A stretch of 57,154 bases of DNA, taken from positions 1-57,154 of the forward strand of contig JAFVOQ010000003.1 in NCBI GenBank assembly GCA_017505785.1, given 5' to 3'. The stretch's first letter is position 1. Each line of letters opens with the position of its first letter. Shown piece by piece: positions 1 to 57,154 of the stretch. The DNA comes from Clostridia bacterium (GTDB taxonomy: Bacteria > Bacillota > Clostridia > Oscillospirales > CAG-272). Below the pieces are notes generated by a model that was not told the origin of the DNA, made no database searches, and was given only the letters and a program-made list of their open reading frames with translations. Both the position numbers and the translations under genes were made by a program.

Positions 1-134
1 ACGAGCGCCCTTTCAAGGGCGGCAAAGGTGGCAAAGGCAATAGGCTTGAGTATACGAAAGCCAGCGGCTTGAGCCGCTGGCCGGTACTATTGGGCTTTTA
101 GCCCTAGTGCAAACCACCCGTTTGACGGGTGGTT
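1..134. repeat. Hairpin-rich intergenic repeat (four stem-loops)
   Basis: Four compact inverted repeats follow one another with no coding sense: 7-20 (GCCCTT/AAGGGC), 61-80 (CCAGCGGC/GCCGCTGG), 92-104 (GGGCT/AGCCC) and 112-134 (a 10-bp stem built on ACCACCCGT/ACGGGTGGT). They lie just downstream of the rpe stop codon. None is followed by a good T-run on the minus strand, so a simple terminator does not explain them. Stacked GC hairpins like these are typical of palindromic intergenic repeats and of IS200/IS605-type ends. I infer a mobile-element remnant or REP-like unit that continues past the window edge. Confidence 0.55.
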
Positions 135-160
135 ATGATTTGTTATGAAGTGAACGTAAT

Positions 161-820
161 TCAAGCGTTAATCGCTTTCTCAACCTCGCGCATTGCACGA
201 ACTGCCGCCATGGGGTCTGTAGCGCCAAATACGGCGGAGCCTGCCACAACCACGTCAACGCCCGCAGCAAGCACGCATGCCAGGTTTGCGGCACCAATAC
301 CGCCGTCTGCCTCAACGGGAATAGTAAGCCCTTGCTTTGCTATTTCTGCCTTCAATTCCGTTACCTTATCAAGGCAGCGGGGGATAAGCTTTTGTCCGCC
401 AAAGCCGGGGTATACGGTCATCACAAGCACCATGTCGCAAAGTGGGAGCAGGGGGAAGATGACCTCTGCCTTGGTATCGGGGGAGATAGAGATTGCCGGC
501 TTTGCGCCAAGCGCACGGATCGCCTTTAATACCTCGGCGGGATTTTCGGTGCTCTCAACGTGAATAGTGATGCCGTCAGCACCTGCCTTACGAAATGCCT
601 CAAGATAACGCTCGGGTCGCTCGATCATCAAATGCACGTCAAAAAAAAGCTTTGAATGCGGACGCAAAGCTGCAATTACGGCAGGGCCAAAGGAGATGTT
701 TGGAACAAAGCACCCGTCCATGACATCAAGATGAAGCATATCAACAGCGTGCTCGACCTTAGCAACGGAGGATTGCAGATTTGCAAAATCAGCGGCGAGC
801 AGGGAAGGAGAAATTTTCAT
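161..820 (-). CDS. rpe: Ribulose-phosphate 3-epimerase
   Basis: It interconverts D-ribulose 5-phosphate and D-xylulose 5-phosphate in the cytosolic pentose phosphate pathway. The 219-residue protein is full length for this TIM-barrel family. It shows the opening ISPSLLAADF, the metal ligands His30 and Asp32 (HLDVMDG), His63 (DVHLM) and Asp172 (VEADGG), and the phosphate-binding PGFGGQ loop near 138-143. The ATG at 820 is preferred over an in-frame GTG six bases upstream because GAGGTG sits immediately before it. It follows ispF on the same strand after 171 bases, so it may be the last gene of the pheS transcript or have its own promoter; I see no clear promoter. Confidence 0.95.
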   Translation of the reverse strand: MKISPSLLAADFANLQSSVAKVEHAVDMLHLDVMDGCFVPNISFGPAVIAALRPHSKLFFDVHLMIERPERYLEAFRKAGADGITIHVESTENPAEVLKAIRALGAKPAISISPDTKAEVIFPLLPLCDMVLVMTVYPGFGGQKLIPRCLDKVTELKAEIAKQGLTIPVEADGGIGAANLACVLAAGVDVVVAGSAVFGATDPMAAVRAMREVEKAINA

Positions 821-959
821 AAGCACCTCACTTTAATGTGTTTTCGACATAATATGACAGTAGGGGCAGATGTTTGCCCTTTGAAAATTCGCAAGGAAAC
901 GGGAGGTGGAGGTAAAAGATGTGCGGAAGTGTGTATGTAGCGCCTCACGGTTCTTGCTT

Positions 960-985
960 GCCGTTCGTGCCATGGCACGAACGGC
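960..985. other. 26-base perfect palindrome between ispF and rpe
   Basis: The sequence reads identically on both strands, centred on CCATGG with arms GCCGTTCGTGCC. It lies 7 bases past the ispF stop. On the minus strand (the transcript of ispF) no U-tract follows; on the plus strand a T-rich CTTTATTTATTG follows. It may act as an RNA-stabilising or weak terminating hairpin at the 3' end of the ispD-ispF message, or as a dyad protein site. Confidence 0.5.
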
Positions 986-991
986 CTTTAT

Positions 992-1459
992 TTATTGTAA
1001 CAGACAAACCGCGTGTGCGGCAATACCAAGGCGCTCTCCCGTAAAGCCAAGCCCCTCCTCGGTGGTTGCCTTTATACTGACGTCAGCTTCACTGATGCCG
1101 AGTGCCCCTGCTAAATTTTTTCTCATTGCTCCAATATGGGGCGCGAGGCGCGGTGCTTGCGCGATCACGGTCGCATCAATGTTGGAGATTTCAAACCCAG
1201 CCTCGCGCACAAAGCGCGCAACCTCGCGCGCCAGCCTAAGACTGTCGGCACCAAGATAAGCAGAATCACTGTCGGGAAAGAGCTTGCCAATATCGCCAAG
1301 CGCGGCGGCACCAAGGAGCGCATCCATAATGGCGTGTGTGAGCACGTCGGCATCGGAATGGCCAAGCAAGCCTGCTTCATACGGGATCTTTACACCGCCA
1401 AGAATTAAATCGCGGTCGGGCACCAAACGGTGCACATCATAGCCGTGTCCTATCCGCAT
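992..1459 (-). CDS. ispF: 2-C-methyl-D-erythritol 2,4-cyclodiphosphate synthase
   Basis: It forms the cyclodiphosphate MEcPP from CDP-ME 2-phosphate, releasing CMP, in the MEP isoprenoid pathway. At 155 residues it has the usual length. The metal ligands fall at the family positions: Asp8 and His10 in GHGYDVH and His42 after [10 protein letters not shown]. The [11 protein letters not shown] segment and the C-terminal [10 protein letters not shown] are also present. The ATG overlaps the ispD stop by one base (TGATG). A GTG three bases upstream is an alternative start, but the family normally begins MRIGHG. It is directly coupled to ispD, its pathway partner. Confidence 0.96.
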
Positions 1460-2205
1460 CACTCGCCCTCCCGTTCTTTTAAAATAAATTCCGCCAATCG
1501 CATATCGCGCGGTTCGGTAATTTTAAGGTTATCTTTGCCGCAATCCACTAGCTTTACGGGGTAGGGCAAGCGCTCCATTAACTGATTGTCATCGGTTAGC
1601 AGATCCGCATCCTTCACTGTTTCCAGTGCCGCGCGGTATAAATTTGTTGAAAAAATTTGCGGCGTGGTGGCAAGATAAACCGTTCTTCTGTCAACGGTTT
1701 TGGCAATAAAACCACGCTTTGTTGCCGTTTTCACCGTATCGAATACCGAGTATGCGGCAGTAGCCGCCTTATGGCGGTAGGCAACGCGGCATACCTTTTC
1801 AATCATTTCGGGCGTGATAAGACACCGCGCACCGTCATGAATTGCCACAAATTTGGCGGCGTGATGCACGTGTAAAAAGCCGTTCTTTACCGATGCGGCA
1901 CGTGTATCACCCCCTGCCACAACAGCGGCAAGCTTAGAAATGCTCCACTTTGCGGCAAGCTCGCCCACAAGCGCAAGCTCGCTTTGGCGTGCTACCACAA
2001 CGATCTCGTCGATCTCTTTTGTCTTTTCAAAGGCAAGCAACGTGCGCGCAAGCACGGGGATGCCTGCCACCTCAAGAAACTGCTTGGAAACCGTACTGCC
2101 CATGCGTGTCGAAGCACCTGCTGCCACAATAATAGCAGAGGTGCGCGGTCGCTTTTTACCGCCCGCAAGGCGCAGCAGATCGGCAGCCTTACCCACTTTT
2201 GACAT
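1459..2205 (-). CDS. ispD: 2-C-methyl-D-erythritol 4-phosphate cytidylyltransferase
   Basis: It transfers CMP from CTP to MEP, giving CDP-ME. The 248-residue protein carries the nucleotide-binding signature [12 protein letters not shown] (about 25-36) and KQFLEVAG, plus HDGARCLIT and the late KITEPRDM motif. It has about 20 extra residues before the catalytic domain (rich in Lys/Arg), which is slightly longer than usual and could mean the true start is internal. The annotated ATG overlaps the rpiB stop by one base (TAATG), which supports coupling. The following step enzyme IspE is not next to it, while IspF is. Confidence 0.95.
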
Positions 2206-2660
2206 TATTCGGTAAAGGTGCCGTTTTCAACGGCGGTGATCATATCAACGCGAGTTGCGTGCTTGCCGCCCTCAAATTCGGCATCAACAAATGCATCAAC
2301 CAGGTCGAGTGCAAGGCCAATGCCCACCACGCGCGCGCCAAAGCAAAGGAAATTTGCATCGTTGTGCTGGCGTGTTAAACGTGCACTAAAGGTGTCAGAG
2401 CAGCACGCGGCGCGAATGCCCTTGTGCTTGTTGGCAACCAGTGACATGCCAATGCCTGTGCCGCAAATGAGGATACCCATATCGGCCTCACCCTTTTGCA
2501 CCTTCAAGCAGGCGCGGTGTGCAAAAACGGGATAATTGCAGCTATCCGAGGTGTAGGTGCCGACATCGGCAACCTCAAAGCCGCGTGAGATAAGATGCTC
2601 ACGCACTGTGTTTTTCATATCAACGGCTGCATGGTCACAGCCAATCACAATTTTTTTCAT
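2205..2660 (-). CDS. rpiB: Ribose-5-phosphate isomerase B
   Basis: It interconverts ribose 5-phosphate and ribulose 5-phosphate. The 151-residue protein matches the RpiB/LacAB fold: GCDHAA at 7-12, the catalytic Cys66 in ICGTGIGMS, His99 in RQHNDAN, and the anion-loop residues nearby. It begins two bases after the tsaB stop. Together with rpe at the end of the cluster it covers both ribulose-5-phosphate exits. RpiB-type enzymes can also act on allose 6-phosphate; nothing here suggests that role. Confidence 0.94.
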   Translation of the reverse strand: MKKIVIGCDHAAVDMKNTVREHLISRGFEVADVGTYTSDSCNYPVFAHRACLKVQKGEADMGILICGTGIGMSLVANKHKGIRAACCSDTFSARLTRQHNDANFLCFGARVVGIGLALDLVDAFVDAEFEGGKHATRVDMITAVENGTFTE

Positions 2661-2662
2661 TG

Positions 2663-3370
2663 TTATGATCCTTTCTTTGCTTGCTCTTTTTCAAGTCGCT
2701 CGCGTTCTGCTTGGGGCAGGCGGAGATAGGTGGGAGAGAGCTCCTTGTCGGTGGTACGTAGGCCGTCTTGATATAGGCGAAGTGCACATGCGGCAACGCC
2801 AAGGGCGTTTTGCTCGGCGGCAATGGATGCCACGGGTAGGGATTTTAATGACAGAAAGGCTGCAGTCGTTACCTCAACCCCGTCACCTACAAGATAAAAG
2901 GGCTCACCGCGTGCCACAAGCTCGGCTTCAAGATCGGTTGCGGCAAGCGCACGGTCGGCACAAAGGCGTGTGAGCTCATTGCCCTCGGCGCGGAACAGGG
3001 CATTGTAGACCTGACCTCGCCGCGCGTTCATCACGGCACAGATTATGCCGTTTGCAGGCAAAAGATTTCTTGCCATGGCTTCAAGTGCCGAAACGCCGAT
3101 CACGGTTTTGTTCTTGCCAAAGGCAAGCCCTTTTACGGTCGCAACGCCAATTCGTACTCCCGTAAAGGAGCCGGGCCCCTCACTGCACGCAAAAACATCC
3201 ACGTCGTCGGGGGTATAGCCCGTCACGTCAAAGAGTGCCTTTGCCATAGGCAAAAGCGTTTCACTGTGCGTGTTGCCGTTTTTGACGGTAAAGGAAGCAA
3301 GGGGGATATCGTCACGGCAAAGCGCAACACTTCCAACCACAGCAGTGCTGTCAAGTGCAAATATCAGCAT
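2663..3370 (-). CDS. tsaB: tRNA t6A37 threonylcarbamoyladenosine synthesis protein TsaB
   Basis: TsaB is the scaffold partner of TsaD and TsaE in transferring threonylcarbamoyl to A37 of ANN-decoding tRNAs. The 235-residue protein has the ASKHA-type start MLIFALDSTA and the family hallmark EGPGSFTGVRIG near 63-74. NARRGQVYNA at about 117-126 is also typical. As expected for TsaB it lacks the metal-binding histidines of TsaD. Its start overlaps the tsaE stop by seven bases, so the two partners are translationally coupled. tsaD is not in the window. Confidence 0.93.
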   Translation of the reverse strand: MLIFALDSTAVVGSVALCRDDIPLASFTVKNGNTHSETLLPMAKALFDVTGYTPDDVDVFACSEGPGSFTGVRIGVATVKGLAFGKNKTVIGVSALEAMARNLLPANGIICAVMNARRGQVYNALFRAEGNELTRLCADRALAATDLEAELVARGEPFYLVGDGVEVTTAAFLSLKSLPVASIAAEQNALGVAACALRLYQDGLRTTDKELSPTYLRLPQAERERLEKEQAKKGS

Positions 3371-3822
3371 GGGCTCTTCCTTTCTTCGATCGTGATGATG
3401 CGGCTATCGGGGGTGGTGGGATCGTCTTTTATAATTTCCACACGCAAATAGTGGGAGGGCAGGGCATAGGGGATGTTTTCGCTCCATTCCACCAATGCAA
3501 TGCCGTCGCGAGCAAGGTAATCGTCGTATCCAATGGAAAACAGATCGTCCTCATCCGTGATGCGGTACATGTCAAAGTGAAACAGGGGCTTGCTTTTGCC
3601 GCGATATTCGTTTACAAGTGCAAAGGTGGGGGAGCGCACAAGCGCGGTGGGGGCTGCTACCGAGGCAAAGCCCCGCACAAATGCGGTTTTCCCAACGCCA
3701 AGGTCGCCGTACAGTGCCACAAAGGACGGTAAGGTGTCCTTTTCAAGCATGGTAGCGGCAAGCTCTGCCCCCGCCGCCTCTGTTTGGGCGGCGGTGGTTG
3801 TGTGTAAGCGGAGTGACAGCAT
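3364..3822 (-). CDS. tsaE: tRNA t6A37 synthesis ATPase TsaE
   Basis: This is the small P-loop ATPase that drives turnover of the TsaBD complex. At 152 residues it has the usual length. Walker A is GDLGVGKT (39-46), followed by RSPTFALVNEY, then HFDMYR and the late VEWSEN motif, all characteristic of the YjeE/TsaE family. Its ATG overlaps the fhs stop by one base (TGATG), and its end overlaps tsaB. Confidence 0.95.
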   Translation of the reverse strand: MLSLRLHTTTAAQTEAAGAELAATMLEKDTLPSFVALYGDLGVGKTAFVRGFASVAAPTALVRSPTFALVNEYRGKSKPLFHFDMYRITDEDDLFSIGYDDYLARDGIALVEWSENIPYALPSHYLRVEIIKDDPTTPDSRIITIEERKSPC

Positions 3823-5495
3823 CAGAACAGCCCCGAAATATTGCCGTCATTATCGATATCAATCGAATATGCGGTAGGTGTTTTGCCAAGCCCGGGCATG
3901 GTCATCACAGTGCCCGTCAGTACTACGATAAAGCCGGCACCGGCAGAAAGCTTCACGTCACGCACGGTGATCGTGTGCCCTGTAGGCCTGCCAAGCTTGG
4001 TTTGATCATCGGAGAAGGAATACTGCGTTTTTGCCATACAAACAGGGAAGCGAGCATACGCCCCGTCAATTGCAAGAATATCGGCAAGCGCCTTTTTGGC
4101 ACCCGCTTCAAACACCACATTAGCGGCACCGTAAAGCTCGCGTGCCACGGTTTCGATCTTTTCGGTGATCGAGAGCTCGTCGCTGTAAAGGAATTTGAAG
4201 TTCTTCGGTTTTTCGCAAGCGGCGATAACCTTTTCGGCAAGCTCTATGCCGCCGTCGCCGCCCTTGGCAAACACCTCGGAGAGTGCGAAATCCGCGCCCT
4301 TTTGCTCACAAATAGCACGCAGAGCCGCAAGCTCCTCATCGGTATCTGTGTCAAAGCGGTTAATGGCAACCACCACGGGCACACCAAACTTTTGCAGGTT
4401 GTCGATATGTGCTTCAAGGTTTACTGCACCGCGCTTCAGAGCTTCTATGTTTTCTGCCTTAAGGTCGGGCTTTGCCACACCGCCGTTATATTTGAGTGCG
4501 CGCACTGTGGCAACCAGCACTACTGCATCGGGGGAGAGCCCCGCCATGCGGCATTTGATGTTAAGAAATTTCTCAGCACCAAGATCGGCACCAAATCCGG
4601 CTTCGGTGATCGCATAATCGGCAAGCTTTAGGGCAAGCTTGGTTGCACGGATCGAATTGCATCCGTGTGCAATATTGGCAAAGGGACCGCCGTGGATGAG
4701 TGCAGGGGTGTTTTCAAGCGTTTGCACAAGGTTGGGCTTGATCGCATCCTTGAGGAGAGCTGTCATAGCACCGTTTACCTGCAGGTCGCGGCAAAATACG
4801 GGCTTGCCGTCGTAGGTGTAAGCCACCAAAATGTTGCCAAGACGGCGCTTGAGATCTGCAAGATCCTCGGCAAGGCAGAGAATTGCCATAACCTCGCTTG
4901 CTACCGTAATGGTAAAGTGATCCTCGCGCGGCACGCCGTTTATTTTGCCGCCAAGACCTATTAGGATGTTGCGCAGAGCTCTGTCGTTCATATCTACCAC
5001 GCGGGCAAACTGCACGCGGCGTGGGTCGATGCCAAGAGCGTTGCCCTGCTGAATATGGTTGTCAAGTACAGCGCAAAGCAGATTGTTGGCAGAAGTAATT
5101 GCGTGGAAGTCACCTGTAAAGTGTAGGTTGATATCCTCCATTGGCACAACCTGCGCATAGCCGCCGCCGGCGGCACCGCCCTTGATGCCGAACACAGGAC
5201 CGAGGGAGGGCTCGCGCAGGGCGATCACCGCACTTTTCCCAATCTTTTTCATTGCCATGCCAAGACCTACCGTAGTAGTGGTCTTTCCCTCGCCGGCGGG
5301 AGTGGGGTTAATGGCAGTGACAAGAATCAGCTTTCCGTTTTTCTTGCTTTCCGCGCGTTTTAAAAACGCATCGGTGATTTTAGCCTTATATCTGCCGTAA
5401 AGCTCAAGTTCTTCCTCTGCGACTCCAAGGTCTGCCGCGATATCGGCAATGGGGAGCATTTTTGCATCCTGTGCAATTTGAATGTCGGTTTTCAT
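3822..5495 (-). CDS. fhs: Formate-tetrahydrofolate ligase
   Basis: It makes 10-formyl-THF from formate, THF and ATP, supplying one-carbon units to purines and initiator tRNA and, in acetogens, the methyl branch of the Wood-Ljungdahl pathway. The 557-residue enzyme has the nucleotide loop [11 protein letters not shown] (65-75), followed by [11 protein letters not shown], the [11 protein letters not shown] loop, and a C-terminal [14 protein letters not shown]. The ATG at 5495 has AAGGAG ten bases upstream; an upstream in-frame extension of 37 codons runs over DUF896 and is rejected. It starts one base after the DUF896 stop. No other acetogenesis gene lies in the window. Confidence 0.97.
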
Positions 5496-5496
5496 G

Positions 5497-5715
5497 TCAG
5501 TTTCTCTCCTTGTCGGTTTTGGGCTTGATCTTTTCACGCGTGCCGTCGGGGCGCTCAATGACAGTGTTGTCAAGTGTGCCGCGCATATAGGCACGGAATT
5601 CTGCAAGGTACTCCTCGCGAAGTGCGCGGCGTTCTGCCGCCTCGCTCTCGGTCAGCTCACGCGTCTTTGCGAGTGCGGCAAGCTCGTTGATACGGTCTAT
5701 TTTAACTTTATCCAT
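5497..5715 (-). CDS. DUF896 (YnzC-like) small protein
   Basis: A 72-residue protein with the DUF896 pattern: [13 protein letters not shown] at the N-terminus, a charged helical hairpin with [13 protein letters not shown], then [13 protein letters not shown] and a short Lys-rich tail. The family is small, helical and confined mainly to Firmicutes; B. subtilis YnzC is a member and its biochemical role is unclear. It starts one base after the pheT stop without a clear Shine-Dalgarno, so it probably depends on pheT translation. It ends one base before fhs. Confidence 0.9.
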
Positions 5716-5716
5716 A

Positions 5717-8110
5717 TCAGCCACGCAGGGTAAGTCCCAGCTCTTTTTCAAGCAAGAACAGCACTTTCTTTGTGATCTTTTCGGCATCCTCCACCGTCAT
5801 GGTGTGGTCCTCGGCGCGCAGGGTCATGCGCAGTGATACCGACTTTTTGCCCTCGCCGATCTTCTCGCCGCGGAAGATGTCAAAGAGCTTCACATCTTCG
5901 CACTGCTTGCCACCCGCCTTTTGCATTACGGAAATGATAGAGCCGACCTCAAGCGATTCCTCACAGACAAAGGAGAAGTCACGTGTAATGGCAGGGTACT
6001 TAGGCAGGGGCTTGTAATGCTTATCAGCCGTGCTTGTGGCAAAGAGCGCATCAAAATCGATCTCAGCAGCATAAAGCGGCACGGAAATACCGTAGTTTTC
6101 GCTTACCTTGGGGTGGATCTGCCCAAAGGTAGCAAGCTTTGTGTCACCAACCCATACCTCGGCACAGCGGCCGGGGTGATAAGAGGGATTGTCGCTTACC
6201 GCCGTGTAGCTTGCCTTGGCAGCTGCCAAGGTAAGAAGATTTTCAATCACGCCCTTCATCGTATAGAAATCGGCATCGCCGTACATACCGAGCGTGAGCA
6301 TCTTGCCCTCGTAGGGGAGCTTGGTGCTATCGGCATCGGGCAGGTAGATCGAGCCCATCTCAAACAGGCGCACGTTTTCGTTGTTAAAGTTTTGGTTGCG
6401 CGCCAGAACCTCCAGCATAGAGGGAAGGGCGGTGGTGCGCATCACACTCGTATCCTCGCCGAGAGGATTGGAGATCACCACAGAGCGACGGAGCGCGCTC
6501 TCCTCGGGCAGGCGGATCTTGTCGTAATACTTGGGGGAAATGAAGGAGAATGTTTGAATTTCATCAAGTCCCATGCCGTAAAGCGCGTTTTCTACCTGAA
6601 TGCCAAACGCCTGCTTGGGCGTTCTGCCACCCTCGGTGGTTTGGGCAACGATCTTGGTCGAAACGATCTTGTCGTAGCCGTAAATGCGCATGATCTCCTC
6701 TGCAATATCGTTCATGCAGGCAAGGTCTGCGCGGAAGCTCGGCACGTAAATTTTACCGTCCTTAACGCGGCAGTCAAGAGAAGTGAGAATTTCGATCATC
6801 TGCGCCTCGGAGATATCGGTGCCAAGGAAGGCATTGTAACGCGCAGGCGTGAAGGGCAGAACGGTCTGCGTAGGCTTGGTGGGATACACGTCGATCACGC
6901 CGTCAACCACGTCGCCGGCGTCAAGGAGCTCCACAAGCTCACAGGCGCGCAACAGACCCACCATGCAGTTTTCGGGGTCAAGACCCTTTTCAAAGCGTGC
7001 CGAGGATTCGGTACGCATGCCGTTTTTCTTGGCAGTTACGCGCACCGAGCCGCCGTTGAAGCAAGCAGATTCAAATACCACGGTCTTGGTGGTGTCAACG
7101 ATCTCACTGTTTGCACCGCCCATCACACCGGCAAGAGCACAGGCCTTTTTCCCGTCGGCGATCACCAGCATGCTGCTGTCAAGCACGTGATCAATATCGT
7201 CAAGAGATTTAAAGCACTCACCGTCAGCGGCACGGCGTACGCGAATGGCGGAGCCGTCAAGCTGGGTGTAATCAAAAGCATGCATCGGCTGACCGTACTC
7301 AAGCATGACGTAGTTGGTAATATCCACAATATTGTTAATGGGGCGCACGCCTGCGGCTGCAAGGCGCATACGCAGCCACATCGGCGAGGGCGCAATGCGC
7401 ACGTTCTTCACGACCTTTGCGGCATAGCGGTAGCAGAGATCGGGAGCTTCGATGCCAACAGTGAGGTAGTTTTCCACCTTGTCGGTGTCGCCACAGCCCT
7501 TTACGGCAGGCGTGGGAACCTTCAGCTCACGCCCAAAGGAAGCCGCGGTTTCACGCGCAAGGCCGATGACCGAAAGGCAGTCGGGGCGGTTGGAGGTGAT
7601 CTCAAATTCCACGGCAGTATCATCGAGCATCAGAGCCTCGCGGATATCCATACCCAGCTTGTCGCCGAAGCACTCGTCAAGAATGAGAATGCCGTTTTCC
7701 TCCTTGCCGGGGCACTCGTGCACGGTAAGGTTCAATTCACCCATAGAGCAAAGCATGCCGTGCGATTCCACGCCGCGCAGCTTGCCGTCCTTAATGACCA
7801 CGCCATGGGGGAGCTTGGCAACGGGGAGTGCCGCAGGCACAATTGCACCCTCAAATACATTTTGCGCTCCCGTTACGATCTGCACAAGGTCGCCTTTGCC
7901 GACGTTCATTTGGCAGATCTGCAAATGGTCACTGTCGGGGTGGGGCTCGATCTTCTCGATTTTTGCTACCACCACGTTTTCGATTTCCGCGCCAAACTCC
8001 TCATAGCCCTCAACCTTAGAGCCTGTGAGTGTCAGCTTGTCGCAGTATTCCTTAATATCAATATCGGCTACGTCAACAAAGTCGGCAAGCCATTTCATAG
8101 ACAAATTCAT
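5717..8110 (-). CDS. pheT: Phenylalanine-tRNA ligase beta subunit
   Basis: This is the large subunit of the (alpha-beta)2 PheRS. The 797 residues match the bacterial length. The domains read in order: an N-terminal segment with DIKEYCDKLTLTGSKVEG, the EMAP-like tRNA-binding domain (about 40-150, with QICQMNVGKGDLVQIVTGAQN), the B3/B4 editing region with FEITSNRPDCLSVIG and MRLAAAGVRPINNIVDITN, B5, the catalytic-like core (RRSVVISNPLGEDTSVMRT), and the C-terminal FDX-ACB anticodon-binding domain with PAITRDFSF. AAGGAG precedes the ATG. It lies 17 bases after pheS. Confidence 0.97.
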   Translation of the reverse strand: MNLSMKWLADFVDVADIDIKEYCDKLTLTGSKVEGYEEFGAEIENVVVAKIEKIEPHPDSDHLQICQMNVGKGDLVQIVTGAQNVFEGAIVPAALPVAKLPHGVVIKDGKLRGVESHGMLCSMGELNLTVHECPGKEENGILILDECFGDKLGMDIREALMLDDTAVEFEITSNRPDCLSVIGLARETAASFGRELKVPTPAVKGCGDTDKVENYLTVGIEAPDLCYRYAAKVVKNVRIAPSPMWLRMRLAAAGVRPINNIVDITNYVMLEYGQPMHAFDYTQLDGSAIRVRRAADGECFKSLDDIDHVLDSSMLVIADGKKACALAGVMGGANSEIVDTTKTVVFESACFNGGSVRVTAKKNGMRTESSARFEKGLDPENCMVGLLRACELVELLDAGDVVDGVIDVYPTKPTQTVLPFTPARYNAFLGTDISEAQMIEILTSLDCRVKDGKIYVPSFRADLACMNDIAEEIMRIYGYDKIVSTKIVAQTTEGGRTPKQAFGIQVENALYGMGLDEIQTFSFISPKYYDKIRLPEESALRRSVVISNPLGEDTSVMRTTALPSMLEVLARNQNFNNENVRLFEMGSIYLPDADSTKLPYEGKMLTLGMYGDADFYTMKGVIENLLTLAAAKASYTAVSDNPSYHPGRCAEVWVGDTKLATFGQIHPKVSENYGISVPLYAAEIDFDALFATSTADKHYKPLPKYPAITRDFSFVCEESLEVGSIISVMQKAGGKQCEDVKLFDIFRGEKIGEGKKSVSLRMTLRAEDHTMTVEDAEKITKKVLFLLEKELGLTLRG

Positions 8111-8127
8111 GTTTGCGATCTCCTTTC

Positions 8128-9141
8128 TTAGAATTGCTTCAGGAAACGCTCGTCGTTTTCATAGAACAAACGAATGTCGTCAATACCGTAACGCGTCATT
8201 GTTACGCGCTCAAGTCCCATACCGAAAGCAAAGCCACTGTAAACCTCGGGGTCGATGCCGCAGTTTTCAAGCACAAAGGGGTGAACCATGCCGGCACCGA
8301 GAATCTCGATCCAGCCCTCGCCCTTACAAACGCGGCAGCCCTTACCGCCGCACACAAAGCAGGAAACGTCAACCTCAGCAGAGGGCTCGGTGAAGGGGAA
8401 GTGGTGCGGGCGGAAACGGATTTTCGTTTCCTCGCCAAACATTTTCTTCGCAAAGGTTTCAAGCGTGCCCTTGAGATCGCTCATCGTAATACCCTTGTCA
8501 ACCACAAGACCTTCCATTTGGTGGAAAAGAGGAGAGTGCGTTGCGTCAAGCGCATCGGAGCGATATACGCGCCCGGGGGAGATGACGCGGATAGGAGGGC
8601 TTTGCTTTTCCATTACGCGCACCTGTACGGGCGAGGTCTGGGAGCGAAGCAGGACGTTATCGGTAATGTAGAAGGTATCCTGCGTATCTCTTGCAGGGTG
8701 ATTTTCGGGAATGTTGAGGGCCTTAAAGTTGTAGTAATCGTACTCAACCTCGGGGCCCTCGGCAATCTCAAAGCCCATGCCGATAAAGATCTCCTCCATT
8801 TCGCGCTGCGCGCGCGTAAGGGGATGCTGGTGTCCCATGCGTGTGGCGTTGCCGGGCATTGTTACGTCAAGCTTTTCACGCACAAGCTGGTCGTTCAGGG
8901 CACGCTCCTTTTCCTCGGCAACTCTTGCGGTAAGTGCCGCTTCGATCTCGGCACGCACCTCGTTTGCCATTTGCCCTACTACAGGGCGCTCCTCGGGGGT
9001 AAGCGCACCCATGCCGCGGAGTACAGCGGTAAGCTCACCTTTTTTGCCGAGGTAGCGAACACGCAGTGCCTCGGTGTCACACTCGGCTGCTCTCAGCTCT
9101 GAAAGCGCCGCTTCTTTGATTTGTTGCAGTTTCTCTTTCAT
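8128..9141 (-). CDS. pheS: Phenylalanine-tRNA ligase alpha subunit
   Basis: This is the catalytic subunit of PheRS, a class II synthetase. The 337-residue protein has an N-terminal coiled-coil region (about 1-85) and then the catalytic core. Motif 2 is around [19 protein letters not shown], the [16 protein letters not shown] block follows, and motif 3 is [13 protein letters not shown] near the C-terminus. A CxxC/CxxC set (CFVCGG, CRVC) lies between. The ATG at 9141 follows AAGGAAAGG; in-frame codons further upstream run into the T-box terminator and are not coding. It is the first gene of the minus-strand cluster. Confidence 0.97.
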
Positions 9142-9446
9142 ACGTCTTTCCTTTCCTTGGGGAGAAGAATTTGTTAAAAACAAAAAAACTCGCCCCGAAT
9201 TAAAATCAGGACGAGGCGAAAATTCGCTCGCGGTACCACCCGAATTGAAGGCAAAAAGCCAACCACTCAAAGATCTGTAACGGGATCAACCGTATGGGGC
9301 TACTAACGCGCCTTTAGTCACGTGTTTCACCGCATCCACTCCAAAGGGAAACGCCACCCTCTCACCCGTAAGCTGCTTCCAGCCGTGTCAGCTCTCTCTT
9401 TAACGTTTTTTGAAAAGGGGCAACCTTTTTCACTGTGTTTTCTACA
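9142..9446 (-). promoter_or_regulatory. T-box leader of pheST (tRNA-Phe sensing)
   Basis: The minus strand carries the T-box core GGGTGGTACCGCG at 9229-9241. It is followed by an intrinsic terminator with arms CTCGTCC at 9209-9215 and GGGGCGAG at 9189-9196 and seven U (9182-9188). Upstream, 9245-9420 folds into the stem I/III region, beginning with an AGAGAGAGCTGA block. Uncharged tRNA pairs with the TGGT of the T-box to form the antiterminator. The gene order implies a Phe specifier; a TTC is present near 9348-9350 but I could not place the specifier loop with certainty. The leader fills the gap before pheS and would control all downstream genes. Confidence 0.93.
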
Positions 9447-9452
9447 AATGAT

Positions 9453-9480
9453 ATTATAACACAAAATTTGTAAAAATCAA
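9453..9480 (-). promoter_or_regulatory. Sigma-A promoter of the pheS operon
   Basis: The minus strand reads TTGATT (9475-9480), 16 bases, TATAAT (9453-9458). Transcription would start near 9446, just before the T-box leader. Confidence 0.8.
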
Positions 9481-9521
9481 GAGGTAATTTAAATATTTAC
9501 GTAACTTTTGCAAGGCAATAG

Positions 9522-9547
9522 AAAAGGCGTGCCGCGGCACGCCTTTT
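9522..9547 (-). terminator. Intrinsic terminator after the 9556-11013 gene
   Basis: A perfect GC-rich palindrome with arms AAAAGGCGTGCC and GGCACGCCTTTT lies nine bases beyond the stop codon. On the minus strand it is followed by TTTTCTATTG. It separates the DeoR unit from the pheS promoter. Confidence 0.85.
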
Positions 9548-9555
9548 AGAACAGT

Positions 9556-11013
9556 TTATTTCCACTTGCCAAGCTCCTCAAGCTGCTCCTGCTTTTCGCG
9601 CTCCTTCTTTACTTCTTCGTTGTGCTTTTCTGTGTCATGGAACGTTTCCCACATGCAGATCCATACCCAAATACAAGCGGGCACAAGACCGAGGAAAAAC
9701 GAGAACGGTTTGGCATCACTGCTGAAAAAGGGAATATACACAAAAAAGACCGGTGTGAAGGCGAGCGTAATGGTTTGCAGCCCTCGAAAGGCTTCTTTGA
9801 TGCATTTATGCTCGAATTCAAATGATTGCTTAAGATCAACGACGTTGTGATAGATATAAGCACGCTGTTTGTTGTTTATCATAGAGAGCTTGGTGTGCAG
9901 CTTGCTTGTATAAAACAGGGCAAGGAGCGTGTTGCACACGGCGTAAACGGCGGGGATCCACGATTTTTTTACAAAAACCACGTTATCGGGGTTTTTTAGA
10001 GCAGCAAAAGCTACAAGTGCGGCGGTGATAAGATAGTAAAGAGTCCAAAAGCCAATGCGCTTGAGTAGTTTTTTTGGCTCAATATCGCTTTTGGATCTTT
10101 GCCAAGTGTTGCGCCATGGTGGGAGGCTTTTCCGTTTGTACTGCTCAAGGGTGAGCGTATAGACCTGCCCCTCGCAATCGGCATAATAAATCACACCGTT
10201 ATAGGGGCAGATCAGCTCGGGCTCCACGTCAAAGCCAAGGGCGTACATGTTAATATCTGCAATTTGCCTGCCCTCGCGCACGTCCATGATCTGCATACGT
10301 GGCGGGTGCTTGACGTTTTCGGGATCGCGCACAGTACCGCCCTCGATTGATACGAGCATGCCGTCAAACAGGCAAGCTCCCTGCAGGTAGTGCGCCCAAG
10401 AGCCGTCAAATTGCGCAAGGATATTTTCCTTTGTCAAAACAACGCATTTGAGTCCTTGATCGTCTAAGATCTCGCCGTCGGTGGGGGAGGGCATATCAAA
10501 GGCAAAATAACGGGTCGCGGGCTCCTTGTCGCGCATGATAAAGGCGTAAAGACGGTTTGTTTCACTGTCCAAGATAAAGTTACCGTAAGGACGTTTGTCG
10601 GAGCCGTCCTCCATCGATTTCCAAAGGGTGAGATCCTCTACAAATCCGATTTTTATTATCTGCACCAACTTAGTGGAAAAGCTATCGCCCTGCCGTGTGA
10701 TGCGGTAAGCGCAAAGCATGCCCTCTCGGCGATCCGCAGCCTTTTTATAGTTGTTGTAAATGTTGGTATAGAGCAGCGGAAATTCATCGTAGGATTTTAT
10801 TTTTTCTGTGCCGAAAAACACAGTGTTGCTATGAGGGGAATATTCATCCGCCCGGTCAAGCACAAACTCCGAAACAAGTGTCTTTTTTTCAAGATCGTAC
10901 ACGTAGCAGTGTCCTCGGCTGTCAAAACGGAACAAAAGACCGTTATAAATGGCGCCGTCTTGACCTTTCTCGATCTTCATATATTTTTCATAGGTTAAAG
11001 CGGTATATTTCAT
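9556..11013 (-). CDS. Uncharacterised beta-rich protein with C-terminal membrane domain
   Basis: I do not recognise this 485-residue protein. Residues 1-300 look soluble and beta-rich, with repeated aromatic/acidic strands (LLFRFDSRGHCYVYDLEKK, GNFILDSETNRLYAF, GVIYYADCEGQVYTLT) reminiscent of a propeller-like sensor fold. Four hydrophobic segments follow at roughly 322-342, 350-368, 410-430 and 436-458, then a charged Lys/Glu tail (about 463-485) that may form a coiled coil. There is no signal peptide, so the large domain is probably cytoplasmic. It starts directly at the stop of the DeoR gene (TAAATG), so the two form one operon and a shared response is likely. Confidence 0.75.
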   Translation of the reverse strand: MKYTALTYEKYMKIEKGQDGAIYNGLLFRFDSRGHCYVYDLEKKTLVSEFVLDRADEYSPHSNTVFFGTEKIKSYDEFPLLYTNIYNNYKKAADRREGMLCAYRITRQGDSFSTKLVQIIKIGFVEDLTLWKSMEDGSDKRPYGNFILDSETNRLYAFIMRDKEPATRYFAFDMPSPTDGEILDDQGLKCVVLTKENILAQFDGSWAHYLQGACLFDGMLVSIEGGTVRDPENVKHPPRMQIMDVREGRQIADINMYALGFDVEPELICPYNGVIYYADCEGQVYTLTLEQYKRKSLPPWRNTWQRSKSDIEPKKLLKRIGFWTLYYLITAALVAFAALKNPDNVVFVKKSWIPAVYAVCNTLLALFYTSKLHTKLSMINNKQRAYIYHNVVDLKQSFEFEHKCIKEAFRGLQTITLAFTPVFFVYIPFFSSDAKPFSFFLGLVPACIWVWICMWETFHDTEKHNEEVKKEREKQEQLEELGKWK

Positions 11014-11808
11014 TTATTCCTCACATTCGGGGGCGCGGTAGACTGTTACACTGTTGGATTCAAACAAATTGAGGGTTTCCTCGGCGATTTCCCCCCCCTC
11101 TTCGGTGACGATCGCATCGATCTCGGCAAGATCCGCAAAGGCATAGGTTGAACGCACGTCAAATTTACTTGAGTCTGTTGCCACACAGCAAAAGCGTGCG
11201 TGGTCTATCATTGTAGACATAATGATGCCTTCCTCAATATTTGAGGTCATGACATCGCGTCCGCTGATCGCAGAGATGCCGAGAAAAGCCTTGTTGAATG
11301 TGAACTTTTTGAGCATATCTACGGCAAGCGAGCCGCCCGTGTAATGCTCATCTGCACGCATGATGCCGCCAAGCATAATGACCTCACCGGACATTAGATT
11401 TTGGCGCATGCGGTTTTGCAAAACAGCGGCGATCTTAATGGAATTTGTCACCACCAGCACGTTGCGCGCCGAAATCGAGGCGGCAAGCACCTCCATTGTG
11501 CTGCCGCTTGAAATAGCAATGGTATCGTTATCTTCAATCAGATTTTCGGCAATAAATTTGCCGATCGATACCTTGGCACTGTGGTTTCGTTGGTGGCGAA
11601 TGTCATAGGTATCCTCGCGCACGGCAAACTGAATCGGCACAGCACCGCCGCGCACCTTTTTGAGAAGATTTTTTTCGGAAAGAAAATTGATGTCGCGGCG
11701 TATTGTTTCAATGGAAACATTGTATTTTTTGGCAAGCTCGGAGATAGAAACCTCGCCATTTTTAATTGCTTGTTCCTTGATTTGACGTTGACGTTCTGAT
11801 GTCAGCAT
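11014..11808 (-). CDS. DeoR/GlpR-family transcriptional regulator
   Basis: A 264-residue repressor-type protein. An N-terminal DeoR winged helix-turn-helix covers about 1-58, with ISELAKKYNVSIETIRRDIN as the recognition region. A DeoR C-terminal sensor domain (about 75-250) has the phosphate-sugar binding pattern AISSGSTMEVLA and VVTNSIK, then FLGISAISG and ATDSSKFD. The family usually senses phosphorylated sugars or glycerol phosphate. The gene is divergent from the M81/FAD-dehydrogenase cluster across a repeat-rich 324-base spacer, which makes that cluster and itself the likely targets. Confidence 0.9.
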   Translation of the reverse strand: MLTSERQRQIKEQAIKNGEVSISELAKKYNVSIETIRRDINFLSEKNLLKKVRGGAVPIQFAVREDTYDIRHQRNHSAKVSIGKFIAENLIEDNDTIAISSGSTMEVLAASISARNVLVVTNSIKIAAVLQNRMRQNLMSGEVIMLGGIMRADEHYTGGSLAVDMLKKFTFNKAFLGISAISGRDVMTSNIEEGIIMSTMIDHARFCCVATDSSKFDVRSTYAFADLAEIDAIVTEEGGEIAEETLNLFESNSVTVYRAPECEE

Positions 11809-11880
11809 ACGGTAACTCCTTAAGAATCGGTCTTGTTTTTTAGAAAGTAAGCCTCTTGAGCTGTAAAATTATCTTATCAC

Positions 11881-12010
11881 AAAACACACCAAAAGTCAAC
11901 ATTTTAGTGTGGAGTTTGCGAAAAATCCAACAAAGAAATGTGGTGTTTGGGCGAAAAGCAAAAAAACCACAAAACTCCACGCACTGTTGTGGTGTTTCGT
12001 TGGATTTTTT
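11881..12010. promoter_or_regulatory. Clustered TGTGGTGTTT-like boxes, candidate DeoR operators
   Basis: Related boxes recur in both orientations: AGTGTGGAGTTTGCG (11906-11920), ATGTGGTGTTTGGGCG (11938-11953), an inverted copy AAACTCCAC (11972-11980) beside AAACCAC (11964-11970), and TTGTGGTGTTTCG (11987-11999). A longer inverted pair, AAAAATCCAAC (11921-11931) and GTTGGATTTTT (11999-12009), brackets most of them. They sit between the divergent DeoR gene and the M81 promoter, ending about 45 bases before its -35 box. Nothing in the 324-base gap looks coding. Confidence 0.6.
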
Positions 12011-12053
12011 TTGAAAAATCCGCAAAAAATATGAGGAATTTTGCCCGAAAGTA

Positions 12054-12082
12054 TTGACAATGGCTTGCATTTATGCGATAAT
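12054..12082 (+). promoter_or_regulatory. Sigma-A promoter of the M81/FAD dehydrogenase operon
   Basis: TTGACA (12054-12059), 17 bases, GATAAT (12077-12082). Transcription would start near 12090, about 43 bases before the M81 ATG, which has AAGGGG upstream. Confidence 0.85.
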
Positions 12083-12132
12083 ATATGGTGGAAATTTTCT
12101 TGTTTCTATGAATAGAAAAAGGGGCTGAATTT

Positions 12133-13638
12133 ATGAAAATTTTGCTTGGCGGCCTCAATCAAGAGGTCAACTCTTTTTCGCCCGGTAAAACGACCGAGGC
12201 TGAATACAAAAGAAAGCAGTATTTGCTTGGTGATGCACTCATCAAGGCTGCCTCGGAGCACGTACGCGCATACTCGGATCTTTTCGATGCGGTGGGCGGC
12301 GCTTACAACGTGCTTGTGGGCGGCGGTGCTGAGGTCATTTCCGGCGGCTTTGCCGGTGCACAGTCGGGCGGCATCATTGAGCAATCGATGCTTGACGGTT
12401 ACATCGCTCACATTAAAGAGGTTACGCGCCGGAGCCTCCCGCTTGACGGCGTGGTGCTTGTGATGCACGGTGCGGCGCAAAGTGACTGCAGCGACGATCC
12501 CGAGGGTGATATCATTGTTGCCGTTCGTGAGATCGTTGGAGATAACGTGCCGATCTCGGTATCGCTCGACCTGCACGGAAACGTTACCGAGCGCATGGTG
12601 AAAAACGCCAACACCATTTCGCTCTACCAGCATTATCCCCACGTGGATATTTGGGAAGCGGGGGAGCGCGCCGCGCGCCTTTGCCTTGGGCTTGTGAAGG
12701 GCGAGATCGCCCCCAAAATGGCGTACGTTCAAATCCCTATGATCGTGCCTGCCAGCGCATATACCACCGAAACCGAGCCGCTTGTTTCCTTAATGAATAA
12801 AGCACACGCTTACGTGGCTGAAGGAAAGCTGCTTGATTTCTCTATCTCGCAGATGCAGCCCTGGCTTGACGTTAAGGACGGTTACAGCTCCGTTGTTGCG
12901 ATCGGCGAGGATGCAAACGTGGCAGCAGATATTGCAAAGGAGCTTGCGGGTGAGCTTTGGGAAATGCGACATGCGTTTACAACCGAGCTCTCAAGCGTTG
13001 ACGAGGTGATTGCGATCGCCGAGAGAAACGAGAGTGGCAAGCCCGTGATCTTAAATGACTTTGCCGACTCCGCCAATGCAGGGGCGGCAGGGGACAGTGC
13101 CGAGGTCATCGAGCGAGTTTTGGCACTTGGCTCTGACGTACGCGGTCTTATGTACCTCAACGACGCCGAGTTTGTTGCCGCTTGCTGCGAGGCGGGTGCC
13201 GGTAACACGGTGAAGGCTTCGCTTGGTGCTACGATCAGCAAAAAGCTTTACACCCCCGTACCGGTTGAGGCTGAGGTCAAGGCGCTCTTTGACGGTAATA
13301 TGTTCATTCACGGCAATTTTACCAATTACGGCTCCTCGGCGGTTGTGAAGATCCGCAACATGATCGTGGTGGTTACTACCCAGCATTTTTATCACGGCGA
13401 TCCTGCGCTCTACCGTGCCTTCGGCTACGACCCGATGGATTTCCAAATGGTGGTCGTCAAAGCATGCACATCCTTCCGCGCGTTCTACGGGCCCCTCACA
13501 GATCTCATTTACCCCGTTAGCACAAAGGGTCCTGCCACGGCAAACCTGTTGTCCTTGCCCTTTGAAAAGCTCCCCCGTAGCTTTTATCCCTTCAGTGACG
13601 GTGAATTTACCCCAACCGTAAATGCGTGGGGCAAATAA
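12133..13638 (+). CDS. M81 family metallopeptidase (MlrC-like)
   Basis: A 501-residue member of the M81/MlrC family, named after microcystinase C, whose wider members are predicted metal-dependent hydrolases of unknown natural substrate. The N-terminus MKILLGGLNQEVNSFSP matches the family's G-x-x-x-E-x-N-x-F-S pattern. A metal-binding core contains VMHGA (about 110-114), SLDLHGN (about 143-149) and YPHVDIWEAG. A C-terminal MlrC domain with NDFADSANAGAAGDS follows (about 309-323). It has no signal peptide, so it is cytoplasmic. It is the first gene of a plus-strand unit with a GlpA-like dehydrogenase module, which hints at a catabolic substrate rather than a toxin. Confidence 0.88.
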   Translation: MKILLGGLNQEVNSFSPGKTTEAEYKRKQYLLGDALIKAASEHVRAYSDLFDAVGGAYNVLVGGGAEVISGGFAGAQSGGIIEQSMLDGYIAHIKEVTRRSLPLDGVVLVMHGAAQSDCSDDPEGDIIVAVREIVGDNVPISVSLDLHGNVTERMVKNANTISLYQHYPHVDIWEAGERAARLCLGLVKGEIAPKMAYVQIPMIVPASAYTTETEPLVSLMNKAHAYVAEGKLLDFSISQMQPWLDVKDGYSSVVAIGEDANVAADIAKELAGELWEMRHAFTTELSSVDEVIAIAERNESGKPVILNDFADSANAGAAGDSAEVIERVLALGSDVRGLMYLNDAEFVAACCEAGAGNTVKASLGATISKKLYTPVPVEAEVKALFDGNMFIHGNFTNYGSSAVVKIRNMIVVVTTQHFYHGDPALYRAFGYDPMDFQMVVVKACTSFRAFYGPLTDLIYPVSTKGPATANLLSLPFEKLPRSFYPFSDGEFTPTVNAWGK

Positions 13639-13685
13639 TTTAGTTTGAAAGCAATTTAAAATGCTTAATAGATAAGGAGAACACT

Positions 13686-15125
13686 ATGAAAAAGACAGAT
13701 GTTGTCATCATTGGTGCCGGCGCCGTAGGCAGTGCGCTTGCCCGTGAGCTCTCGAAGTACCAGCTTGACGTGACCGTAGTTGAAAAGAACGCGGACGTTG
13801 GCGGCGACAGCTCGAAATCGAACAGTGCAATCATTCACACCGGCTACGATGCAAAGCCCGGTACGCTCGAGAGCGAGCTTGTGGTTGCGGCAAACCCCAT
13901 GTACGATGAGATTTGCAAGGATCTTGATATTCCTTTCAAGCGCATCGGTGCGATCCTGCCCGCGTTTAACGACGAGCAGATGGAGCAGCTTCCCGCGATC
14001 AAGCACAAGGCAATGCAAAACCGCGTTTACGACGTTGAGTACAAGACCGCGGCAGAGCTGCTTGAAATGGAGCCTGAGCTCAACCCCGAGGTAAAGGGCG
14101 GTCTGTTCATTCCTCGCGAGAGCATCATCGATCCGTTCCTGTTCTGCATTGCACTTGCTGAGAACGCAGCCGACAACGGCGTGCACTTCGAGCTTGCAAC
14201 CAAGGTTATCGGCATCGAGCAAAAGGACGGTGCGGTTACGACCGTTAAGACCGACAAGGGCGACATCGAGTGCAAATACATCATCAATGCCGCAGGCCTT
14301 TACTGCGATGAGATCGCTTCCTTCGTTGGTAAGAACGATTACTACGTAACGCCCCGTAAGGGTCAGTTCTACATCCTTGACAAGAAGACCTCCTGCAAGG
14401 TTAATTACATCGTGCTTCCCATTCCTACCAAGGTTACCAAGGGTAAGCTGATGTGCCCCACCATGCACGGCAATATGCTTGTTGGTCCTACTGCAGAGGA
14501 TATGCTGGATAAGGAAGATAAGAGCACCAATACCGAGGGCCTTGAGAGCATCGCTGCCGATGTACGCAAGATGATCCCGCGTGTCAATCTTCGTGACTCT
14601 ATCACCCAGTACTCCGGTCTTCGCGCACAGCGCAATCCCGAGGGTCTTAACATTGACATGTACGACGATCTGAAGGGCTACGTTAACATTTCCGGCGTGC
14701 GTTCCACGGGTCTTACCAACTCCGTGGCAGTTGCCAAATACGTTGCAGACCTTCTTATCGAGTCCGGTATGAAGGCAGAGCCTAAGACCGACTTCATCAA
14801 GACCCGCAAGGGCACCCCCCACTTTGCAGAGCTTTCCGCTGAGGAAAAGGCAGAGCTTATCGCAAAGGATGCTCGCTACGGTAACGTGATCTGCCGTTGC
14901 GAAACCATTACCGAAGGTCAGATCTGTGATGCGATCAACCGTACCCTTGGTGCTCGTACCGTTGACGGCGTAAAGCGTCGCGTACGTGCAGGCATGGGTC
15001 GTTGCCAGGGCGGCTTCTGCGGTCCTCGCGTGATCGAGATCATTGCTCGTGAGCTTGGCATTTCTCCCGACGAAGTTTGCAAGAACAACGAGGGCTCCGA
15101 AATGCTCACAGGCTTTGTAAGATAA
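13686..15125 (+). CDS. GlpA-like FAD-dependent dehydrogenase with BFD-type [2Fe-2S] domain
   Basis: A 479-residue protein of the DAO/GlpA/LhgO class. A Rossmann FAD motif GAGAVG lies at 10-15, then EKNADVGGDSSKSNSAIIHTGY, where substrate-site residues are expected. IINAAGLYCDEIA and SGLRAQ are also present. After about residue 395 a BFD-like domain carries four cysteines, Cys403-x-Cys405 and Cys440-x4-Cys445, that would hold a [2Fe-2S] cluster. The best-known relatives oxidise sn-glycerol 3-phosphate or L-2-hydroxyglutarate. No glycerol kinase or facilitator lies nearby, so the substrate is open. AAGGAG precedes the ATG; the oxidoreductase follows after 17 bases. Confidence 0.88.
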   Translation: MKKTDVVIIGAGAVGSALARELSKYQLDVTVVEKNADVGGDSSKSNSAIIHTGYDAKPGTLESELVVAANPMYDEICKDLDIPFKRIGAILPAFNDEQMEQLPAIKHKAMQNRVYDVEYKTAAELLEMEPELNPEVKGGLFIPRESIIDPFLFCIALAENAADNGVHFELATKVIGIEQKDGAVTTVKTDKGDIECKYIINAAGLYCDEIASFVGKNDYYVTPRKGQFYILDKKTSCKVNYIVLPIPTKVTKGKLMCPTMHGNMLVGPTAEDMLDKEDKSTNTEGLESIAADVRKMIPRVNLRDSITQYSGLRAQRNPEGLNIDMYDDLKGYVNISGVRSTGLTNSVAVAKYVADLLIESGMKAEPKTDFIKTRKGTPHFAELSAEEKAELIAKDARYGNVICRCETITEGQICDAINRTLGARTVDGVKRRVRAGMGRCQGGFCGPRVIEIIARELGISPDEVCKNNEGSEMLTGFVR

Positions 15126-15142
15126 GAAAGGAGTGCATCAAA

Positions 15143-16384
15143 ATGGCTGAAAAGATTTATGACGTAATCGTTGTCGGCGGTGGCCCTGCAGGCCTTGCCG
15201 CTGCTGTTGGCGCAAAGGAAGCTGGCGCTAAGGATGTACTTATTGTAGAGCGTGACGTAAGCCTTGGCGGTATTTTGCAGCAGTGCATTCACCCCGGCTT
15301 TGGCTTGAAGCACTTCAATGCAGAGCTTTCGGGCCCTGAGTATGCATACCGCTTTATTGAGAAGGTAAAGGCTACCGATATCGAGGTTAAGCTTGATACT
15401 ATGGTGCTTGAGGTTGGCGACCACTCGGTGGTTGGTATCAACCCCAAGGACGGTCTGTTTGTTGCCAAGGGCAAGAGTATCGTGCTTGCTATGGGTTGCC
15501 GTGAGCGTACCCGTGGCGCGATCATGACCCCCGGCACGCGTCCTGCAGGTGTTTACACCGCAGGTGCCGCACAGCGTCTTGTCAACCGTCAGAACATGAT
15601 GGTTGGTAAAAAGGTTGTGATTCTTGGCTCCGGTGACATTGGCATGATCATGGCTCGCCGTATGACCCTTGAGGGCGCAAAGGTTCTTGCTGTTGCAGAG
15701 CTTATGGACTACACTGCAGGCCTTACCCGTAACCGCGTACAGTGCCTTGATGACTTCGGTATTCCGCTTCTCCTTTCTCACACCATTGTTGAGATCAAGG
15801 GTAACAAGCGCGTTGAGGGCGTTGTCATTGCCGAGGTAGATCCCGCAACCAAGAAGCCCATTAAGGGTACCGAGGTGCTCTACGAGTGCGATACTCTGCT
15901 TCTTTCCTGCGGTCTTATCCCTGAGAACGAGCTTACCAAGGAGGCCGGCATTAAGATCAACCCGATCACCAACGGTCCCGAGGTCAACCAGTTCATGCAG
16001 ACCAACTTTGAGTACGTGTTTGCTTGCGGCAACGTAGTACACGTAAACGACCTTGTAGATAACGTAACCGACGAGTCTCTGCGTGCAGGCAGCTATGCCG
16101 CACAGTACGCAGCTGGCACTCTCCCCAAGGCTGCCGAGATCCCCTCTGTTACCGGCAACAACGTTCGTTACATCTGCCCGCAGAGAATCTGCCCCGAGGC
16201 TCCCGCAAAGCTCTTCTTCCGTGCAGCAGCTCCCAAGCTTGGCGTTACCATGAAGGTTTATGCCGACGATAAGGAGATCTTCTCGAAGAAGCTCATCAAG
16301 ATCAATCCCGGTGAGATGGAGCACGTTGAGGTTAGCCCCGAGGATATGAAGGGCGTTTCTGCTATCAAGATCGAAGTGGTCTAA
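15143..16384 (+). CDS. NAD/FAD-dependent oxidoreductase partner of the GlpA-like protein
   Basis: A 413-residue flavoprotein with two dinucleotide folds: FAD motif GGGPAG (12-17) and NAD-binding motif ILGSGDIGM near 162. GCRERTRGA and a late FACGNVVHVNDLVD, typical of the flavin-binding end, are also present. The C-terminal tail (about 330-413) is extra relative to a simple thioredoxin-reductase fold. In Firmicutes this type is found next to a GlpA-like gene and a DUF1667 gene, and is thought to relay electrons from the dehydrogenase. The ATG at 15143 follows AAAGGAG; an earlier in-frame ATG lies inside the upstream gene and is not used. Confidence 0.87.
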   Translation: MAEKIYDVIVVGGGPAGLAAAVGAKEAGAKDVLIVERDVSLGGILQQCIHPGFGLKHFNAELSGPEYAYRFIEKVKATDIEVKLDTMVLEVGDHSVVGINPKDGLFVAKGKSIVLAMGCRERTRGAIMTPGTRPAGVYTAGAAQRLVNRQNMMVGKKVVILGSGDIGMIMARRMTLEGAKVLAVAELMDYTAGLTRNRVQCLDDFGIPLLLSHTIVEIKGNKRVEGVVIAEVDPATKKPIKGTEVLYECDTLLLSCGLIPENELTKEAGIKINPITNGPEVNQFMQTNFEYVFACGNVVHVNDLVDNVTDESLRAGSYAAQYAAGTLPKAAEIPSVTGNNVRYICPQRICPEAPAKLFFRAAAPKLGVTMKVYADDKEIFSKKLIKINPGEMEHVEVSPEDMKGVSAIKIEVV

Positions 16385-16401
16385 GAAAGGAGTAAGGTAT
16401 T

Positions 16402-16767
16402 ATGGTAACCAAGGATATTATTTGTATTACTTGCCCCCAGGGCTGTATCATTAAGGTTTGCGGCGACCCCGAAAAGGGTGAGATCGTTAGCTGTGAGGGC
16501 TTTAAGTGCAAGCGCGGCAAGGCATATGCTGAAAACGAGTTTGTACATCCTCTTCGTATTCTTACCTCTTCGGTTAAGACCGCCGGTGCCGCTGTTCCGC
16601 TTGTGGCAGTGAGAACCGCTGCTCCCATTCCGAAGGAGCTGCAGATGCAGGGCATGGAGGAGATCAAAAAGCTCACTGTTTCGGGTAAGGTTGTACCCGG
16701 TGACGTGATCGTTGAAAACTTCCTTGGCACAGGTGTTGCACTTGTTGCATCCGGTAGCCTGGAATAA
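16402..16767 (+). CDS. DUF1667 cysteine-rich protein
   Basis: A 121-residue protein of the DUF1667 family, usually the third member of the GlpA-like/oxidoreductase module. Its N-terminal cysteines Cys8, Cys11 and Cys15 (CITCPQGC) and Cys31 and Cys36 look like ligands for an iron-sulphur cluster or zinc. The rest is a small beta domain ending in ENFLGTGVALVASGSL. It begins 17 bases after the previous stop with AAAGGAG upstream, and a strong terminator follows. The likely job is electron transfer or complex assembly for the dehydrogenase; this is inferred from context. Confidence 0.88.
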   Translation: MVTKDIICITCPQGCIIKVCGDPEKGEIVSCEGFKCKRGKAYAENEFVHPLRILTSSVKTAGAAVPLVAVRTAAPIPKELQMQGMEEIKKLTVSGKVVPGDVIVENFLGTGVALVASGSLE

Positions 16768-16785
16768 TTCTATCGCTTGTTTTAG

Positions 16786-16822
16786 GGATCGGCTCAGCTT
16801 TGAGCCGATCCTTTCTCTTTTT
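16786..16822 (+). terminator. Intrinsic terminator after the FAD dehydrogenase operon
   Basis: An 11-bp stem GGATCGGCTCA/TGAGCCGATCC with a GCTT loop is followed by TTTCTCTTTTT. It begins 18 bases after the DUF1667 stop. Confidence 0.93.
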
Positions 16823-16856
16823 CCCGTGAACGAATCGTTCATTTTTCTTTAAAATA

Positions 16857-16885
16857 TTGATTTTTAAGGATATTTGTGCTATACT
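16857..16885 (+). promoter_or_regulatory. Sigma-A promoter of coaX
   Basis: TTGATT (16857-16862), 17 bases, TATACT (16880-16885). A near-palindrome TGAACGAATCGTTCA (16827-16841) lies 15 bases upstream of the -35 box and could be an operator. Confidence 0.75.
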
Positions 16886-16917
16886 AATATATCATTAAGC
16901 TTTGAAGGAGTGGCACT

Positions 16918-17688
16918 ATGCTTTTTGCGGTTGATATCGGAAATACCAACATTCATGTGGGCGCTTTTAAAAACGATCAATTAAAGGCTACTTTTTCACT
17001 TGGGCTTGATATGCGGCGCACCGCGGATGAATACGCGATGCTCTTGCGAGCACTCTGTGCTGATAAAGGCGTTTTGTTAGATGCTGTTACAGGTGCGGTT
17101 TTGGGGTCTGTGGTGCCCACCGTCACGCCGGTTTTTCTCCATGCGCTGAAAGCTCTTTTGGGTGTGCCTGTTACCGTGGTTGGCCCCGGTGTAAAAACCG
17201 GCTTTTCCATTCGGCTTGATAACCCTGCGGAGCTTGGAGCCGATCTCGCCGCCAATGCAGCCGGGGCAATTGCCTGTGTGGGTGCGCCTGTGATCATTGT
17301 TGATTTCGGTACGGCAACCACTGTCATTGCAGTTGATGAAAGATCAGCACTGCAGGGCGGCGCGATCATGCCGGGCGTAGGGATGTCGCTTCATGCGCTC
17401 GACGGCGCTGCGCTCCTGCCCGATGTCCCCGCATGTGGGGGAGTTGAGGCTCTTGGAAAAAACACACCCGACTGTATGCGCGCAGGTGTTGTGCGTGGCG
17501 GAGCCATGGCGGCTTGCGGGCTTGCAGAGCAGTATAAAAGAATATTGAAGCTACCTATGAGCACACCCTTGGTGGTGTGCGGCGGCTATGCCGAGGTAAT
17601 GCGTGCCTATTTGCCTGCAAATACGCAGTATATACCCGAGCTCACCCTGTGTGGGCTTGCGGCAATTTATAGGTTAAATCAAAAATAA
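16918..17688 (+). CDS. coaX: Type III pantothenate kinase
   Basis: It phosphorylates pantothenate, the committed step of CoA synthesis, and in this class resists CoA feedback. The 256-residue ASKHA protein has DIGNTN (6-11), the second phosphate motif DFGTATT (129-135), and GGAIMPGVGMS (147-157). GADLAANAAGA (107-117) occupies the usual GADR position, with Leu where Arg is common. GAAGGAG precedes the ATG. The next gene is an ECF substrate-binding component, which fits a vitamin uptake and phosphorylation pair. Confidence 0.94.
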   Translation: MLFAVDIGNTNIHVGAFKNDQLKATFSLGLDMRRTADEYAMLLRALCADKGVLLDAVTGAVLGSVVPTVTPVFLHALKALLGVPVTVVGPGVKTGFSIRLDNPAELGADLAANAAGAIACVGAPVIIVDFGTATTVIAVDERSALQGGAIMPGVGMSLHALDGAALLPDVPACGGVEALGKNTPDCMRAGVVRGGAMAACGLAEQYKRILKLPMSTPLVVCGGYAEVMRAYLPANTQYIPELTLCGLAAIYRLNQK

Positions 17689-17697
17689 TAACAGAAT

Positions 17698-17796
17698 AAT
17701 ACCGCGCTTCGTGCAAGGAAGATACCCACGGGATCTTACCCTGTCAAGGCGTTGTGTTATATAAATTTTCGCCGTATCCAAAAGGGAACGGCAGTA
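17698..17796 (+). promoter_or_regulatory. Possible structured leader before the ECF S component
   Basis: The 119 bases between coaX and the S component are non-coding and can fold. Features are a hairpin with arms AAGAT/ATCTT around ACCCACGGG (about 17720-17738), a second GGGATCTTACCC segment that could compete for pairing, and a stem GCCGTATCC/GGGAACGGC at 17772-17793 ending a few bases before the AAGGAG at the S-component start. S-component genes are often riboswitch-controlled, but I cannot match this to a class I know, so it stays a candidate. Confidence 0.35.
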
Positions 17797-17807
17797 AGGA
17801 GACTTGT

Positions 17808-18425
17808 ATGAGAACAAGTAAAAAAAGATTAAATGTTGTAGGAATGGTAGAGCTTGCGCTACTTACCGCGGCGGTGCTGATTTTGCAGCTCGCGGGCGTG
17901 GCAATCAAATTACCCTTTCTTGGCACACCCGTTAGCCTTGTCTTAGTTCCAATCGCACTCGGTGCGATGCTGCTTGGGCCCATGGCAGGCGCTTGGCTTG
18001 GCTTTGTGTTTGGCATGGTGGTATTTGTGGTGTGTGGCGTTATGGCAACCGATCCCTTTACGGCGATGCTGTTTGCGGATCACCCCGTGCTTACGGCACT
18101 GACTTGCCTTGTAAAATCTACACTTGCGGGCTTTTTGTCGGGCACGGTGTATCGCGCCGTGCGTCAAACAAAGCCCCTGCTGGCTACATTTTTGGCAGCA
18201 GGCATTGCGCCGGTTGTAAATACGGGCGTGTTTGTGCTCGGCTGTGTTACAATGATGGATACGGTATCCGGTATTGCACAGGGAATTGGACAAAGCTTTC
18301 TTTATTTCGTGATTATCGGTTGCGCGGGGTTAAACTTTATTTTTGAAATGATTCTTAATATGGCGCTCTCTCCTGCGCTTTGCCGTGTTGTGGGCATTAT
18401 CACAAAACAACAAAAAAGGCGTTAA
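17808..18425 (+). CDS. ECF transporter S component, possibly for pantothenate
   Basis: A 205-residue integral membrane protein with about six hydrophobic segments and the S-component pattern LGPMAGAWLGFVFGM in its first half. It binds the vitamin and docks on the EcfA1-EcfA2-EcfT energy module. Its position 119 bases after coaX suggests pantothenate (PanT-like), but other vitamins cannot be excluded from sequence alone. The ATG at 17808 is chosen for AAGGAG just upstream; an earlier in-frame start would cover the leader. The energy module genes lie about 12 kb downstream, as is usual for solitary S components. Confidence 0.82.
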   Translation: MRTSKKRLNVVGMVELALLTAAVLILQLAGVAIKLPFLGTPVSLVLVPIALGAMLLGPMAGAWLGFVFGMVVFVVCGVMATDPFTAMLFADHPVLTALTCLVKSTLAGFLSGTVYRAVRQTKPLLATFLAAGIAPVVNTGVFVLGCVTMMDTVSGIAQGIGQSFLYFVIIGCAGLNFIFEMILNMALSPALCRVVGIITKQQKRR

Positions 18426-18458
18426 TTCGTATTTGAAAGAACGAAGGGGGTATTGAAG

Positions 18459-19523
18459 ATGAGCATTCAAAAGCAGCATTTTGGCAAATTGCCCGATGGG
18501 CGCGCAGTTTCGCGCTATGTTTTGCAAAATGAAAACGGCGCGGTAGCGGCTATTCTTGACTATGCGGGTGCCGTTCAGCAGCTGCTTGTACCCGATAGAA
18601 AGGGACGATTGGTTGACGTGATCGGCGGCTTTGATAATGTGCTTGATTATTATTACGGTAACGGATGCCAAGGTTCTCTCATCGGGCGTTTTGCCAACCG
18701 TATCAAGGGCGCAAGCTTTGTGCTTGATGGCAAGACCTATATCCTCGCACAAAACAACGGCAACAACCACATTCACGGTGGCCCCACGGGCTTTTCGCGC
18801 AAGCTGTGGGAAGCGATCCCCGTTGACGGTGCAGAGCCTGCTCTTCGCCTTCGTTATGTGTCGCCCGACGGCGAGGAGAACTATCCCGGCACACTTGACG
18901 TAACAGTTACCTATACCTTAACTGCCGATAACGCGCTTTCGATCCGCTACGTTGCTACCACCGATAAGCCAACCGTTGTAAATATGACCAACCATGCTTA
19001 CTTTAATCTTGGTGGTTTTGCCTCGGGTACGGTGCTTGATCACGAGCTTTGGATCGATGCCGATACCTATTTAACTACCGATGATGAAAAGATTCCCACG
19101 GGTGAGCTGCGCTCGGTCGCGGGAACACCCTTTGATTTCCGCAAATCAAAGACTGTAGGGCGCGATTTTGACCTTAAAAACGAAGATATGCGCCGTGGCG
19201 GCGGCTACGACCACTGCCTTAATTTCACGGGTGGTGAAACGAAAGATCCAGTTTGCCGCGCATCGCTTTACTGTGAAAAAACAGGCATTGAAATGAAGAC
19301 CCTGACAAATATGCCATGTGTGCAGCTCTATTCGGCGGGAGGACTTCGCAATCCCAATTACCCCTTAAAGGGTGGCTATCCGCAAAGCCCGGAAAGCTTT
19401 ATCTGCCTTGAAACGCAAAAAATGCCGGATAGCATCAACCAGCCCCATTTTACCAACGTGGTGTTGCGCCCCGGTGAGATCTATGACTATACTACCGTTT
19501 ATGCGTTTGGCGTGAGAAAGTAA
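18459..19523 (+). CDS. galM: Aldose 1-epimerase (galactose mutarotase)
   Basis: It interconverts alpha and beta anomers of aldoses. The 354-residue protein matches the GalM beta-sandwich: GRFANRI (about 76-82), His104 and His106 in NNHIHGG, the catalytic His179 in MTNHAYFNL, and a Glu in FICLETQ near the C-terminus as the general base. The ATG at 18459 is eight bases after AAGGGGG; a TTG six bases upstream is less likely. It sits 33 bases after the S component. No galactose pathway genes are adjacent, so it probably serves general sugar entry. Confidence 0.94.
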   Translation: MSIQKQHFGKLPDGRAVSRYVLQNENGAVAAILDYAGAVQQLLVPDRKGRLVDVIGGFDNVLDYYYGNGCQGSLIGRFANRIKGASFVLDGKTYILAQNNGNNHIHGGPTGFSRKLWEAIPVDGAEPALRLRYVSPDGEENYPGTLDVTVTYTLTADNALSIRYVATTDKPTVVNMTNHAYFNLGGFASGTVLDHELWIDADTYLTTDDEKIPTGELRSVAGTPFDFRKSKTVGRDFDLKNEDMRRGGGYDHCLNFTGGETKDPVCRASLYCEKTGIEMKTLTNMPCVQLYSAGGLRNPNYPLKGGYPQSPESFICLETQKMPDSINQPHFTNVVLRPGEIYDYTTVYAFGVRK

Positions 19524-19551
19524 CCCCGTAAAATGAAATAAGTTCTTTTAT

Positions 19552-19591
19552 CCCCCTGCTTTACATAAGTTAAAGCGGGGGTGATTTTTTT
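19552..19591 (+). terminator. Intrinsic terminator of galM overlapping the next start
   Basis: Stem CCCCC-T-GCTTTA / TAAAGC-GGGGG with a seven-base loop, then GTGATTTTTTT. The 3' arm GGGGG is also the Shine-Dalgarno of the following carboxypeptidase gene, so the same bases end one message and start translation of the next. Confidence 0.8.
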
Positions 19592-20774
19592 GAAAAAAAC
19601 GAAAATAATTTCCGTGCTGTTGGCAGTGATACTTTGCCTTTGCTCGGTGATCACAGTGGGGGCTACTACTGTAGAGCCTGCTGTGATCGATACCCAAGAA
19701 ACAGCTGTAAGTGCTGCACTCGGCGACCTTCCCTGTAAATCAGCCATTTTAATGGATGCTACCACGGGGCAGGTGCTTTTTGAGCAAAATCCCGACGAGG
19801 CATTGCCACCCGCATCCGTAACAAAGGTGATGACGCTGCTTTTGGTCATGGAGGCTATTGATAGCGGTAAGCTTTCCCTTGGTGACATGGTTAGCGTGAG
19901 CGCACACGCGGCATCCATGGGCGGCTCACAGGTCTATCTAAAGGAAGGGGAAACCATGAGCGTTGAGGAAATGCTCAAGTGCGTGATTATTGCTTCCGCC
20001 AACGATTGTGCCGTGGCGCTTGCAGAGCACGTAGCAGGCAGCGAGGAGGCGTTTGTAGCAAGCATGAATGCCCGTGCAGCAGAGCTTGGCATGAAAAATA
20101 CGCATTTTGAAAATACAAACGGCCTTGACGATACCGCCACCAATCACGTGACCTCAGCCAGGGATATCGCAATCATGTCGCGTGCTCTGATCTCACATAA
20201 AAAAATTCTTGAATATAGCGGTATTTGGATGGATACGATCAGAGAAGGCACGTTTGGCCTCACGAACACCAATCGCTTGGTGCGCTTCTATCGCGGGTGT
20301 ACGGGGCTGAAAACAGGCTCTACCGCACGCGCAAAATTCTGCATTAGTGCCACTGCCGAGCGTGAGGGTGTATCACTGATTTGTGTGATCATGGCGGCTG
20401 ATACGCGCGATGAGCGCAACAATACCGCCGCCAAGCTTCTTGACTACGGCTTTGCCACCTACAGCACGTATCGCGCAAAGGAGGGAACTCTTACACTGCC
20501 CGTGCAGGGCGGCGTGAAGTCCGCTTGCTCGCTTGCGTTTGATGCCTTTGCCGCAACCGTTGAAAAGGGGGCATCGGGAAATGTCAGTGCAACCTTGGAG
20601 TTGCCCGAAAGCCTTACGGCACCCGTTAGGGCAGGTGAGGAAATTGGGCGTGTGGTATATGTGCTTGAAGGAAAGGAAATCGGTTCTGTTCCCGTAATCG
20701 CAACGGAAAATATCGATAAGATCAGCTTTGGTACGCTGTTTTGGCGCATTTTACAGCAATTTTTGCTTTTGTAA
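19590..20774 (+). CDS. D-alanyl-D-alanine carboxypeptidase (serine type, PBP5-like)
   Basis: It trims the terminal D-Ala of peptidoglycan stem peptides outside the membrane. From the TTG at 19590 the protein has 394 residues and opens with a signal peptide (KKTK, then hydrophobic 7-24, cleavage near VGA-TT). The three active-site motifs are Ser76-Val-Thr-Lys79, Ser136-Ala-Asn138 and Lys241-Thr-Gly243. A PBP5-like C-terminal domain follows, and the hydrophobic end FWRILQQFLLL probably anchors it. TTG is chosen because GGGGGTGAT lies at the right distance and it gives a normal signal peptide; a GTG at 19581 would add three residues and overlap that site. DacF and DacB both fit. Confidence 0.93.
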   Translation: MKKTKIISVLLAVILCLCSVITVGATTVEPAVIDTQETAVSAALGDLPCKSAILMDATTGQVLFEQNPDEALPPASVTKVMTLLLVMEAIDSGKLSLGDMVSVSAHAASMGGSQVYLKEGETMSVEEMLKCVIIASANDCAVALAEHVAGSEEAFVASMNARAAELGMKNTHFENTNGLDDTATNHVTSARDIAIMSRALISHKKILEYSGIWMDTIREGTFGLTNTNRLVRFYRGCTGLKTGSTARAKFCISATAEREGVSLICVIMAADTRDERNNTAAKLLDYGFATYSTYRAKEGTLTLPVQGGVKSACSLAFDAFAATVEKGASGNVSATLELPESLTAPVRAGEEIGRVVYVLEGKEIGSVPVIATENIDKISFGTLFWRILQQFLLL

Positions 20775-20816
20775 AAACGGTTTGGAAAAAAGTTCCAAGA
20801 AAATTAAAAAATCATC

Positions 20817-20845
20817 TTGCATTTTTGGCATTGGTATAGTAAAAT
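20817..20845 (+). promoter_or_regulatory. Probable promoter of pgi
   Basis: TTGCAT (20817-20822), 17 bases, TAAAAT (20840-20845). The pgi ATG lies 40 bases further with AGAGGTTT upstream. The 110 bases after the carboxypeptidase hold nothing else I can name. Confidence 0.55.
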
Positions 20846-20884
20846 GAGATTGACAAACAAATATCAAACAGAAAGAGGTTTCAA

Positions 20885-22225
20885 ATGGCAATACGTTTGA
20901 TCGATAAATATGCAAGCTCTTTTGTAACCGAGAGCGAATATGCATCTATGCAACCCATGGTTGCAGCCGCACACGAAATGCTGCACACAAAAACAGGCTT
21001 GGGCAACGATTTCCTTGGTTGGCTTGATCTGCCGCGTGATTACGACAAGGCAGAGTACGCTCGTATTAAGGCAGCTGCCGAAAAAATCAAAAAAACCTGC
21101 GATGTTTTCATTGTGATCGGCATCGGTGGCTCTTACCTCGGTGCACGTGCCGTGGTGGAGTTTCTCAAATCTCCGCTTTATAATAATTTAAAAAAGGATA
21201 CCCCCGACATTTATTTCTCGGGCTGTAATATCAGTGCTTCTCATATGCAGGAGCTGCTGTCCATTTGTGAGGGAAGGGACGTTTGCATTAACGTCATCTC
21301 CAAATCGGGTACTACAACCGAGCCTGCGGTTGCCTTCCGTGTATTCCGTGAGCTGCTGGAGAAAAAGTACGGCAAGGAGGGCGCACGTGAGCGCATTTTT
21401 GTCACGACTGACCGCGCACGCGGCACGCTAAAGGGCTTTGCCGATCAGGTTGGGTACGAAACCTTCACGGTGCCCGATGACGTAGGTGGCAGATTCTCTG
21501 TGCTCACCGCAGTGGGACTTTTGCCCATTGCTGTTTCCGGTGTGGATACCGATGCGCTGATAGTGGGTGCCGAGGCAGCACGCGTTGCACTTGTTGATCC
21601 TGATCTTTCGAAAAACGATTGCTATAAGTATGCAGTACTGCGCAATATTTTGCTTCGAAAGGGAAAGACTACCGAAATTTTGGTTGGCTATGAGCCCTTT
21701 ATAGAGATGCTTTCGGAGTGGTGGAAGCAGCTGTTTGGTGAGAGTGAGGGCAAGGACGGAAAGGGCATTTTCCCTGCATCGGTTATTTTCTCTACCGATC
21801 TGCACTCCCTTGGGCAATATATTCAAGACGGCATGCGTAATTTGTTTGAAACCGTTATTTCCGTCAAGGATACCGGCGCGGCATTGGAAATTCCAAACGA
21901 TCCCGACAATATTGACGGCTTGAATTTCCTCTCCGGCAAGGATCTCGGCTATGTAAACAGCATGGCACAGCAGGGTACACTCTTTGCTCACATTGACGGC
22001 GGTGTGCCCAATATCCTGCTTGAGATGAAGGATCGCAGTGCCTACTCCCTTGGCTATATGATCTATTTCTTTGAAAAAGCCTGCGCGATTTCGGGGTATT
22101 TGCTTGGCGTAAATCCCTTTGATCAGCCGGGTGTTGAGGCTTATAAGAAAAATATGTTTGCACTACTTGGAAAGCCCGGATACGAGGCACAAAAGGCAGT
22201 GCTTGATGCACGCTTGGCGAAATAA
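20885..22225 (+). CDS. pgi: Glucose-6-phosphate isomerase
   Basis: It interconverts glucose 6-phosphate and fructose 6-phosphate. At 446 residues it is the shorter Gram-positive form. Motifs include [13 protein letters not shown], the phosphate site SKSGTTTEP, the PGI signature region [19 protein letters not shown], and a late helical region with the [11 protein letters not shown] lysine. It has its own promoter and terminator and so forms a single-gene unit. Its product leads toward the glmM substrate supply used in wall synthesis. Confidence 0.97.
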
Positions 22226-22239
22226 AGCGAAAAGGTGGG

Positions 22240-22289
22240 AAAAGCAAGCCAAAATTTTTCTTTGGCTTGCTTTTCTTTGTATTTTTTTC
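22240..22289 (+). terminator. Intrinsic terminator of pgi
   Basis: A 14-bp stem AAAAGCAAGCCAAA/TTTGGCTTGCTTTT with a seven-base loop, then CTTTGTATTTTTTT. The T-rich arms make it workable in both directions. Confidence 0.88.
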
Positions 22290-22298
22290 CAAAACCCC

Positions 22299-22327
22299 CT
22301 GCAATCAAAAAAAGTATCGTGTATAAT
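22299..22327 (+). promoter_or_regulatory. Probable promoter of the small P-loop protein gene
   Basis: CTGCAA (22299-22304), 17 bases, TATAAT (22322-22327), about 54 bases before the ATG. Confidence 0.6.
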
Positions 22328-22380
22328 AAAGACATAAGCAGAATAAATATTCTGTTATGTTACAAAACGGAGGTATTGTC

Positions 22381-22788
22381 ATGCTCAAATTGATGATTGG
22401 CGTAAAGGGTACGGGTAAAACCAAGACTCTGATCGAAAAAGTTAATGCCGCTGCTGCTACTTCGCACGGTGATGTTGTTTGTGTGGAGAAGGGTACGCAG
22501 CTGCGTTTTGATATTAAATCCAAAGTTCGCCTTGTTGATACCGAGGAGTATCTCATTCGCGATGCAAAGGCACTTTACGGCTTTGTTGCGGGCATTCTTG
22601 CCAGCAATTACGACGTGACCGATCTGTTTGTGGATAACACCTTTAAGATCTGCGGCGGTAACATCGCTGAGCTTGAGGTAATGCTTGAAAGCCTGAACGC
22701 TCTGCTTGCTAAGCATGATGTAAACGTATTTATGACCGCTTCTATTCCTGTAGAAGACGCTACCGATACCATTAAAAAGTATTTGTAA
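22381..22788 (+). CDS. Small P-loop protein of unknown function
   Basis: A 135-residue protein with a clear Walker A motif GVKGTGKTK (7-15) at its very start and a hydrophobic-acidic strand DLFVDN near 88-93 that could be Walker B. The sequence continues through an alpha/beta core to MTASIP, which resembles the last strand of a P-loop fold. It is too short for a full AAA+ or kinase domain and has no partner domain. Such clostridial proteins are often labelled PilT-like without support. GGAGG precedes the ATG; an earlier in-frame ATG lacks a site. It has its own promoter and terminator. Confidence 0.75.
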   Translation: MLKLMIGVKGTGKTKTLIEKVNAAAATSHGDVVCVEKGTQLRFDIKSKVRLVDTEEYLIRDAKALYGFVAGILASNYDVTDLFVDNTFKICGGNIAELEVMLESLNALLAKHDVNVFMTASIPVEDATDTIKKYL

Positions 22789-22818
22789 TACACTTTGAAA
22801 ATTTAGTGCCAAACAAAG

Positions 22819-22859
22819 ACCGCTTTTTTGCTGTTTTACAGCAGAAAAGCGGTTTTTTG
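22819..22859 (+). terminator. Intrinsic terminator of the small P-loop gene
   Basis: A two-part stem ACCGCTTTT/AAAAGCGGT with an inner TGCTG/CAGCA is followed by six T. It separates this gene from glmM. Confidence 0.92.
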
Positions 22860-22884
22860 CGTGCGTTTTGGTGGAATTTCAATT

Positions 22885-22913
22885 TTCACATTTTTCGCCT
22901 TTTTTGCTATGAT
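22885..22913 (+). promoter_or_regulatory. Probable promoter of glmM
   Basis: TTCACA (22885-22890), 17 bases, TATGAT (22908-22913). The ATG follows 33 bases later. Confidence 0.7.
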
Positions 22914-22946
22914 GTAAATGTGACTTTTCGTAAAGGAGAGGCGGTA

Positions 22947-24317
22947 ATGGGAAACTATTTCGGTACAGACGGATTTCGCGGCGAGGCGGGCATTGATCTT
23001 ACCGCAACGCATGCCTATAAGATCGGACGCTTTCTTGGCTGGTGGGGCAGGCAAAATGGCAAAAAAATGCGCGTGGCAGTGGGTAAGGATACCAGGCTTT
23101 CCTGTTATATGCTCGAATATGCCATTTCCGCAGGGCTTGTGGCATCGGGTGCAGACGTATATTTACTGCACGTGACAACCACGCCGAATATTTGCTTTAC
23201 TGTTGCCTCGGAGCAGTTTGACATGGGTGTAATGATCTCTGCCAGCCACAATCCCTATCAGGATAACGGCATAAAGCTGATCGGTAAAAACGGTGCTAAG
23301 GCAGAGGACGCCATGACCGATCAAATTGAGCGATATCTTGAGGGAGATCTTGCAGCCCTTGGCGTTTATGAAAACGATCTCCCGTTTGCCACGGGTACAG
23401 ATATCGGTAGGATCGTGGATCATGAGGCAGCAAGAATACGGTATGTACAGCATCTTATTTCCTGCGTGGGTTGTGAATTTCACGACTTTCGCATTGGTCT
23501 TGACTGTGCAAACGGTGCGGCGTCCTCAATTGCTCCAGCGGTGTTTACGGCACTTGGGGCATTGGTATATCCCATTCATACAAAACCAAACGGCACCAAT
23601 ATCAACAGCAAGGCAGGGGCACTTCATGTCGAGAGCTTGGCGCGGCACGTGCGTGCCAATGGACTTGACGTGGGATTTGCCTTTGACGGAGATGCCGATC
23701 GGTGTATTGCCGTTGATGCTACGGGTGAGGTAATAAACGGAGATCAGATACTCTATTTGCTTGCCAAGCATTTAAAAGAGCGCACAGTGCTTGCAAAAAA
23801 CACCGTCGTCACCACTGTAATGTCTAATTTGGGCCTTTACAAAGCCCTTTTGGAAAGTGGTATTTCCTACGTAAAAACCGCTGTTGGGGATCGCTTTGTG
23901 TATGAACGCATGCAGCAAAACGGCTTGGTGCTCGGTGGGGAGCAGGCAGGGCACATTATTTTATCACAGTATGCCACCACGGGCGACGGTATTCTGACGG
24001 CACTCAAAATTATGGAGGTGATGGCTTGTGAGTCAAAAACACTCCAAGAGTTGGTTGCCCCTGTTACCATGCTGCCGCAGATCACCAAAAATCTGCCCGT
24101 GAGCGATAAGAGGGCGGTTTGCGAAAACGGGGCAGTGATGGCCGCGGTTGACACGGTGCGTGAAAGGCTGGGGGACAGTGGGCGCGTACTGCTGCGCGAA
24201 AGCGGCACCGAGCCTGTCGTGCGTATTATGGTGGAGGCGGTGAGTGAGGATATCTGCCACTGCGCAGTGGAGGAAATTGCCGCGGTAGTGAAAGAAACAG
24301 GTCTTTGCCTGTCGTGA
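22947..24317 (+). CDS. glmM: Phosphoglucosamine mutase
   Basis: It converts glucosamine 6-phosphate to glucosamine 1-phosphate on the way to UDP-GlcNAc. The 456-residue protein fits the alpha-D-phosphohexomutase family: N-terminal FGTDGFRGEAG, the phosphoserine loop ISASHNPY with Ser100, the metal loop FAFDGDADRC (about 240), a sugar loop GGEQAGHI and the C-terminal phosphate loop RESGTEPVVRIM. The start FGTDGFRG and the total length favour GlmM over phosphomannomutase. The ATG follows AAAGGAGAGG; a longer in-frame extension would cover the promoter. Confidence 0.93.
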   Translation: MGNYFGTDGFRGEAGIDLTATHAYKIGRFLGWWGRQNGKKMRVAVGKDTRLSCYMLEYAISAGLVASGADVYLLHVTTTPNICFTVASEQFDMGVMISASHNPYQDNGIKLIGKNGAKAEDAMTDQIERYLEGDLAALGVYENDLPFATGTDIGRIVDHEAARIRYVQHLISCVGCEFHDFRIGLDCANGAASSIAPAVFTALGALVYPIHTKPNGTNINSKAGALHVESLARHVRANGLDVGFAFDGDADRCIAVDATGEVINGDQILYLLAKHLKERTVLAKNTVVTTVMSNLGLYKALLESGISYVKTAVGDRFVYERMQQNGLVLGGEQAGHIILSQYATTGDGILTALKIMEVMACESKTLQELVAPVTMLPQITKNLPVSDKRAVCENGAVMAAVDTVRERLGDSGRVLLRESGTEPVVRIMVEAVSEDICHCAVEEIAAVVKETGLCLS

Positions 24318-24333
24318 GCTTAATTTTATAAAA

Positions 24334-24372
24334 AAGGTGCCGCACAACGCGAAAGCTGTTGTGCGGCACCTT
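24334..24372 (-). terminator. Convergent terminator between glmM and the membrane protein
   Basis: A 15-bp stem AAGGTGCCGCACAAC/GTTGTGCGGCACCTT is capped by an inner GC-GAAA-GC tetraloop hairpin. On the minus strand a U-rich TTTTTATAAAATT follows; on the plus strand the run is weaker, but the stem probably serves both genes. Confidence 0.85.
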
Positions 24373-24379
24373 GTAAATT

Positions 24380-25141
24380 TTAATTTGCTTGTCTATCCTT
24401 GCGCAGAGCAAATTTTACGGTTGCAAAAAATATCAAATAACCGATAAAAGAGGGGAGTAATACAAGTAAAAATAAATAAAGGAGCGTTATGGGCAGATCG
24501 GAAAGATGATAGGCAAAGCCGAGCATGGAATACGCAATTTCCGATGCAATGTAGGAAAGTGCGCGAATGCCCGTAACGACACCAAGGGTGATGTAAACGA
24601 ATTTTTGCAATGGATTTTCACGGTCAAAAAGCTTGGTAAAGGGGAGGGCGGGGAGCTCGCTTTTCGGCTCTTGTCCCAAAATCATGGCTGCGCGGTCCTT
24701 CTCTTTTTTGAGCTGAGCTTGAGTTGTAAGATGCCTGTGCGTGAGAAAAACAAGGAGCGCACAGGGAAGGAGCTCAAGAAGAATAGAAACAATATAACCG
24801 CCGTAATCCAGCGTGATATCGAGTGATCCGTGCACGACCGAGAGTGCCAGCACTGCGCCGACGTATTTAAAAAGCAGCGCGCCGCCCAGCAGTGCAAAGA
24901 GTTTGCGGCAATCGGGGGCGTTGCCCACTTTCCATACACCAACAAGCAAAAAGGCTAAAACGAGGATCAGCGCGAAAATTTCAGCCCATTGCAGTAAAAG
25001 ATCCACGGCATCAAACACAAGCGTATCCATGAGCATGATATCACACGCAACGACCTCATAAAGGGGCACAAGCACCAGCGCATACAGTGCCATGACAGCA
25101 AAAACAACAATAGTGGCTGTTTTAAGAAAAGATTTTGGCAT
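24380..25141 (-). CDS. Uncharacterised multi-pass membrane protein
   Basis: I do not recognise this 253-residue protein. It has about six hydrophobic segments (roughly 8-30, 50-68, 82-102, 113-134, 182-204 and 216-243). A polar loop between the fourth and fifth (about 135-180) is rich in Lys/Glu and probably cytoplasmic, and the tail is basic (RKDRQAN). No catalytic motif is visible. It stands alone between a convergent terminator and a divergent promoter region. Confidence 0.7.
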   Translation of the reverse strand: MPKSFLKTATIVVFAVMALYALVLVPLYEVVACDIMLMDTLVFDAVDLLLQWAEIFALILVLAFLLVGVWKVGNAPDCRKLFALLGGALLFKYVGAVLALSVVHGSLDITLDYGGYIVSILLELLPCALLVFLTHRHLTTQAQLKKEKDRAAMILGQEPKSELPALPFTKLFDRENPLQKFVYITLGVVTGIRALSYIASEIAYSMLGFAYHLSDLPITLLYLFLLVLLPSFIGYLIFFATVKFALRKDRQAN

Positions 25142-25170
25142 AAATACTCCTTTTTACTCAATATACTGCT

Positions 25171-25199
25171 ATCATAACACAAAGTCATCGAAATTGCAA
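25171..25199 (-). promoter_or_regulatory. Promoter of the 24380-25141 membrane protein
   Basis: The minus strand reads TTGCAA (25194-25199), 17 bases, TATGAT (25171-25176), 30 bases from the ATG at 25141. Confidence 0.7.
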
Positions 25200-25267
25200 A
25201 CATTTTCTCTCAAATTTGCATATTTGGCTTTTTATGGCATAGGATAAAAGGAGTGGGAGGTGGGTTT

Positions 25268-26167
25268 ATGCTTTACAATACATCATATGATCTTGAAAAT
25301 TTTGCTGCCGTTGCCAAGGAATTGTGCGGTCATGGCGGGATCAGATGCGACGTGACAGCGCGTTCTATACTTGGCAGAGAGATTCCTGTTTTTACATTGG
25401 GAAACGGAAAAAAAGCGGTGGTTTACGTGGGTGCCATTGGTGGAAACGAGTCACTTCTTTCGCTTTTTTTGCTGGATTTTGTGCGAGATTGTATCAAGCA
25501 ACACGAAAAGGACAGTAAAATATATGATGTTTCGGTTTCCTATCTTTTGCGTGAACGACGTATTATTGTGATCCCTATGCTCAACCCTGACGGTGTAGGT
25601 TATGCCACCGAGGGGGTAAAGGCGGATAATCCGCTTCGTGCACGCGTGCTGCAAATGAACGGCACGGAGGATTTTTCGGCGTGGCAAGCAAACGCACGCG
25701 GCGTGGAGCTCTCGCACAATTTTGATGCAGGCTTTCTCTCGCATAAACAGCTTGAGCGTGCCGCAGGGATCTTAAACGGTGCGCCCAAGGGGTATAGCGG
25801 TGAATATCCTGAAAGCGAGCCCGAAACAGCAGGACTTTGCCGACTTTTGCGCTTCCTTGGAGAAGATCTGCTCGGCTTGCTCGAATTTCATTTGGGTCAA
25901 GGAGAGATCTCTTGTAGCTGTAAGGATAAGCTTTCGGCAAAAACCATGGCGGCAGGGCGCATTTTAGGGCGAGCTACGGGCTACCGCCTTATCGGCCCCG
26001 AAAAAGTATTTCCGGAGGGCGGTCTTGCCGATTGGTGTATCGAGAAGCTTTCGCGACCCGCCTACCGTGTAGATTGCGACATTACAAGATTTACACCCGA
26101 AAAGGCGCGCGTTTGCCTCTTTGAAGCGCTACGCCGCGCACTGTATACCTTCCCGTTTATGCTGTAA
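25268..26167 (+). CDS. M14 carboxypeptidase-like protein with altered active site
   Basis: A 299-residue homologue of M14 zinc carboxypeptidases (gamma-D-glutamyl-meso-diaminopimelate peptidase type). Retained are Glu61 of the first zinc motif, NPDG (106-109), SEPET (183-187) and the third zinc ligand His208 in EFHLGQGE. Where the first zinc His is expected (HxxE) the sequence has Gly58 (IGGNE). The usual LNRNF is LSHNF, with His150 in place of the substrate-binding Arg, and the catalytic Glu position near PAYRVD is Asp269. It lacks a signal peptide. It may be inactive or have changed specificity. GGGAGGTG precedes the ATG. Confidence 0.82.
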   Translation: MLYNTSYDLENFAAVAKELCGHGGIRCDVTARSILGREIPVFTLGNGKKAVVYVGAIGGNESLLSLFLLDFVRDCIKQHEKDSKIYDVSVSYLLRERRIIVIPMLNPDGVGYATEGVKADNPLRARVLQMNGTEDFSAWQANARGVELSHNFDAGFLSHKQLERAAGILNGAPKGYSGEYPESEPETAGLCRLLRFLGEDLLGLLEFHLGQGEISCSCKDKLSAKTMAAGRILGRATGYRLIGPEKVFPEGGLADWCIEKLSRPAYRVDCDITRFTPEKARVCLFEALRRALYTFPFML

Positions 26168-26173
26168 ATAATG

Positions 26174-26230
26174 AATGCCCGTACGTATGAACAGAAAATG
26201 ACTGTCATACGTGCGGGCATTGCCTTTATT
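26174..26230. terminator. Bidirectional terminator between the M14-like gene and ruvB
   Basis: A 17-bp stem with arms starting AATGCCCG and ending CGGGCATT, with one G-T pair and a 14-base loop. TGCCTTTATTT follows on the plus strand; on the minus strand the run is weak. The genes converge on it. Confidence 0.75.
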
Positions 26231-26248
26231 TAATTGGCTATAATAAAA

Positions 26249-27349
26249 TTATTTGTTTTTTTCAACCGATTCCTCAAAAAAATTGATCTGCTCGCCGCTG
26301 CGTGTAATGTTGTGATAGGGAAGCCCCAAATGCTCATAGGCAAGGCGTGTGACGCATCTGCCGCGCGGTGTGCGCGAGAGAAAGCCTATTTGCATGAGAT
26401 ACGGCTCGTACACGTCCTCAAGGGTGATTGCTTCCTCGCCGATCGTGGCGGCAAGTGTTTCAAGCCCTACGGGGCCACCGTCGTAAAATTTAATGATCGT
26501 GGAGAGCATGCGGCGGTCAATGTTATCGAGCCCCAGCCCGTCGATCTCTAATTTTTGTAATGCGTAATTTGCAATATCAGAGGAGATCTCACCGTTGCCC
26601 TTGATCTGTGCAAAGTCGCGCACGCGCTTGAGCAAGCGATTGGCAATACGCGGCGTGCCACGCGAGCGCGAGGCAATTTCAATCGCACCGTCATCGGAAA
26701 TGGGGAGCCCCAAAATATCGGCACTGCGCGTGACGATCCTTGCAAGCTCCTCGGGCGTGTAAAGCTCAAGCTTTAGCATAACGCCAAAGCGGTCGCGAAG
26801 CGGGGTGCTTAATTGCCCTGCACGCGTGGTCGCGCCAATGAGGGTGAAACGGGGGAGATCGATGCGGATGCTGCGTGCAGCAGGTCCTTTGCCGATGATG
26901 ATATCCAGCGCATAATCCTCCATTGCAGGGTAAAGTATTTCCTCTACCGTGCGGGAAAGGCGGTGGATCTCATCGATGAAGAGCACGTCACCCTCGGAAA
27001 GATTGGTCAGGAGTGCCGCAAGATCCCCCTGCTTTTCAATGGCAGGGCCTGAGGTCACGCGGATGTTTACGCCCATTTCGTTGGCAATGATGTTAGAAAG
27101 CGTGGTTTTGCCAAGTCCGGGAGGGCCGTAGAGCAGCACGTGATCAAGGCTGTCGCCGCGTTTTTTTGCCGCCTCAATATAAATTTTTAAATTTTCCTTT
27201 ACCTTTTCCTGTCCCACATAATCGGTAAGCGCTTGCGGGCGCAGGGACACCTCCCCTGTGTCTTCCTTTGTTTCGCCGGTGGAGAGGATGCGGTTTTCAA
27301 AATCAAAGTCATCTCCCGCGGTGAAGTCCATACCCAAATTAAAATCCAT
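26249..27349 (-). CDS. ruvB: Holliday junction branch migration ATPase RuvB
   Basis: The hexameric motor that drives branch migration with RuvA. At 366 residues it is slightly long because of an acidic, Phe/Asp-rich N-terminal extension (about 1-35) before the conserved [13 protein letters not shown]. Walker A is GPPGLGKT (75-82), Walker B is FIDEIHRL, sensor 1 is IGATTRAG, and the arginine-finger region is PLRDRFG. The winged-helix C-terminus has [10 protein letters not shown] and RTPRGR. GGAG lies seven bases upstream of the ATG. It follows ruvA by 11 bases. Confidence 0.97.
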
Positions 27350-27360
27350 TTGCGCTCTCC

Positions 27361-27981
27361 TTACATCAGTTTTTTCAGTGCGGCACGAATGATATTTTCT
27401 GTGTCAAGTGTAGCGGTATCGATACCGGAAAGTGCACGCAGTACCTCGGTGCGACTGTAACCGAGGACAAGCAGTGCCTCCTGCGCCTCGGTGATGTTGT
27501 TGCCGCCGCTGATCTGTGGCGTGGGCATTGCCGCAACCGCACCCTCAAAGGCAGAGGGCAGGGGGGCGCCTGCCGCCATTTTATCATGTAGCTCAAGAAT
27601 GATGCGCGCGGCGGTCTTCGGGCCAATGCCATTAGCGCGTGCAATGGTCTTTTTGTCCTCAGTGCAAACGGCAAGTGCAAATTTTTCGGGAGTGAAAGCG
27701 GAAAGGATCGCCATAGCGGCTTTGGGGCCCACGCCCGAAACCGTGATCAGCAAGCGGAAGGTTTCAAGCTCGCTTTCGTCATAAAATCCGAAAAGCTCCA
27801 TGTCGTCCTCACGTATGGCAAGATGCGTATAAAGCTTCACGCGTTCCTTGCCCGCAGCCGCAGGAGAAATTCTTTCATAGGTGTTGCTGCTGACCGTTAA
27901 TTTGAAGCCGACGCCGCCCGCATCTACCACGGCGGCGGTTGGCATAAGTACAGTTAAGGGACCGCTGATGTAATGAAACAT
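27361..27981 (-). CDS. ruvA: Holliday junction DNA-binding subunit RuvA
   Basis: The tetrameric subunit that grips the four-way junction. The 206-residue protein has the N-terminal OB domain ([10 protein letters not shown]...DAGGVGF), two helix-hairpin-helix motifs around [15 protein letters not shown] and [16 protein letters not shown], and a flexible linker with SGGNN before the C-terminal three-helix domain that contacts RuvB. GGAGGG lies upstream of the ATG. It is directly upstream of ruvB and 69 bases downstream of DUF951. Confidence 0.96.
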
Positions 27982-28050
27982 AAACCCTCCATTTTTACTT
28001 AAAAATCTACAAAGTAGTAAATATAGTTCTTTTAAACAATAATATAATGC

Positions 28051-28260
28051 TTATTTTGACAAGTTTTGTTCTTGCGGCAAATTGGTCTTTTTGATACTTT
28101 TTTCAAGCTTTAAACGGTCAATATCCATGTCGCGCCCACAGCCAAGACACACTACTCGGCACACACTGCCCACGCGCAAAATTTTAAAATTGCGTCTGCC
28201 GCAGGGGTGTGGCTTTTTAAGTTCAATTATCATGTTAGGGAAAAGCTTTATGATCTGCAT
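28051..28260 (-). CDS. DUF951 small zinc-ribbon-like protein
   Basis: A 69-residue protein with the DUF951 pattern ELKKPHPCG...VLRVGS...CLGCG, where Cys20 and the later CLGCG pair could bind metal. The family is small, conserved in Firmicutes and of unknown function. The ATG at 28260 is used because the preceding residues align with the usual N-terminal strand; an internal ATG would truncate it. A promoter lies upstream, and the ruvAB genes follow on the same strand, so co-transcription is likely. Confidence 0.85.
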   Translation of the reverse strand: MQIIKLFPNMIIELKKPHPCGRRNFKILRVGSVCRVVCLGCGRDMDIDRLKLEKSIKKTNLPQEQNLSK

Positions 28261-28303
28261 TCAGCCACCGCCCTTCTTTTTTCTCTTTTACTTGTTACCT
28301 TTC

Positions 28304-28332
28304 AGTATAACACATTTTTTTCGATAAGTAAA
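28304..28332 (-). promoter_or_regulatory. Probable promoter of DUF951 (and possibly ruvAB)
   Basis: The minus strand reads TTTACT (28327-28332), 17 bases, TATACT (28304-28309). The spacing is ideal but the -35 box is weak. Confidence 0.45.
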
Positions 28333-28368
28333 GCAAAAACAATTTTTTTATTTTCTTTCACAAACCCT

Positions 28369-28397
28369 TTGACTCGCGCGCAAAAATATGATATAAT
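28369..28397 (+). promoter_or_regulatory. Sigma-A promoter of the ruvC operon
   Basis: TTGACT (28369-28374), 17 bases, TATAAT (28392-28397). It is divergent from the DUF951 promoter, and GAAAGGG lies before the ruvC ATG. Confidence 0.85.
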
Positions 28398-28430
28398 ATT
28401 ATATATTTTTGTGAAAGGGAAAACGGCGTT

Positions 28431-28928
28431 ATGATCATTCTCGGCATAGACCCAGGCCTTGCGATCGTCGGGTGGGGCGTGATAGAATATCGCGCAGGCA
28501 AATTCAAAACGCTTGGCTACGGTGCGATACGCACACCCGCAGGGGTGCGCACCGAGGAGCGACTCGCGGGGATCTACCGTGATCTAAATACCGTGATTGA
28601 CCACTTTCACCCTGAGGAAATGGCAGTTGAGGAGCTGTTTTTTAACACCAACATTACCACGGGTATTCGCGTTGCCGAGGCACGTGGCATTGTGCTTTTG
28701 TGCGGTGAGCAAAAGGGGCTTCACATTGCGGAATATACACCCTTGCAGGTCAAGCAAGCGGTGGTGGGATACGGCAGAGCTGAGAAGAAGCAGGTCATGA
28801 CCATGGTGACAAGCCTTTTGGGGTTAAAGGAAACGCCCAAGCCCGACGATACTGCCGATGCACTTGCCATTGCCGTGTGCCACGCACATAGCGGTGCATC
28901 GCGCCTTGCAAAATATTTTAACAACTGA
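28431..28928 (+). CDS. ruvC: Crossover junction endodeoxyribonuclease RuvC
   Basis: The dimeric resolvase that cuts Holliday junctions. The 165-residue RNase H-fold protein has acidic residues at the family positions: Asp7 in GIDPGL, Glu67 in AVEELFF, and Asp140 and Asp143 in PDDTADA. The basic segment KQAVVGYGRAEKKQV precedes the last pair. It leads a ten-gene plus-strand run and is transcribed away from ruvA and ruvB rather than with them. Confidence 0.97.
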   Translation: MIILGIDPGLAIVGWGVIEYRAGKFKTLGYGAIRTPAGVRTEERLAGIYRDLNTVIDHFHPEEMAVEELFFNTNITTGIRVAEARGIVLLCGEQKGLHIAEYTPLQVKQAVVGYGRAEKKQVMTMVTSLLGLKETPKPDDTADALAIAVCHAHSGASRLAKYFNN

Positions 28929-28941
28929 GCAGGAGTAGAGC

Positions 28942-29808
28942 ATGTTTTATACCGAGCACTGGAAGGATTACGAATTACTGGATACCTCTGACGGCGAGCG
29001 ACTTGAGCGTTGGGGGAAATATATTTTGGTGCGTCCCGACCCGCAGATCATTTGGCGCGGTGCCGCCGCACATCCCGCATGGAAGCGTGCCGATGCCGTT
29101 TACCGCCGTTCCTCGGCGGGGGGCGGCGCGTGGAAGCAGAACCGACTGCCTGCAGAATGGAAGATCAACTATCGCGATCTCACCTTTTTAATTAAGCCCA
29201 TGGGCTTTAAGCACACGGGTCTTTTCCCCGAGCAGGCGGCAAACTGGGATTGGTTTGGCGAAAAGATCAAAAAGGCGGGACGCCCCATTAAGGTGTTAAA
29301 CCTGTTTGCCTATACGGGAGGTGCCACGGTGGCAGCGGCAAAGGCAGGCGCCTCTGTGGTGCACGTGGATGCGGCAAAGGGAATGGTAGCGCAAGCCAAG
29401 GAAAATGCGCGCCTGTCGGGGCTTGCTGATGCCCCCATTCGTTATATCGTTGACGATTGCAAAAAGTTTGTGGAGCGAGAGATCAAGCGCGGTAATTTTT
29501 ACGATGCCGTTATTATGGATCCGCCCTCTTACGGCAGAGGCCCTTCGGGCGAGGTTTGGAAAATTGAGGATTGTGTCGGGGAGCTGGTAGAGCTTGCCGC
29601 TAAGCTCTTGTCGCGCGAGCCTTTGTTTTTCCTGATCAATTCCTATACCACGGGTCTGTCGCCCCTTGCCATGAGCTATATTCTTGATCTCAAGGTTCGC
29701 TCGCGCTTTGGCGGCAAGACCTCCGCCGAGGAGCTTGGACTGAAGGTCACGCAAACAGGCTCTTACCTCCCGTGCGGTGCGAGTGCGCGTTGGGAACTTG
29801 AGGTGTAA
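28942..29808 (+). CDS. Class I SAM-dependent methyltransferase (RlmI-like)
   Basis: A 288-residue methyltransferase of the COG1092/RlmI-like group. SAM motif I is NLFAYTGGATVAAAKAG (about 119-135) followed by the acidic VHVDAAKG. The catalytic MDPPSYGRGP (about 193-202) is the pattern of RNA cytosine-5 or related methyltransferases. Family enzymes modify rRNA, but the N-terminal PUA domain of E. coli RlmI is missing, so the target is uncertain. It lies 13 bases after ruvC and two before ecfA1. Confidence 0.87.
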   Translation: MFYTEHWKDYELLDTSDGERLERWGKYILVRPDPQIIWRGAAAHPAWKRADAVYRRSSAGGGAWKQNRLPAEWKINYRDLTFLIKPMGFKHTGLFPEQAANWDWFGEKIKKAGRPIKVLNLFAYTGGATVAAAKAGASVVHVDAAKGMVAQAKENARLSGLADAPIRYIVDDCKKFVEREIKRGNFYDAVIMDPPSYGRGPSGEVWKIEDCVGELVELAAKLLSREPLFFLINSYTTGLSPLAMSYILDLKVRSRFGGKTSAEELGLKVTQTGSYLPCGASARWELEV

Positions 29809-29810
29809 CG

Positions 29811-30674
29811 ATGAAAGAACCCTTTATTCACACAAAAGATCTTTGCTATTCGTATTCCGATGAAAACGGCTTGAAGCAGCCGGTCCTTCGCGGTATTACG
29901 CTTGATATTGCCAAGGGGGAATACGTTGCTATTCTCGGGCATAACGGCTCGGGCAAATCAACCTTGGCAAAGCTCCTTAATATGATACTCGAGCCCGATA
30001 GCGGCGAGCTTTGGGTGGCAGGACAGGATCTGACCTCTCCCGAGCTTACCGAGGATGATTTTTATGCACTGCGCCGTCAGGTCGGCATGGTCTTTCAAAA
30101 CCCCGACAATCAGTTGGTTGCTACCATTGTTGAGGATGACGTGGCGTTCGGCCCGGAAAATCTCGGTGTGCCGCCGGCACAGATACGCGCGCGCGTAGAT
30201 GCGGCCCTTGCCACAGTTGGTATGACAGCATATGCGCGGCACGAGCCGCACCGTCTTTCGGGCGGACAAAAGCAGCGCGTTGCCATTGCGGGGATTCTTG
30301 CCATGGAGCCGAACTGTATCATATTGGATGAGGCAACTGCCATGCTCGATCCCTTGGGGCGTCGGGAAGTAATTGAAACGGTTGAGGCACTCAATCGCGA
30401 AAAGGGCATTACCGTGCTATCTATCACGCATTATATGAATGAGGCTGCACGCGCTGACCGCGTGATCGTGATCGATGACGGCGTGGTTATCATGGACGGC
30501 ACACCGCGCGAGGTCTTTGCCGATCCTGCAAGGCTGCTGGCGGCAGGGCTTGATGTGCCGCAATGCACGTCGCTCGTGCACGCACTGCGTGCCGAGGGGG
30601 TTGCGCTGGCGGGAGATCCCGTCACAGTCGAAGAATGTGCAGATCTTATTTGCCGCGCTTTGGAGGTGATGTAA
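29811..30674 (+). CDS. ecfA1: ECF transporter ATPase EcfA1
   Basis: One of the two ABC ATPases of the energy-coupling module for vitamin and metal uptake. The 287-residue protein has Walker A GHNGSGKST (43-51), Q-loop VFQNPDNQL, signature LSGGQKQR and Walker B CIILDEATAMLDP, the last with the ECF-typical EATAMLDP. The C-terminal extension with DVPQ is also family-typical. It starts two bases after the methyltransferase and overlaps ecfA2 by one base (TAATG). Confidence 0.95.
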   Translation: MKEPFIHTKDLCYSYSDENGLKQPVLRGITLDIAKGEYVAILGHNGSGKSTLAKLLNMILEPDSGELWVAGQDLTSPELTEDDFYALRRQVGMVFQNPDNQLVATIVEDDVAFGPENLGVPPAQIRARVDAALATVGMTAYARHEPHRLSGGQKQRVAIAGILAMEPNCIILDEATAMLDPLGRREVIETVEALNREKGITVLSITHYMNEAARADRVIVIDDGVVIMDGTPREVFADPARLLAAGLDVPQCTSLVHALRAEGVALAGDPVTVEECADLICRALEVM

Positions 30675-31537
30675 TGGCTGTTTTATCCTTAGAGCATGTG
30701 TCATATATCTACGGCGAGGGCACACCCTTTGAAATCAGAGCTCTTGACGACGTGAGTCTTTCGGTTCGCGAGGGTACGGTGACAGGCATAATCGGGCATA
30801 CAGGCTCGGGTAAATCTACTATGGTACAGCTTTTTAACGGCCTTGAAAAGCCGACGGCGGGTAGGGTATTGCTTGACGGAAAGGATATCTGGGCAGAGCC
30901 GAAAAAAATGCGCGATATCCGCTTTCGCGTAGGGCTTGTGATGCAGTATCCCGAGTATCAGCTCTTTGAAGAAACGATCCGCGCGGATATCGCGTTCGGT
31001 CCCCGAAACATGGGGCTTGCCGAAGAAGAGATCGCACGCCGTACAAAAGAGGCTGCGGCATTTGTGGGGCTTGAGGCTGCGCTGCTTGACCGTTCTCCCT
31101 TTGAGCTTTCGGGTGGCCAAAAGCGCCGTGCCGCCATTGCCGGTATTATGGCAATGCGCCCCGAGATACTCGTGCTCGACGAGCCCGCGGCGGGGCTTGA
31201 TCCGCGCGGCAGAGATGTTATTTTGCAAGGCATTCGCGCCTACGGCAAAGCGACGGGCTCCACCGTTATCATCGTCAGCCACAGCATGGAGGATATGGCG
31301 GCATATTGTGATGATATTATTGTAATGTCGCACGCAAAGGTGTGCCTTTTCGGCACGCGTGATGAGGTGTTTGCCAATGCATCAAAGCTTACAGACGTAG
31401 GGCTTGATGTGCCGCAGATCACACATTTGATGATGCTGCTTCGCGCGCGCGGCGTTGCCGTGCCCGAGGGCATTTATACAGTAGAGGCGGCAACCGCCGC
31501 GCTCCGTAAGCTATTAGGTAAAGGACATACTGTTTGA
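30674..31537 (+). CDS. ecfA2: ECF transporter ATPase EcfA2
   Basis: The second ATPase of the module, 287 residues. Walker A is GHTGSGKST (41-49), Q-loop VMQYPEYQLFEET (the LFEET tail is typical of EcfA2), signature LSGGQKRR, and Walker B ILVLDEPAAGLDP. It pairs with EcfA1 as a heterodimer under EcfT. The ATG at 30674 gives the usual start (MAVLSLEHVSYIY); an upstream in-frame extension lies inside ecfA1. It overlaps ecfT by one base. Confidence 0.95.
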   Translation: MAVLSLEHVSYIYGEGTPFEIRALDDVSLSVREGTVTGIIGHTGSGKSTMVQLFNGLEKPTAGRVLLDGKDIWAEPKKMRDIRFRVGLVMQYPEYQLFEETIRADIAFGPRNMGLAEEEIARRTKEAAAFVGLEAALLDRSPFELSGGQKRRAAIAGIMAMRPEILVLDEPAAGLDPRGRDVILQGIRAYGKATGSTVIIVSHSMEDMAAYCDDIIVMSHAKVCLFGTRDEVFANASKLTDVGLDVPQITHLMMLLRARGVAVPEGIYTVEAATAALRKLLGKGHTV

Positions 31538-32355
31538 TGAAGAATATCGCATTTGGGCAGTATTATCCTGCCCACTCACCGCTGCACGCAATGGATGCGC
31601 GCATGAAGGTGATACTTTCCGTACTTTATATTGTTGCCGCGTTTCTTTGTAAAAACGTGTTGGCATTCGGCGCGTTGCTGGCATCTGCGGTGGTATTGCT
31701 GATCCTTAGCCGTATCCCTGCGCGTATTGTGCTGCGCTCTCTGAGACCACTCTTTTTTATCATGCTGTTTACCGCGGTGCTCAATCTGTTTTTTGCCACG
31801 GGAACAAGCGTGCTGGTTTCCTTTTGGCGCATTACGATCTATGTGGAGGGCGTTTACAGCGCGGTATTTATGCTGGTGCGCATTGTCGTTCTGATCTTTG
31901 GTACAAGCATTTTTCTTACCTATACCACAACCCCGATCGCATTGACCGATGCCATCGAGAGTCTGCTTTCTCCTCTTCGTTTGATTCGATTTCCCGCGCA
32001 CGAGTTTGCTATGATGATGAGTATCGCGCTTCGCTTTATTCCCACCTTAATGGAGGAAACTGCCAAGATCATGAACGCCCAAAAGGCGCGCGGTGTGGAT
32101 TTTTCAAGCGGCGGACTTGTGAAGCGTGCCAAGGCTTTGGTGCCGATCCTTATTCCGCTGATCCTGTCCTCTGTTCGGCGCGCGGATGAGCTTGCTATGG
32201 CAATGGAATGCCGTTGCTATCGCGGCGGTAAGGGAAGAACAAAAATGACGGTGCCGCATTTGCGTATCGGTGATTTTGCAGCACTTGTCTGCATGGTCGC
32301 ATTTGGTGCCGCGCTTGTTTACCTCAATCACCGCGGTATCGGCTATACTATGTGA
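31537..32355 (+). CDS. ecfT: ECF transporter transmembrane protein EcfT
   Basis: The membrane scaffold that joins the ATPases to interchangeable S components. The 272-residue protein has about five or six membrane helices and two coupling motifs with small-residue/Arg patterns: AQKARGVDF (about 183-191) and MAMECRCYRGG, here a variant of the usual ARG. It starts with the family-typical FGQYYPAHSPLHAMDARMK. The ATG overlaps the ecfA2 stop (TGATG). No S component lies next to it. Confidence 0.94.
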   Translation: MKNIAFGQYYPAHSPLHAMDARMKVILSVLYIVAAFLCKNVLAFGALLASAVVLLILSRIPARIVLRSLRPLFFIMLFTAVLNLFFATGTSVLVSFWRITIYVEGVYSAVFMLVRIVVLIFGTSIFLTYTTTPIALTDAIESLLSPLRLIRFPAHEFAMMMSIALRFIPTLMEETAKIMNAQKARGVDFSSGGLVKRAKALVPILIPLILSSVRRADELAMAMECRCYRGGKGRTKMTVPHLRIGDFAALVCMVAFGAALVYLNHRGIGYTM

Positions 32356-32363
32356 GGCATATG

Positions 32364-33125
32364 ATGAAGGTCTTACTGAAAATTGCGTATCTCGGGACAG
32401 CGTATTGCGGTTATCAGGTACAGCCAAACGGTATCACCGTACAGGAAAAGCTAAATCAAGCAGCGAGGGCAGTGTTTTCCTTTGACTGTGACATTGTCGG
32501 GTGCAGCCGTACCGATAGCGGCGTGCACGCGCGTGGCTTTTGTGCAACGGTTACGAAAAAGGGAACGGATACCCTCGACACGACCGTGCCGCTTGACCGC
32601 ATTCCGCGTGCCATGAACGTGCATTTGCCCTGTGACATTGCCGTGCTAGAGGCGCGCGCCGTGCCCGAGGACTTTCACGCGCGGTACAGCGTGATATCCA
32701 AGGAATACGAGTATCTTATTTACAACGGTGCTGAGCGAGATCCTTTTCTTGAAGGTCGCGCCTATCATATTCCAAAGCGATTTGACGATGCCGCTATTGC
32801 GGCGATGCATGCGGCGGCGCAGCATTTTGTGGGAAGGCATGATTTCACCGCATTGCGCGACGGTGATCCCGATGAAAAGGATCCTGTTCGTCATGTGCTT
32901 GGGGCATCTGTTATAAAAAAAGGAGATTTCATTTCCTTCCGCGTGCGTGCCGACGGATTTCTTTATCATATGGTGCGCGTTATGGCAGGGACACTGATCG
33001 AGGTGGGCAGGGGCAGACTCTCGCCCGGTGATGTTTCAACCTTTTTAAAGGAGAAAAACAGAAAGGCGTGCGGCGCTACTGCCCCTGCCTGCGGTCTTTA
33101 TCTCGATCGCGTATTTTACGAATAA
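32364..33125 (+). CDS. truA: tRNA pseudouridine(38-40) synthase TruA
   Basis: It isomerises U38-U40 in the anticodon arm of many tRNAs. The 253-residue protein has the catalytic Asp51 in SRTDSGVHARG and the typical start LKIAYLGTAYCGYQVQ, plus the later FHARYSVISKEYEY and FLYHMVRVMAGTL. Of two adjacent ATGs, 32364 is better spaced from GAGG (32354-32357); 32361 would add one residue. The close link to ecfT is a conserved Firmicute arrangement. Confidence 0.96.
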   Translation: MKVLLKIAYLGTAYCGYQVQPNGITVQEKLNQAARAVFSFDCDIVGCSRTDSGVHARGFCATVTKKGTDTLDTTVPLDRIPRAMNVHLPCDIAVLEARAVPEDFHARYSVISKEYEYLIYNGAERDPFLEGRAYHIPKRFDDAAIAAMHAAAQHFVGRHDFTALRDGDPDEKDPVRHVLGASVIKKGDFISFRVRADGFLYHMVRVMAGTLIEVGRGRLSPGDVSTFLKEKNRKACGATAPACGLYLDRVFYE

Positions 33126-33158
33126 AATGACATAAATGAGATTGAAAAGGAGGTTGTT

Positions 33159-34382
33159 ATGGAAAACGAAAGCCGCAGTACGGCCTTAGTGCAGGCGTCA
33201 CCCGGTGCTCTGGTGCAAGCCGGGGAGCAGCCGCTTAGCTATTGGGCGCGTGTTTCGAAGAAGTATCATACCGCATGGTTGATCGTGGCGTTTGTGCTTG
33301 TTTTGTTTTTGGTGATGTTTTCGGTGCTTTTTGCACATGCTTTCAGCTATGATAGCCTCTTTTATTTCGGCAAGGATATCACAACCCTTGCCTCCTTGCC
33401 GGAGCAGGGTGACACAACTGTGTATTACGACTATAAAGGGGAAAATGCAGTGCCTGCCCCCTACCGCGCAGGTGTCGCCGTGGCACACGCCGGCGGTGTG
33501 GATATTTATGGAGCTGACAGTACTCGGTTGTTGGCTGTTACACACGAAACGCCGTACGCGGCCCCACGCATTGCCATATCACGCGATTACCTAATAGCGT
33601 ATGATTTCGGTGCAACCTCATTTTGCGTTTGTAATTCCTATACTAAGCTTTACGAGGGCGTAACCGAGCAGCCCATTTACGGTGTTTTTGTTTCAAACTC
33701 GGGGTATTTTACAATTATTACAGGCTCCGACACTGCGCTTTCCGAGGTTTTGCTTTTTGATGCTGACTTCAATTTGAAGCAACGCTTTGGGCGCGCATCG
33801 GCGACGGTCAGTGCCTTGATCTCGGAAAACGGTCGAACCGTCACACTTGTCGGCGCGGTTGCACAAGGCACTGCTGTTGACGTATATATGATCGGTGACG
33901 AGAAGCCGCTGTCCTCAACGGTTCTTCCCGGCTTTCCCTTGGTCGCGGGCTATACCGCATCTGCCAAGCTGGCTGTGATTACCGATACCGCGTGTCATGT
34001 TATATCCCATGAGGGAAAGGTATATGAAACAGTACGCTTTGACGGTGCTACGCTTGCCGCGTATAGCGTAGGAGAAAACGGTATTGCTCTCGCCCTTGAA
34101 ACTGACCGTATCAATACCGCTTACCGCGTGCTGGTTCTTGATAAGAAAGGAAAAGTTGAAACGGAATTTACACATTTGGGTAGAGTAAAGGCGCTTTCCG
34201 TTTCCGATAACTACCTGTGGTTGCTTGGCAATACGGATGTTATTTGCATGCAGTTTGACGATGCACAAAAGGTTAAAAAGTTTACTGTTGATGACAGCGC
34301 GCTCGCTATCGCGGCGCTCGGTGATAACAGCGCGCGTGTGCTGTATCCTGCCGAGGCATTACATTTTAAGATCGGCAGGTAA
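33159..34382 (+). CDS. DUF5711-like membrane-anchored beta-propeller protein
   Basis: A 407-residue protein with a polar N-terminus, one membrane segment (about 40-62), and a long beta-rich extracellular or luminal region of repeated short strands (AGVAVAHAGGVDIYG, AISRDYLIAYDFG, VSALISENGRTVTLVG) like a WD40/propeller. This layout matches clostridial DUF5711 proteins, whose role is unknown. AAGGAGG lies before the ATG. It is between truA and pgsA with gaps of 33 and 11 bases, so it is in the operon. Confidence 0.75.
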   Translation: MENESRSTALVQASPGALVQAGEQPLSYWARVSKKYHTAWLIVAFVLVLFLVMFSVLFAHAFSYDSLFYFGKDITTLASLPEQGDTTVYYDYKGENAVPAPYRAGVAVAHAGGVDIYGADSTRLLAVTHETPYAAPRIAISRDYLIAYDFGATSFCVCNSYTKLYEGVTEQPIYGVFVSNSGYFTIITGSDTALSEVLLFDADFNLKQRFGRASATVSALISENGRTVTLVGAVAQGTAVDVYMIGDEKPLSSTVLPGFPLVAGYTASAKLAVITDTACHVISHEGKVYETVRFDGATLAAYSVGENGIALALETDRINTAYRVLVLDKKGKVETEFTHLGRVKALSVSDNYLWLLGNTDVICMQFDDAQKVKKFTVDDSALAIAALGDNSARVLYPAEALHFKIGR

Positions 34383-34393
34383 GAGGTGATTTC

Positions 34394-34984
34394 ATGAAGC
34401 ATATTCCGAATATTTTAACGGTGCTGCGTTTGTTGCTTGTACCGATATTTATCGTATTGTTTTTTGCGGTTGCGCCTATTGCGGCACTGCCCGTTTCTTG
34501 GCTTGCGGCAATAACAGATGTGCTTGACGGATATCTTGCGCGCCGCAACGGCTGGGTGTCGCGTTTTGGCAAAATGCTTGATCCCGTTGCGGATAAGCTG
34601 ATGCAGGGAGCGTTGCTGCTTTCCTTGGTGGTGGGCGGCTTTTTGCCGTGGCTTTTTGCGATCCCGTTTGTTCTAAAGGAGCTTGCACAAGGTGTTTGTG
34701 GCTTTTTGATGCTGCGCCGCCGTCGCGTTGTGGTCGTCAGCCGTTGGTATGGCAAGGCGGCACTTACGCTTTTTCATCTTGCCGTTAACTTTACGGTGGT
34801 ATTTTCCGCCTTCCTTAACCCCATGCCGATCGGCATGAAGATCTTGATCGGTGCTTTGTGGGTAACGGCACTTGGATTTATGGTATTTGCTTTTGTCAGT
34901 TATGTTGTGGGCTATGCGAGAATGGCTGCAACAATTAAGAAAGAATGGAGAGAAAGTGCCTCACAGGCAGTTGAATTTAAATAA
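34394..34984 (+). CDS. pgsA: CDP-diacylglycerol-glycerol-3-phosphate 3-phosphatidyltransferase
   Basis: It makes phosphatidylglycerol phosphate from CDP-diacylglycerol and glycerol 3-phosphate in the membrane. The 196-residue protein has several membrane helices and the CDP-alcohol phosphotransferase signature at about 42-69: D-x3-DG-x2-AR with a later G-x3-D-x3-D (TDVLDGYLARR, FGKMLDPVADK). The next gene's ATG overlaps its stop by one base. CdsA, which supplies its CDP-diacylglycerol, is encoded 7 kb downstream. Confidence 0.88.
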   Translation: MKHIPNILTVLRLLLVPIFIVLFFAVAPIAALPVSWLAAITDVLDGYLARRNGWVSRFGKMLDPVADKLMQGALLLSLVVGGFLPWLFAIPFVLKELAQGVCGFLMLRRRRVVVVSRWYGKAALTLFHLAVNFTVVFSAFLNPMPIGMKILIGALWVTALGFMVFAFVSYVVGYARMAATIKKEWRESASQAVEFK

Positions 34985-37290
34985 TGGTAATGTGTTCTAA
35001 ATGCCACAAGCGTGTGGCAACTGTATTTGTAACCAAGGTTGAAAACGGAGAACGAAAAACAGAAGGGCTGTGTATGAAATGCGCGGCTGAGCTCGGCATG
35101 CCAACGGATCAAATGATCGGTAACGTCATGGGCAAGCTTGGGTTTACCCCCGATCAGCTTGAGGGCATGGAGGAGGAACTGAACGGCCTTTTGCAGGGCG
35201 GACTTCCGAGTGACAGCGACGATAACGAGGACGGAGGCGCGCCTGCCATTGATTTCCCCAAGATCTTTCGTGAAAGCGGCCTTTTCGGCAATCCGCAAAA
35301 GGGAAAGAGCGCCGAAGGGGAGAAGGGCGAGAAAAAGGAAAAAGCACCAAAGGAAAAGAAGCATAAATTCCTTGATACCTATTGCCGTAACCTCACACGC
35401 CGTGCGCGCGAGGGCAAGCTTGACCGCATTGTCGGGCGTGAGCGTGAGCTCGCACGTGTCATTCAGATTTTGTGTCGCCGTCAGAAAAACAATCCCTGCC
35501 TCATCGGTGAGCCTGGTGTCGGTAAGACCGCCATTGCCGAGGCATTGGCACAGCGCATAGCCGAGAATAACGTACCCTACAAGCTGCGCGGCAAGGAGGT
35601 CTATCTTGTGGATCTTACCGCACTTGTGGCGGGCACGCAGTTCCGCGGTCAGTTTGAGTCGCGTATATTGGGGCTCCTCAAGGAGGTGACCGATGCGGGG
35701 AATATCATTCTCGTGATTGACGAGGTGCACAATATCGTGGGCACGGGTGAATCCGAGGGCAGTGTGAATGCCGCGAATATTTTAAAGCCTGCGCTTTCAC
35801 GTGGCGAGGTGCAGATCATCGGTGCTACCACCTTAAACGAATATCGCAAGTATATTGAAAAGGACAGCGCGCTAGAACGCCGTTTCCAGCCCGTGACGGT
35901 AAATGAGCCCTCACTTGCCGATACCGTCGAGATGCTGCGCGGCATCAAGCACTATTACGAGAGCTTCCATGCAGTGACCATTCCCGATGAGATTTTGCGC
36001 CGCGCTGTGGTGCTCTCCGAGCGCTATATTACCGACAGATATCTGCCCGATAAGGCAATTGACCTCCTCGATGAGGCTGCCGCCAACCTCTCACTCAACT
36101 CCTCCGTTTTGAACGAAAGTTATGAAATAAAAGAACAAATGTTGTCAGAAAAAGAAAAGCGGGAGCGAATTGAGGCGGAGGATGCCACCGATGAGCAGTC
36201 GGAGAAACGCCGCTTTGAGGAGCTTGCCAAGATCAAGGCAAAGGAGCTGCAGCTCTCGGAGCGTCTTGCCGAGATCGAGCCCGAGATCGGCCGTGTGGTA
36301 ATGGGCGAGGAGGAGCTTGCACAGGTTATTGAGATCTGGACGGGCGTGCCTGCTGCCAATATCAGCGAAAACGAGTTTGAACGCATTGACGGACTTGAGG
36401 CACGCCTCAAAAAGCGCATTATCGGTCAGGATAAAGCAGTATCTGCTGTGGCGCGTGCCATTAAACGTAACCGTGCGGGCGTATCATATAAGAGGAAGCC
36501 CGTATCCTTCATTTTTGCAGGACCTACCGGCGTTGGTAAAACCGAGCTGGTAAAGACCCTTGCCGCAGATCTGTTTAACAGCCCCGAAACGCTGATCCGT
36601 CTTGATATGTCGGAGTTTATGGAAAAGCATTCGGTGTCGCGTATCATCGGCGCACCTCCCGGATATGTTGGCTATGACGAGGCAGGGCAGCTGACCGAAA
36701 AGATCCGCCGTCGCCCCTATTCCGTCGTGCTCTTTGATGAGATCGAGAAGGCGCACCCCGATGTGCTGAATATCCTGTTGCAAATTCTTGACGACGGCAG
36801 AATTACCGATGCACGCGGTAAGACCGTTAACTTTGAAAATACCGTGCTTGTTATGACCACGAATGCGGGATCGGATAAAGCGGGCGCACTCGCAGGATTC
36901 CTCGGAGATGAAAACACAGGGGTTGATGCGCGCACCGAAAAGGCACTTTCCACCTTCCTGCGCCCTGAATTTTTAAACCGCGTGGACGAGATTATTACCT
37001 TCCGTTCGCTCGATGAAGATGATTTTGCAAAAATTGCCGCCATTCAAATGAATGAACTCAAGGCTGCCCTTGCCGAGCGTCATATCACGCTTACCTTTAC
37101 CGACGCGGCACTTTCGTTCATTGCCAAGCGTTCCTATTCGCATAAATACGGCGCGCGGAATATGCGCCGCTTTATCCAAAGGAACGTTGAGGACGTGTTG
37201 GCGGAAAAGATCATTGCAGATCACAACCGCACCATCACCCATGCCGCTGTGATCATTAACAACGAAGAACTTAGAATTGAGGTTATGTAA
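34984..37290 (+). CDS. ClpE-like AAA+ unfoldase with N-terminal zinc finger
   Basis: A 768-residue Hsp100 protein. Instead of the double Clp N-domain it has a zinc finger, Cys4-x2-Cys7 and Cys30-x2-Cys33, then an acidic and a Lys-rich linker (about 45-125). AAA-1 has Walker A GEPGVGKT (about 175) and [11 protein letters not shown] short middle domain rich in Glu/Lys (about 375-435) follows. AAA-2 has Walker [10 protein letters not shown] (about 513), [12 protein letters not shown] and the sensor region [11 protein letters not shown]. This layout is that of ClpE, which works with ClpP and under CtsR in bacilli. No ClpP, CtsR or McsB gene and no CtsR box is visible here. Confidence 0.9.
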
Positions 37291-37923
37291 ATGAGCGTTT
37301 ATTTGTTTGATTTTGACGGAACTTTAGTGGATTCTATGCCCGTTTTCGGTGCAGCTGTGCTGCACGTGCTGGACACAAACGGCGTATCCTATCCCGACGA
37401 TATTGTTAAAATCATTACGCCCCTTGGGTTTGCCGGCACGGCGGATTATTTCATTCGCGAGCTTGGTGCCACCAAATCGCGCGACGAGCTTGTTGATGAG
37501 ATGACCGCTTATATGGTAGAAGCGTATATGAATACCATTCCTGCTAAGGCACACGTGGAAAATACCCTGCGCGAGCTCCGCGCCCGCGGCGAGCGCCTCG
37601 CGGTCTTGACGGCAAGCCCCCATAAGACGCTTGATCCCTGCCTGAAACGCGTTGGGCTCTTTGACCTCTTTGAGCGCGTTTGGTCCTGTGATGATTTTAA
37701 CACCACAAAAGCCGACCCAAATATTTATAAGATGGCGGCAAAGGAGCTTGGCATTCCCGTAGAAGAGCTCATCTTCCTTGATGATAATATCAATGCCGAT
37801 CAAACTGCGATTGCCGCAGGTGCGCGTGTCTTTGGTGTGTTTGATGAAAGCTCTGCCGATATGGAGAACGAAATGCGCGCGGTCTGTGAGCGCTACATCC
37901 GCGATTTTTCCGAGCTGCTTTAA
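37291..37923 (+). CDS. HAD-family hydrolase (phosphoglycolate phosphatase-like)
   Basis: A 210-residue cytosolic phosphatase-type protein. Motif I is FDFDGTLVDS, with Asp7 and Asp9; motif II is VLTASPHKT; motif III/IV is the Lys in TKADPNIYKMA with FLDDNINADQ. The helical cap between about 15 and 85 makes it a subfamily I HAD. The substrate cannot be read from sequence; phosphoglycolate or sugar phosphates are plausible. It begins at the last base of the Clp stop (TAAATG), so it is the end of the operon. Confidence 0.88.
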   Translation: MSVYLFDFDGTLVDSMPVFGAAVLHVLDTNGVSYPDDIVKIITPLGFAGTADYFIRELGATKSRDELVDEMTAYMVEAYMNTIPAKAHVENTLRELRARGERLAVLTASPHKTLDPCLKRVGLFDLFERVWSCDDFNTTKADPNIYKMAAKELGIPVEELIFLDDNINADQTAIAAGARVFGVFDESSADMENEMRAVCERYIRDFSELL

Positions 37924-37961
37924 AAGGGGAGCACCTACACATTATAAAAAGGAAAAATTAT

Positions 37962-38006
37962 CGCACAGGAACAGCGGCGCAGAAATTGCGCCGCTGTTCC
38001 TGTGCG
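37962..38006 (+). terminator. Strong hairpin after the HAD gene
   Basis: A perfect 20-bp stem, arms CGCACAGGAACAGCGGCGCA and its complement, with a five-base loop, sits 39 bases past the HAD stop. The following TTGTATGC has no real U-tract, so termination may be partial. The 322-base gap before rpsB otherwise holds only the rpsB promoter and leader. Confidence 0.6.
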
Positions 38007-38092
38007 TTGTATGCCGCGAAGCGATTTAAATTTCCCTAAATAGCAGGAAACTCACGCAAAATGTAAACAAAATGTAAAAAGTTGGTTTTGTG

Positions 38093-38121
38093 TTGCATTT
38101 AATAATAAATTGTGTTATAAT
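38093..38121 (+). promoter_or_regulatory. Sigma-A promoter of rpsB-tsf
   Basis: TTGCAT (38093-38098), 17 bases, TATAAT (38116-38121). The message would start near 38128 with a 118-base leader. Confidence 0.8.
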
Positions 38122-38122
38122 A

Positions 38123-38235
38123 TCACACGCTTGCGTGATGGCGAGCGAAAACACACACGGTATTAAAAGTAGGGTCGGTGCCTGCGCGCCGCGTAGGTTG
38201 CCCTGTGAGATCCCGTGGTGGAAAAAACCAAAGGA
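38123..38235 (+). promoter_or_regulatory. Candidate rpsB leader (autoregulatory mRNA structure)
   Basis: The leader can form CACGC/GCGTG (about 38126-38137), then a GC-rich stem CCTGCGC/GCGTAGG (about 38181-38197), enclosed by GGGTC and GATCCC. It ends just before AAGGAGG. S2 leaders of this sort bind the ribosomal protein and shut off translation in several bacteria. The match is by structure and position only. Confidence 0.4.
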
Positions 38236-38245
38236 GGACATAAAA

Positions 38246-38986
38246 ATGTCTGTTATTACCATCAAACAGCTTCTCGAAGCAGGTGTTCACTTCGGACACC
38301 ACACCAGAAGATGGAACCCCAAGATGCAGGAGTACATCTTCACCGAACGTAACGGTATCTACATCATTGACCTGCAGAAGACCGTTAAAAAGTTTGAGGA
38401 GGCGTACAACTTTGTTCGCGACCTCGCTGCAAACAACGGCACCATCCTTTTCGTTGGTACCAAGAAGCAGGCTGCCGATGCCATTAAGGAAGAGGCTCAG
38501 CGTTGCGGCATGTACTACGTAAATGTACGTTGGCCCGGCGGCATGATGACCAACTTCAAGACCATCAAGAAGTCCATTGCCCGTCTTAACAGCCTCAACA
38601 AGATGCAAGAGGACGGCACCTTCGACCTCCTTCCCAAGAAGGAAGTTGCAGGCAAGCAAAAGGAGATCTTCGACCTTGAGAAGAGCTATGGCGGTATCAA
38701 GACCATGGAAGCCCTTCCTTCCGCTGTGTTCATCGTTGACCCCCACAAGGAGCGCAACGCAGTGCTTGAGGCTAAGAAGCTCGGTATTCCGGTAATCGCT
38801 ATCGTTGACACCAACTGCGATCCCGATGATGCTGATTATATCATTCCCGGTAACGATGACGCGATCCGCGCCATCAAGCTCATTTCCTCTGTTATCGCTG
38901 ACGCTGTCATCGAGGGCAAGCAGGGCGAGCAGACCGCTGAGGCTGAGGCTCCCGTAGAGGAAGCAGCAGAAGCTGACGCAGAGTAA
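38246..38986 (+). CDS. rpsB: 30S ribosomal protein S2
   Basis: The 246-residue protein joins the head-body junction of the small subunit. It shows the S2 start [22 protein letters not shown], the [15 protein letters not shown] and [12 protein letters not shown] segments, [14 protein letters not shown], and [28 protein letters not shown]. It ends in an acidic Glu/Ala tail. AAGGAGG lies upstream of the ATG at 38246; earlier in-frame codons run through the leader. tsf follows after 20 bases. Confidence 0.98.
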
Positions 38987-39006
38987 TTTGTTAAGGAGAA
39001 TAAAAA

Positions 39007-39939
39007 ATGGCTAACTTTACCGCAAAAGACGTAGCAGATCTTCGTGCTAAGACCGGTCTTGGCATGATGGACTGCAAGAACGCACTGGTTGAGGCTGACG
39101 GCGATCAGGATAAGGCTATCAAGATCCTTCGTGAGAAGGGCCTTGCTACCGCTGAGAAGAAGGCTGGCCGTATCGCTGCCGAGGGCCGCGTTGACATTAT
39201 GACCAAGAACGGTGTAACCGCTATGGTTGAGGTGAACTCCGAGACCGACTTCGCTGCAAAGAGCGATGCATTCAAGGGCTTTGTTACCGGTCTTCTTGAA
39301 ACCGTTATCGAGAACAAGCCTGCTGACGTTGCAGCTCTTATGGAGTGCACTTATGTTGGTAGCACCGAAACCGTTCAGAAGACGCTCGTTGAGCTCATTT
39401 CCGTGATCAAGGAGAACCTTTCTGTTCGTCGCTTTGTGATCGTTGAGGGTGTAACCTCCACCTACATTCACGGCTTTGGCACCACCGGTGTTATCGTGAA
39501 GTTTGAGGCTGACGATGCTGTTGTTGCAAAAGAGGGCTTTGCAGAGTACGCAAAGAACATCGCACTGCAGATCGCTGCCGGCAATCCTCCCCAGTACGTG
39601 AACATCGAAGATGTTCCCGCTGAGGCAGTTGCTGAGGAGAAGGCAGTTCTTATCGCTCAGATGAAGAACGATCCCAAGAATGCAAACAAGCCCGACCAGA
39701 TTTTGGAGAAGATTGTTTCCGGTCGTCTTGGCAAGTTCTACGAGCGCGTTTGCCTTGTTGAGCAGGCTTACGTAAAAGAGGATAGCATGACTGTTGGCGC
39801 TTACACCAAGGCTACCGCAAAGGAGCTTGGCGGCGACATCAAGATCGCTTCCTTCTGCCTGTTTGAAAAGGGCGAGGGCATTGAAAAGAAAGAGGAGAAC
39901 TTTGCTGAGGAGATCGCAAAGCTTACCGGCCAGGCTTAA
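39007..39939 (+). CDS. tsf: Elongation factor Ts
   Basis: It exchanges GDP for GTP on EF-Tu. The 310-residue protein has the UBA-like N-terminus AKDVADLRAKTGLGMMDCKNAL, with the conserved TGxGMMDCK motif, then KAGRIAAEG and VNSETDF typical of the core. The dimerisation region and C-terminal domain follow. AAGGAGA precedes the ATG. A terminator follows, so rpsB-tsf form a two-gene unit. Confidence 0.97.
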   Translation: MANFTAKDVADLRAKTGLGMMDCKNALVEADGDQDKAIKILREKGLATAEKKAGRIAAEGRVDIMTKNGVTAMVEVNSETDFAAKSDAFKGFVTGLLETVIENKPADVAALMECTYVGSTETVQKTLVELISVIKENLSVRRFVIVEGVTSTYIHGFGTTGVIVKFEADDAVVAKEGFAEYAKNIALQIAAGNPPQYVNIEDVPAEAVAEEKAVLIAQMKNDPKNANKPDQILEKIVSGRLGKFYERVCLVEQAYVKEDSMTVGAYTKATAKELGGDIKIASFCLFEKGEGIEKKEENFAEEIAKLTGQA

Positions 39940-39953
39940 TGATAGCTTTTATG

Positions 39954-39987
39954 AGGGCGGAATCTCGTTTGGGATTCCGCCCTTTTC
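39954..39987 (+). terminator. Intrinsic terminator of rpsB-tsf
   Basis: An 11-bp stem AGGGCGGAATC/GATTCCGCCCT with an eight-base loop, then TTTCTAT. Confidence 0.92.
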
Positions 39988-40049
39988 TATATTTTCTTTA
40001 TATTAAAATGATTATATTATATTTATTTTCAAAAATCGATAAATCCCCC

Positions 40050-40078
40050 TTTACAAAACGTTAAAAATAGAGTAAAAT
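40050..40078 (+). promoter_or_regulatory. Promoter of the pyrH operon
   Basis: TTTACA (40050-40055), 17 bases, TAAAAT (40073-40078), about 38 bases before the pyrH ATG. Confidence 0.7.
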
Positions 40079-40115
40079 ATAAAAGAATAGAAATCTTTTG
40101 AGCGAGGTGTTTCTT

Positions 40116-40826
40116 ATGGCAGCTCCCAAGTACAAACGTATTTTATTAAAGCTTTCGGGCGAGGCACTTACCAAAAAGGATAAGGGCATTCTGGATTTTG
40201 ATTTTATTGCCAAGGTGGCAGAGGTGTTAAACCGTTGCCGTGCGGCTGGGGTTGAGATCGGTGTGATCGTTGGCGCCGGCAATATCTGGCGTGGCAGACA
40301 GGGCGGCGGTATGGACCGCAAGCAGGCTGACCACATGGGTATGCTCGCAACCGCGATCAACGCTCTTGCGCTCCAAGACAGCTTCCGTCAGGCGGGGCTG
40401 GATGCCGTTGTGATGAGCGCTGTGGAAATGCCCAAGTTTGCCGATGCATTTACCGTGCGCGATGCAAATGCCGCACTTGCCGCGGGCAAGGTCGTGATCT
40501 TTGCGTGCGGTCTTGGTGAGCCCTTCTTCTCGACTGATACGGCAGCCGTGCTGCGCGCCGCTGAGATTGATGCCGATGCCGTACTTATGGCAAAGAATAT
40601 CGACGGTATTTATACCGCTGACCCGAAGATAGATCCTACCGCCCGTCGCTATGACGAGATAACCTACGCCGAAGTGCTTGCAAAACAGCTAAAGGCGCTG
40701 GATCTGTCTGCCACCACCTTCTGTATGGAAAACGATATTCGTTGCTACGCCTTTGCTTTGAACGATCCCGATAATATTTACCGCGTCGTTATGGGCGAGC
40801 ATATCGGTACCGAGCTACACCGTTAA
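40116..40826 (+). CDS. pyrH: UMP kinase
   Basis: It phosphorylates UMP to UDP. The 236-residue protein belongs to the amino acid kinase fold, with KRILLKLSGEAL, GVIVGAGNIWRG, DHMGMLATAINALAL and NIDGIYTADPK. The family is hexameric and controlled by GTP and UTP. GAGGTG is six bases before the ATG; an upstream TTG in frame is unlikely. frr follows after 23 bases, the usual order. Confidence 0.96.
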   Translation: MAAPKYKRILLKLSGEALTKKDKGILDFDFIAKVAEVLNRCRAAGVEIGVIVGAGNIWRGRQGGGMDRKQADHMGMLATAINALALQDSFRQAGLDAVVMSAVEMPKFADAFTVRDANAALAAGKVVIFACGLGEPFFSTDTAAVLRAAEIDADAVLMAKNIDGIYTADPKIDPTARRYDEITYAEVLAKQLKALDLSATTFCMENDIRCYAFALNDPDNIYRVVMGEHIGTELHR

Positions 40827-40849
40827 TAAATTGAAAGTGAGATATACTT

Positions 40850-41404
40850 ATGAAACTCAACACCAAAGATTTTGAAGCAAAAATGGAGAAGGCACTATCC
40901 GTGCTTGGCAGTAATTTTGATACCATTCGTGCGGGTCAGGCAAACCCTGCGGTTCTCAACCGTGTGAGCTTTGAATATTACGGCTCGCAAACGCCCCTGA
41001 ATTCCATGGCAGATATCCGTCTTGCCGACGCCAGAACCTTGGTGATCAAGCCCTACGACGCTTCCACCCTCAAGGCAATGGAAAAGGCAATTCTTGCCTC
41101 TGATGTCGGTATCACACCTACCAATGACGGTCAGGTGATCCGTCTTGTCTTCCCGCAGCTGACCGAGGAGCGCAGAAAAGAGCTTTCGAAGCAGGTGCAA
41201 AAAATGGGTGAGGAGGCTAAGGCTGCGATCCGTAACATTCGCCGTGATGCCAACGACCTGTGCAAGAAAATGGAGAAGGACGGCGAAATGACCGAGGACG
41301 AGAGAAAATCCTCTGAAAAATCGGTGCAGGATCTTACCGATAAGTATATCAAAAAGATCGATACCGCCGTTTCCGACAAACAGGCGGCAGTAATGGCTAT
41401 TTGA
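40850..41404 (+). CDS. frr: Ribosome recycling factor
   Basis: It splits post-termination ribosomes with EF-G. The 184 residues match the family length. The sequence has the three-helix-bundle domain with LSVLGSNFDTIRAGQANPAVLNRV and the GITPTNDGQVIRLVFPQLTEERRKEL block. The Shine-Dalgarno GTGAG is weak, which may rely on pyrH translation. Confidence 0.96.
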   Translation: MKLNTKDFEAKMEKALSVLGSNFDTIRAGQANPAVLNRVSFEYYGSQTPLNSMADIRLADARTLVIKPYDASTLKAMEKAILASDVGITPTNDGQVIRLVFPQLTEERRKELSKQVQKMGEEAKAAIRNIRRDANDLCKKMEKDGEMTEDERKSSEKSVQDLTDKYIKKIDTAVSDKQAAVMAI

Positions 41405-41414
41405 TTTTTAGGAA

Positions 41415-41447
41415 TCGGGCGGTGGGACAAGGGTCTCTTCCGCCCGA
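41415..41447 (+). other. Stem-loop between frr and uppS
   Basis: Arms TCGGGCGG (41415-41422) and CCGCCCGA (41440-41447) form an 8-bp GC-rich stem with a 17-base loop. No U-tract follows, so it is more likely an RNA processing or stability element than a terminator. Confidence 0.45.
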
Positions 41448-41471
41448 AGCTTTAGGCAAGAGGAAATTTAG

Positions 41472-42173
41472 ATGAAAGAGCTTTCTAATACGGCAAGCAC
41501 ATTGCCAAGGCATATTGCTTTTATTATGGACGGCAACGGGCGGTGGGCAAAAAAACGCGGCATGCCGCGAGAATACGGTCATCGCTTTGGCGTAAAGGCA
41601 TTTCGCACGGTACTTGAGCACTGTGATAAGCTGGGGCTTGAGGCTACGACCTTTTATGCTTTTTCGACCGAAAACTGGAAGCGTCCGCAGCGTGAGGTAG
41701 ATGCCATTTTAAAATTAATGGATACCTATCTTGCCGAATGTGAAAAGAAAATAGAAGAGTATGCTTTTCGCATCGTATTTCTTGGTGACAAGTCTGTGTT
41801 TGACGAAAAACGCCGTGCACGCATGATAAAGCTTGAGGAGCTTACGGCAACGCGTCGGCGTATCCTCAACATTGCCCTTAATTACGGTGGGCGAGATGAG
41901 ATCGTAAACGCTTGCAACCGTCTGCTTTCGGAAAACCGCGCATGTGTTACCACAGAGGATTTTGAAAAAGTCCTTTATACCAAGGACAGTCCCGAGGTGG
42001 ATATGATCGTGCGAACGGGTGGAGATCTTCGCATCTCGAATTTCCTTTTGTGGCAGGCTGCATACGCTGAGCTCTACTTTACCGATGTGCTTTGGCCCGA
42101 CTTCGGCCCTGCCGATGTGGATGCTGCCATTGCCGAATTTTCAACAAGAAAACGCCGTTTCGGCGGTGTTTAA
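41472..42173 (+). CDS. uppS: Undecaprenyl diphosphate synthase (cis-prenyltransferase)
   Basis: It extends farnesyl diphosphate with isopentenyl diphosphate to the C55 lipid carrier for wall polymers. The 233-residue protein has the catalytic IMDGNGRWAKKRG with Asp20, EYGHRFGVKAF, YAFSTENWKRP and the C-terminal VRTGGDLRISNFLLWQ and YAELYFTDVLWPDF blocks. GAGGAAA precedes the ATG. cdsA follows after 16 bases. Confidence 0.97.
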   Translation: MKELSNTASTLPRHIAFIMDGNGRWAKKRGMPREYGHRFGVKAFRTVLEHCDKLGLEATTFYAFSTENWKRPQREVDAILKLMDTYLAECEKKIEEYAFRIVFLGDKSVFDEKRRARMIKLEELTATRRRILNIALNYGGRDEIVNACNRLLSENRACVTTEDFEKVLYTKDSPEVDMIVRTGGDLRISNFLLWQAAYAELYFTDVLWPDFGPADVDAAIAEFSTRKRRFGGV

Positions 42174-42189
42174 GGAGGTCTGACAGAAT

Positions 42190-43047
42190 ATGAAAACCCG
42201 CATTATCACGGCGGTCATTGCTGTTCTCGGAATTTCACCGTTTTTCTGGTTTTCCGACATTAAGGAGCCCACAAATCCCTTAACCTATCTTTTCCCGTTG
42301 CTGATATCTGCCATTGCGTTTGTATCGGTTTGGGAAATGCTGCATTGCTTACATTTAGATAAAAATTATGTGATCAGCGTGCCCCTTTACGTAGCGGCAC
42401 TCGTCTTTCCGATGCTGGCACGCATTATGCACGGCAATTTGGGGGAATATGTACGTGTTGCTATGATCACTGCGCTTGTTATGGCGATCTATCTCTTTGC
42501 TTCGGTCGTGTTTCAGTTCGGCAAGGTGGAAAGCGGCAAGATCGGTATTTTGTTCATGACAAGCTTTTACATCATCGGTGCCAATTCCGCTGTGATCATT
42601 CTGCGCGATATGGAGGGTGTTGGACAGTATCTGTTCCTTATTCCTTATATCTTCTCTTGGGTAACCGACAGCTTTGCTTATTTCTGTGGCAGAGCCTTTG
42701 GTAAGCACAAGCTGATTGAAGCGGTCAGCCCCAAAAAGACAGTTGAGGGAGCGATCGGCGGCTTTGTGTTCTGTGCCATTACTGCCGTGCTCTATGGCCT
42801 TATTGTAGGGAATTGCTTTGATGTAACGCCCAATTACTTGGTGCTTGGTCTTGGCGGTATGGTGATCGGCGTGGTATCGCAGATCGGCGATCTTGTGATG
42901 TCTGCTATAAAGCGTGAGCAGGGCGTAAAGGATTACGGTTGGATTTTGCCAGGACACGGCGGACTCTTAGACCGTTTTGATTCCAGCATGGCTGTTACGG
43001 TATTGGTCTTGCTCATTTCCATGTATTTCCCGATCTTTACGGTGTAA
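42190..43047 (+). CDS. cdsA: Phosphatidate cytidylyltransferase
   Basis: It makes CDP-diacylglycerol from phosphatidate and CTP in the membrane. The 285-residue protein has about seven or eight hydrophobic segments and the family signature near the C-terminus, SQIGDLVMSAIKREQGVKD followed by PGHGGLLDRFDS. AAGGAGGT precedes the ATG. Its stop is one base from the dxr start. Confidence 0.96.
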   Translation: MKTRIITAVIAVLGISPFFWFSDIKEPTNPLTYLFPLLISAIAFVSVWEMLHCLHLDKNYVISVPLYVAALVFPMLARIMHGNLGEYVRVAMITALVMAIYLFASVVFQFGKVESGKIGILFMTSFYIIGANSAVIILRDMEGVGQYLFLIPYIFSWVTDSFAYFCGRAFGKHKLIEAVSPKKTVEGAIGGFVFCAITAVLYGLIVGNCFDVTPNYLVLGLGGMVIGVVSQIGDLVMSAIKREQGVKDYGWILPGHGGLLDRFDSSMAVTVLVLLISMYFPIFTV

Positions 43048-43048
43048 T

Positions 43049-44212
43049 ATGATGCATGCCTCAGAGATGTTTCCAACGGTGATGATCCTTGGCTCCACAG
43101 GGTCTGTGGGGGAGCAGGCAATCGATGTTGCAAAGCAGCACGGCATTCGCGTGACGGCACTTTGCGCGCATAAAAATTTTCAAAGAGTTGCCGAGCAGGC
43201 AAGGGAGCTGCACGTTACCGCCGCCGCTATGACAGATGTGCAAGCGGCGGCGGCACTCCGCTTGTCACTTGCCGATACCGATATTAAGATTTACGGCGGT
43301 GAGGAAGGGCTTCTTGCTATGATAGAGGAGGTGCCTGCCGAATTTGCAGTAAATGCGATCCTCGGTGAAGCAGGGCTTCGCCCTACGCTCTCGGTGCTTT
43401 CCTCGGGCAAGCATCTTGCCCTTGCGAATAAGGAGAGCTTGGTGGTGGCAGGAGAGCTTGTTATGGCAGCGGCAAAGGAGCGCGAACTTAGGATCACACC
43501 TGTTGACAGTGAGCATTCCGCCATTTTTCAAGCCCTGCGTGCAGGCAATGAACGCGAAATTAAGCGTTTGATACTAACCGCCTCCGGAGGACCTTTTTTT
43601 GGCAAAAAAAGAACCGAACTTTCGGATATTACGGTTGATGATACCTTAGCGCACCCTACTTGGCAAATGGGTGCTAAAATTACGGTGGATTCTGCAACCC
43701 TCATGAACAAGGGCTTTGAGGTCATTGAGGCGGCGCATCTTTTCGGCGTTCCCGCCGATAAAATTGACGTGGTGGTTCACCGTGAAAGTATAATTCACTC
43801 CATGGTCGAATACATTGATAACAGCGTGATCGCGCAAATGTCCGTGCCCGATATGCGCCTTTGCGTGCAATATGCGCTGACGGCACCGCACCGCACCGAG
43901 GCGGTGATCCCACAGCTCGATCTTTTGCAGGTGGGCAAGCTCACCTTTGCCTCGCCCGATACCGAAACCTTTCCTTTGCTATCGCTTGCCAAAAAGGCGT
44001 TTTCGCTGGGTGGAGGTACGCCCGCGGCACTCAATGCCGCAAACGAGATCGCGGTGGCTGCTTTTCTTTCTCGCCGTATTTCCTTTCTCAAATTATCCGA
44101 TACGGTGTTGCGCGTGACCGAGGATATGCCGCATGCGGCAGGGGCGCACACACTTTCACAGATCCTTGACATCGACCGGGAAGCAAGAGAGCGCGCTTTG
44201 GCATTGATTTGA
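43049..44212 (+). CDS. dxr: 1-deoxy-D-xylulose 5-phosphate reductoisomerase
   Basis: It rearranges and reduces DXP to MEP with NADPH, the second step of the MEP pathway. The protein has about 387 residues: the NADPH motif GSTGSVG (15-21), NKESLVVAGELV, PVDSEHSAIFQAL with acidic metal ligands, TASGGPF, and HPTWQMGAKITVDSATLMNKG. The start is uncertain: ATGs at 43049, 43052 and 43067 are in frame and none has a strong ribosome site; the first is taken because it couples to the cdsA stop. Confidence 0.96.
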   Translation: MMHASEMFPTVMILGSTGSVGEQAIDVAKQHGIRVTALCAHKNFQRVAEQARELHVTAAAMTDVQAAAALRLSLADTDIKIYGGEEGLLAMIEEVPAEFAVNAILGEAGLRPTLSVLSSGKHLALANKESLVVAGELVMAAAKERELRITPVDSEHSAIFQALRAGNEREIKRLILTASGGPFFGKKRTELSDITVDDTLAHPTWQMGAKITVDSATLMNKGFEVIEAAHLFGVPADKIDVVVHRESIIHSMVEYIDNSVIAQMSVPDMRLCVQYALTAPHRTEAVIPQLDLLQVGKLTFASPDTETFPLLSLAKKAFSLGGGTPAALNAANEIAVAAFLSRRISFLKLSDTVLRVTEDMPHAAGAHTLSQILDIDREARERALALI

Positions 44213-44240
44213 TCGCGCTCGTTTAAAATAAGGAGAATTT

Positions 44241-45371
44241 ATGTTAACTCTTTTGTATGTTTTGCTCGCCTTACTGGTGTTTGGCTTACTCATTATGATC
44301 CATGAGCTCGGGCACTTTCTTGTGGCGCGTGCTTGCGGTGTCGGCATTCGTGAGTTTTCTATTGGTATGGGTCCCAAGATCTTTTCCTGGAAGGGGAAAA
44401 AGTCATTTGGAGCAGCAAGCAAGCCAAACGCTTTGCGCAATGCCGAAGAAAACGGGGAAGCTATCCCTCTCATTAAAACGGAACAGGACGAGGAAACGGT
44501 AACGCAGTATTCGCTTCGCGCATTTCCGATCGGCGGTTACGTCAGCATGGTTGGCGAGGATGAGGAATCAGATCTCCCCACATCCTTTCAGACAAAAAAG
44601 GTGTGGCAAAGAATTTTGATCGTTTTGGCAGGTCCCGTAATGAACGTACTGCTTGGCTTTCTTTTAATGACGGTTTTGGTGCTTTCCACACCTCAGCTTG
44701 CCTCTACAACGATCGGTGCCTTTAACGAGGGCGCAACCAGCCCCCAATACGGCTTGCAGATCGGCGACCGTGTGACGCACGTCAACGGCACGCGCGTGTT
44801 TACGGGCAACGAGCTGGTATATGAGATCTTGAACGACGGCTATGAGCCTGTTGATCTCACCGTTGTGCGCAACGGCGAAACGCTTGAGCTTGCCGATGTG
44901 ATTTTTCCCTCGCTTGTCAGTGAGGGGGTGAATTTCGGCTCTGCCGATTTCCGTGTATATGCAGAGCAAAAGAGCTTTGGAAATATTGTAAAGCATAGCT
45001 TTTCGCGCTCGGTTTCCACGGTCAAGATGATTTTTGATCAGCTTGGCGATATGATCGGAGGCAGATATGGGATGAATGCCGTTTCAGGTCCTGTTGGTGT
45101 GACCGAGGGTATGGTAACCGCGGCGAAATCCGGTGCAACCGATTTTCTTTACCTGGTAATTGTTATCACCGTTAATCTCGGTGTCTTTAATCTTTTGCCC
45201 ATTCCGGCACTCGACGGCGGCAGACTGCTGTTTCTGGTGGTGGAGGGCGTTACCAGAAAACCTGTAAATAAAAACATCGAAGGATATATCCATTTTGCGG
45301 GGCTGATGATCTTACTTGCCTTAATGGCGGTCATTTTCTGTAAGGATATAGCAGGCTTGTTTGTGAGATGA
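44241..45371 (+). CDS. rseP: Site-2 zinc metalloprotease RseP/RasP
   Basis: An intramembrane protease that clips anti-sigma factors and signal-peptide remnants. The 376-residue protein has the zinc motif His21-Glu22-x2-His25 (HELGH) in the first membrane helix, a central PDZ domain (about 165-245, with GLQIGDRVTHVNG), and the third-ligand motif LLPIPALDGGRL near the C-terminus. AAGGAG precedes the ATG. The end overlaps ispG by four bases (ATGA). Confidence 0.96.
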   Translation: MLTLLYVLLALLVFGLLIMIHELGHFLVARACGVGIREFSIGMGPKIFSWKGKKSFGAASKPNALRNAEENGEAIPLIKTEQDEETVTQYSLRAFPIGGYVSMVGEDEESDLPTSFQTKKVWQRILIVLAGPVMNVLLGFLLMTVLVLSTPQLASTTIGAFNEGATSPQYGLQIGDRVTHVNGTRVFTGNELVYEILNDGYEPVDLTVVRNGETLELADVIFPSLVSEGVNFGSADFRVYAEQKSFGNIVKHSFSRSVSTVKMIFDQLGDMIGGRYGMNAVSGPVGVTEGMVTAAKSGATDFLYLVIVITVNLGVFNLLPIPALDGGRLLFLVVEGVTRKPVNKNIEGYIHFAGLMILLALMAVIFCKDIAGLFVR

Positions 45372-46453
45372 ACTACAATGACGTAAGAAGAAGGGCAAGG
45401 AGCGTAGCTGTTGGCGGCGTTATGCTTGGCGGTAACGCCCCCATTGCCATTCAGTCTATGACCAATACCGATACGCACGATTTTGAGGCTACACTCGCAC
45501 AAGCGCGAGCCCTCAGGGATGCGGGCTGTGATATTCTGCGCCTTACCGTACCCGATGTGGCGGCGGCAGATGTCATGTATCGGTTGAAAAACGCGGATAT
45601 CGGCATGCCATTGGTCGCCGATATTCATTACGATTACCGCGTGGCTATTCGGTGTGCCGAGGTGGGCGTTGATAAAATTCGTATCAATCCCGGTAATATC
45701 GGAGGCGAGGAGCGTGTGCGTGCCGTAGTTGATGCGTGCAAGCGTCGCCACGTGCCGATCCGCATTGGTGTGAACGGTGGTTCGCTTGAAAAGCATATTT
45801 TGGAAAAGTATGGCTCGCCCACAGCCAAGGCACTTTGTGAAAGTGCGCTCTATCACATTTCCTTACTTGAAAAATACGATTTTTATGATACCGTGATCTC
45901 CATAAAGGCATCTGACGTGCCCACTATGATCGCCGCCAATCGCCTACTTGCCGCATCGTGTGAGTATCCCATTCACTTGGGTGTGACCGAGGCGGGGAAC
46001 AAGGCGCGCGGTAGCATCAAAAGTGCGATCGGTGTGGGAGCACTCCTGGCTGACGGAATCGGTGATACGGTGCGCGTGTCCCTGACAGCCGACCCTACCG
46101 AGGAGATCGGTGCGGCAAAAAATATCCTTTCCGCGCTCGGCATCAAGGGACAAAGCGGTATGAATATTGTCAGCTGCCCCACGTGTGGCAGAACAAAGAT
46201 CGATCTTATCGAGCTTTCGGCGCGCTTTGAAAAAGCGGCGGGCGAGGCGGGGCTCTTGGAGCTGCCTATTCACGTGGCACTTATGGGCTGTGCCGTAAAT
46301 GGCCCGGGTGAAGCAAGAGAAGCAGATATTGGCATTTGCGGGGGCGCGGGAGAAGCACTTCTCATTGCCCACGGCGAGATCATCGACAAAATTCCGGAGG
46401 ATCAGGTTATTGATCGATTGATCGCGGAAATTAAAAAAATAAGCAAGATGTAA
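45368..46453 (+). CDS. ispG: 4-hydroxy-3-methylbut-2-enyl-diphosphate synthase
   Basis: It reduces MEcPP to HMBPP using a [4Fe-4S] cluster, late in the MEP pathway. The 361-residue protein has the TIM-barrel part with PIAIQSMTNTDTHD and VADIHYDYRVAI, and the cluster ligands Cys270, Cys273 (CPTCGR) and Cys308 in MGCAVNGPGE. It overlaps rseP by four bases. An intrinsic terminator lies right after its stop. Confidence 0.97.
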   Translation: MNYNDVRRRARSVAVGGVMLGGNAPIAIQSMTNTDTHDFEATLAQARALRDAGCDILRLTVPDVAAADVMYRLKNADIGMPLVADIHYDYRVAIRCAEVGVDKIRINPGNIGGEERVRAVVDACKRRHVPIRIGVNGGSLEKHILEKYGSPTAKALCESALYHISLLEKYDFYDTVISIKASDVPTMIAANRLLAASCEYPIHLGVTEAGNKARGSIKSAIGVGALLADGIGDTVRVSLTADPTEEIGAAKNILSALGIKGQSGMNIVSCPTCGRTKIDLIELSARFEKAAGEAGLLELPIHVALMGCAVNGPGEAREADIGICGGAGEALLIAHGEIIDKIPEDQVIDRLIAEIKKISKM

Positions 46454-46477
46454 AACGGCGATCCTCGCCGTTTTTCT
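46452..46477 (+). terminator. Short terminator between ispG and polC
   Basis: Stem AACGGCGA/TCGCCGTT (extended by A-T pairs) with a three-base loop and TTTTTCT. It begins at the ispG stop and lies 30 bases before the polC start. Confidence 0.85.
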
Positions 46478-46506
46478 CTAAAAGTCCGATCGAAAGAGGT
46501 TAAAAA

Positions 46507-49500
46507 ATGGCGGGAAAAAGTTTACTTGAAATTTTTTATAAATATCATCCCGAAGCATCGGATGCGGCTTGGCTGAAAGAGGCGACGGATATTGCACTTC
46601 GCGCCGATAAGGAAAACCGCATGATCGAGGTGCGCGCAAGCTTTCCCGAGCCGATCCGCAAGAGTGTGCTTTATCGCGTGGAGGCAGAGATCGCACGGGC
46701 GTATGAGCTTTCGCTCGTGCGTATTTTGCCGCGCTATCCCGCAACGTTTTTTGGCGAAACTTATATTGCGGAGCTACTGGAGGAGGCACAGCGCATCGGC
46801 ATTGTTGCGCGCGGATTTTTCCATTCCTATAAGGCAAGCCTTGACGGCGATGCTCTTATCATTGAGCTGCCCTATGTCGAAAACAGCCTGCAATTAATGG
46901 AGCTCGGCAAAACCCCCGATGTGATCTCGGGTATCATTCGCAGTGAATTTGGACTTCACTATAAGGTGGAGATCCGCCATTCCGAGGAGCTTGCCGCAAG
47001 CTACCGCTATAGCGGCTCAGAGGAGCTGGCTGCGATCGACGCGCAAATACGCAAAAGCAGCCTCGCTTATGAGCGTGCCCAACAGGGGCGCGGCAGCGGA
47101 GGAGAGGCGGAGGAAAGCACCGGTTCCTTAGCACCTGTGGGGCAGCGTGTGATGTCCCTGCTCGGCGAGGTTGGCGAAGCAAGGGTTGAGGAGGGCATTT
47201 GCACCGTCGGTATTTACCGCTTTGATATTTCCGCGCCCGAATATTCGATCGGCACACAGTTTGACATTCGCCCCACTCCCATTGCCCACATCACACGCCC
47301 TGTACGCGGTATTGTGGTTTTGGGTGAGGTGTTTGGCTATACCGAGGATACCACGCGCGACGGCACCAAATTCAATATTAGCTTTGGCGTCACGGACGGC
47401 AATTCCTCGCTCACGGTCAAAAAATTCGGCATGAATGCCGAGGATAAGGAGGCACTTTGTGCAGTTGTGCGAAACGGTGCCGCCATTGCCATGCGCGGCT
47501 ATGCCAAGCATGACGTGCACAAGGATGTAGAGGATCTTGATCTGACCTTCTATTACAGTGATATTGCGGCTGTGAAAAGGGTAGAGCGTGAGGACAATGC
47601 GCCAAAGAAGCGCGTGGAGCTTCATCTTCATACCACCATGTCCGCCATGGATGCGCTGATCCCCCCCGATGTGGCGGTGAAGCAGGCGCACAAATGGGGA
47701 CACCCCGCCGTAGCAATTACCGACCACGGTAACGTACAAGCCTATCAGGAGGCAATGCTGGTTGCCGAAAAGCTGGGGCAAAAGGTGATTTACGGTATGG
47801 AGGCATATTTTGTCAACGATACCGCCAGTGCTCTGTACGGCAGCTATAAGGGCGGATTTGAGGATGAATTTGTGGTATTTGACATCGAAACCACGGGCCT
47901 TTCAAACCGCACCTGCGGCATTACCGAGATCGGTGCCGTAAAGGTGAAAAACGGAGAAATTTTGGCGCGCTATAATACCTTTGTGAACCCTGAAATGCCC
48001 ATTCCCGAGGAGATTGTGGAGCTGACGGGCATCACCGATGAAATGGTGAAGGATGCAAGGGTCATAAAGGATGTTTTGCCCGAGTTTTTTGGGTTTGTCG
48101 GAAACAGACTTTTGATCGCGCACAATGCGGATTTTGATATCGGCTTTATCCGTGCGGCGGCAAAGAATAACAACCTGCCGTTTGAAAACGCCTATCTTGA
48201 TACCGTCGCGCTTTCGCGGCATCTCAATACCGATCTCAAAACGCACAAGCTTGATACGCTTGCCAAATATTTTAATCTCGGCGAGTTCAACCACCACCGC
48301 GCCTGTGATGATGCCGAGATGCTTGCCATGATCTATTTTAAAATGCAGGAGAAAATGCAGGCTGCGGAAATTCGCAACTTTAGCGACCTGCAAAACGATA
48401 TGAGTGCCGCGGCGGATCCGCTTCGATTGCCACCATATCACCAGATCTTGTTGGTGAAAAACAAGGTCGGGTTGAAAAATCTTTATAAGCTTGTTTCCTA
48501 TGGCTATCTTGATTATTATCGCAAGGTGCCGCGTGTGCCGAAAACCGTACTCGAAAAGCACCGAGAGGGGCTGATCGTCGGCTCGGCGTGCGAGGCGGGC
48601 GAGCTGATGCGTGCGATCATTGACAATAAGCCCGAGAGTGAGATCGAGGAGATCGCCAAGTTTTACGATTACCTTGAAATTCAACCGATCAGCAATAACC
48701 GCTTTATGGTTGCGGAGGGTAAGATCGCAAATGACGAGGGCCTGCGTGACCTCAACCGCCGCGTGGTAGCGCTTGGAGAAAAGCTTGGTATTCCTGTGGT
48801 GGCTACGTGTGATGCCCACTTTTTAAACGATGAGGATGAGATCTTCCGTAAGGTGCTTGTGAGCGTGAAATTTAAAAACGAGGATCAAACCTCGCATCTT
48901 TACTATCGCACCACCGAGGAAATGCTTGAGGAGTTTGCGTATCTGGGAGAGGAAAAGGCGTATGAGGTGGTCGTTACCAATACCAATCTCATTGCCGATC
49001 AGATCGAGGGGGATATCAGACCCTTCCCGAAGGGCACCTTCACACCAAATATGGAGGGGGCAGAGGAGGATCTTCAACGCATCTGCTATGAGCGTGCAAA
49101 ATCCATGTACGGTGATCCCTTGCCCGATATTGTGAGTAAACGCCTTGATAAGGAGCTTAGCTCAATTATCAAAAACGGCTTTGCCGTGCTTTACATGATC
49201 GCGCAAAAGCTGGTTTGGTACAGCGAGAGTCAAGGCTATCTTGTGGGCTCGCGCGGTTCGGTCGGTTCATCGTTCGTTGCCTCTATGGCAGGTATATCCG
49301 AGGTAAATCCGTTACCGCCGCACTATTGGTGCCCGAAGTGCCGACACAATGAATTTGATGTGCCTGCCGGTATTGGCTCGGGCTTTGATCTGCCCGATAA
49401 GATGTGCCCCGTGTGCGGCACCAAAATGAACAATGACGGGCACGACATTCCGTTTGAAACCTTCCTTGGCTTCTATGGCGATAAATCTCCCGATATCGAC

Positions 49501-50910
49501 CTTAATTTCTCGGGCGAGGTACAGGGGCGCGTGCACAAATACACCGAGGAGCTGTTTGGTGCCGAAAACGTATTCCGTGCAGGCACGATCGGCGGTATTG
49601 CCGATAAAACGGCATTTGGATTTGTACTTAAATACATGGAGGAAAAGGGTATCTCCTTGCCGCGTGCTGAGGTAAATCGTATTGCAGCGCATTGCGTGGG
49701 TGTAAAGCGCTCTACGGGACAGCATCCCGGCGGTATTGTGGTTGTACCGAAGGAATACGAGATCTACGATTTCTGTCCCGTGCAGCACCCCGCCGATGAT
49801 CCCAATTCCGATATTGTCACCACGCACTTTACCTTTGAGTATTTGCACGATACGCTCCTGAAGCTTGACGAGCTCGGACACGATATTCCTACCAAATATA
49901 AGTGGATCGAGCGTTTTTCCGATACGAGCGTGATGCAAGTGCCGATGAATGACCCCGCCGTGTATGGGCTTTTCCTTTCCACCAAACCTCTTGGCATCAG
50001 TCCCGAGGATATCGATGCCCAGCTTGGTACTTACGGCTTGCCCGAATTTGGTACAAGGTTCGTTATGAAAATGGTGGAGGAGGCAAAGCCTCGCTCCTTT
50101 GCAGACCTGTTGCAGATATCGGGACTTTCGCACGGTACCGACGTTTGGGTGGGGAACGCACAGGACCTCATCAAGGAGGGAATTTGCGATATTTCTCACG
50201 TGATCGGCTGTCGTGACAATATCATGAATGACTTGATCCGCTACGGACTTGAAAACGCGTTGGCATTTAAAATTATGGAAAGCGTGCGTAAGGGCAGAGG
50301 TCTTACCCCCGACTGGGAAGCGGATATGCGCGCACATAACGTGCCCGAGTGGTATATTGGCTCCTGCAAAAAGATCAAGTATATGTTCCCCAAGGCGCAT
50401 GCCGCCGCATACGTTATGTCGGCAATCCGTCTTGGCTGGTATAAGGTACATATGCCGCTGGCATTTTATGCCGCTATGTTTACCGTTGCTCCCGGAGGCT
50501 TTGATGCCGCAATCGTTATGGGCGGTAAATCCAAGGTGGTTGCAACCATTAAGGATATCGAAAGGCGTGGCAAGGAGGCATCTCCCAAGGAGCAGGCTTC
50601 GGTTTCTACCTTGCAGCTCATCAACGAGTGCATGGCAAGGCGTATTCGCTTCTTGCCCGTGGATATCGAAAAATCCGATGCACGTGCATTCCTGCCCGAA
50701 AACGGGGCTATTCGCATGCCCTTCTCGGCATTGGCGGGTGTTGGTGAAAATGCCGCCGAAAGTATTGTGGCAGCGCGCAATGAGGAGCCCTTTTTCTCGG
50801 TGGAGGACATGCAGATCCGCGCGGGACTGAACAAAAAGGTTGTAGAAACCTTGCGCAATGCCGGCGTGCTTGACAGCATCAACGAAACCGATCAATTATC
50901 CTTTTTCTGA
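46507..50910 (+). CDS. polC: DNA polymerase III subunit alpha, PolC type
   Basis: The leading-strand replicase of low-GC Gram-positives, with built-in proofreading. The 1467-residue protein has an N-terminal region, an OB domain (about 240-345), a PHP domain split around the exonuclease (HLHTTMSAMDALIPP near 371), and the DEDD exonuclease beginning VVFDIETTGL (about 456-465). The polymerase core has GSRGSVGSSFVASMAG (about 915), a CxxC zinc pair (CPKC, CPVC) and the acidic PDIDLNFSGE (about 994). A C-terminal helical region closes it. GAGGTT precedes the ATG. A terminator lies upstream. Confidence 0.98.
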   Translation: MAGKSLLEIFYKYHPEASDAAWLKEATDIALRADKENRMIEVRASFPEPIRKSVLYRVEAEIARAYELSLVRILPRYPATFFGETYIAELLEEAQRIGIVARGFFHSYKASLDGDALIIELPYVENSLQLMELGKTPDVISGIIRSEFGLHYKVEIRHSEELAASYRYSGSEELAAIDAQIRKSSLAYERAQQGRGSGGEAEESTGSLAPVGQRVMSLLGEVGEARVEEGICTVGIYRFDISAPEYSIGTQFDIRPTPIAHITRPVRGIVVLGEVFGYTEDTTRDGTKFNISFGVTDGNSSLTVKKFGMNAEDKEALCAVVRNGAAIAMRGYAKHDVHKDVEDLDLTFYYSDIAAVKRVEREDNAPKKRVELHLHTTMSAMDALIPPDVAVKQAHKWGHPAVAITDHGNVQAYQEAMLVAEKLGQKVIYGMEAYFVNDTASALYGSYKGGFEDEFVVFDIETTGLSNRTCGITEIGAVKVKNGEILARYNTFVNPEMPIPEEIVELTGITDEMVKDARVIKDVLPEFFGFVGNRLLIAHNADFDIGFIRAAAKNNNLPFENAYLDTVALSRHLNTDLKTHKLDTLAKYFNLGEFNHHRACDDAEMLAMIYFKMQEKMQAAEIRNFSDLQNDMSAAADPLRLPPYHQILLVKNKVGLKNLYKLVSYGYLDYYRKVPRVPKTVLEKHREGLIVGSACEAGELMRAIIDNKPESEIEEIAKFYDYLEIQPISNNRFMVAEGKIANDEGLRDLNRRVVALGEKLGIPVVATCDAHFLNDEDEIFRKVLVSVKFKNEDQTSHLYYRTTEEMLEEFAYLGEEKAYEVVVTNTNLIADQIEGDIRPFPKGTFTPNMEGAEEDLQRICYERAKSMYGDPLPDIVSKRLDKELSSIIKNGFAVLYMIAQKLVWYSESQGYLVGSRGSVGSSFVASMAGISEVNPLPPHYWCPKCRHNEFDVPAGIGSGFDLPDKMCPVCGTKMNNDGHDIPFETFLGFYGDKSPDIDLNFSGEVQGRVHKYTEELFGAENVFRAGTIGGIADKTAFGFVLKYMEEKGISLPRAEVNRIAAHCVGVKRSTGQHPGGIVVVPKEYEIYDFCPVQHPADDPNSDIVTTHFTFEYLHDTLLKLDELGHDIPTKYKWIERFSDTSVMQVPMNDPAVYGLFLSTKPLGISPEDIDAQLGTYGLPEFGTRFVMKMVEEAKPRSFADLLQISGLSHGTDVWVGNAQDLIKEGICDISHVIGCRDNIMNDLIRYGLENALAFKIMESVRKGRGLTPDWEADMRAHNVPEWYIGSCKKIKYMFPKAHAAAYVMSAIRLGWYKVHMPLAFYAAMFTVAPGGFDAAIVMGGKSKVVATIKDIERRGKEASPKEQASVSTLQLINECMARRIRFLPVDIEKSDARAFLPENGAIRMPFSALAGVGENAAESIVAARNEEPFFSVEDMQIRAGLNKKVVETLRNAGVLDSINETDQLSFF

Positions 50911-50917
50911 GGTTGCC

Positions 50918-51622
50918 ATGGAAATTCAGTATTTTGATCATCTCAATTCCACAAACGAAACGGCAAAGGCCGCCGCTATGGTGGGGGCCGCGCCCTTTTA
51001 TACTGTGGTTGCAAAGCACCAAAGCGCAGGAGTTGGCAGAATGGGGCGCAGCTTTGCCTCGCCCGAAGGCGGTACCTACTTCAGCACCGTGCTGCGCCCC
51101 AAGCTTGCGCGCCAAAAATTCGGCGCGATCACGCCGTTTTGCGCCGTTGCCGTACACCGTGCCATAACGGAGCTGACAGGCGTTTCACTTGATATCAAAT
51201 GGATCAACGATCTGCTTTTAAACGGCAAAAAGGTCTGCGGTATATTGGCAGTGGCAGGCGAGGATCAAAAGGGGGAGCCCTTTGTTGTGCTTGGGATCGG
51301 TATCAATACGGGGCGCGGCAATTTGCCTCCCGAGCTTGCAGATATTGCCACCTGCCTTCCTTATGATGATATTGAGGGATTGATTGGGCGCATCCTCTTT
51401 TGGCTGCAGAATTTTGAAAGCGAAATTATGGCAGGCTCGTGGGTGGAGTATTACCGTGCACATGCTTCTTGCCTTGGCAGTGCTGTAACTGTTATAAAAA
51501 ATGAGAGCAGCGCGTGTGCTACCGCGCTTGATATTGATGCTGAGGGTGGCTTGCTTGTGCTTTATGAAAACGGTACACGTGAGTTCTTACGCGGCGGTGA
51601 AATCTCTCTGCGCTTTCGCTAA
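50918..51622 (+). CDS. birA: Biotin-[acetyl-CoA-carboxylase] ligase without DNA-binding domain
   Basis: It joins biotin to the carrier domain of carboxylases. The 234-residue protein starts directly with the catalytic domain (QYFDHLNSTNETAKAAA) and has the biotin loop GVGRMGRSFASPEGG, then KWINDLLLNGKKVCGIL and a C-terminal SH3-like domain. The N-terminal winged helix of bifunctional BirA is missing, so it should not repress biotin genes. TGAGGTTG lies before the ATG, eight bases after the polC stop. Confidence 0.94.
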   Translation: MEIQYFDHLNSTNETAKAAAMVGAAPFYTVVAKHQSAGVGRMGRSFASPEGGTYFSTVLRPKLARQKFGAITPFCAVAVHRAITELTGVSLDIKWINDLLLNGKKVCGILAVAGEDQKGEPFVVLGIGINTGRGNLPPELADIATCLPYDDIEGLIGRILFWLQNFESEIMAGSWVEYYRAHASCLGSAVTVIKNESSACATALDIDAEGGLLVLYENGTREFLRGGEISLRFR

Positions 51623-51640
51623 TCGCACAATAAGACAACA

Positions 51641-51677
51641 ACCGACATAATCTATCAGTAAGAGGGATTATGTCGGT
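51641..51677 (+). other. Inverted repeat after birA
   Basis: Arms ACCGACATAATC (51641-51652) and GATTATGTCGGT (51666-51677) form a 12-bp stem with a 13-base loop. It has no following T-run but precedes a true terminator by 12 bases. Confidence 0.5.
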
Positions 51678-51688
51678 CATCGTATGAT

Positions 51689-51725
51689 AAAACCGATTTC
51701 GGATCGCCCGGAATCGGTTTTTTAT
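51689..51725 (+). terminator. Intrinsic terminator of polC-birA
   Basis: Stem AAAACCGATT/AATCGGTTTT with a GC-rich loop, then TTTATATC. It separates birA from dpaA. Confidence 0.88.
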
Positions 51726-51780
51726 ATCTGAAAATCCGATCTCCGACTTTTCTCACATCATTGTAAATGGGGAAAACGTG

Positions 51781-52686
51781 ATGTCTTTATATAAAAAAAT
51801 AACGGTTTTGGGCGGTGACCAAAGGCAAGCGGCTGTGGCTGCGTATTTTGCCTTAAAGGATCTTTCGGTTGGCGCATGGGGCTTGCCGCAGACGATCCTC
51901 TCGCCCCAGGTCACACTTTTTGAGGATTGGAAAAAGGCGGTGGCAGATGCAGACTTGCTGGTGTTGCCGTTGCCGGCTTCTCCGGATAGCAAGCATTTAA
52001 ACCTACCCCTGATGCAAAAGGAAGGGGAAAGGCCTCCGTGCATTCTTGATATCGTGAAGCAAATGCCGACAGGGACACTTGTAGCGGGTGGGAGAATCTC
52101 ACCCGTGATAAAAGAAATGATGCATGAAGCAGGCGTGCCATTTTTTGATTATTTTGAAAGTGAAGCTTTGCAGCAAAAAAACGCCATTCCGACAGCCGAG
52201 GGGGCAATTGAGGTACTGATGCGCGAGGTGCCTCGTACCGTAAATGGACTTTTGGTTGCGGTAACGGGCTTTGGCCGCGTATCACGCGCTCTTGTGAAGC
52301 TGTTGCTAGCCATGGGGGCAAGAGTCACCGTGGCTGCAAGAAAGCGCGAGGATATTTTATGTGCGCGCGCGTGGGGGTGCGACACGGTGCAGATCGACGG
52401 CAAGGAAACGCTGTTCTCGCTGGGTAAAGGGTTTGCGGTTGTTTTTAATACCGTGCCGCATTGCCTGTTTGATGAAGCGGTCCTCTCAAGGTTCTCTTGT
52501 GAAACCTTGATCATTGATCTTGCGTCAGCCCCGGGCGGGGTAGATGCAAATGCTGCAGATATATTGGGGATACGCGTGGTATGGGCGCTCTCCTTACCAG
52601 GGAAATATGCACCGATCACGGCGGGAGAGATCATTGCACAAACGATCCTTGCGCATTTAGAGAACGAGAGAGGGGGAGAGTTATGA
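51781..52686 (+). CDS. dpaA: Dipicolinate synthase subunit A
   Basis: In the mother cell it oxidises dihydrodipicolinate to dipicolinic acid with DpaB, for spore core dehydration. The 301-residue protein has an N-terminal Rossmann-like domain (VLGGDQRQAAVAAYF, with GDxR), the LPLPASPD segment, and an NAD(P) motif VTGFGRVSRAL (about 160-170), as in SpoVFA. The ATG at 51781 follows GGGGAAAACG; a GTG three bases earlier is possible. Upstream (51726-51780) there is no clear sigma-A promoter, which suits control by a sporulation sigma factor. Confidence 0.93.
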   Translation: MSLYKKITVLGGDQRQAAVAAYFALKDLSVGAWGLPQTILSPQVTLFEDWKKAVADADLLVLPLPASPDSKHLNLPLMQKEGERPPCILDIVKQMPTGTLVAGGRISPVIKEMMHEAGVPFFDYFESEALQQKNAIPTAEGAIEVLMREVPRTVNGLLVAVTGFGRVSRALVKLLLAMGARVTVAARKREDILCARAWGCDTVQIDGKETLFSLGKGFAVVFNTVPHCLFDEAVLSRFSCETLIIDLASAPGGVDANAADILGIRVVWALSLPGKYAPITAGEIIAQTILAHLENERGGEL

Positions 52687-53243
52687 TCGGATTTGCGCTT
52701 TGCGGTTCCTTTTGCACGGTGCGCTCGGCACTTGTGGAAATGGAAAAGCTTACGGTGGCGCATGAGGTACAGGGAATTGTGAGCGAAACGGTTTACAGCA
52801 CCAACACGCGCTTTGCGCTTGCCACTGATGTGATAGATGAGATCAAACAGTTAACGGGCAAGGAGGTTATTCACAGTATTGTAGGGGCAGAGCCATTGGG
52901 ACCAAAATCACCGCTTGAGGCACTTGTGATTTGCCCTTGCACGGGAAATACACTTGCAAAAATGGCAAACGGCATTACCGATACCGCCGTTACAATGGCA
53001 GCCAAGGCTCACCTGCGCTCTGATCGCCCGCTTGTTATTGCACTGGCATCCAATGATGCACTGTCTGCAAATCTTAAAAATATAGGTCAGATGCTCACGC
53101 GTAAAAATGTATATTTCGTACCGATGAAGCAGGATGACCCCATGGAAAAGCCGCATTCCTTGGTGGCGGACTTTTCCTTGCTTGCTCCAACCTTACAGGC
53201 GGCCCTTGCAGGCAAGCAATACCAGAGATTGTTTGTAATATAA
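52683..53243 (+). CDS. dpaB: Dipicolinate synthase subunit B
   Basis: The flavoprotein-fold partner of DpaA. The 186-residue protein has the phosphopantothenoylcysteine-decarboxylase-like fold: GFALCGSFCTVRSAL at the N-terminus, EPLGPKSPLEALVICPCTGNTLAKMANGI and the PLVIALASNDALS segment, as in SpoVFB. The ATG overlaps the dpaA stop by four bases (ATGA) after GAGGGGGAGAG. A nested hairpin terminator follows. Confidence 0.93.
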   Translation: MIGFALCGSFCTVRSALVEMEKLTVAHEVQGIVSETVYSTNTRFALATDVIDEIKQLTGKEVIHSIVGAEPLGPKSPLEALVICPCTGNTLAKMANGITDTAVTMAAKAHLRSDRPLVIALASNDALSANLKNIGQMLTRKNVYFVPMKQDDPMEKPHSLVADFSLLAPTLQAALAGKQYQRLFVI

Positions 53244-53246
53244 AAA

Positions 53247-53331
53247 ATGCCGCGTAAGCGAAAGTGATATGCACCTCCAAAAGTTTAGACACTTTTGGAG
53301 GTGCATATCAAAGCTGCGCGGCGTTTTTTTT
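53247..53331. terminator. Bidirectional terminator with a nested 20-bp palindrome
   Basis: The outer stem GCCGCG (53249-53254) pairs with CGCGGC (53317-53322) and is followed by a run of eight T on the plus strand; the minus strand has its own T-run. Inside it lies a perfect 20-bp stem, 53265-53284 with 53291-53310, and a TTAGAC loop. It serves dpaB and the convergent VTT gene. Confidence 0.85.
53265..53310. mobile_element. Palindrome resembling paired IS3-family ends
   Basis: The arm beginning TGATATGCACCTCCAAAAGT is close, from memory, to the terminal repeats of IS3/IS150-group elements (TGAACTGCACCCCAAAAGT with a following TAGACA), and the loop supplies TTAGACA. With the inverted second arm it looks like two IS ends brought together, or a tiny MITE. 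The likeness is from recall and needs a search. Confidence 0.4.
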
Positions 53332-54010
53332 ATTTATCTTTGGGTGAAATTTTCTTTTTGTAAAGCAAAACAGAGAACAGTAAAAACAAAACAAAACACA
53401 GGAAAAACACAACGATCGCGGTGATGCTTCTTGTGCCGACCGCGGCACCGCCAAGCACGGCGATGAAAATGCCGGGGAGCCTGCCAATACACGAGAGCAG
53501 CATAAAAACTCCGAATCGCATTTCGGTAAGCCCCATGAAATATGCCAGCATATCCTTGGGAATACCGGGGATGAGAAAGAAAATAAAAGTAAAAGCATTT
53601 TGCCTGTCACTTGCTTTCAAAAAGAACACTTTTTGCAGTTTTTCTTCGGAATAGAAGGATTTTACCACTTTTGCGCCGAAACGGCGTGAAATCCAAAATA
53701 CCACTGCAGAACCGATCGCGGCACCGAGCGAGGTGAGAAGCAACCCGCCCCAAATGCCGAATGAATAACCGCCCACTACCTCAAAGGGGTGCCCCGGAAT
53801 GGGTGCCAAAATGACCTGTGCTGCCATGAGCGCGGTAAAGATGCATTTGCCCCCAAAGCCATAACTCTCCATTTGCGTGCGGAAGGCATCGGGGTCTGAA
53901 ACCATGGCGGTAAGGCTATCCCAAAAAACCACGGTTGCAACAACCAATAAGATCACAAACAGCAAAAGACATAGCAGGGTTGCCACGCGGCCCTTGTGTT
54001 GCTTGGCCAT
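53330..54010 (-). CDS. VTT-domain (TVP38/TMEM64/DedA-like) membrane protein
   Basis: A 226-residue membrane protein with a first helix near 10-30 and the VTT-domain features: a re-entrant AQVILAPIPGHPFEVVGGYSFGIWGG segment (about 64-89), an Arg-containing helix WISRRFG, and FLIPGIPKDMLAYFMGLT (about 145-162). The family is implicated in lipid carrier or phospholipid flipping. The ATG at 54010 is six bases from AGGAGGTG; a GTG nine bases upstream lies in that site. Divergent from the nicotinate enzyme. Confidence 0.88.
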   Translation of the reverse strand: MAKQHKGRVATLLCLLLFVILLVVATVVFWDSLTAMVSDPDAFRTQMESYGFGGKCIFTALMAAQVILAPIPGHPFEVVGGYSFGIWGGLLLTSLGAAIGSAVVFWISRRFGAKVVKSFYSEEKLQKVFFLKASDRQNAFTFIFFLIPGIPKDMLAYFMGLTEMRFGVFMLLSCIGRLPGIFIAVLGGAAVGTRSITAIVVFFLCFVLFLLFSVLLYKKKISPKDK

Positions 54011-54043
54011 AACCTTCACCTCCTTGTTTCAAGCATTGCTTTC

Positions 54044-54072
54044 ATTTTAACACATTGCTTTGCAAAAAGCAA
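54044..54072 (-). promoter_or_regulatory. Promoter of the VTT gene
   Basis: The minus strand reads TTGCTT (54067-54072), 17 bases, TAAAAT (54044-54049). Confidence 0.6.
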
Positions 54073-54108
54073 GATTTGTTTTTGTCATTAAAAATGTAAA
54101 AAAAACAC

Positions 54109-54137
54109 TTTTCAAACGCGTAAAACCGTGTTATAAT
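54109..54137 (+). promoter_or_regulatory. Promoter of the nicotinate phosphoribosyltransferase gene
   Basis: TTTTCA (54109-54114), 17 bases, TATAAT (54132-54137). The -10 box is perfect and the -35 weak. Confidence 0.65.
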
Positions 54138-54172
54138 GATATTAATATCATTTCTTGCGAAAGGAAGCTACT

Positions 54173-55627
54173 ATGAAAAAAATTTCTCGCAATCTTACCA
54201 TGCTTTTTGACTATTATGAAATGACAATGGCAAACGGCTATTTTAAAAAGGGTATGGGGGATATGGTCGCCTACTTTGATGTGTTTTACCGCAGCAATCC
54301 CGATAACGGCGGCTATGCCATTGCGGCGGGGCTTGAGCAAGTGATCGAATACATCAACGATCTGCATTTTGATGAGGAGGATATTTCTTACTTAAAGTCT
54401 AAGGAGTGCTTTGATGAAGCGTTTCTTGATTATTTGCGCAATTTTCACTTTTCGGGCGATATTTGGGCTGTACCCGAAGGCACGGTTGTTTTCCCGGGTG
54501 AGCCTTTGATGACAGTGCGTGCTCCCACCATGGAGGCGCAGTTTATCGAAACCTACCTTTTGATGATGCTCAACCATGAGTCTATGATCGCTACAAAAGC
54601 AGCACGCATTACCCGTGCCGCCAAGGGCAGACCCGTGAGCGAATTTGGTTCTCGCCGTGCACAGGGGGCGGATGCCGCAATTCTCGGTGCGCGTGCGGCA
54701 TATATCGGCGGCGTTTCCGGTACGGCGTGCGCCATTGCAGATGAGGTTTACGGTGTACCCGCCTCGGGCACCATGGCACACTCCTGGGTACAGATGTTTG
54801 ACAGTGAATTGGAGGCGTTTCGTGCCTACTGTGAGCTCTATCCCAACAGTGCTACGCTTTTGGTTGACACATACAACGTTTTGGAATCGGGCGTACCCAA
54901 CGCGATCCGTGCTTTCCGCGAAGCGGGCATTACGAAATGTGCCGTGCGCATCGATTCGGGCGATATCACCTATCTTTCCTGCAAGATCCGCAAGATGCTT
55001 GATGAAGCAGGCCTTACCGACTGTAAGATCGTAGCCTCCAATTCGCTTGATGAGTACATTATCAGAGGGCTTTTGCTACAGGGCGCACAGGTCGATGCCT
55101 TTGGTGTTGGCGAGCGTCTGATCACCTCCAAGAGCAATCCCGTATTCGGCGGCGTTTACAAGCTTTGCGCAATTGAGGATAAGGAGGGAAATATCCTGCC
55201 CAAGATCAAGCTCAGCGAAAACGTTGGCAAGATCACCACCCCCCACTTTAAAAAGGTTTACCGTTTGTTCGACAGAGAAACGGGCAAGGCGGAGGCGGAT
55301 CTTATCTGTGTGTTTGATGAAACGGTAGACGATACAAAGCCGCTTGAGATCTTTGACCCGGAAAACACCTGGAAAACCAAGACACTGCAAAACTTTAAGG
55401 CCGAGGAGCTACTCGTGCCCGTATTTAAAAATGGCAAGCAGGTATATATCGCTCCCCCGCTGGATGAGATCCGTGCGCACTGCAAGACGTCGCTTGAGAG
55501 CATGTGGGAGGAGGTCAAGCGCTTTGATAACCCCCACAATTATTACGTTGATCTTTCGCGCAAGCTTTGGGATATCAAATACGGCATGATCAAGGCACAG
55601 CGCCACGGTGAAAAGACAGGCAAATAA
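54173..55627 (+). CDS. pncB: Nicotinate phosphoribosyltransferase
   Basis: It makes nicotinate mononucleotide from nicotinate and PRPP, the entry to NAD salvage. The 484-residue protein has the start LTMLFDYYEMTMANGYF, the SEFGSRRAQGADAAILGARAAYIGG block and GTMAHSWVQMF, whose His is the expected autophosphorylated residue. The VRIDSGDI and FGVGERLITS motifs bind phosphates. The ATG at 54173 follows AAAGGAAG; an in-frame ATG 18 bases upstream lacks a site. Confidence 0.95.
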   Translation: MKKISRNLTMLFDYYEMTMANGYFKKGMGDMVAYFDVFYRSNPDNGGYAIAAGLEQVIEYINDLHFDEEDISYLKSKECFDEAFLDYLRNFHFSGDIWAVPEGTVVFPGEPLMTVRAPTMEAQFIETYLLMMLNHESMIATKAARITRAAKGRPVSEFGSRRAQGADAAILGARAAYIGGVSGTACAIADEVYGVPASGTMAHSWVQMFDSELEAFRAYCELYPNSATLLVDTYNVLESGVPNAIRAFREAGITKCAVRIDSGDITYLSCKIRKMLDEAGLTDCKIVASNSLDEYIIRGLLLQGAQVDAFGVGERLITSKSNPVFGGVYKLCAIEDKEGNILPKIKLSENVGKITTPHFKKVYRLFDRETGKAEADLICVFDETVDDTKPLEIFDPENTWKTKTLQNFKAEELLVPVFKNGKQVYIAPPLDEIRAHCKTSLESMWEEVKRFDNPHNYYVDLSRKLWDIKYGMIKAQRHGEKTGK

Positions 55628-55655
55628 TCTCGCGAAATTTGCAACTTTTTTTGAG

Positions 55656-55697
55656 AATTTGTCTTGACAATAAAACGACAAATTGTTATAATAACAA
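55656..55697 (+). promoter_or_regulatory. Consensus promoter of pyrC with overlapping dyads
   Basis: TTGACA (55664-55669), 17 bases, TATAAT (55687-55692), a perfect sigma-A match. Two inverted repeats overlap it: AATTTGTC (55656-55663) with GACAAATT (55677-55684) around the -35 box, and TTGTTAT-A-ATAACAA (55683-55697) across the -10 box. Such placement is typical of repressor operators. A leader hairpin GTGTGTGCG/CGCACACAC (about 55716-55747) follows with no T-run. Confidence 0.8.
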
Positions 55698-55769
55698 AGA
55701 TAGCTAAATGCAATGTGTGTGCGCCGCGTACGCGCGACGCACACACGGTAAAGCGAAAGGAGAATTGTC

Positions 55770-56978
55770 GTGACAAAGCTGAAGAACCTCAATCTCGATT
55801 TTCTGAAAGCCGCCAATATTTCTCCCGCCGTCACTTGTCTTAGTGACGATATCGCCGCTTCTGTCGATTTTTCTAAATATGTTGCTTTTCCCGGTTTTTG
55901 TGATGTGCATGTGCATTTCAGAGAACCGGGTTTTTCATATAAAGAAACGATCAAAAGCGGTTCGCTGGCGGCAGCCAGAGGGGGATTTACTGCGGTTTGC
56001 ACCATGCCAAATCTTTCACCTGTGCCGGATAGCCTTGCGCATGTGACTGAGCAGCTTGATATCATTGGGCGCGATGCTGCCATTAAGGTGGTGCCCTATG
56101 GGTCTATCACTGTGGGTCAAAAGGGACAGGCCCTCTCGGATATGGAGGCCATGGCACCCTTTGTTGCGGGGTATTCTGACGATGGCGTTGACGTGCGCTC
56201 GGATAGCTTGATGCGTGCGGCTATGGAAAAGGCTAAATCCCTTGGCAAAATGATCGTTGCACACTGCGAGATCAAATACGAGGGCATAGGATATATTCAT
56301 GACGGTGTGTATGCAAGGGCGCATGGGCATCGCGGTATCACCTCGGAGAGTGAATATTTGCAGGTTGCGCGCGATATTGCGCTTGCCAAAGAAACGGGCT
56401 GCGCTTACCACGTGTGTCATATCTCCACCAAGGAGAGTGTAGCACTGATTCGTCAAGCCAAAAAAGAGGGCGTTGATATCACCTGTGAAACGGGTCCCCA
56501 TTATCTTGTGCTCGATGATAGCTGTTTGCAAGAGCACGGCAGATTTAAAATGAACCCACCCTTGCGCGATGCCAAGGATCGGGAAGCGTTGGTGGAAGGC
56601 CTGCTTGACGGCACGGTTGATATGATCGCCACCGACCACGCACCGCACGCATCAGAGGAAAAGGAAAAAGGGCTTGCGAGCAGTGCCTTTGGCGTTGTCG
56701 GTATCGAAACTGCTTTTCCCGTTATGTATACCAAGCTTGTAAAGGAAGGTATACTTTCCCTTGACCGCCTTGTTGAGCTGATGTGCCACAACCCGCGCCG
56801 TCGCTTCAACTTACCCGTCGGCAACGATTTCACGGTGTGGGATCTTGATGCCCTTGTCACCGTTGATCCTGAGGAGTTTCTTTCTAAGGGACATGCCACC
56901 CCCTTTGAGGGCTGGCAGCTCTACGGCAAGAATTTGTTGACCGTGCATGACGGCAAAATTGTATATCAAAGTAAATAA
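55770..56978 (+). CDS. pyrC: Dihydroorotase
   Basis: It cyclises carbamoyl aspartate to dihydroorotate in pyrimidine synthesis. The 402-residue class I-type enzyme has the metal motif His47-x-His49 (DVHVHFREPG), the acidic YSDDGVDV segment, AHCE, HVCHIST and ATDHAPH with the catalytic Asp. The start is GTG at 55770, seven bases after AAAGGAG. carB follows after 35 bases. Allantoinase or hydantoinase relatives are less likely given that neighbour. Confidence 0.92.
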   Translation: MTKLKNLNLDFLKAANISPAVTCLSDDIAASVDFSKYVAFPGFCDVHVHFREPGFSYKETIKSGSLAAARGGFTAVCTMPNLSPVPDSLAHVTEQLDIIGRDAAIKVVPYGSITVGQKGQALSDMEAMAPFVAGYSDDGVDVRSDSLMRAAMEKAKSLGKMIVAHCEIKYEGIGYIHDGVYARAHGHRGITSESEYLQVARDIALAKETGCAYHVCHISTKESVALIRQAKKEGVDITCETGPHYLVLDDSCLQEHGRFKMNPPLRDAKDREALVEGLLDGTVDMIATDHAPHASEEKEKGLASSAFGVVGIETAFPVMYTKLVKEGILSLDRLVELMCHNPRRRFNLPVGNDFTVWDLDALVTVDPEEFLSKGHATPFEGWQLYGKNLLTVHDGKIVYQSK

Positions 56979-57013
56979 TAAAATTTCGCATATAAAAACA
57001 GGAGGATGTAATT

Positions 57014-57154
57014 ATGGCAAAAAGAACGGACATTAAAAAGATTTTGATCATCGGCTCGGGACCCATTATTATCGGTCAGGCAGCAGAGTTTGATTATGCT
57101 GGCACGCAGGCGTGTCTTGCACTCAAGGAGGAGGGCTACGAGGTTGTGCTCGTC
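57014..57154 (+). CDS. carB: Carbamoyl-phosphate synthase large subunit (start only)
   Basis: The first 47 codons are in the window. [20 protein letters not shown] followed by [21 protein letters not shown] is the CarB N-terminus, with the ATP-grasp entry motif. AGGAGG precedes the ATG. It would supply carbamoyl phosphate for pyrimidines and arginine. The glutaminase subunit carA is not upstream, so it lies beyond the window or elsewhere. Confidence 0.95.

Follow-up and report, generated by a model that had tools for sequence, protein, structure and literature searches.

Riboswitches for vitamins (TPP, FMN, THF and others) occur before genes for the S components of ECF transporters. In the pantothenate pathway, the closest described leader is the pan motif (Rfam RF01749), a stem interrupted by two bulged A's that is usually arranged in tandem and is found upstream of panB, panC or aspartate decarboxylase operons. 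The accessible text of its 2010 description mentions no ligand and proposes a dimeric protein-binding site (Weinberg et al. 2010, PMC2864571), and that of another article places pan before panB-panC in Paenibacillus (PMC5670726). No CoA riboswitch is known according to the accessible portion of a 2022 review (PMC9971707), the words "riboswitch" and "leader" are absent from an article on CoA synthesis in B. subtilis (PMC11487621), and our full-text literature searches found no report of a pan-motif effector. On the transport side, the solved chains 4rfs_S and 6zg3_C are identified as PanT in the accessible parts of their reports (PMC11521937; PMC7755397).

We analysed a leader of 119 bases that lies between coaX and an ECF S component gene in a 57,154-nucleotide stretch of DNA from a Clostridia bacterium (contig JAFVOQ010000003.1), which as a whole we call the window. 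This leader is a variant of the pan RNA and no new class, and we consider it probable, at about 0.62, that its pan-type hairpins act in cis to regulate translation of a PanT-like pantothenate importer.

The window leader and its fit to the pan motif

The segment from 17689 to 17815 folds at -37.5 kcal/mol, compared to a mean of -27.1 for its shuffles (z -3.14), and none of 200 dinucleotide shuffles was as good. Its two hairpins have a common geometry, in which a short outer stem is followed by a bulged A on the 3' side, 5 bp, a bulged A on the 5' side and an apical stem (Table 1). Thus, both window hairpins carry the two bulged A's that define pan, in the tandem arrangement usual for it; many relatives show one hairpin only. 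A preliminary description of this DNA had proposed a structured leader ahead of an ECF S component, which is borne out by the strength of the fold and by the stems that covary in relatives. It had also proposed competing hairpins, one of them ending just before the Shine-Dalgarno (SD) sequence; hairpin 2 does end there, one base short of it, but the two main stems coexist in one ensemble with pair probabilities near 1 (lower for the apical stems).

Table 1. Features of the leader and its flanking genes, with positions in the window
Feature	Position	Strand	Basis or detail
coaX, type III pantothenate kinase, upstream neighbour	16918-17688	+	PF03309, E 2.7e-51
P0, helix enclosing pan hairpin 1	17696-17760 (17696-17709 with 17747-17760)	+	pair probabilities 0.84-1.0
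Pan hairpin 1	17717-17740	+	RF01749 alignment, geometry detector, fold
Parts of pan hairpin 1			outer GG/CC; bulged A17738; 5 bp 17719-17723/17733-17737; bulged A17724; apical CC/GG
Pan hairpin 2	17770-17794	+	RF01749 alignment; model R1 match 17765-17803
Parts of pan hairpin 2			C17770-G17794; bulged A17793; 5 bp 17771-17775/17788-17792; bulged A17776; apical UCC/GGA
Shine-Dalgarno AAGGAG	17796-17801	+	sequence; one base past hairpin 2; unpaired probability 0.84-0.92
Small hairpin, start codon within loop	17802-17819	+	pair probabilities 0.91-0.99
ECF transporter S component, PanT-like	17808-18425	+	PF12822; 4rfs_S

We found that the leader aligns to RF01749 end to end over the model (17716-17798; 35.1 bits, E 1.2e-4), 1.1 bits short of the gathering score of 36.2, and that Rfam at gathering thresholds yielded no match in the whole window. 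The orthologous leaders of two genomes in the same genus scored 36.3 bits, which passes the cut-off (G014), and 33.2 bits (G020), and the leader of a genome from another family of the same order, whose S gene is 37% identical, scored 29.8 bits (G068). Since the gathering score is a curator's cut-off and not a structural feature, we file the leader as a pan variant; the gene that follows it is a PanT-like S gene of the same pathway, not a panB, panC or aspartate decarboxylase operon. The preliminary description could not fit this leader to a known class, but it does belong to one, given the RF01749 alignment and the orthologue over the cut-off. Among the Rfam classes considered in 301 bases round the leader, up to E 5, only pan was credible, and the three remaining rows were small nucleolar or sRNA families far under their cut-offs. 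In relatives, RF01749 rows at E > 0.05 (L038-L052) were taken as chance from their sequences, with the exception of one before panB, in G067. We note that Infernal's stricter filters apply in searches over more than 40 genomes, and that the RF01749 search there missed the window itself.

We found no terminator-like site on the + strand of the window's leader. An alternative pairing can be drawn between the 3' strand of hairpin 1 (UCUUAC) and GUAAGG across the SD. This anti-SD pairing is possible in the window, but we do not rely on it because it is kept, by eye, in only about 6 of 13 tandem relatives. A start-codon hairpin of similar strength to that of the window is found in 7 of 13 tandem leaders (compared to 2.9% of shuffles) and in 9 of 33 other leaders (6.3% of shuffles), where the shuffles, like those used for terminator counts, preserve base composition only; relatives show changes on both strands of this hairpin. 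Leader and gene together gave no match when searched against plasmids.

The S protein of the window alone matches the PanT chain 4rfs_S at E 7e-8. A profile of 26 of the S proteins (A2) matches 4rfs_S at 1.2e-23 and 6zg3_C at 1.7e-19, and BioY, ThiT, RibU and FolT chains at 6.5e-4 or worse, so that by sequence the family is closest to PanT among the solved S components. In NCBIfam, the window S protein has no match at E <= 0.001, and the model most touched by the profile members was a folate-family S model (20 of 26, best 1e-9). By these comparisons the S component is PanT-like and likely a pantothenate importer, in keeping with the link to pantothenate or CoA that had been suggested earlier.

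The hairpin in relatives and across genomes

Used as the query, the S component matched in 83 of 98 genomes, counting that of the window, and 77 of the 83 S loci had a usable S match (six were left out). With a detector for the pan geometry, which demands pairing and the bulged A's, 56 of the 77 leaders scored at least 8, compared to 109 of 770 shuffled leaders. The later selection used a lower threshold of 7.5 and a filter for CAG, TAG or CAA at the 3' bulge. Six loci were skipped by hand (L053, L057, L069, L077, L080 and L083), and three cores were placed manually, those of L028 and L093 as replacements and that of L030 as an addition. After this filtering and hand work, we took the SD-proximal hairpin as present in 50 of the 77 S loci. 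The hairpin is about 28 nt long, with few conserved unpaired bases. In the alignment of these 50 loci (A1), changes occur on both sides in 10 of 11 pairs, RNAalifold predicts the same 11 pairs, and the covariation score is 0.617, compared to a shuffled mean of 0.289 and to 0.203 or less in slid versions; these figures lean towards structure because the detector demands pairing. Both bulged A's are invariant in the 50 relatives, as the detector had required. A basal stem between the U-run and the SD was considered as a switch and rejected, with the first extra pair kept in 41 of 50 leaders and the four together 58.5% paired.

By eye, minimum free energy folds of 13 tandem leaders, which were chosen for the distal copy without the enclosing helix as a criterion, show an enclosing helix round the distal hairpin in every one of the 13 and the proximal hairpin in 12, with L028 as the exception. 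Of the 50 aligned leaders, 11 (L006, L007, L008, L009, L010, L014, L015, L016, L059, L064 and L086) also have a further small hairpin, often GGGGUAAAGUCCCC, that separates the pan hairpin from the SD. In L015 and L016, the SD that follows the pan hairpin belongs to a short open frame located ahead of the S gene, perhaps reflecting translational coupling.

A covariance model built from A1 (R1) was run on the 98 whole genomes and gave one match at E <= 4.4e-5 in each of 55 genomes, 48 within the training set and 7 outside. By eye against the coordinates of the S search, 54 of these 55 strong matches are directly upstream of the S gene, and the remaining one, in G060, is also before an ECF S gene, which BLAST had missed. 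In the window, which belongs to the training set, R1 scored 41.9 bits (E 1.4e-8). The model also detected a hairpin ahead of the S gene in two of the skipped loci, L053 (G026) and L080 (G094). It failed to recover the training loci G025 and G045, and the next row (G070, E 2.6e-4) is away from its S gene. In 398 phylum-wide genomes, R1 gave 6 with E < 1e-3, and its matches outside the order, in G730 and G598, are both before an ECF S gene (PF12822) with no coaX adjoining; rows of E 0.015 and weaker in this sample were taken as chance by eye.

We also searched GTDB genomes with an RNA-only DNA pattern, in which parts of both strands are fixed and most of the apical stem and the loop are free, and obtained at least 118 stretches, with 80 readable loci among the matches listed. 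Of these 80 listed loci, 78 are immediately followed by the start of an S gene of this family, the contigs of the two remaining loci ending 96 and 26 bases on, and 75 have coaX close by on the same strand. Again among the matches listed, 70 of 78 distinct hairpins have a canonical first free apical pair (shuffled mean 32.9, maximum 47) and 63 of 71 a canonical second one (shuffled mean 39.8, maximum 49), and the Y/R-fixed pair beside the 5' bulge is of Watson-Crick type in all 78 (41.5 when shuffled). Kinship inflates these comparisons, but the first free pair is variously GC, CG, UA and AU. Named carriers of the hairpin in this search were Faecalibacterium longum and Intestinimonas butyriciproducens. 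With a single-hairpin model, panT leaders can be found that go unreported by Rfam.

Classical pan RNA served as a yardstick. RF01749 is above its cut-off in 138 of the 398 genomes of the phylum sample, and we viewed 70 classical sites, 30 brought in as loci and 40 picked by choice. A DUF2520, PanB, PanC or PanD gene is downstream in 64 of the 70, and an intrinsic terminator follows 47 of the 70, compared to 6 of 700 shuffles. Thus, the same hairpins would serve two outputs, a terminator at classical sites and the SD, with no terminator-like site, in the window. Only two of the 98 genomes have panB (G071 and G067), and both combine a pan tandem before the synthesis genes with a single hairpin before the S gene.

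Some of the remaining classical sites, and some first genes, bear on uptake. Pan RNA stands before BioY, then an S component, then coaX in L194 (G774) and L198 (G398), and before a biotin ligase, then an S component, in L166 (G467). It also precedes an OPT-family transporter (PF03169) in L192 (G583) and L195 (G763), and such transporters may be a so far unrecognised route by which pantothenate or a related compound is taken up. Sodium-bile-acid-symporter-family transporters have been linked to ketopantoate uptake; a gene of this family (PF01758), then panC, follows pan RNA in L188 (G462), with similar first genes, by eye, in L190 (G686) and L208 (G749). In L151 (G067), a further protein that by eye is S-component-like (3223-3771) comes after panB-panC in the same gene row. 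No downstream gene was recognised at the classical site L185.

Co-occurrence with coaX and the CoA pathway

Strong R1 matches were found in 55 of 62 genomes with coaX, compared to 0 of 36 without it (Fisher 4e-20, kinship ignored). Among genomes with any S match, R1 matches were found in 54 of 59 with coaX and 0 of 24 without; among those with strong S matches, in 41 of 43 and 0 of 20. Thus, S homologues persist in genomes that lack the hairpin. Independent contrasts on a tree of 80 S proteins gave 7-8 in agreement and 0 against (median p 0.008, and 0.016 when tested in the other direction), with labels from R1 matches only, such that G025 and G045, in which the detector saw hairpins, count as negative.

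We examined the pathway in six coaX-lacking genomes with S homologues (G055, G047, G042, G035, G040 and G012). CoaBC was found in none of the six, compared to 14 of 14 controls that gave a signal; this count covers these six coaX-lacking genomes only. Likewise, none of the six has a type I kinase over the cut-off (G040 has a row under it), and all six have a partial match to a type II kinase (Fumble), over profile positions 150-297 at most. The lack of CoaX and CoaBC together with a type II-like kinase fits apparent pantetheine salvage, judged from gene content, and the S protein of these genomes may therefore import something else. Since the hairpin is absent from these genomes, we infer that its effector is probably on the pantothenate side (CoaX, pantothenate or phosphopantothenate) rather than CoA.

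Across the phylum the association is looser. Classical pan over the cut-off occurs in 134 of 358 genomes with a coaX match, compared to 4 of 40 without (p 3e-4, hand count), where 20 of the 40 coaX-negative genomes (G598, G638, G651 and G721 included) are negative in the sense of absent among the matches listed. The four are G409, G487, G553 and G651, of which G487 and G553 are 97-99% complete, and G598 has a single-form hairpin without a coaX match. Thus, a strict dependence of pan on coaX across the phylum is unsupported; the association is significant but loose.

Proposed control of the importer and comparison with known systems

Taking the computed structure, covariation, panT link and coaX co-occurrence together, we infer the direction of control, a block at the SD and the kind of effector as follows. 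The leader most likely acts on translation as an OFF switch for pantothenate uptake; its effector would be a protein, for which CoaX is a possible candidate, or a metabolite from early in the pathway. With the pathway satisfied, the effector would recognise the 5-bp helix between the two bulged A's, and a dimeric RNA-binding protein seems a more likely candidate for this than a free small molecule. Bound effector would lock hairpin 2 against the SD, such that no ribosome could start; when supply is short, the SD site would be free and uptake would rise. The block would have to come from this putative bound effector, since the SD is mostly unpaired in the predicted fold and, of its possible pairs with the U-run, only the first is well conserved. 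A second copy, on the enclosing helix, makes up the tandem form in this leader, many relatives showing only the SD-proximal copy.

We considered which effector, if any, the hairpins might serve. CoaX is a dimer. One tentative candidate, to which we give a low probability, is CoaX itself as an RNA-binding sensor that binds pan hairpins and represses uptake, or elsewhere synthesis, of its own substrate. The R1 counts in coaX genomes and in genomes with strong S matches, the tree contrasts, and the adjoining coaX in 75 of 80 GTDB loci among the matches listed all point in this direction, and tandem hairpins suit a dimer, as the accessible text of the pan description has it (PMC2864571). Against it are the genomes with classical pan or the single hairpin and no coaX match, and shared loss of the whole pathway would yield the same pattern. 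We offer equally tentatively the broader proposal that the pan hairpin reads out the pantothenate-to-phosphopantothenate step via CoaX, such that one hairpin of about 28 nt represses translation of the importer, tandems control transcription of synthesis operons, and the element is missing in apparent pantetheine-salvage lineages. A true riboswitch, in which a hairpin or pair of hairpins binds pantothenate, 4'-phosphopantothenate or a CoA derivative directly, seems to us somewhat more doubtful: the gene context is that of one pathway, and an element not found without CoaX, in six such genomes also without CoaBC, fits an early intermediate as ligand, but about 28 nt with few conserved unpaired bases offer little for a selective pocket, the 2010 paper, in its accessible text, favours a protein (PMC2864571), and the accessible portion of the 2022 review names no CoA or pantothenate class (PMC9971707).

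Two further explanations do without a pan effector. The hairpins might form a constitutive structure for mRNA stability, coaX-panT processing or SD spacing, with no sensing, as their position between two genes that are probably read together and the open SD of the predicted fold would allow. We think this unlikely, because the bulged A's and the 5-bp spacing are common to the pan leaders of terminator-ended operons and the element is absent where coaX is absent. Least probable, by a long way, is the earlier reading of a new riboswitch class unrelated to pan. It could draw on the lack of an Rfam match at gathering in the window and on an Rfam search of 20 loci with the hairpin, which matched no relevant family (only a chance microRNA row, E 0.25), but the full-length alignment with both pan hairpins, the orthologue over the cut-off and the shared pathway all argue against it.

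In the literature searched, mostly open papers without supplements, we found no report of pan before panT, such that priority is uncertain; within that scope, the new points are the association with a pantothenate importer, the form with one hairpin at the SD and the co-occurrence with CoaX. Because it involves just one hairpin and one importer gene, this form is easier to test than the tandem attenuators of synthesis operons, and the pattern of presence and absence with CoaX (the six tested coaX-lacking genomes being also without CoaBC) narrows the candidates to CoaX or an early intermediate. The occurrence of the panT-leader form in many gut bacteria offers a concrete way to learn what the orphan pan RNA senses.

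The leader resembles vitamin riboswitches in its placement ahead of an S-component gene and near the SD, and differs from them in that the window matches no such class up to E 5. The S proteins resemble ECF-PanT of lactobacilli (PDB 4RFS, 6ZG3), both of which their profile matches, and pantothenate is their putative substrate from homology and the neighbouring coaX; the accessible text on the lactobacillal transporters mentions no such RNA (PMC11521937; PMC7755397). With the pan motif, the leader shares the stem with two bulged A's, one per strand and 5 bp apart, and the pantothenate pathway. It differs from that motif in the importer gene downstream, in place of panB, panC or panD, in the enclosing helix that carries hairpin 1, in relatives that often have a single hairpin, and in an output that appears to lie at the SD and not at a terminator.
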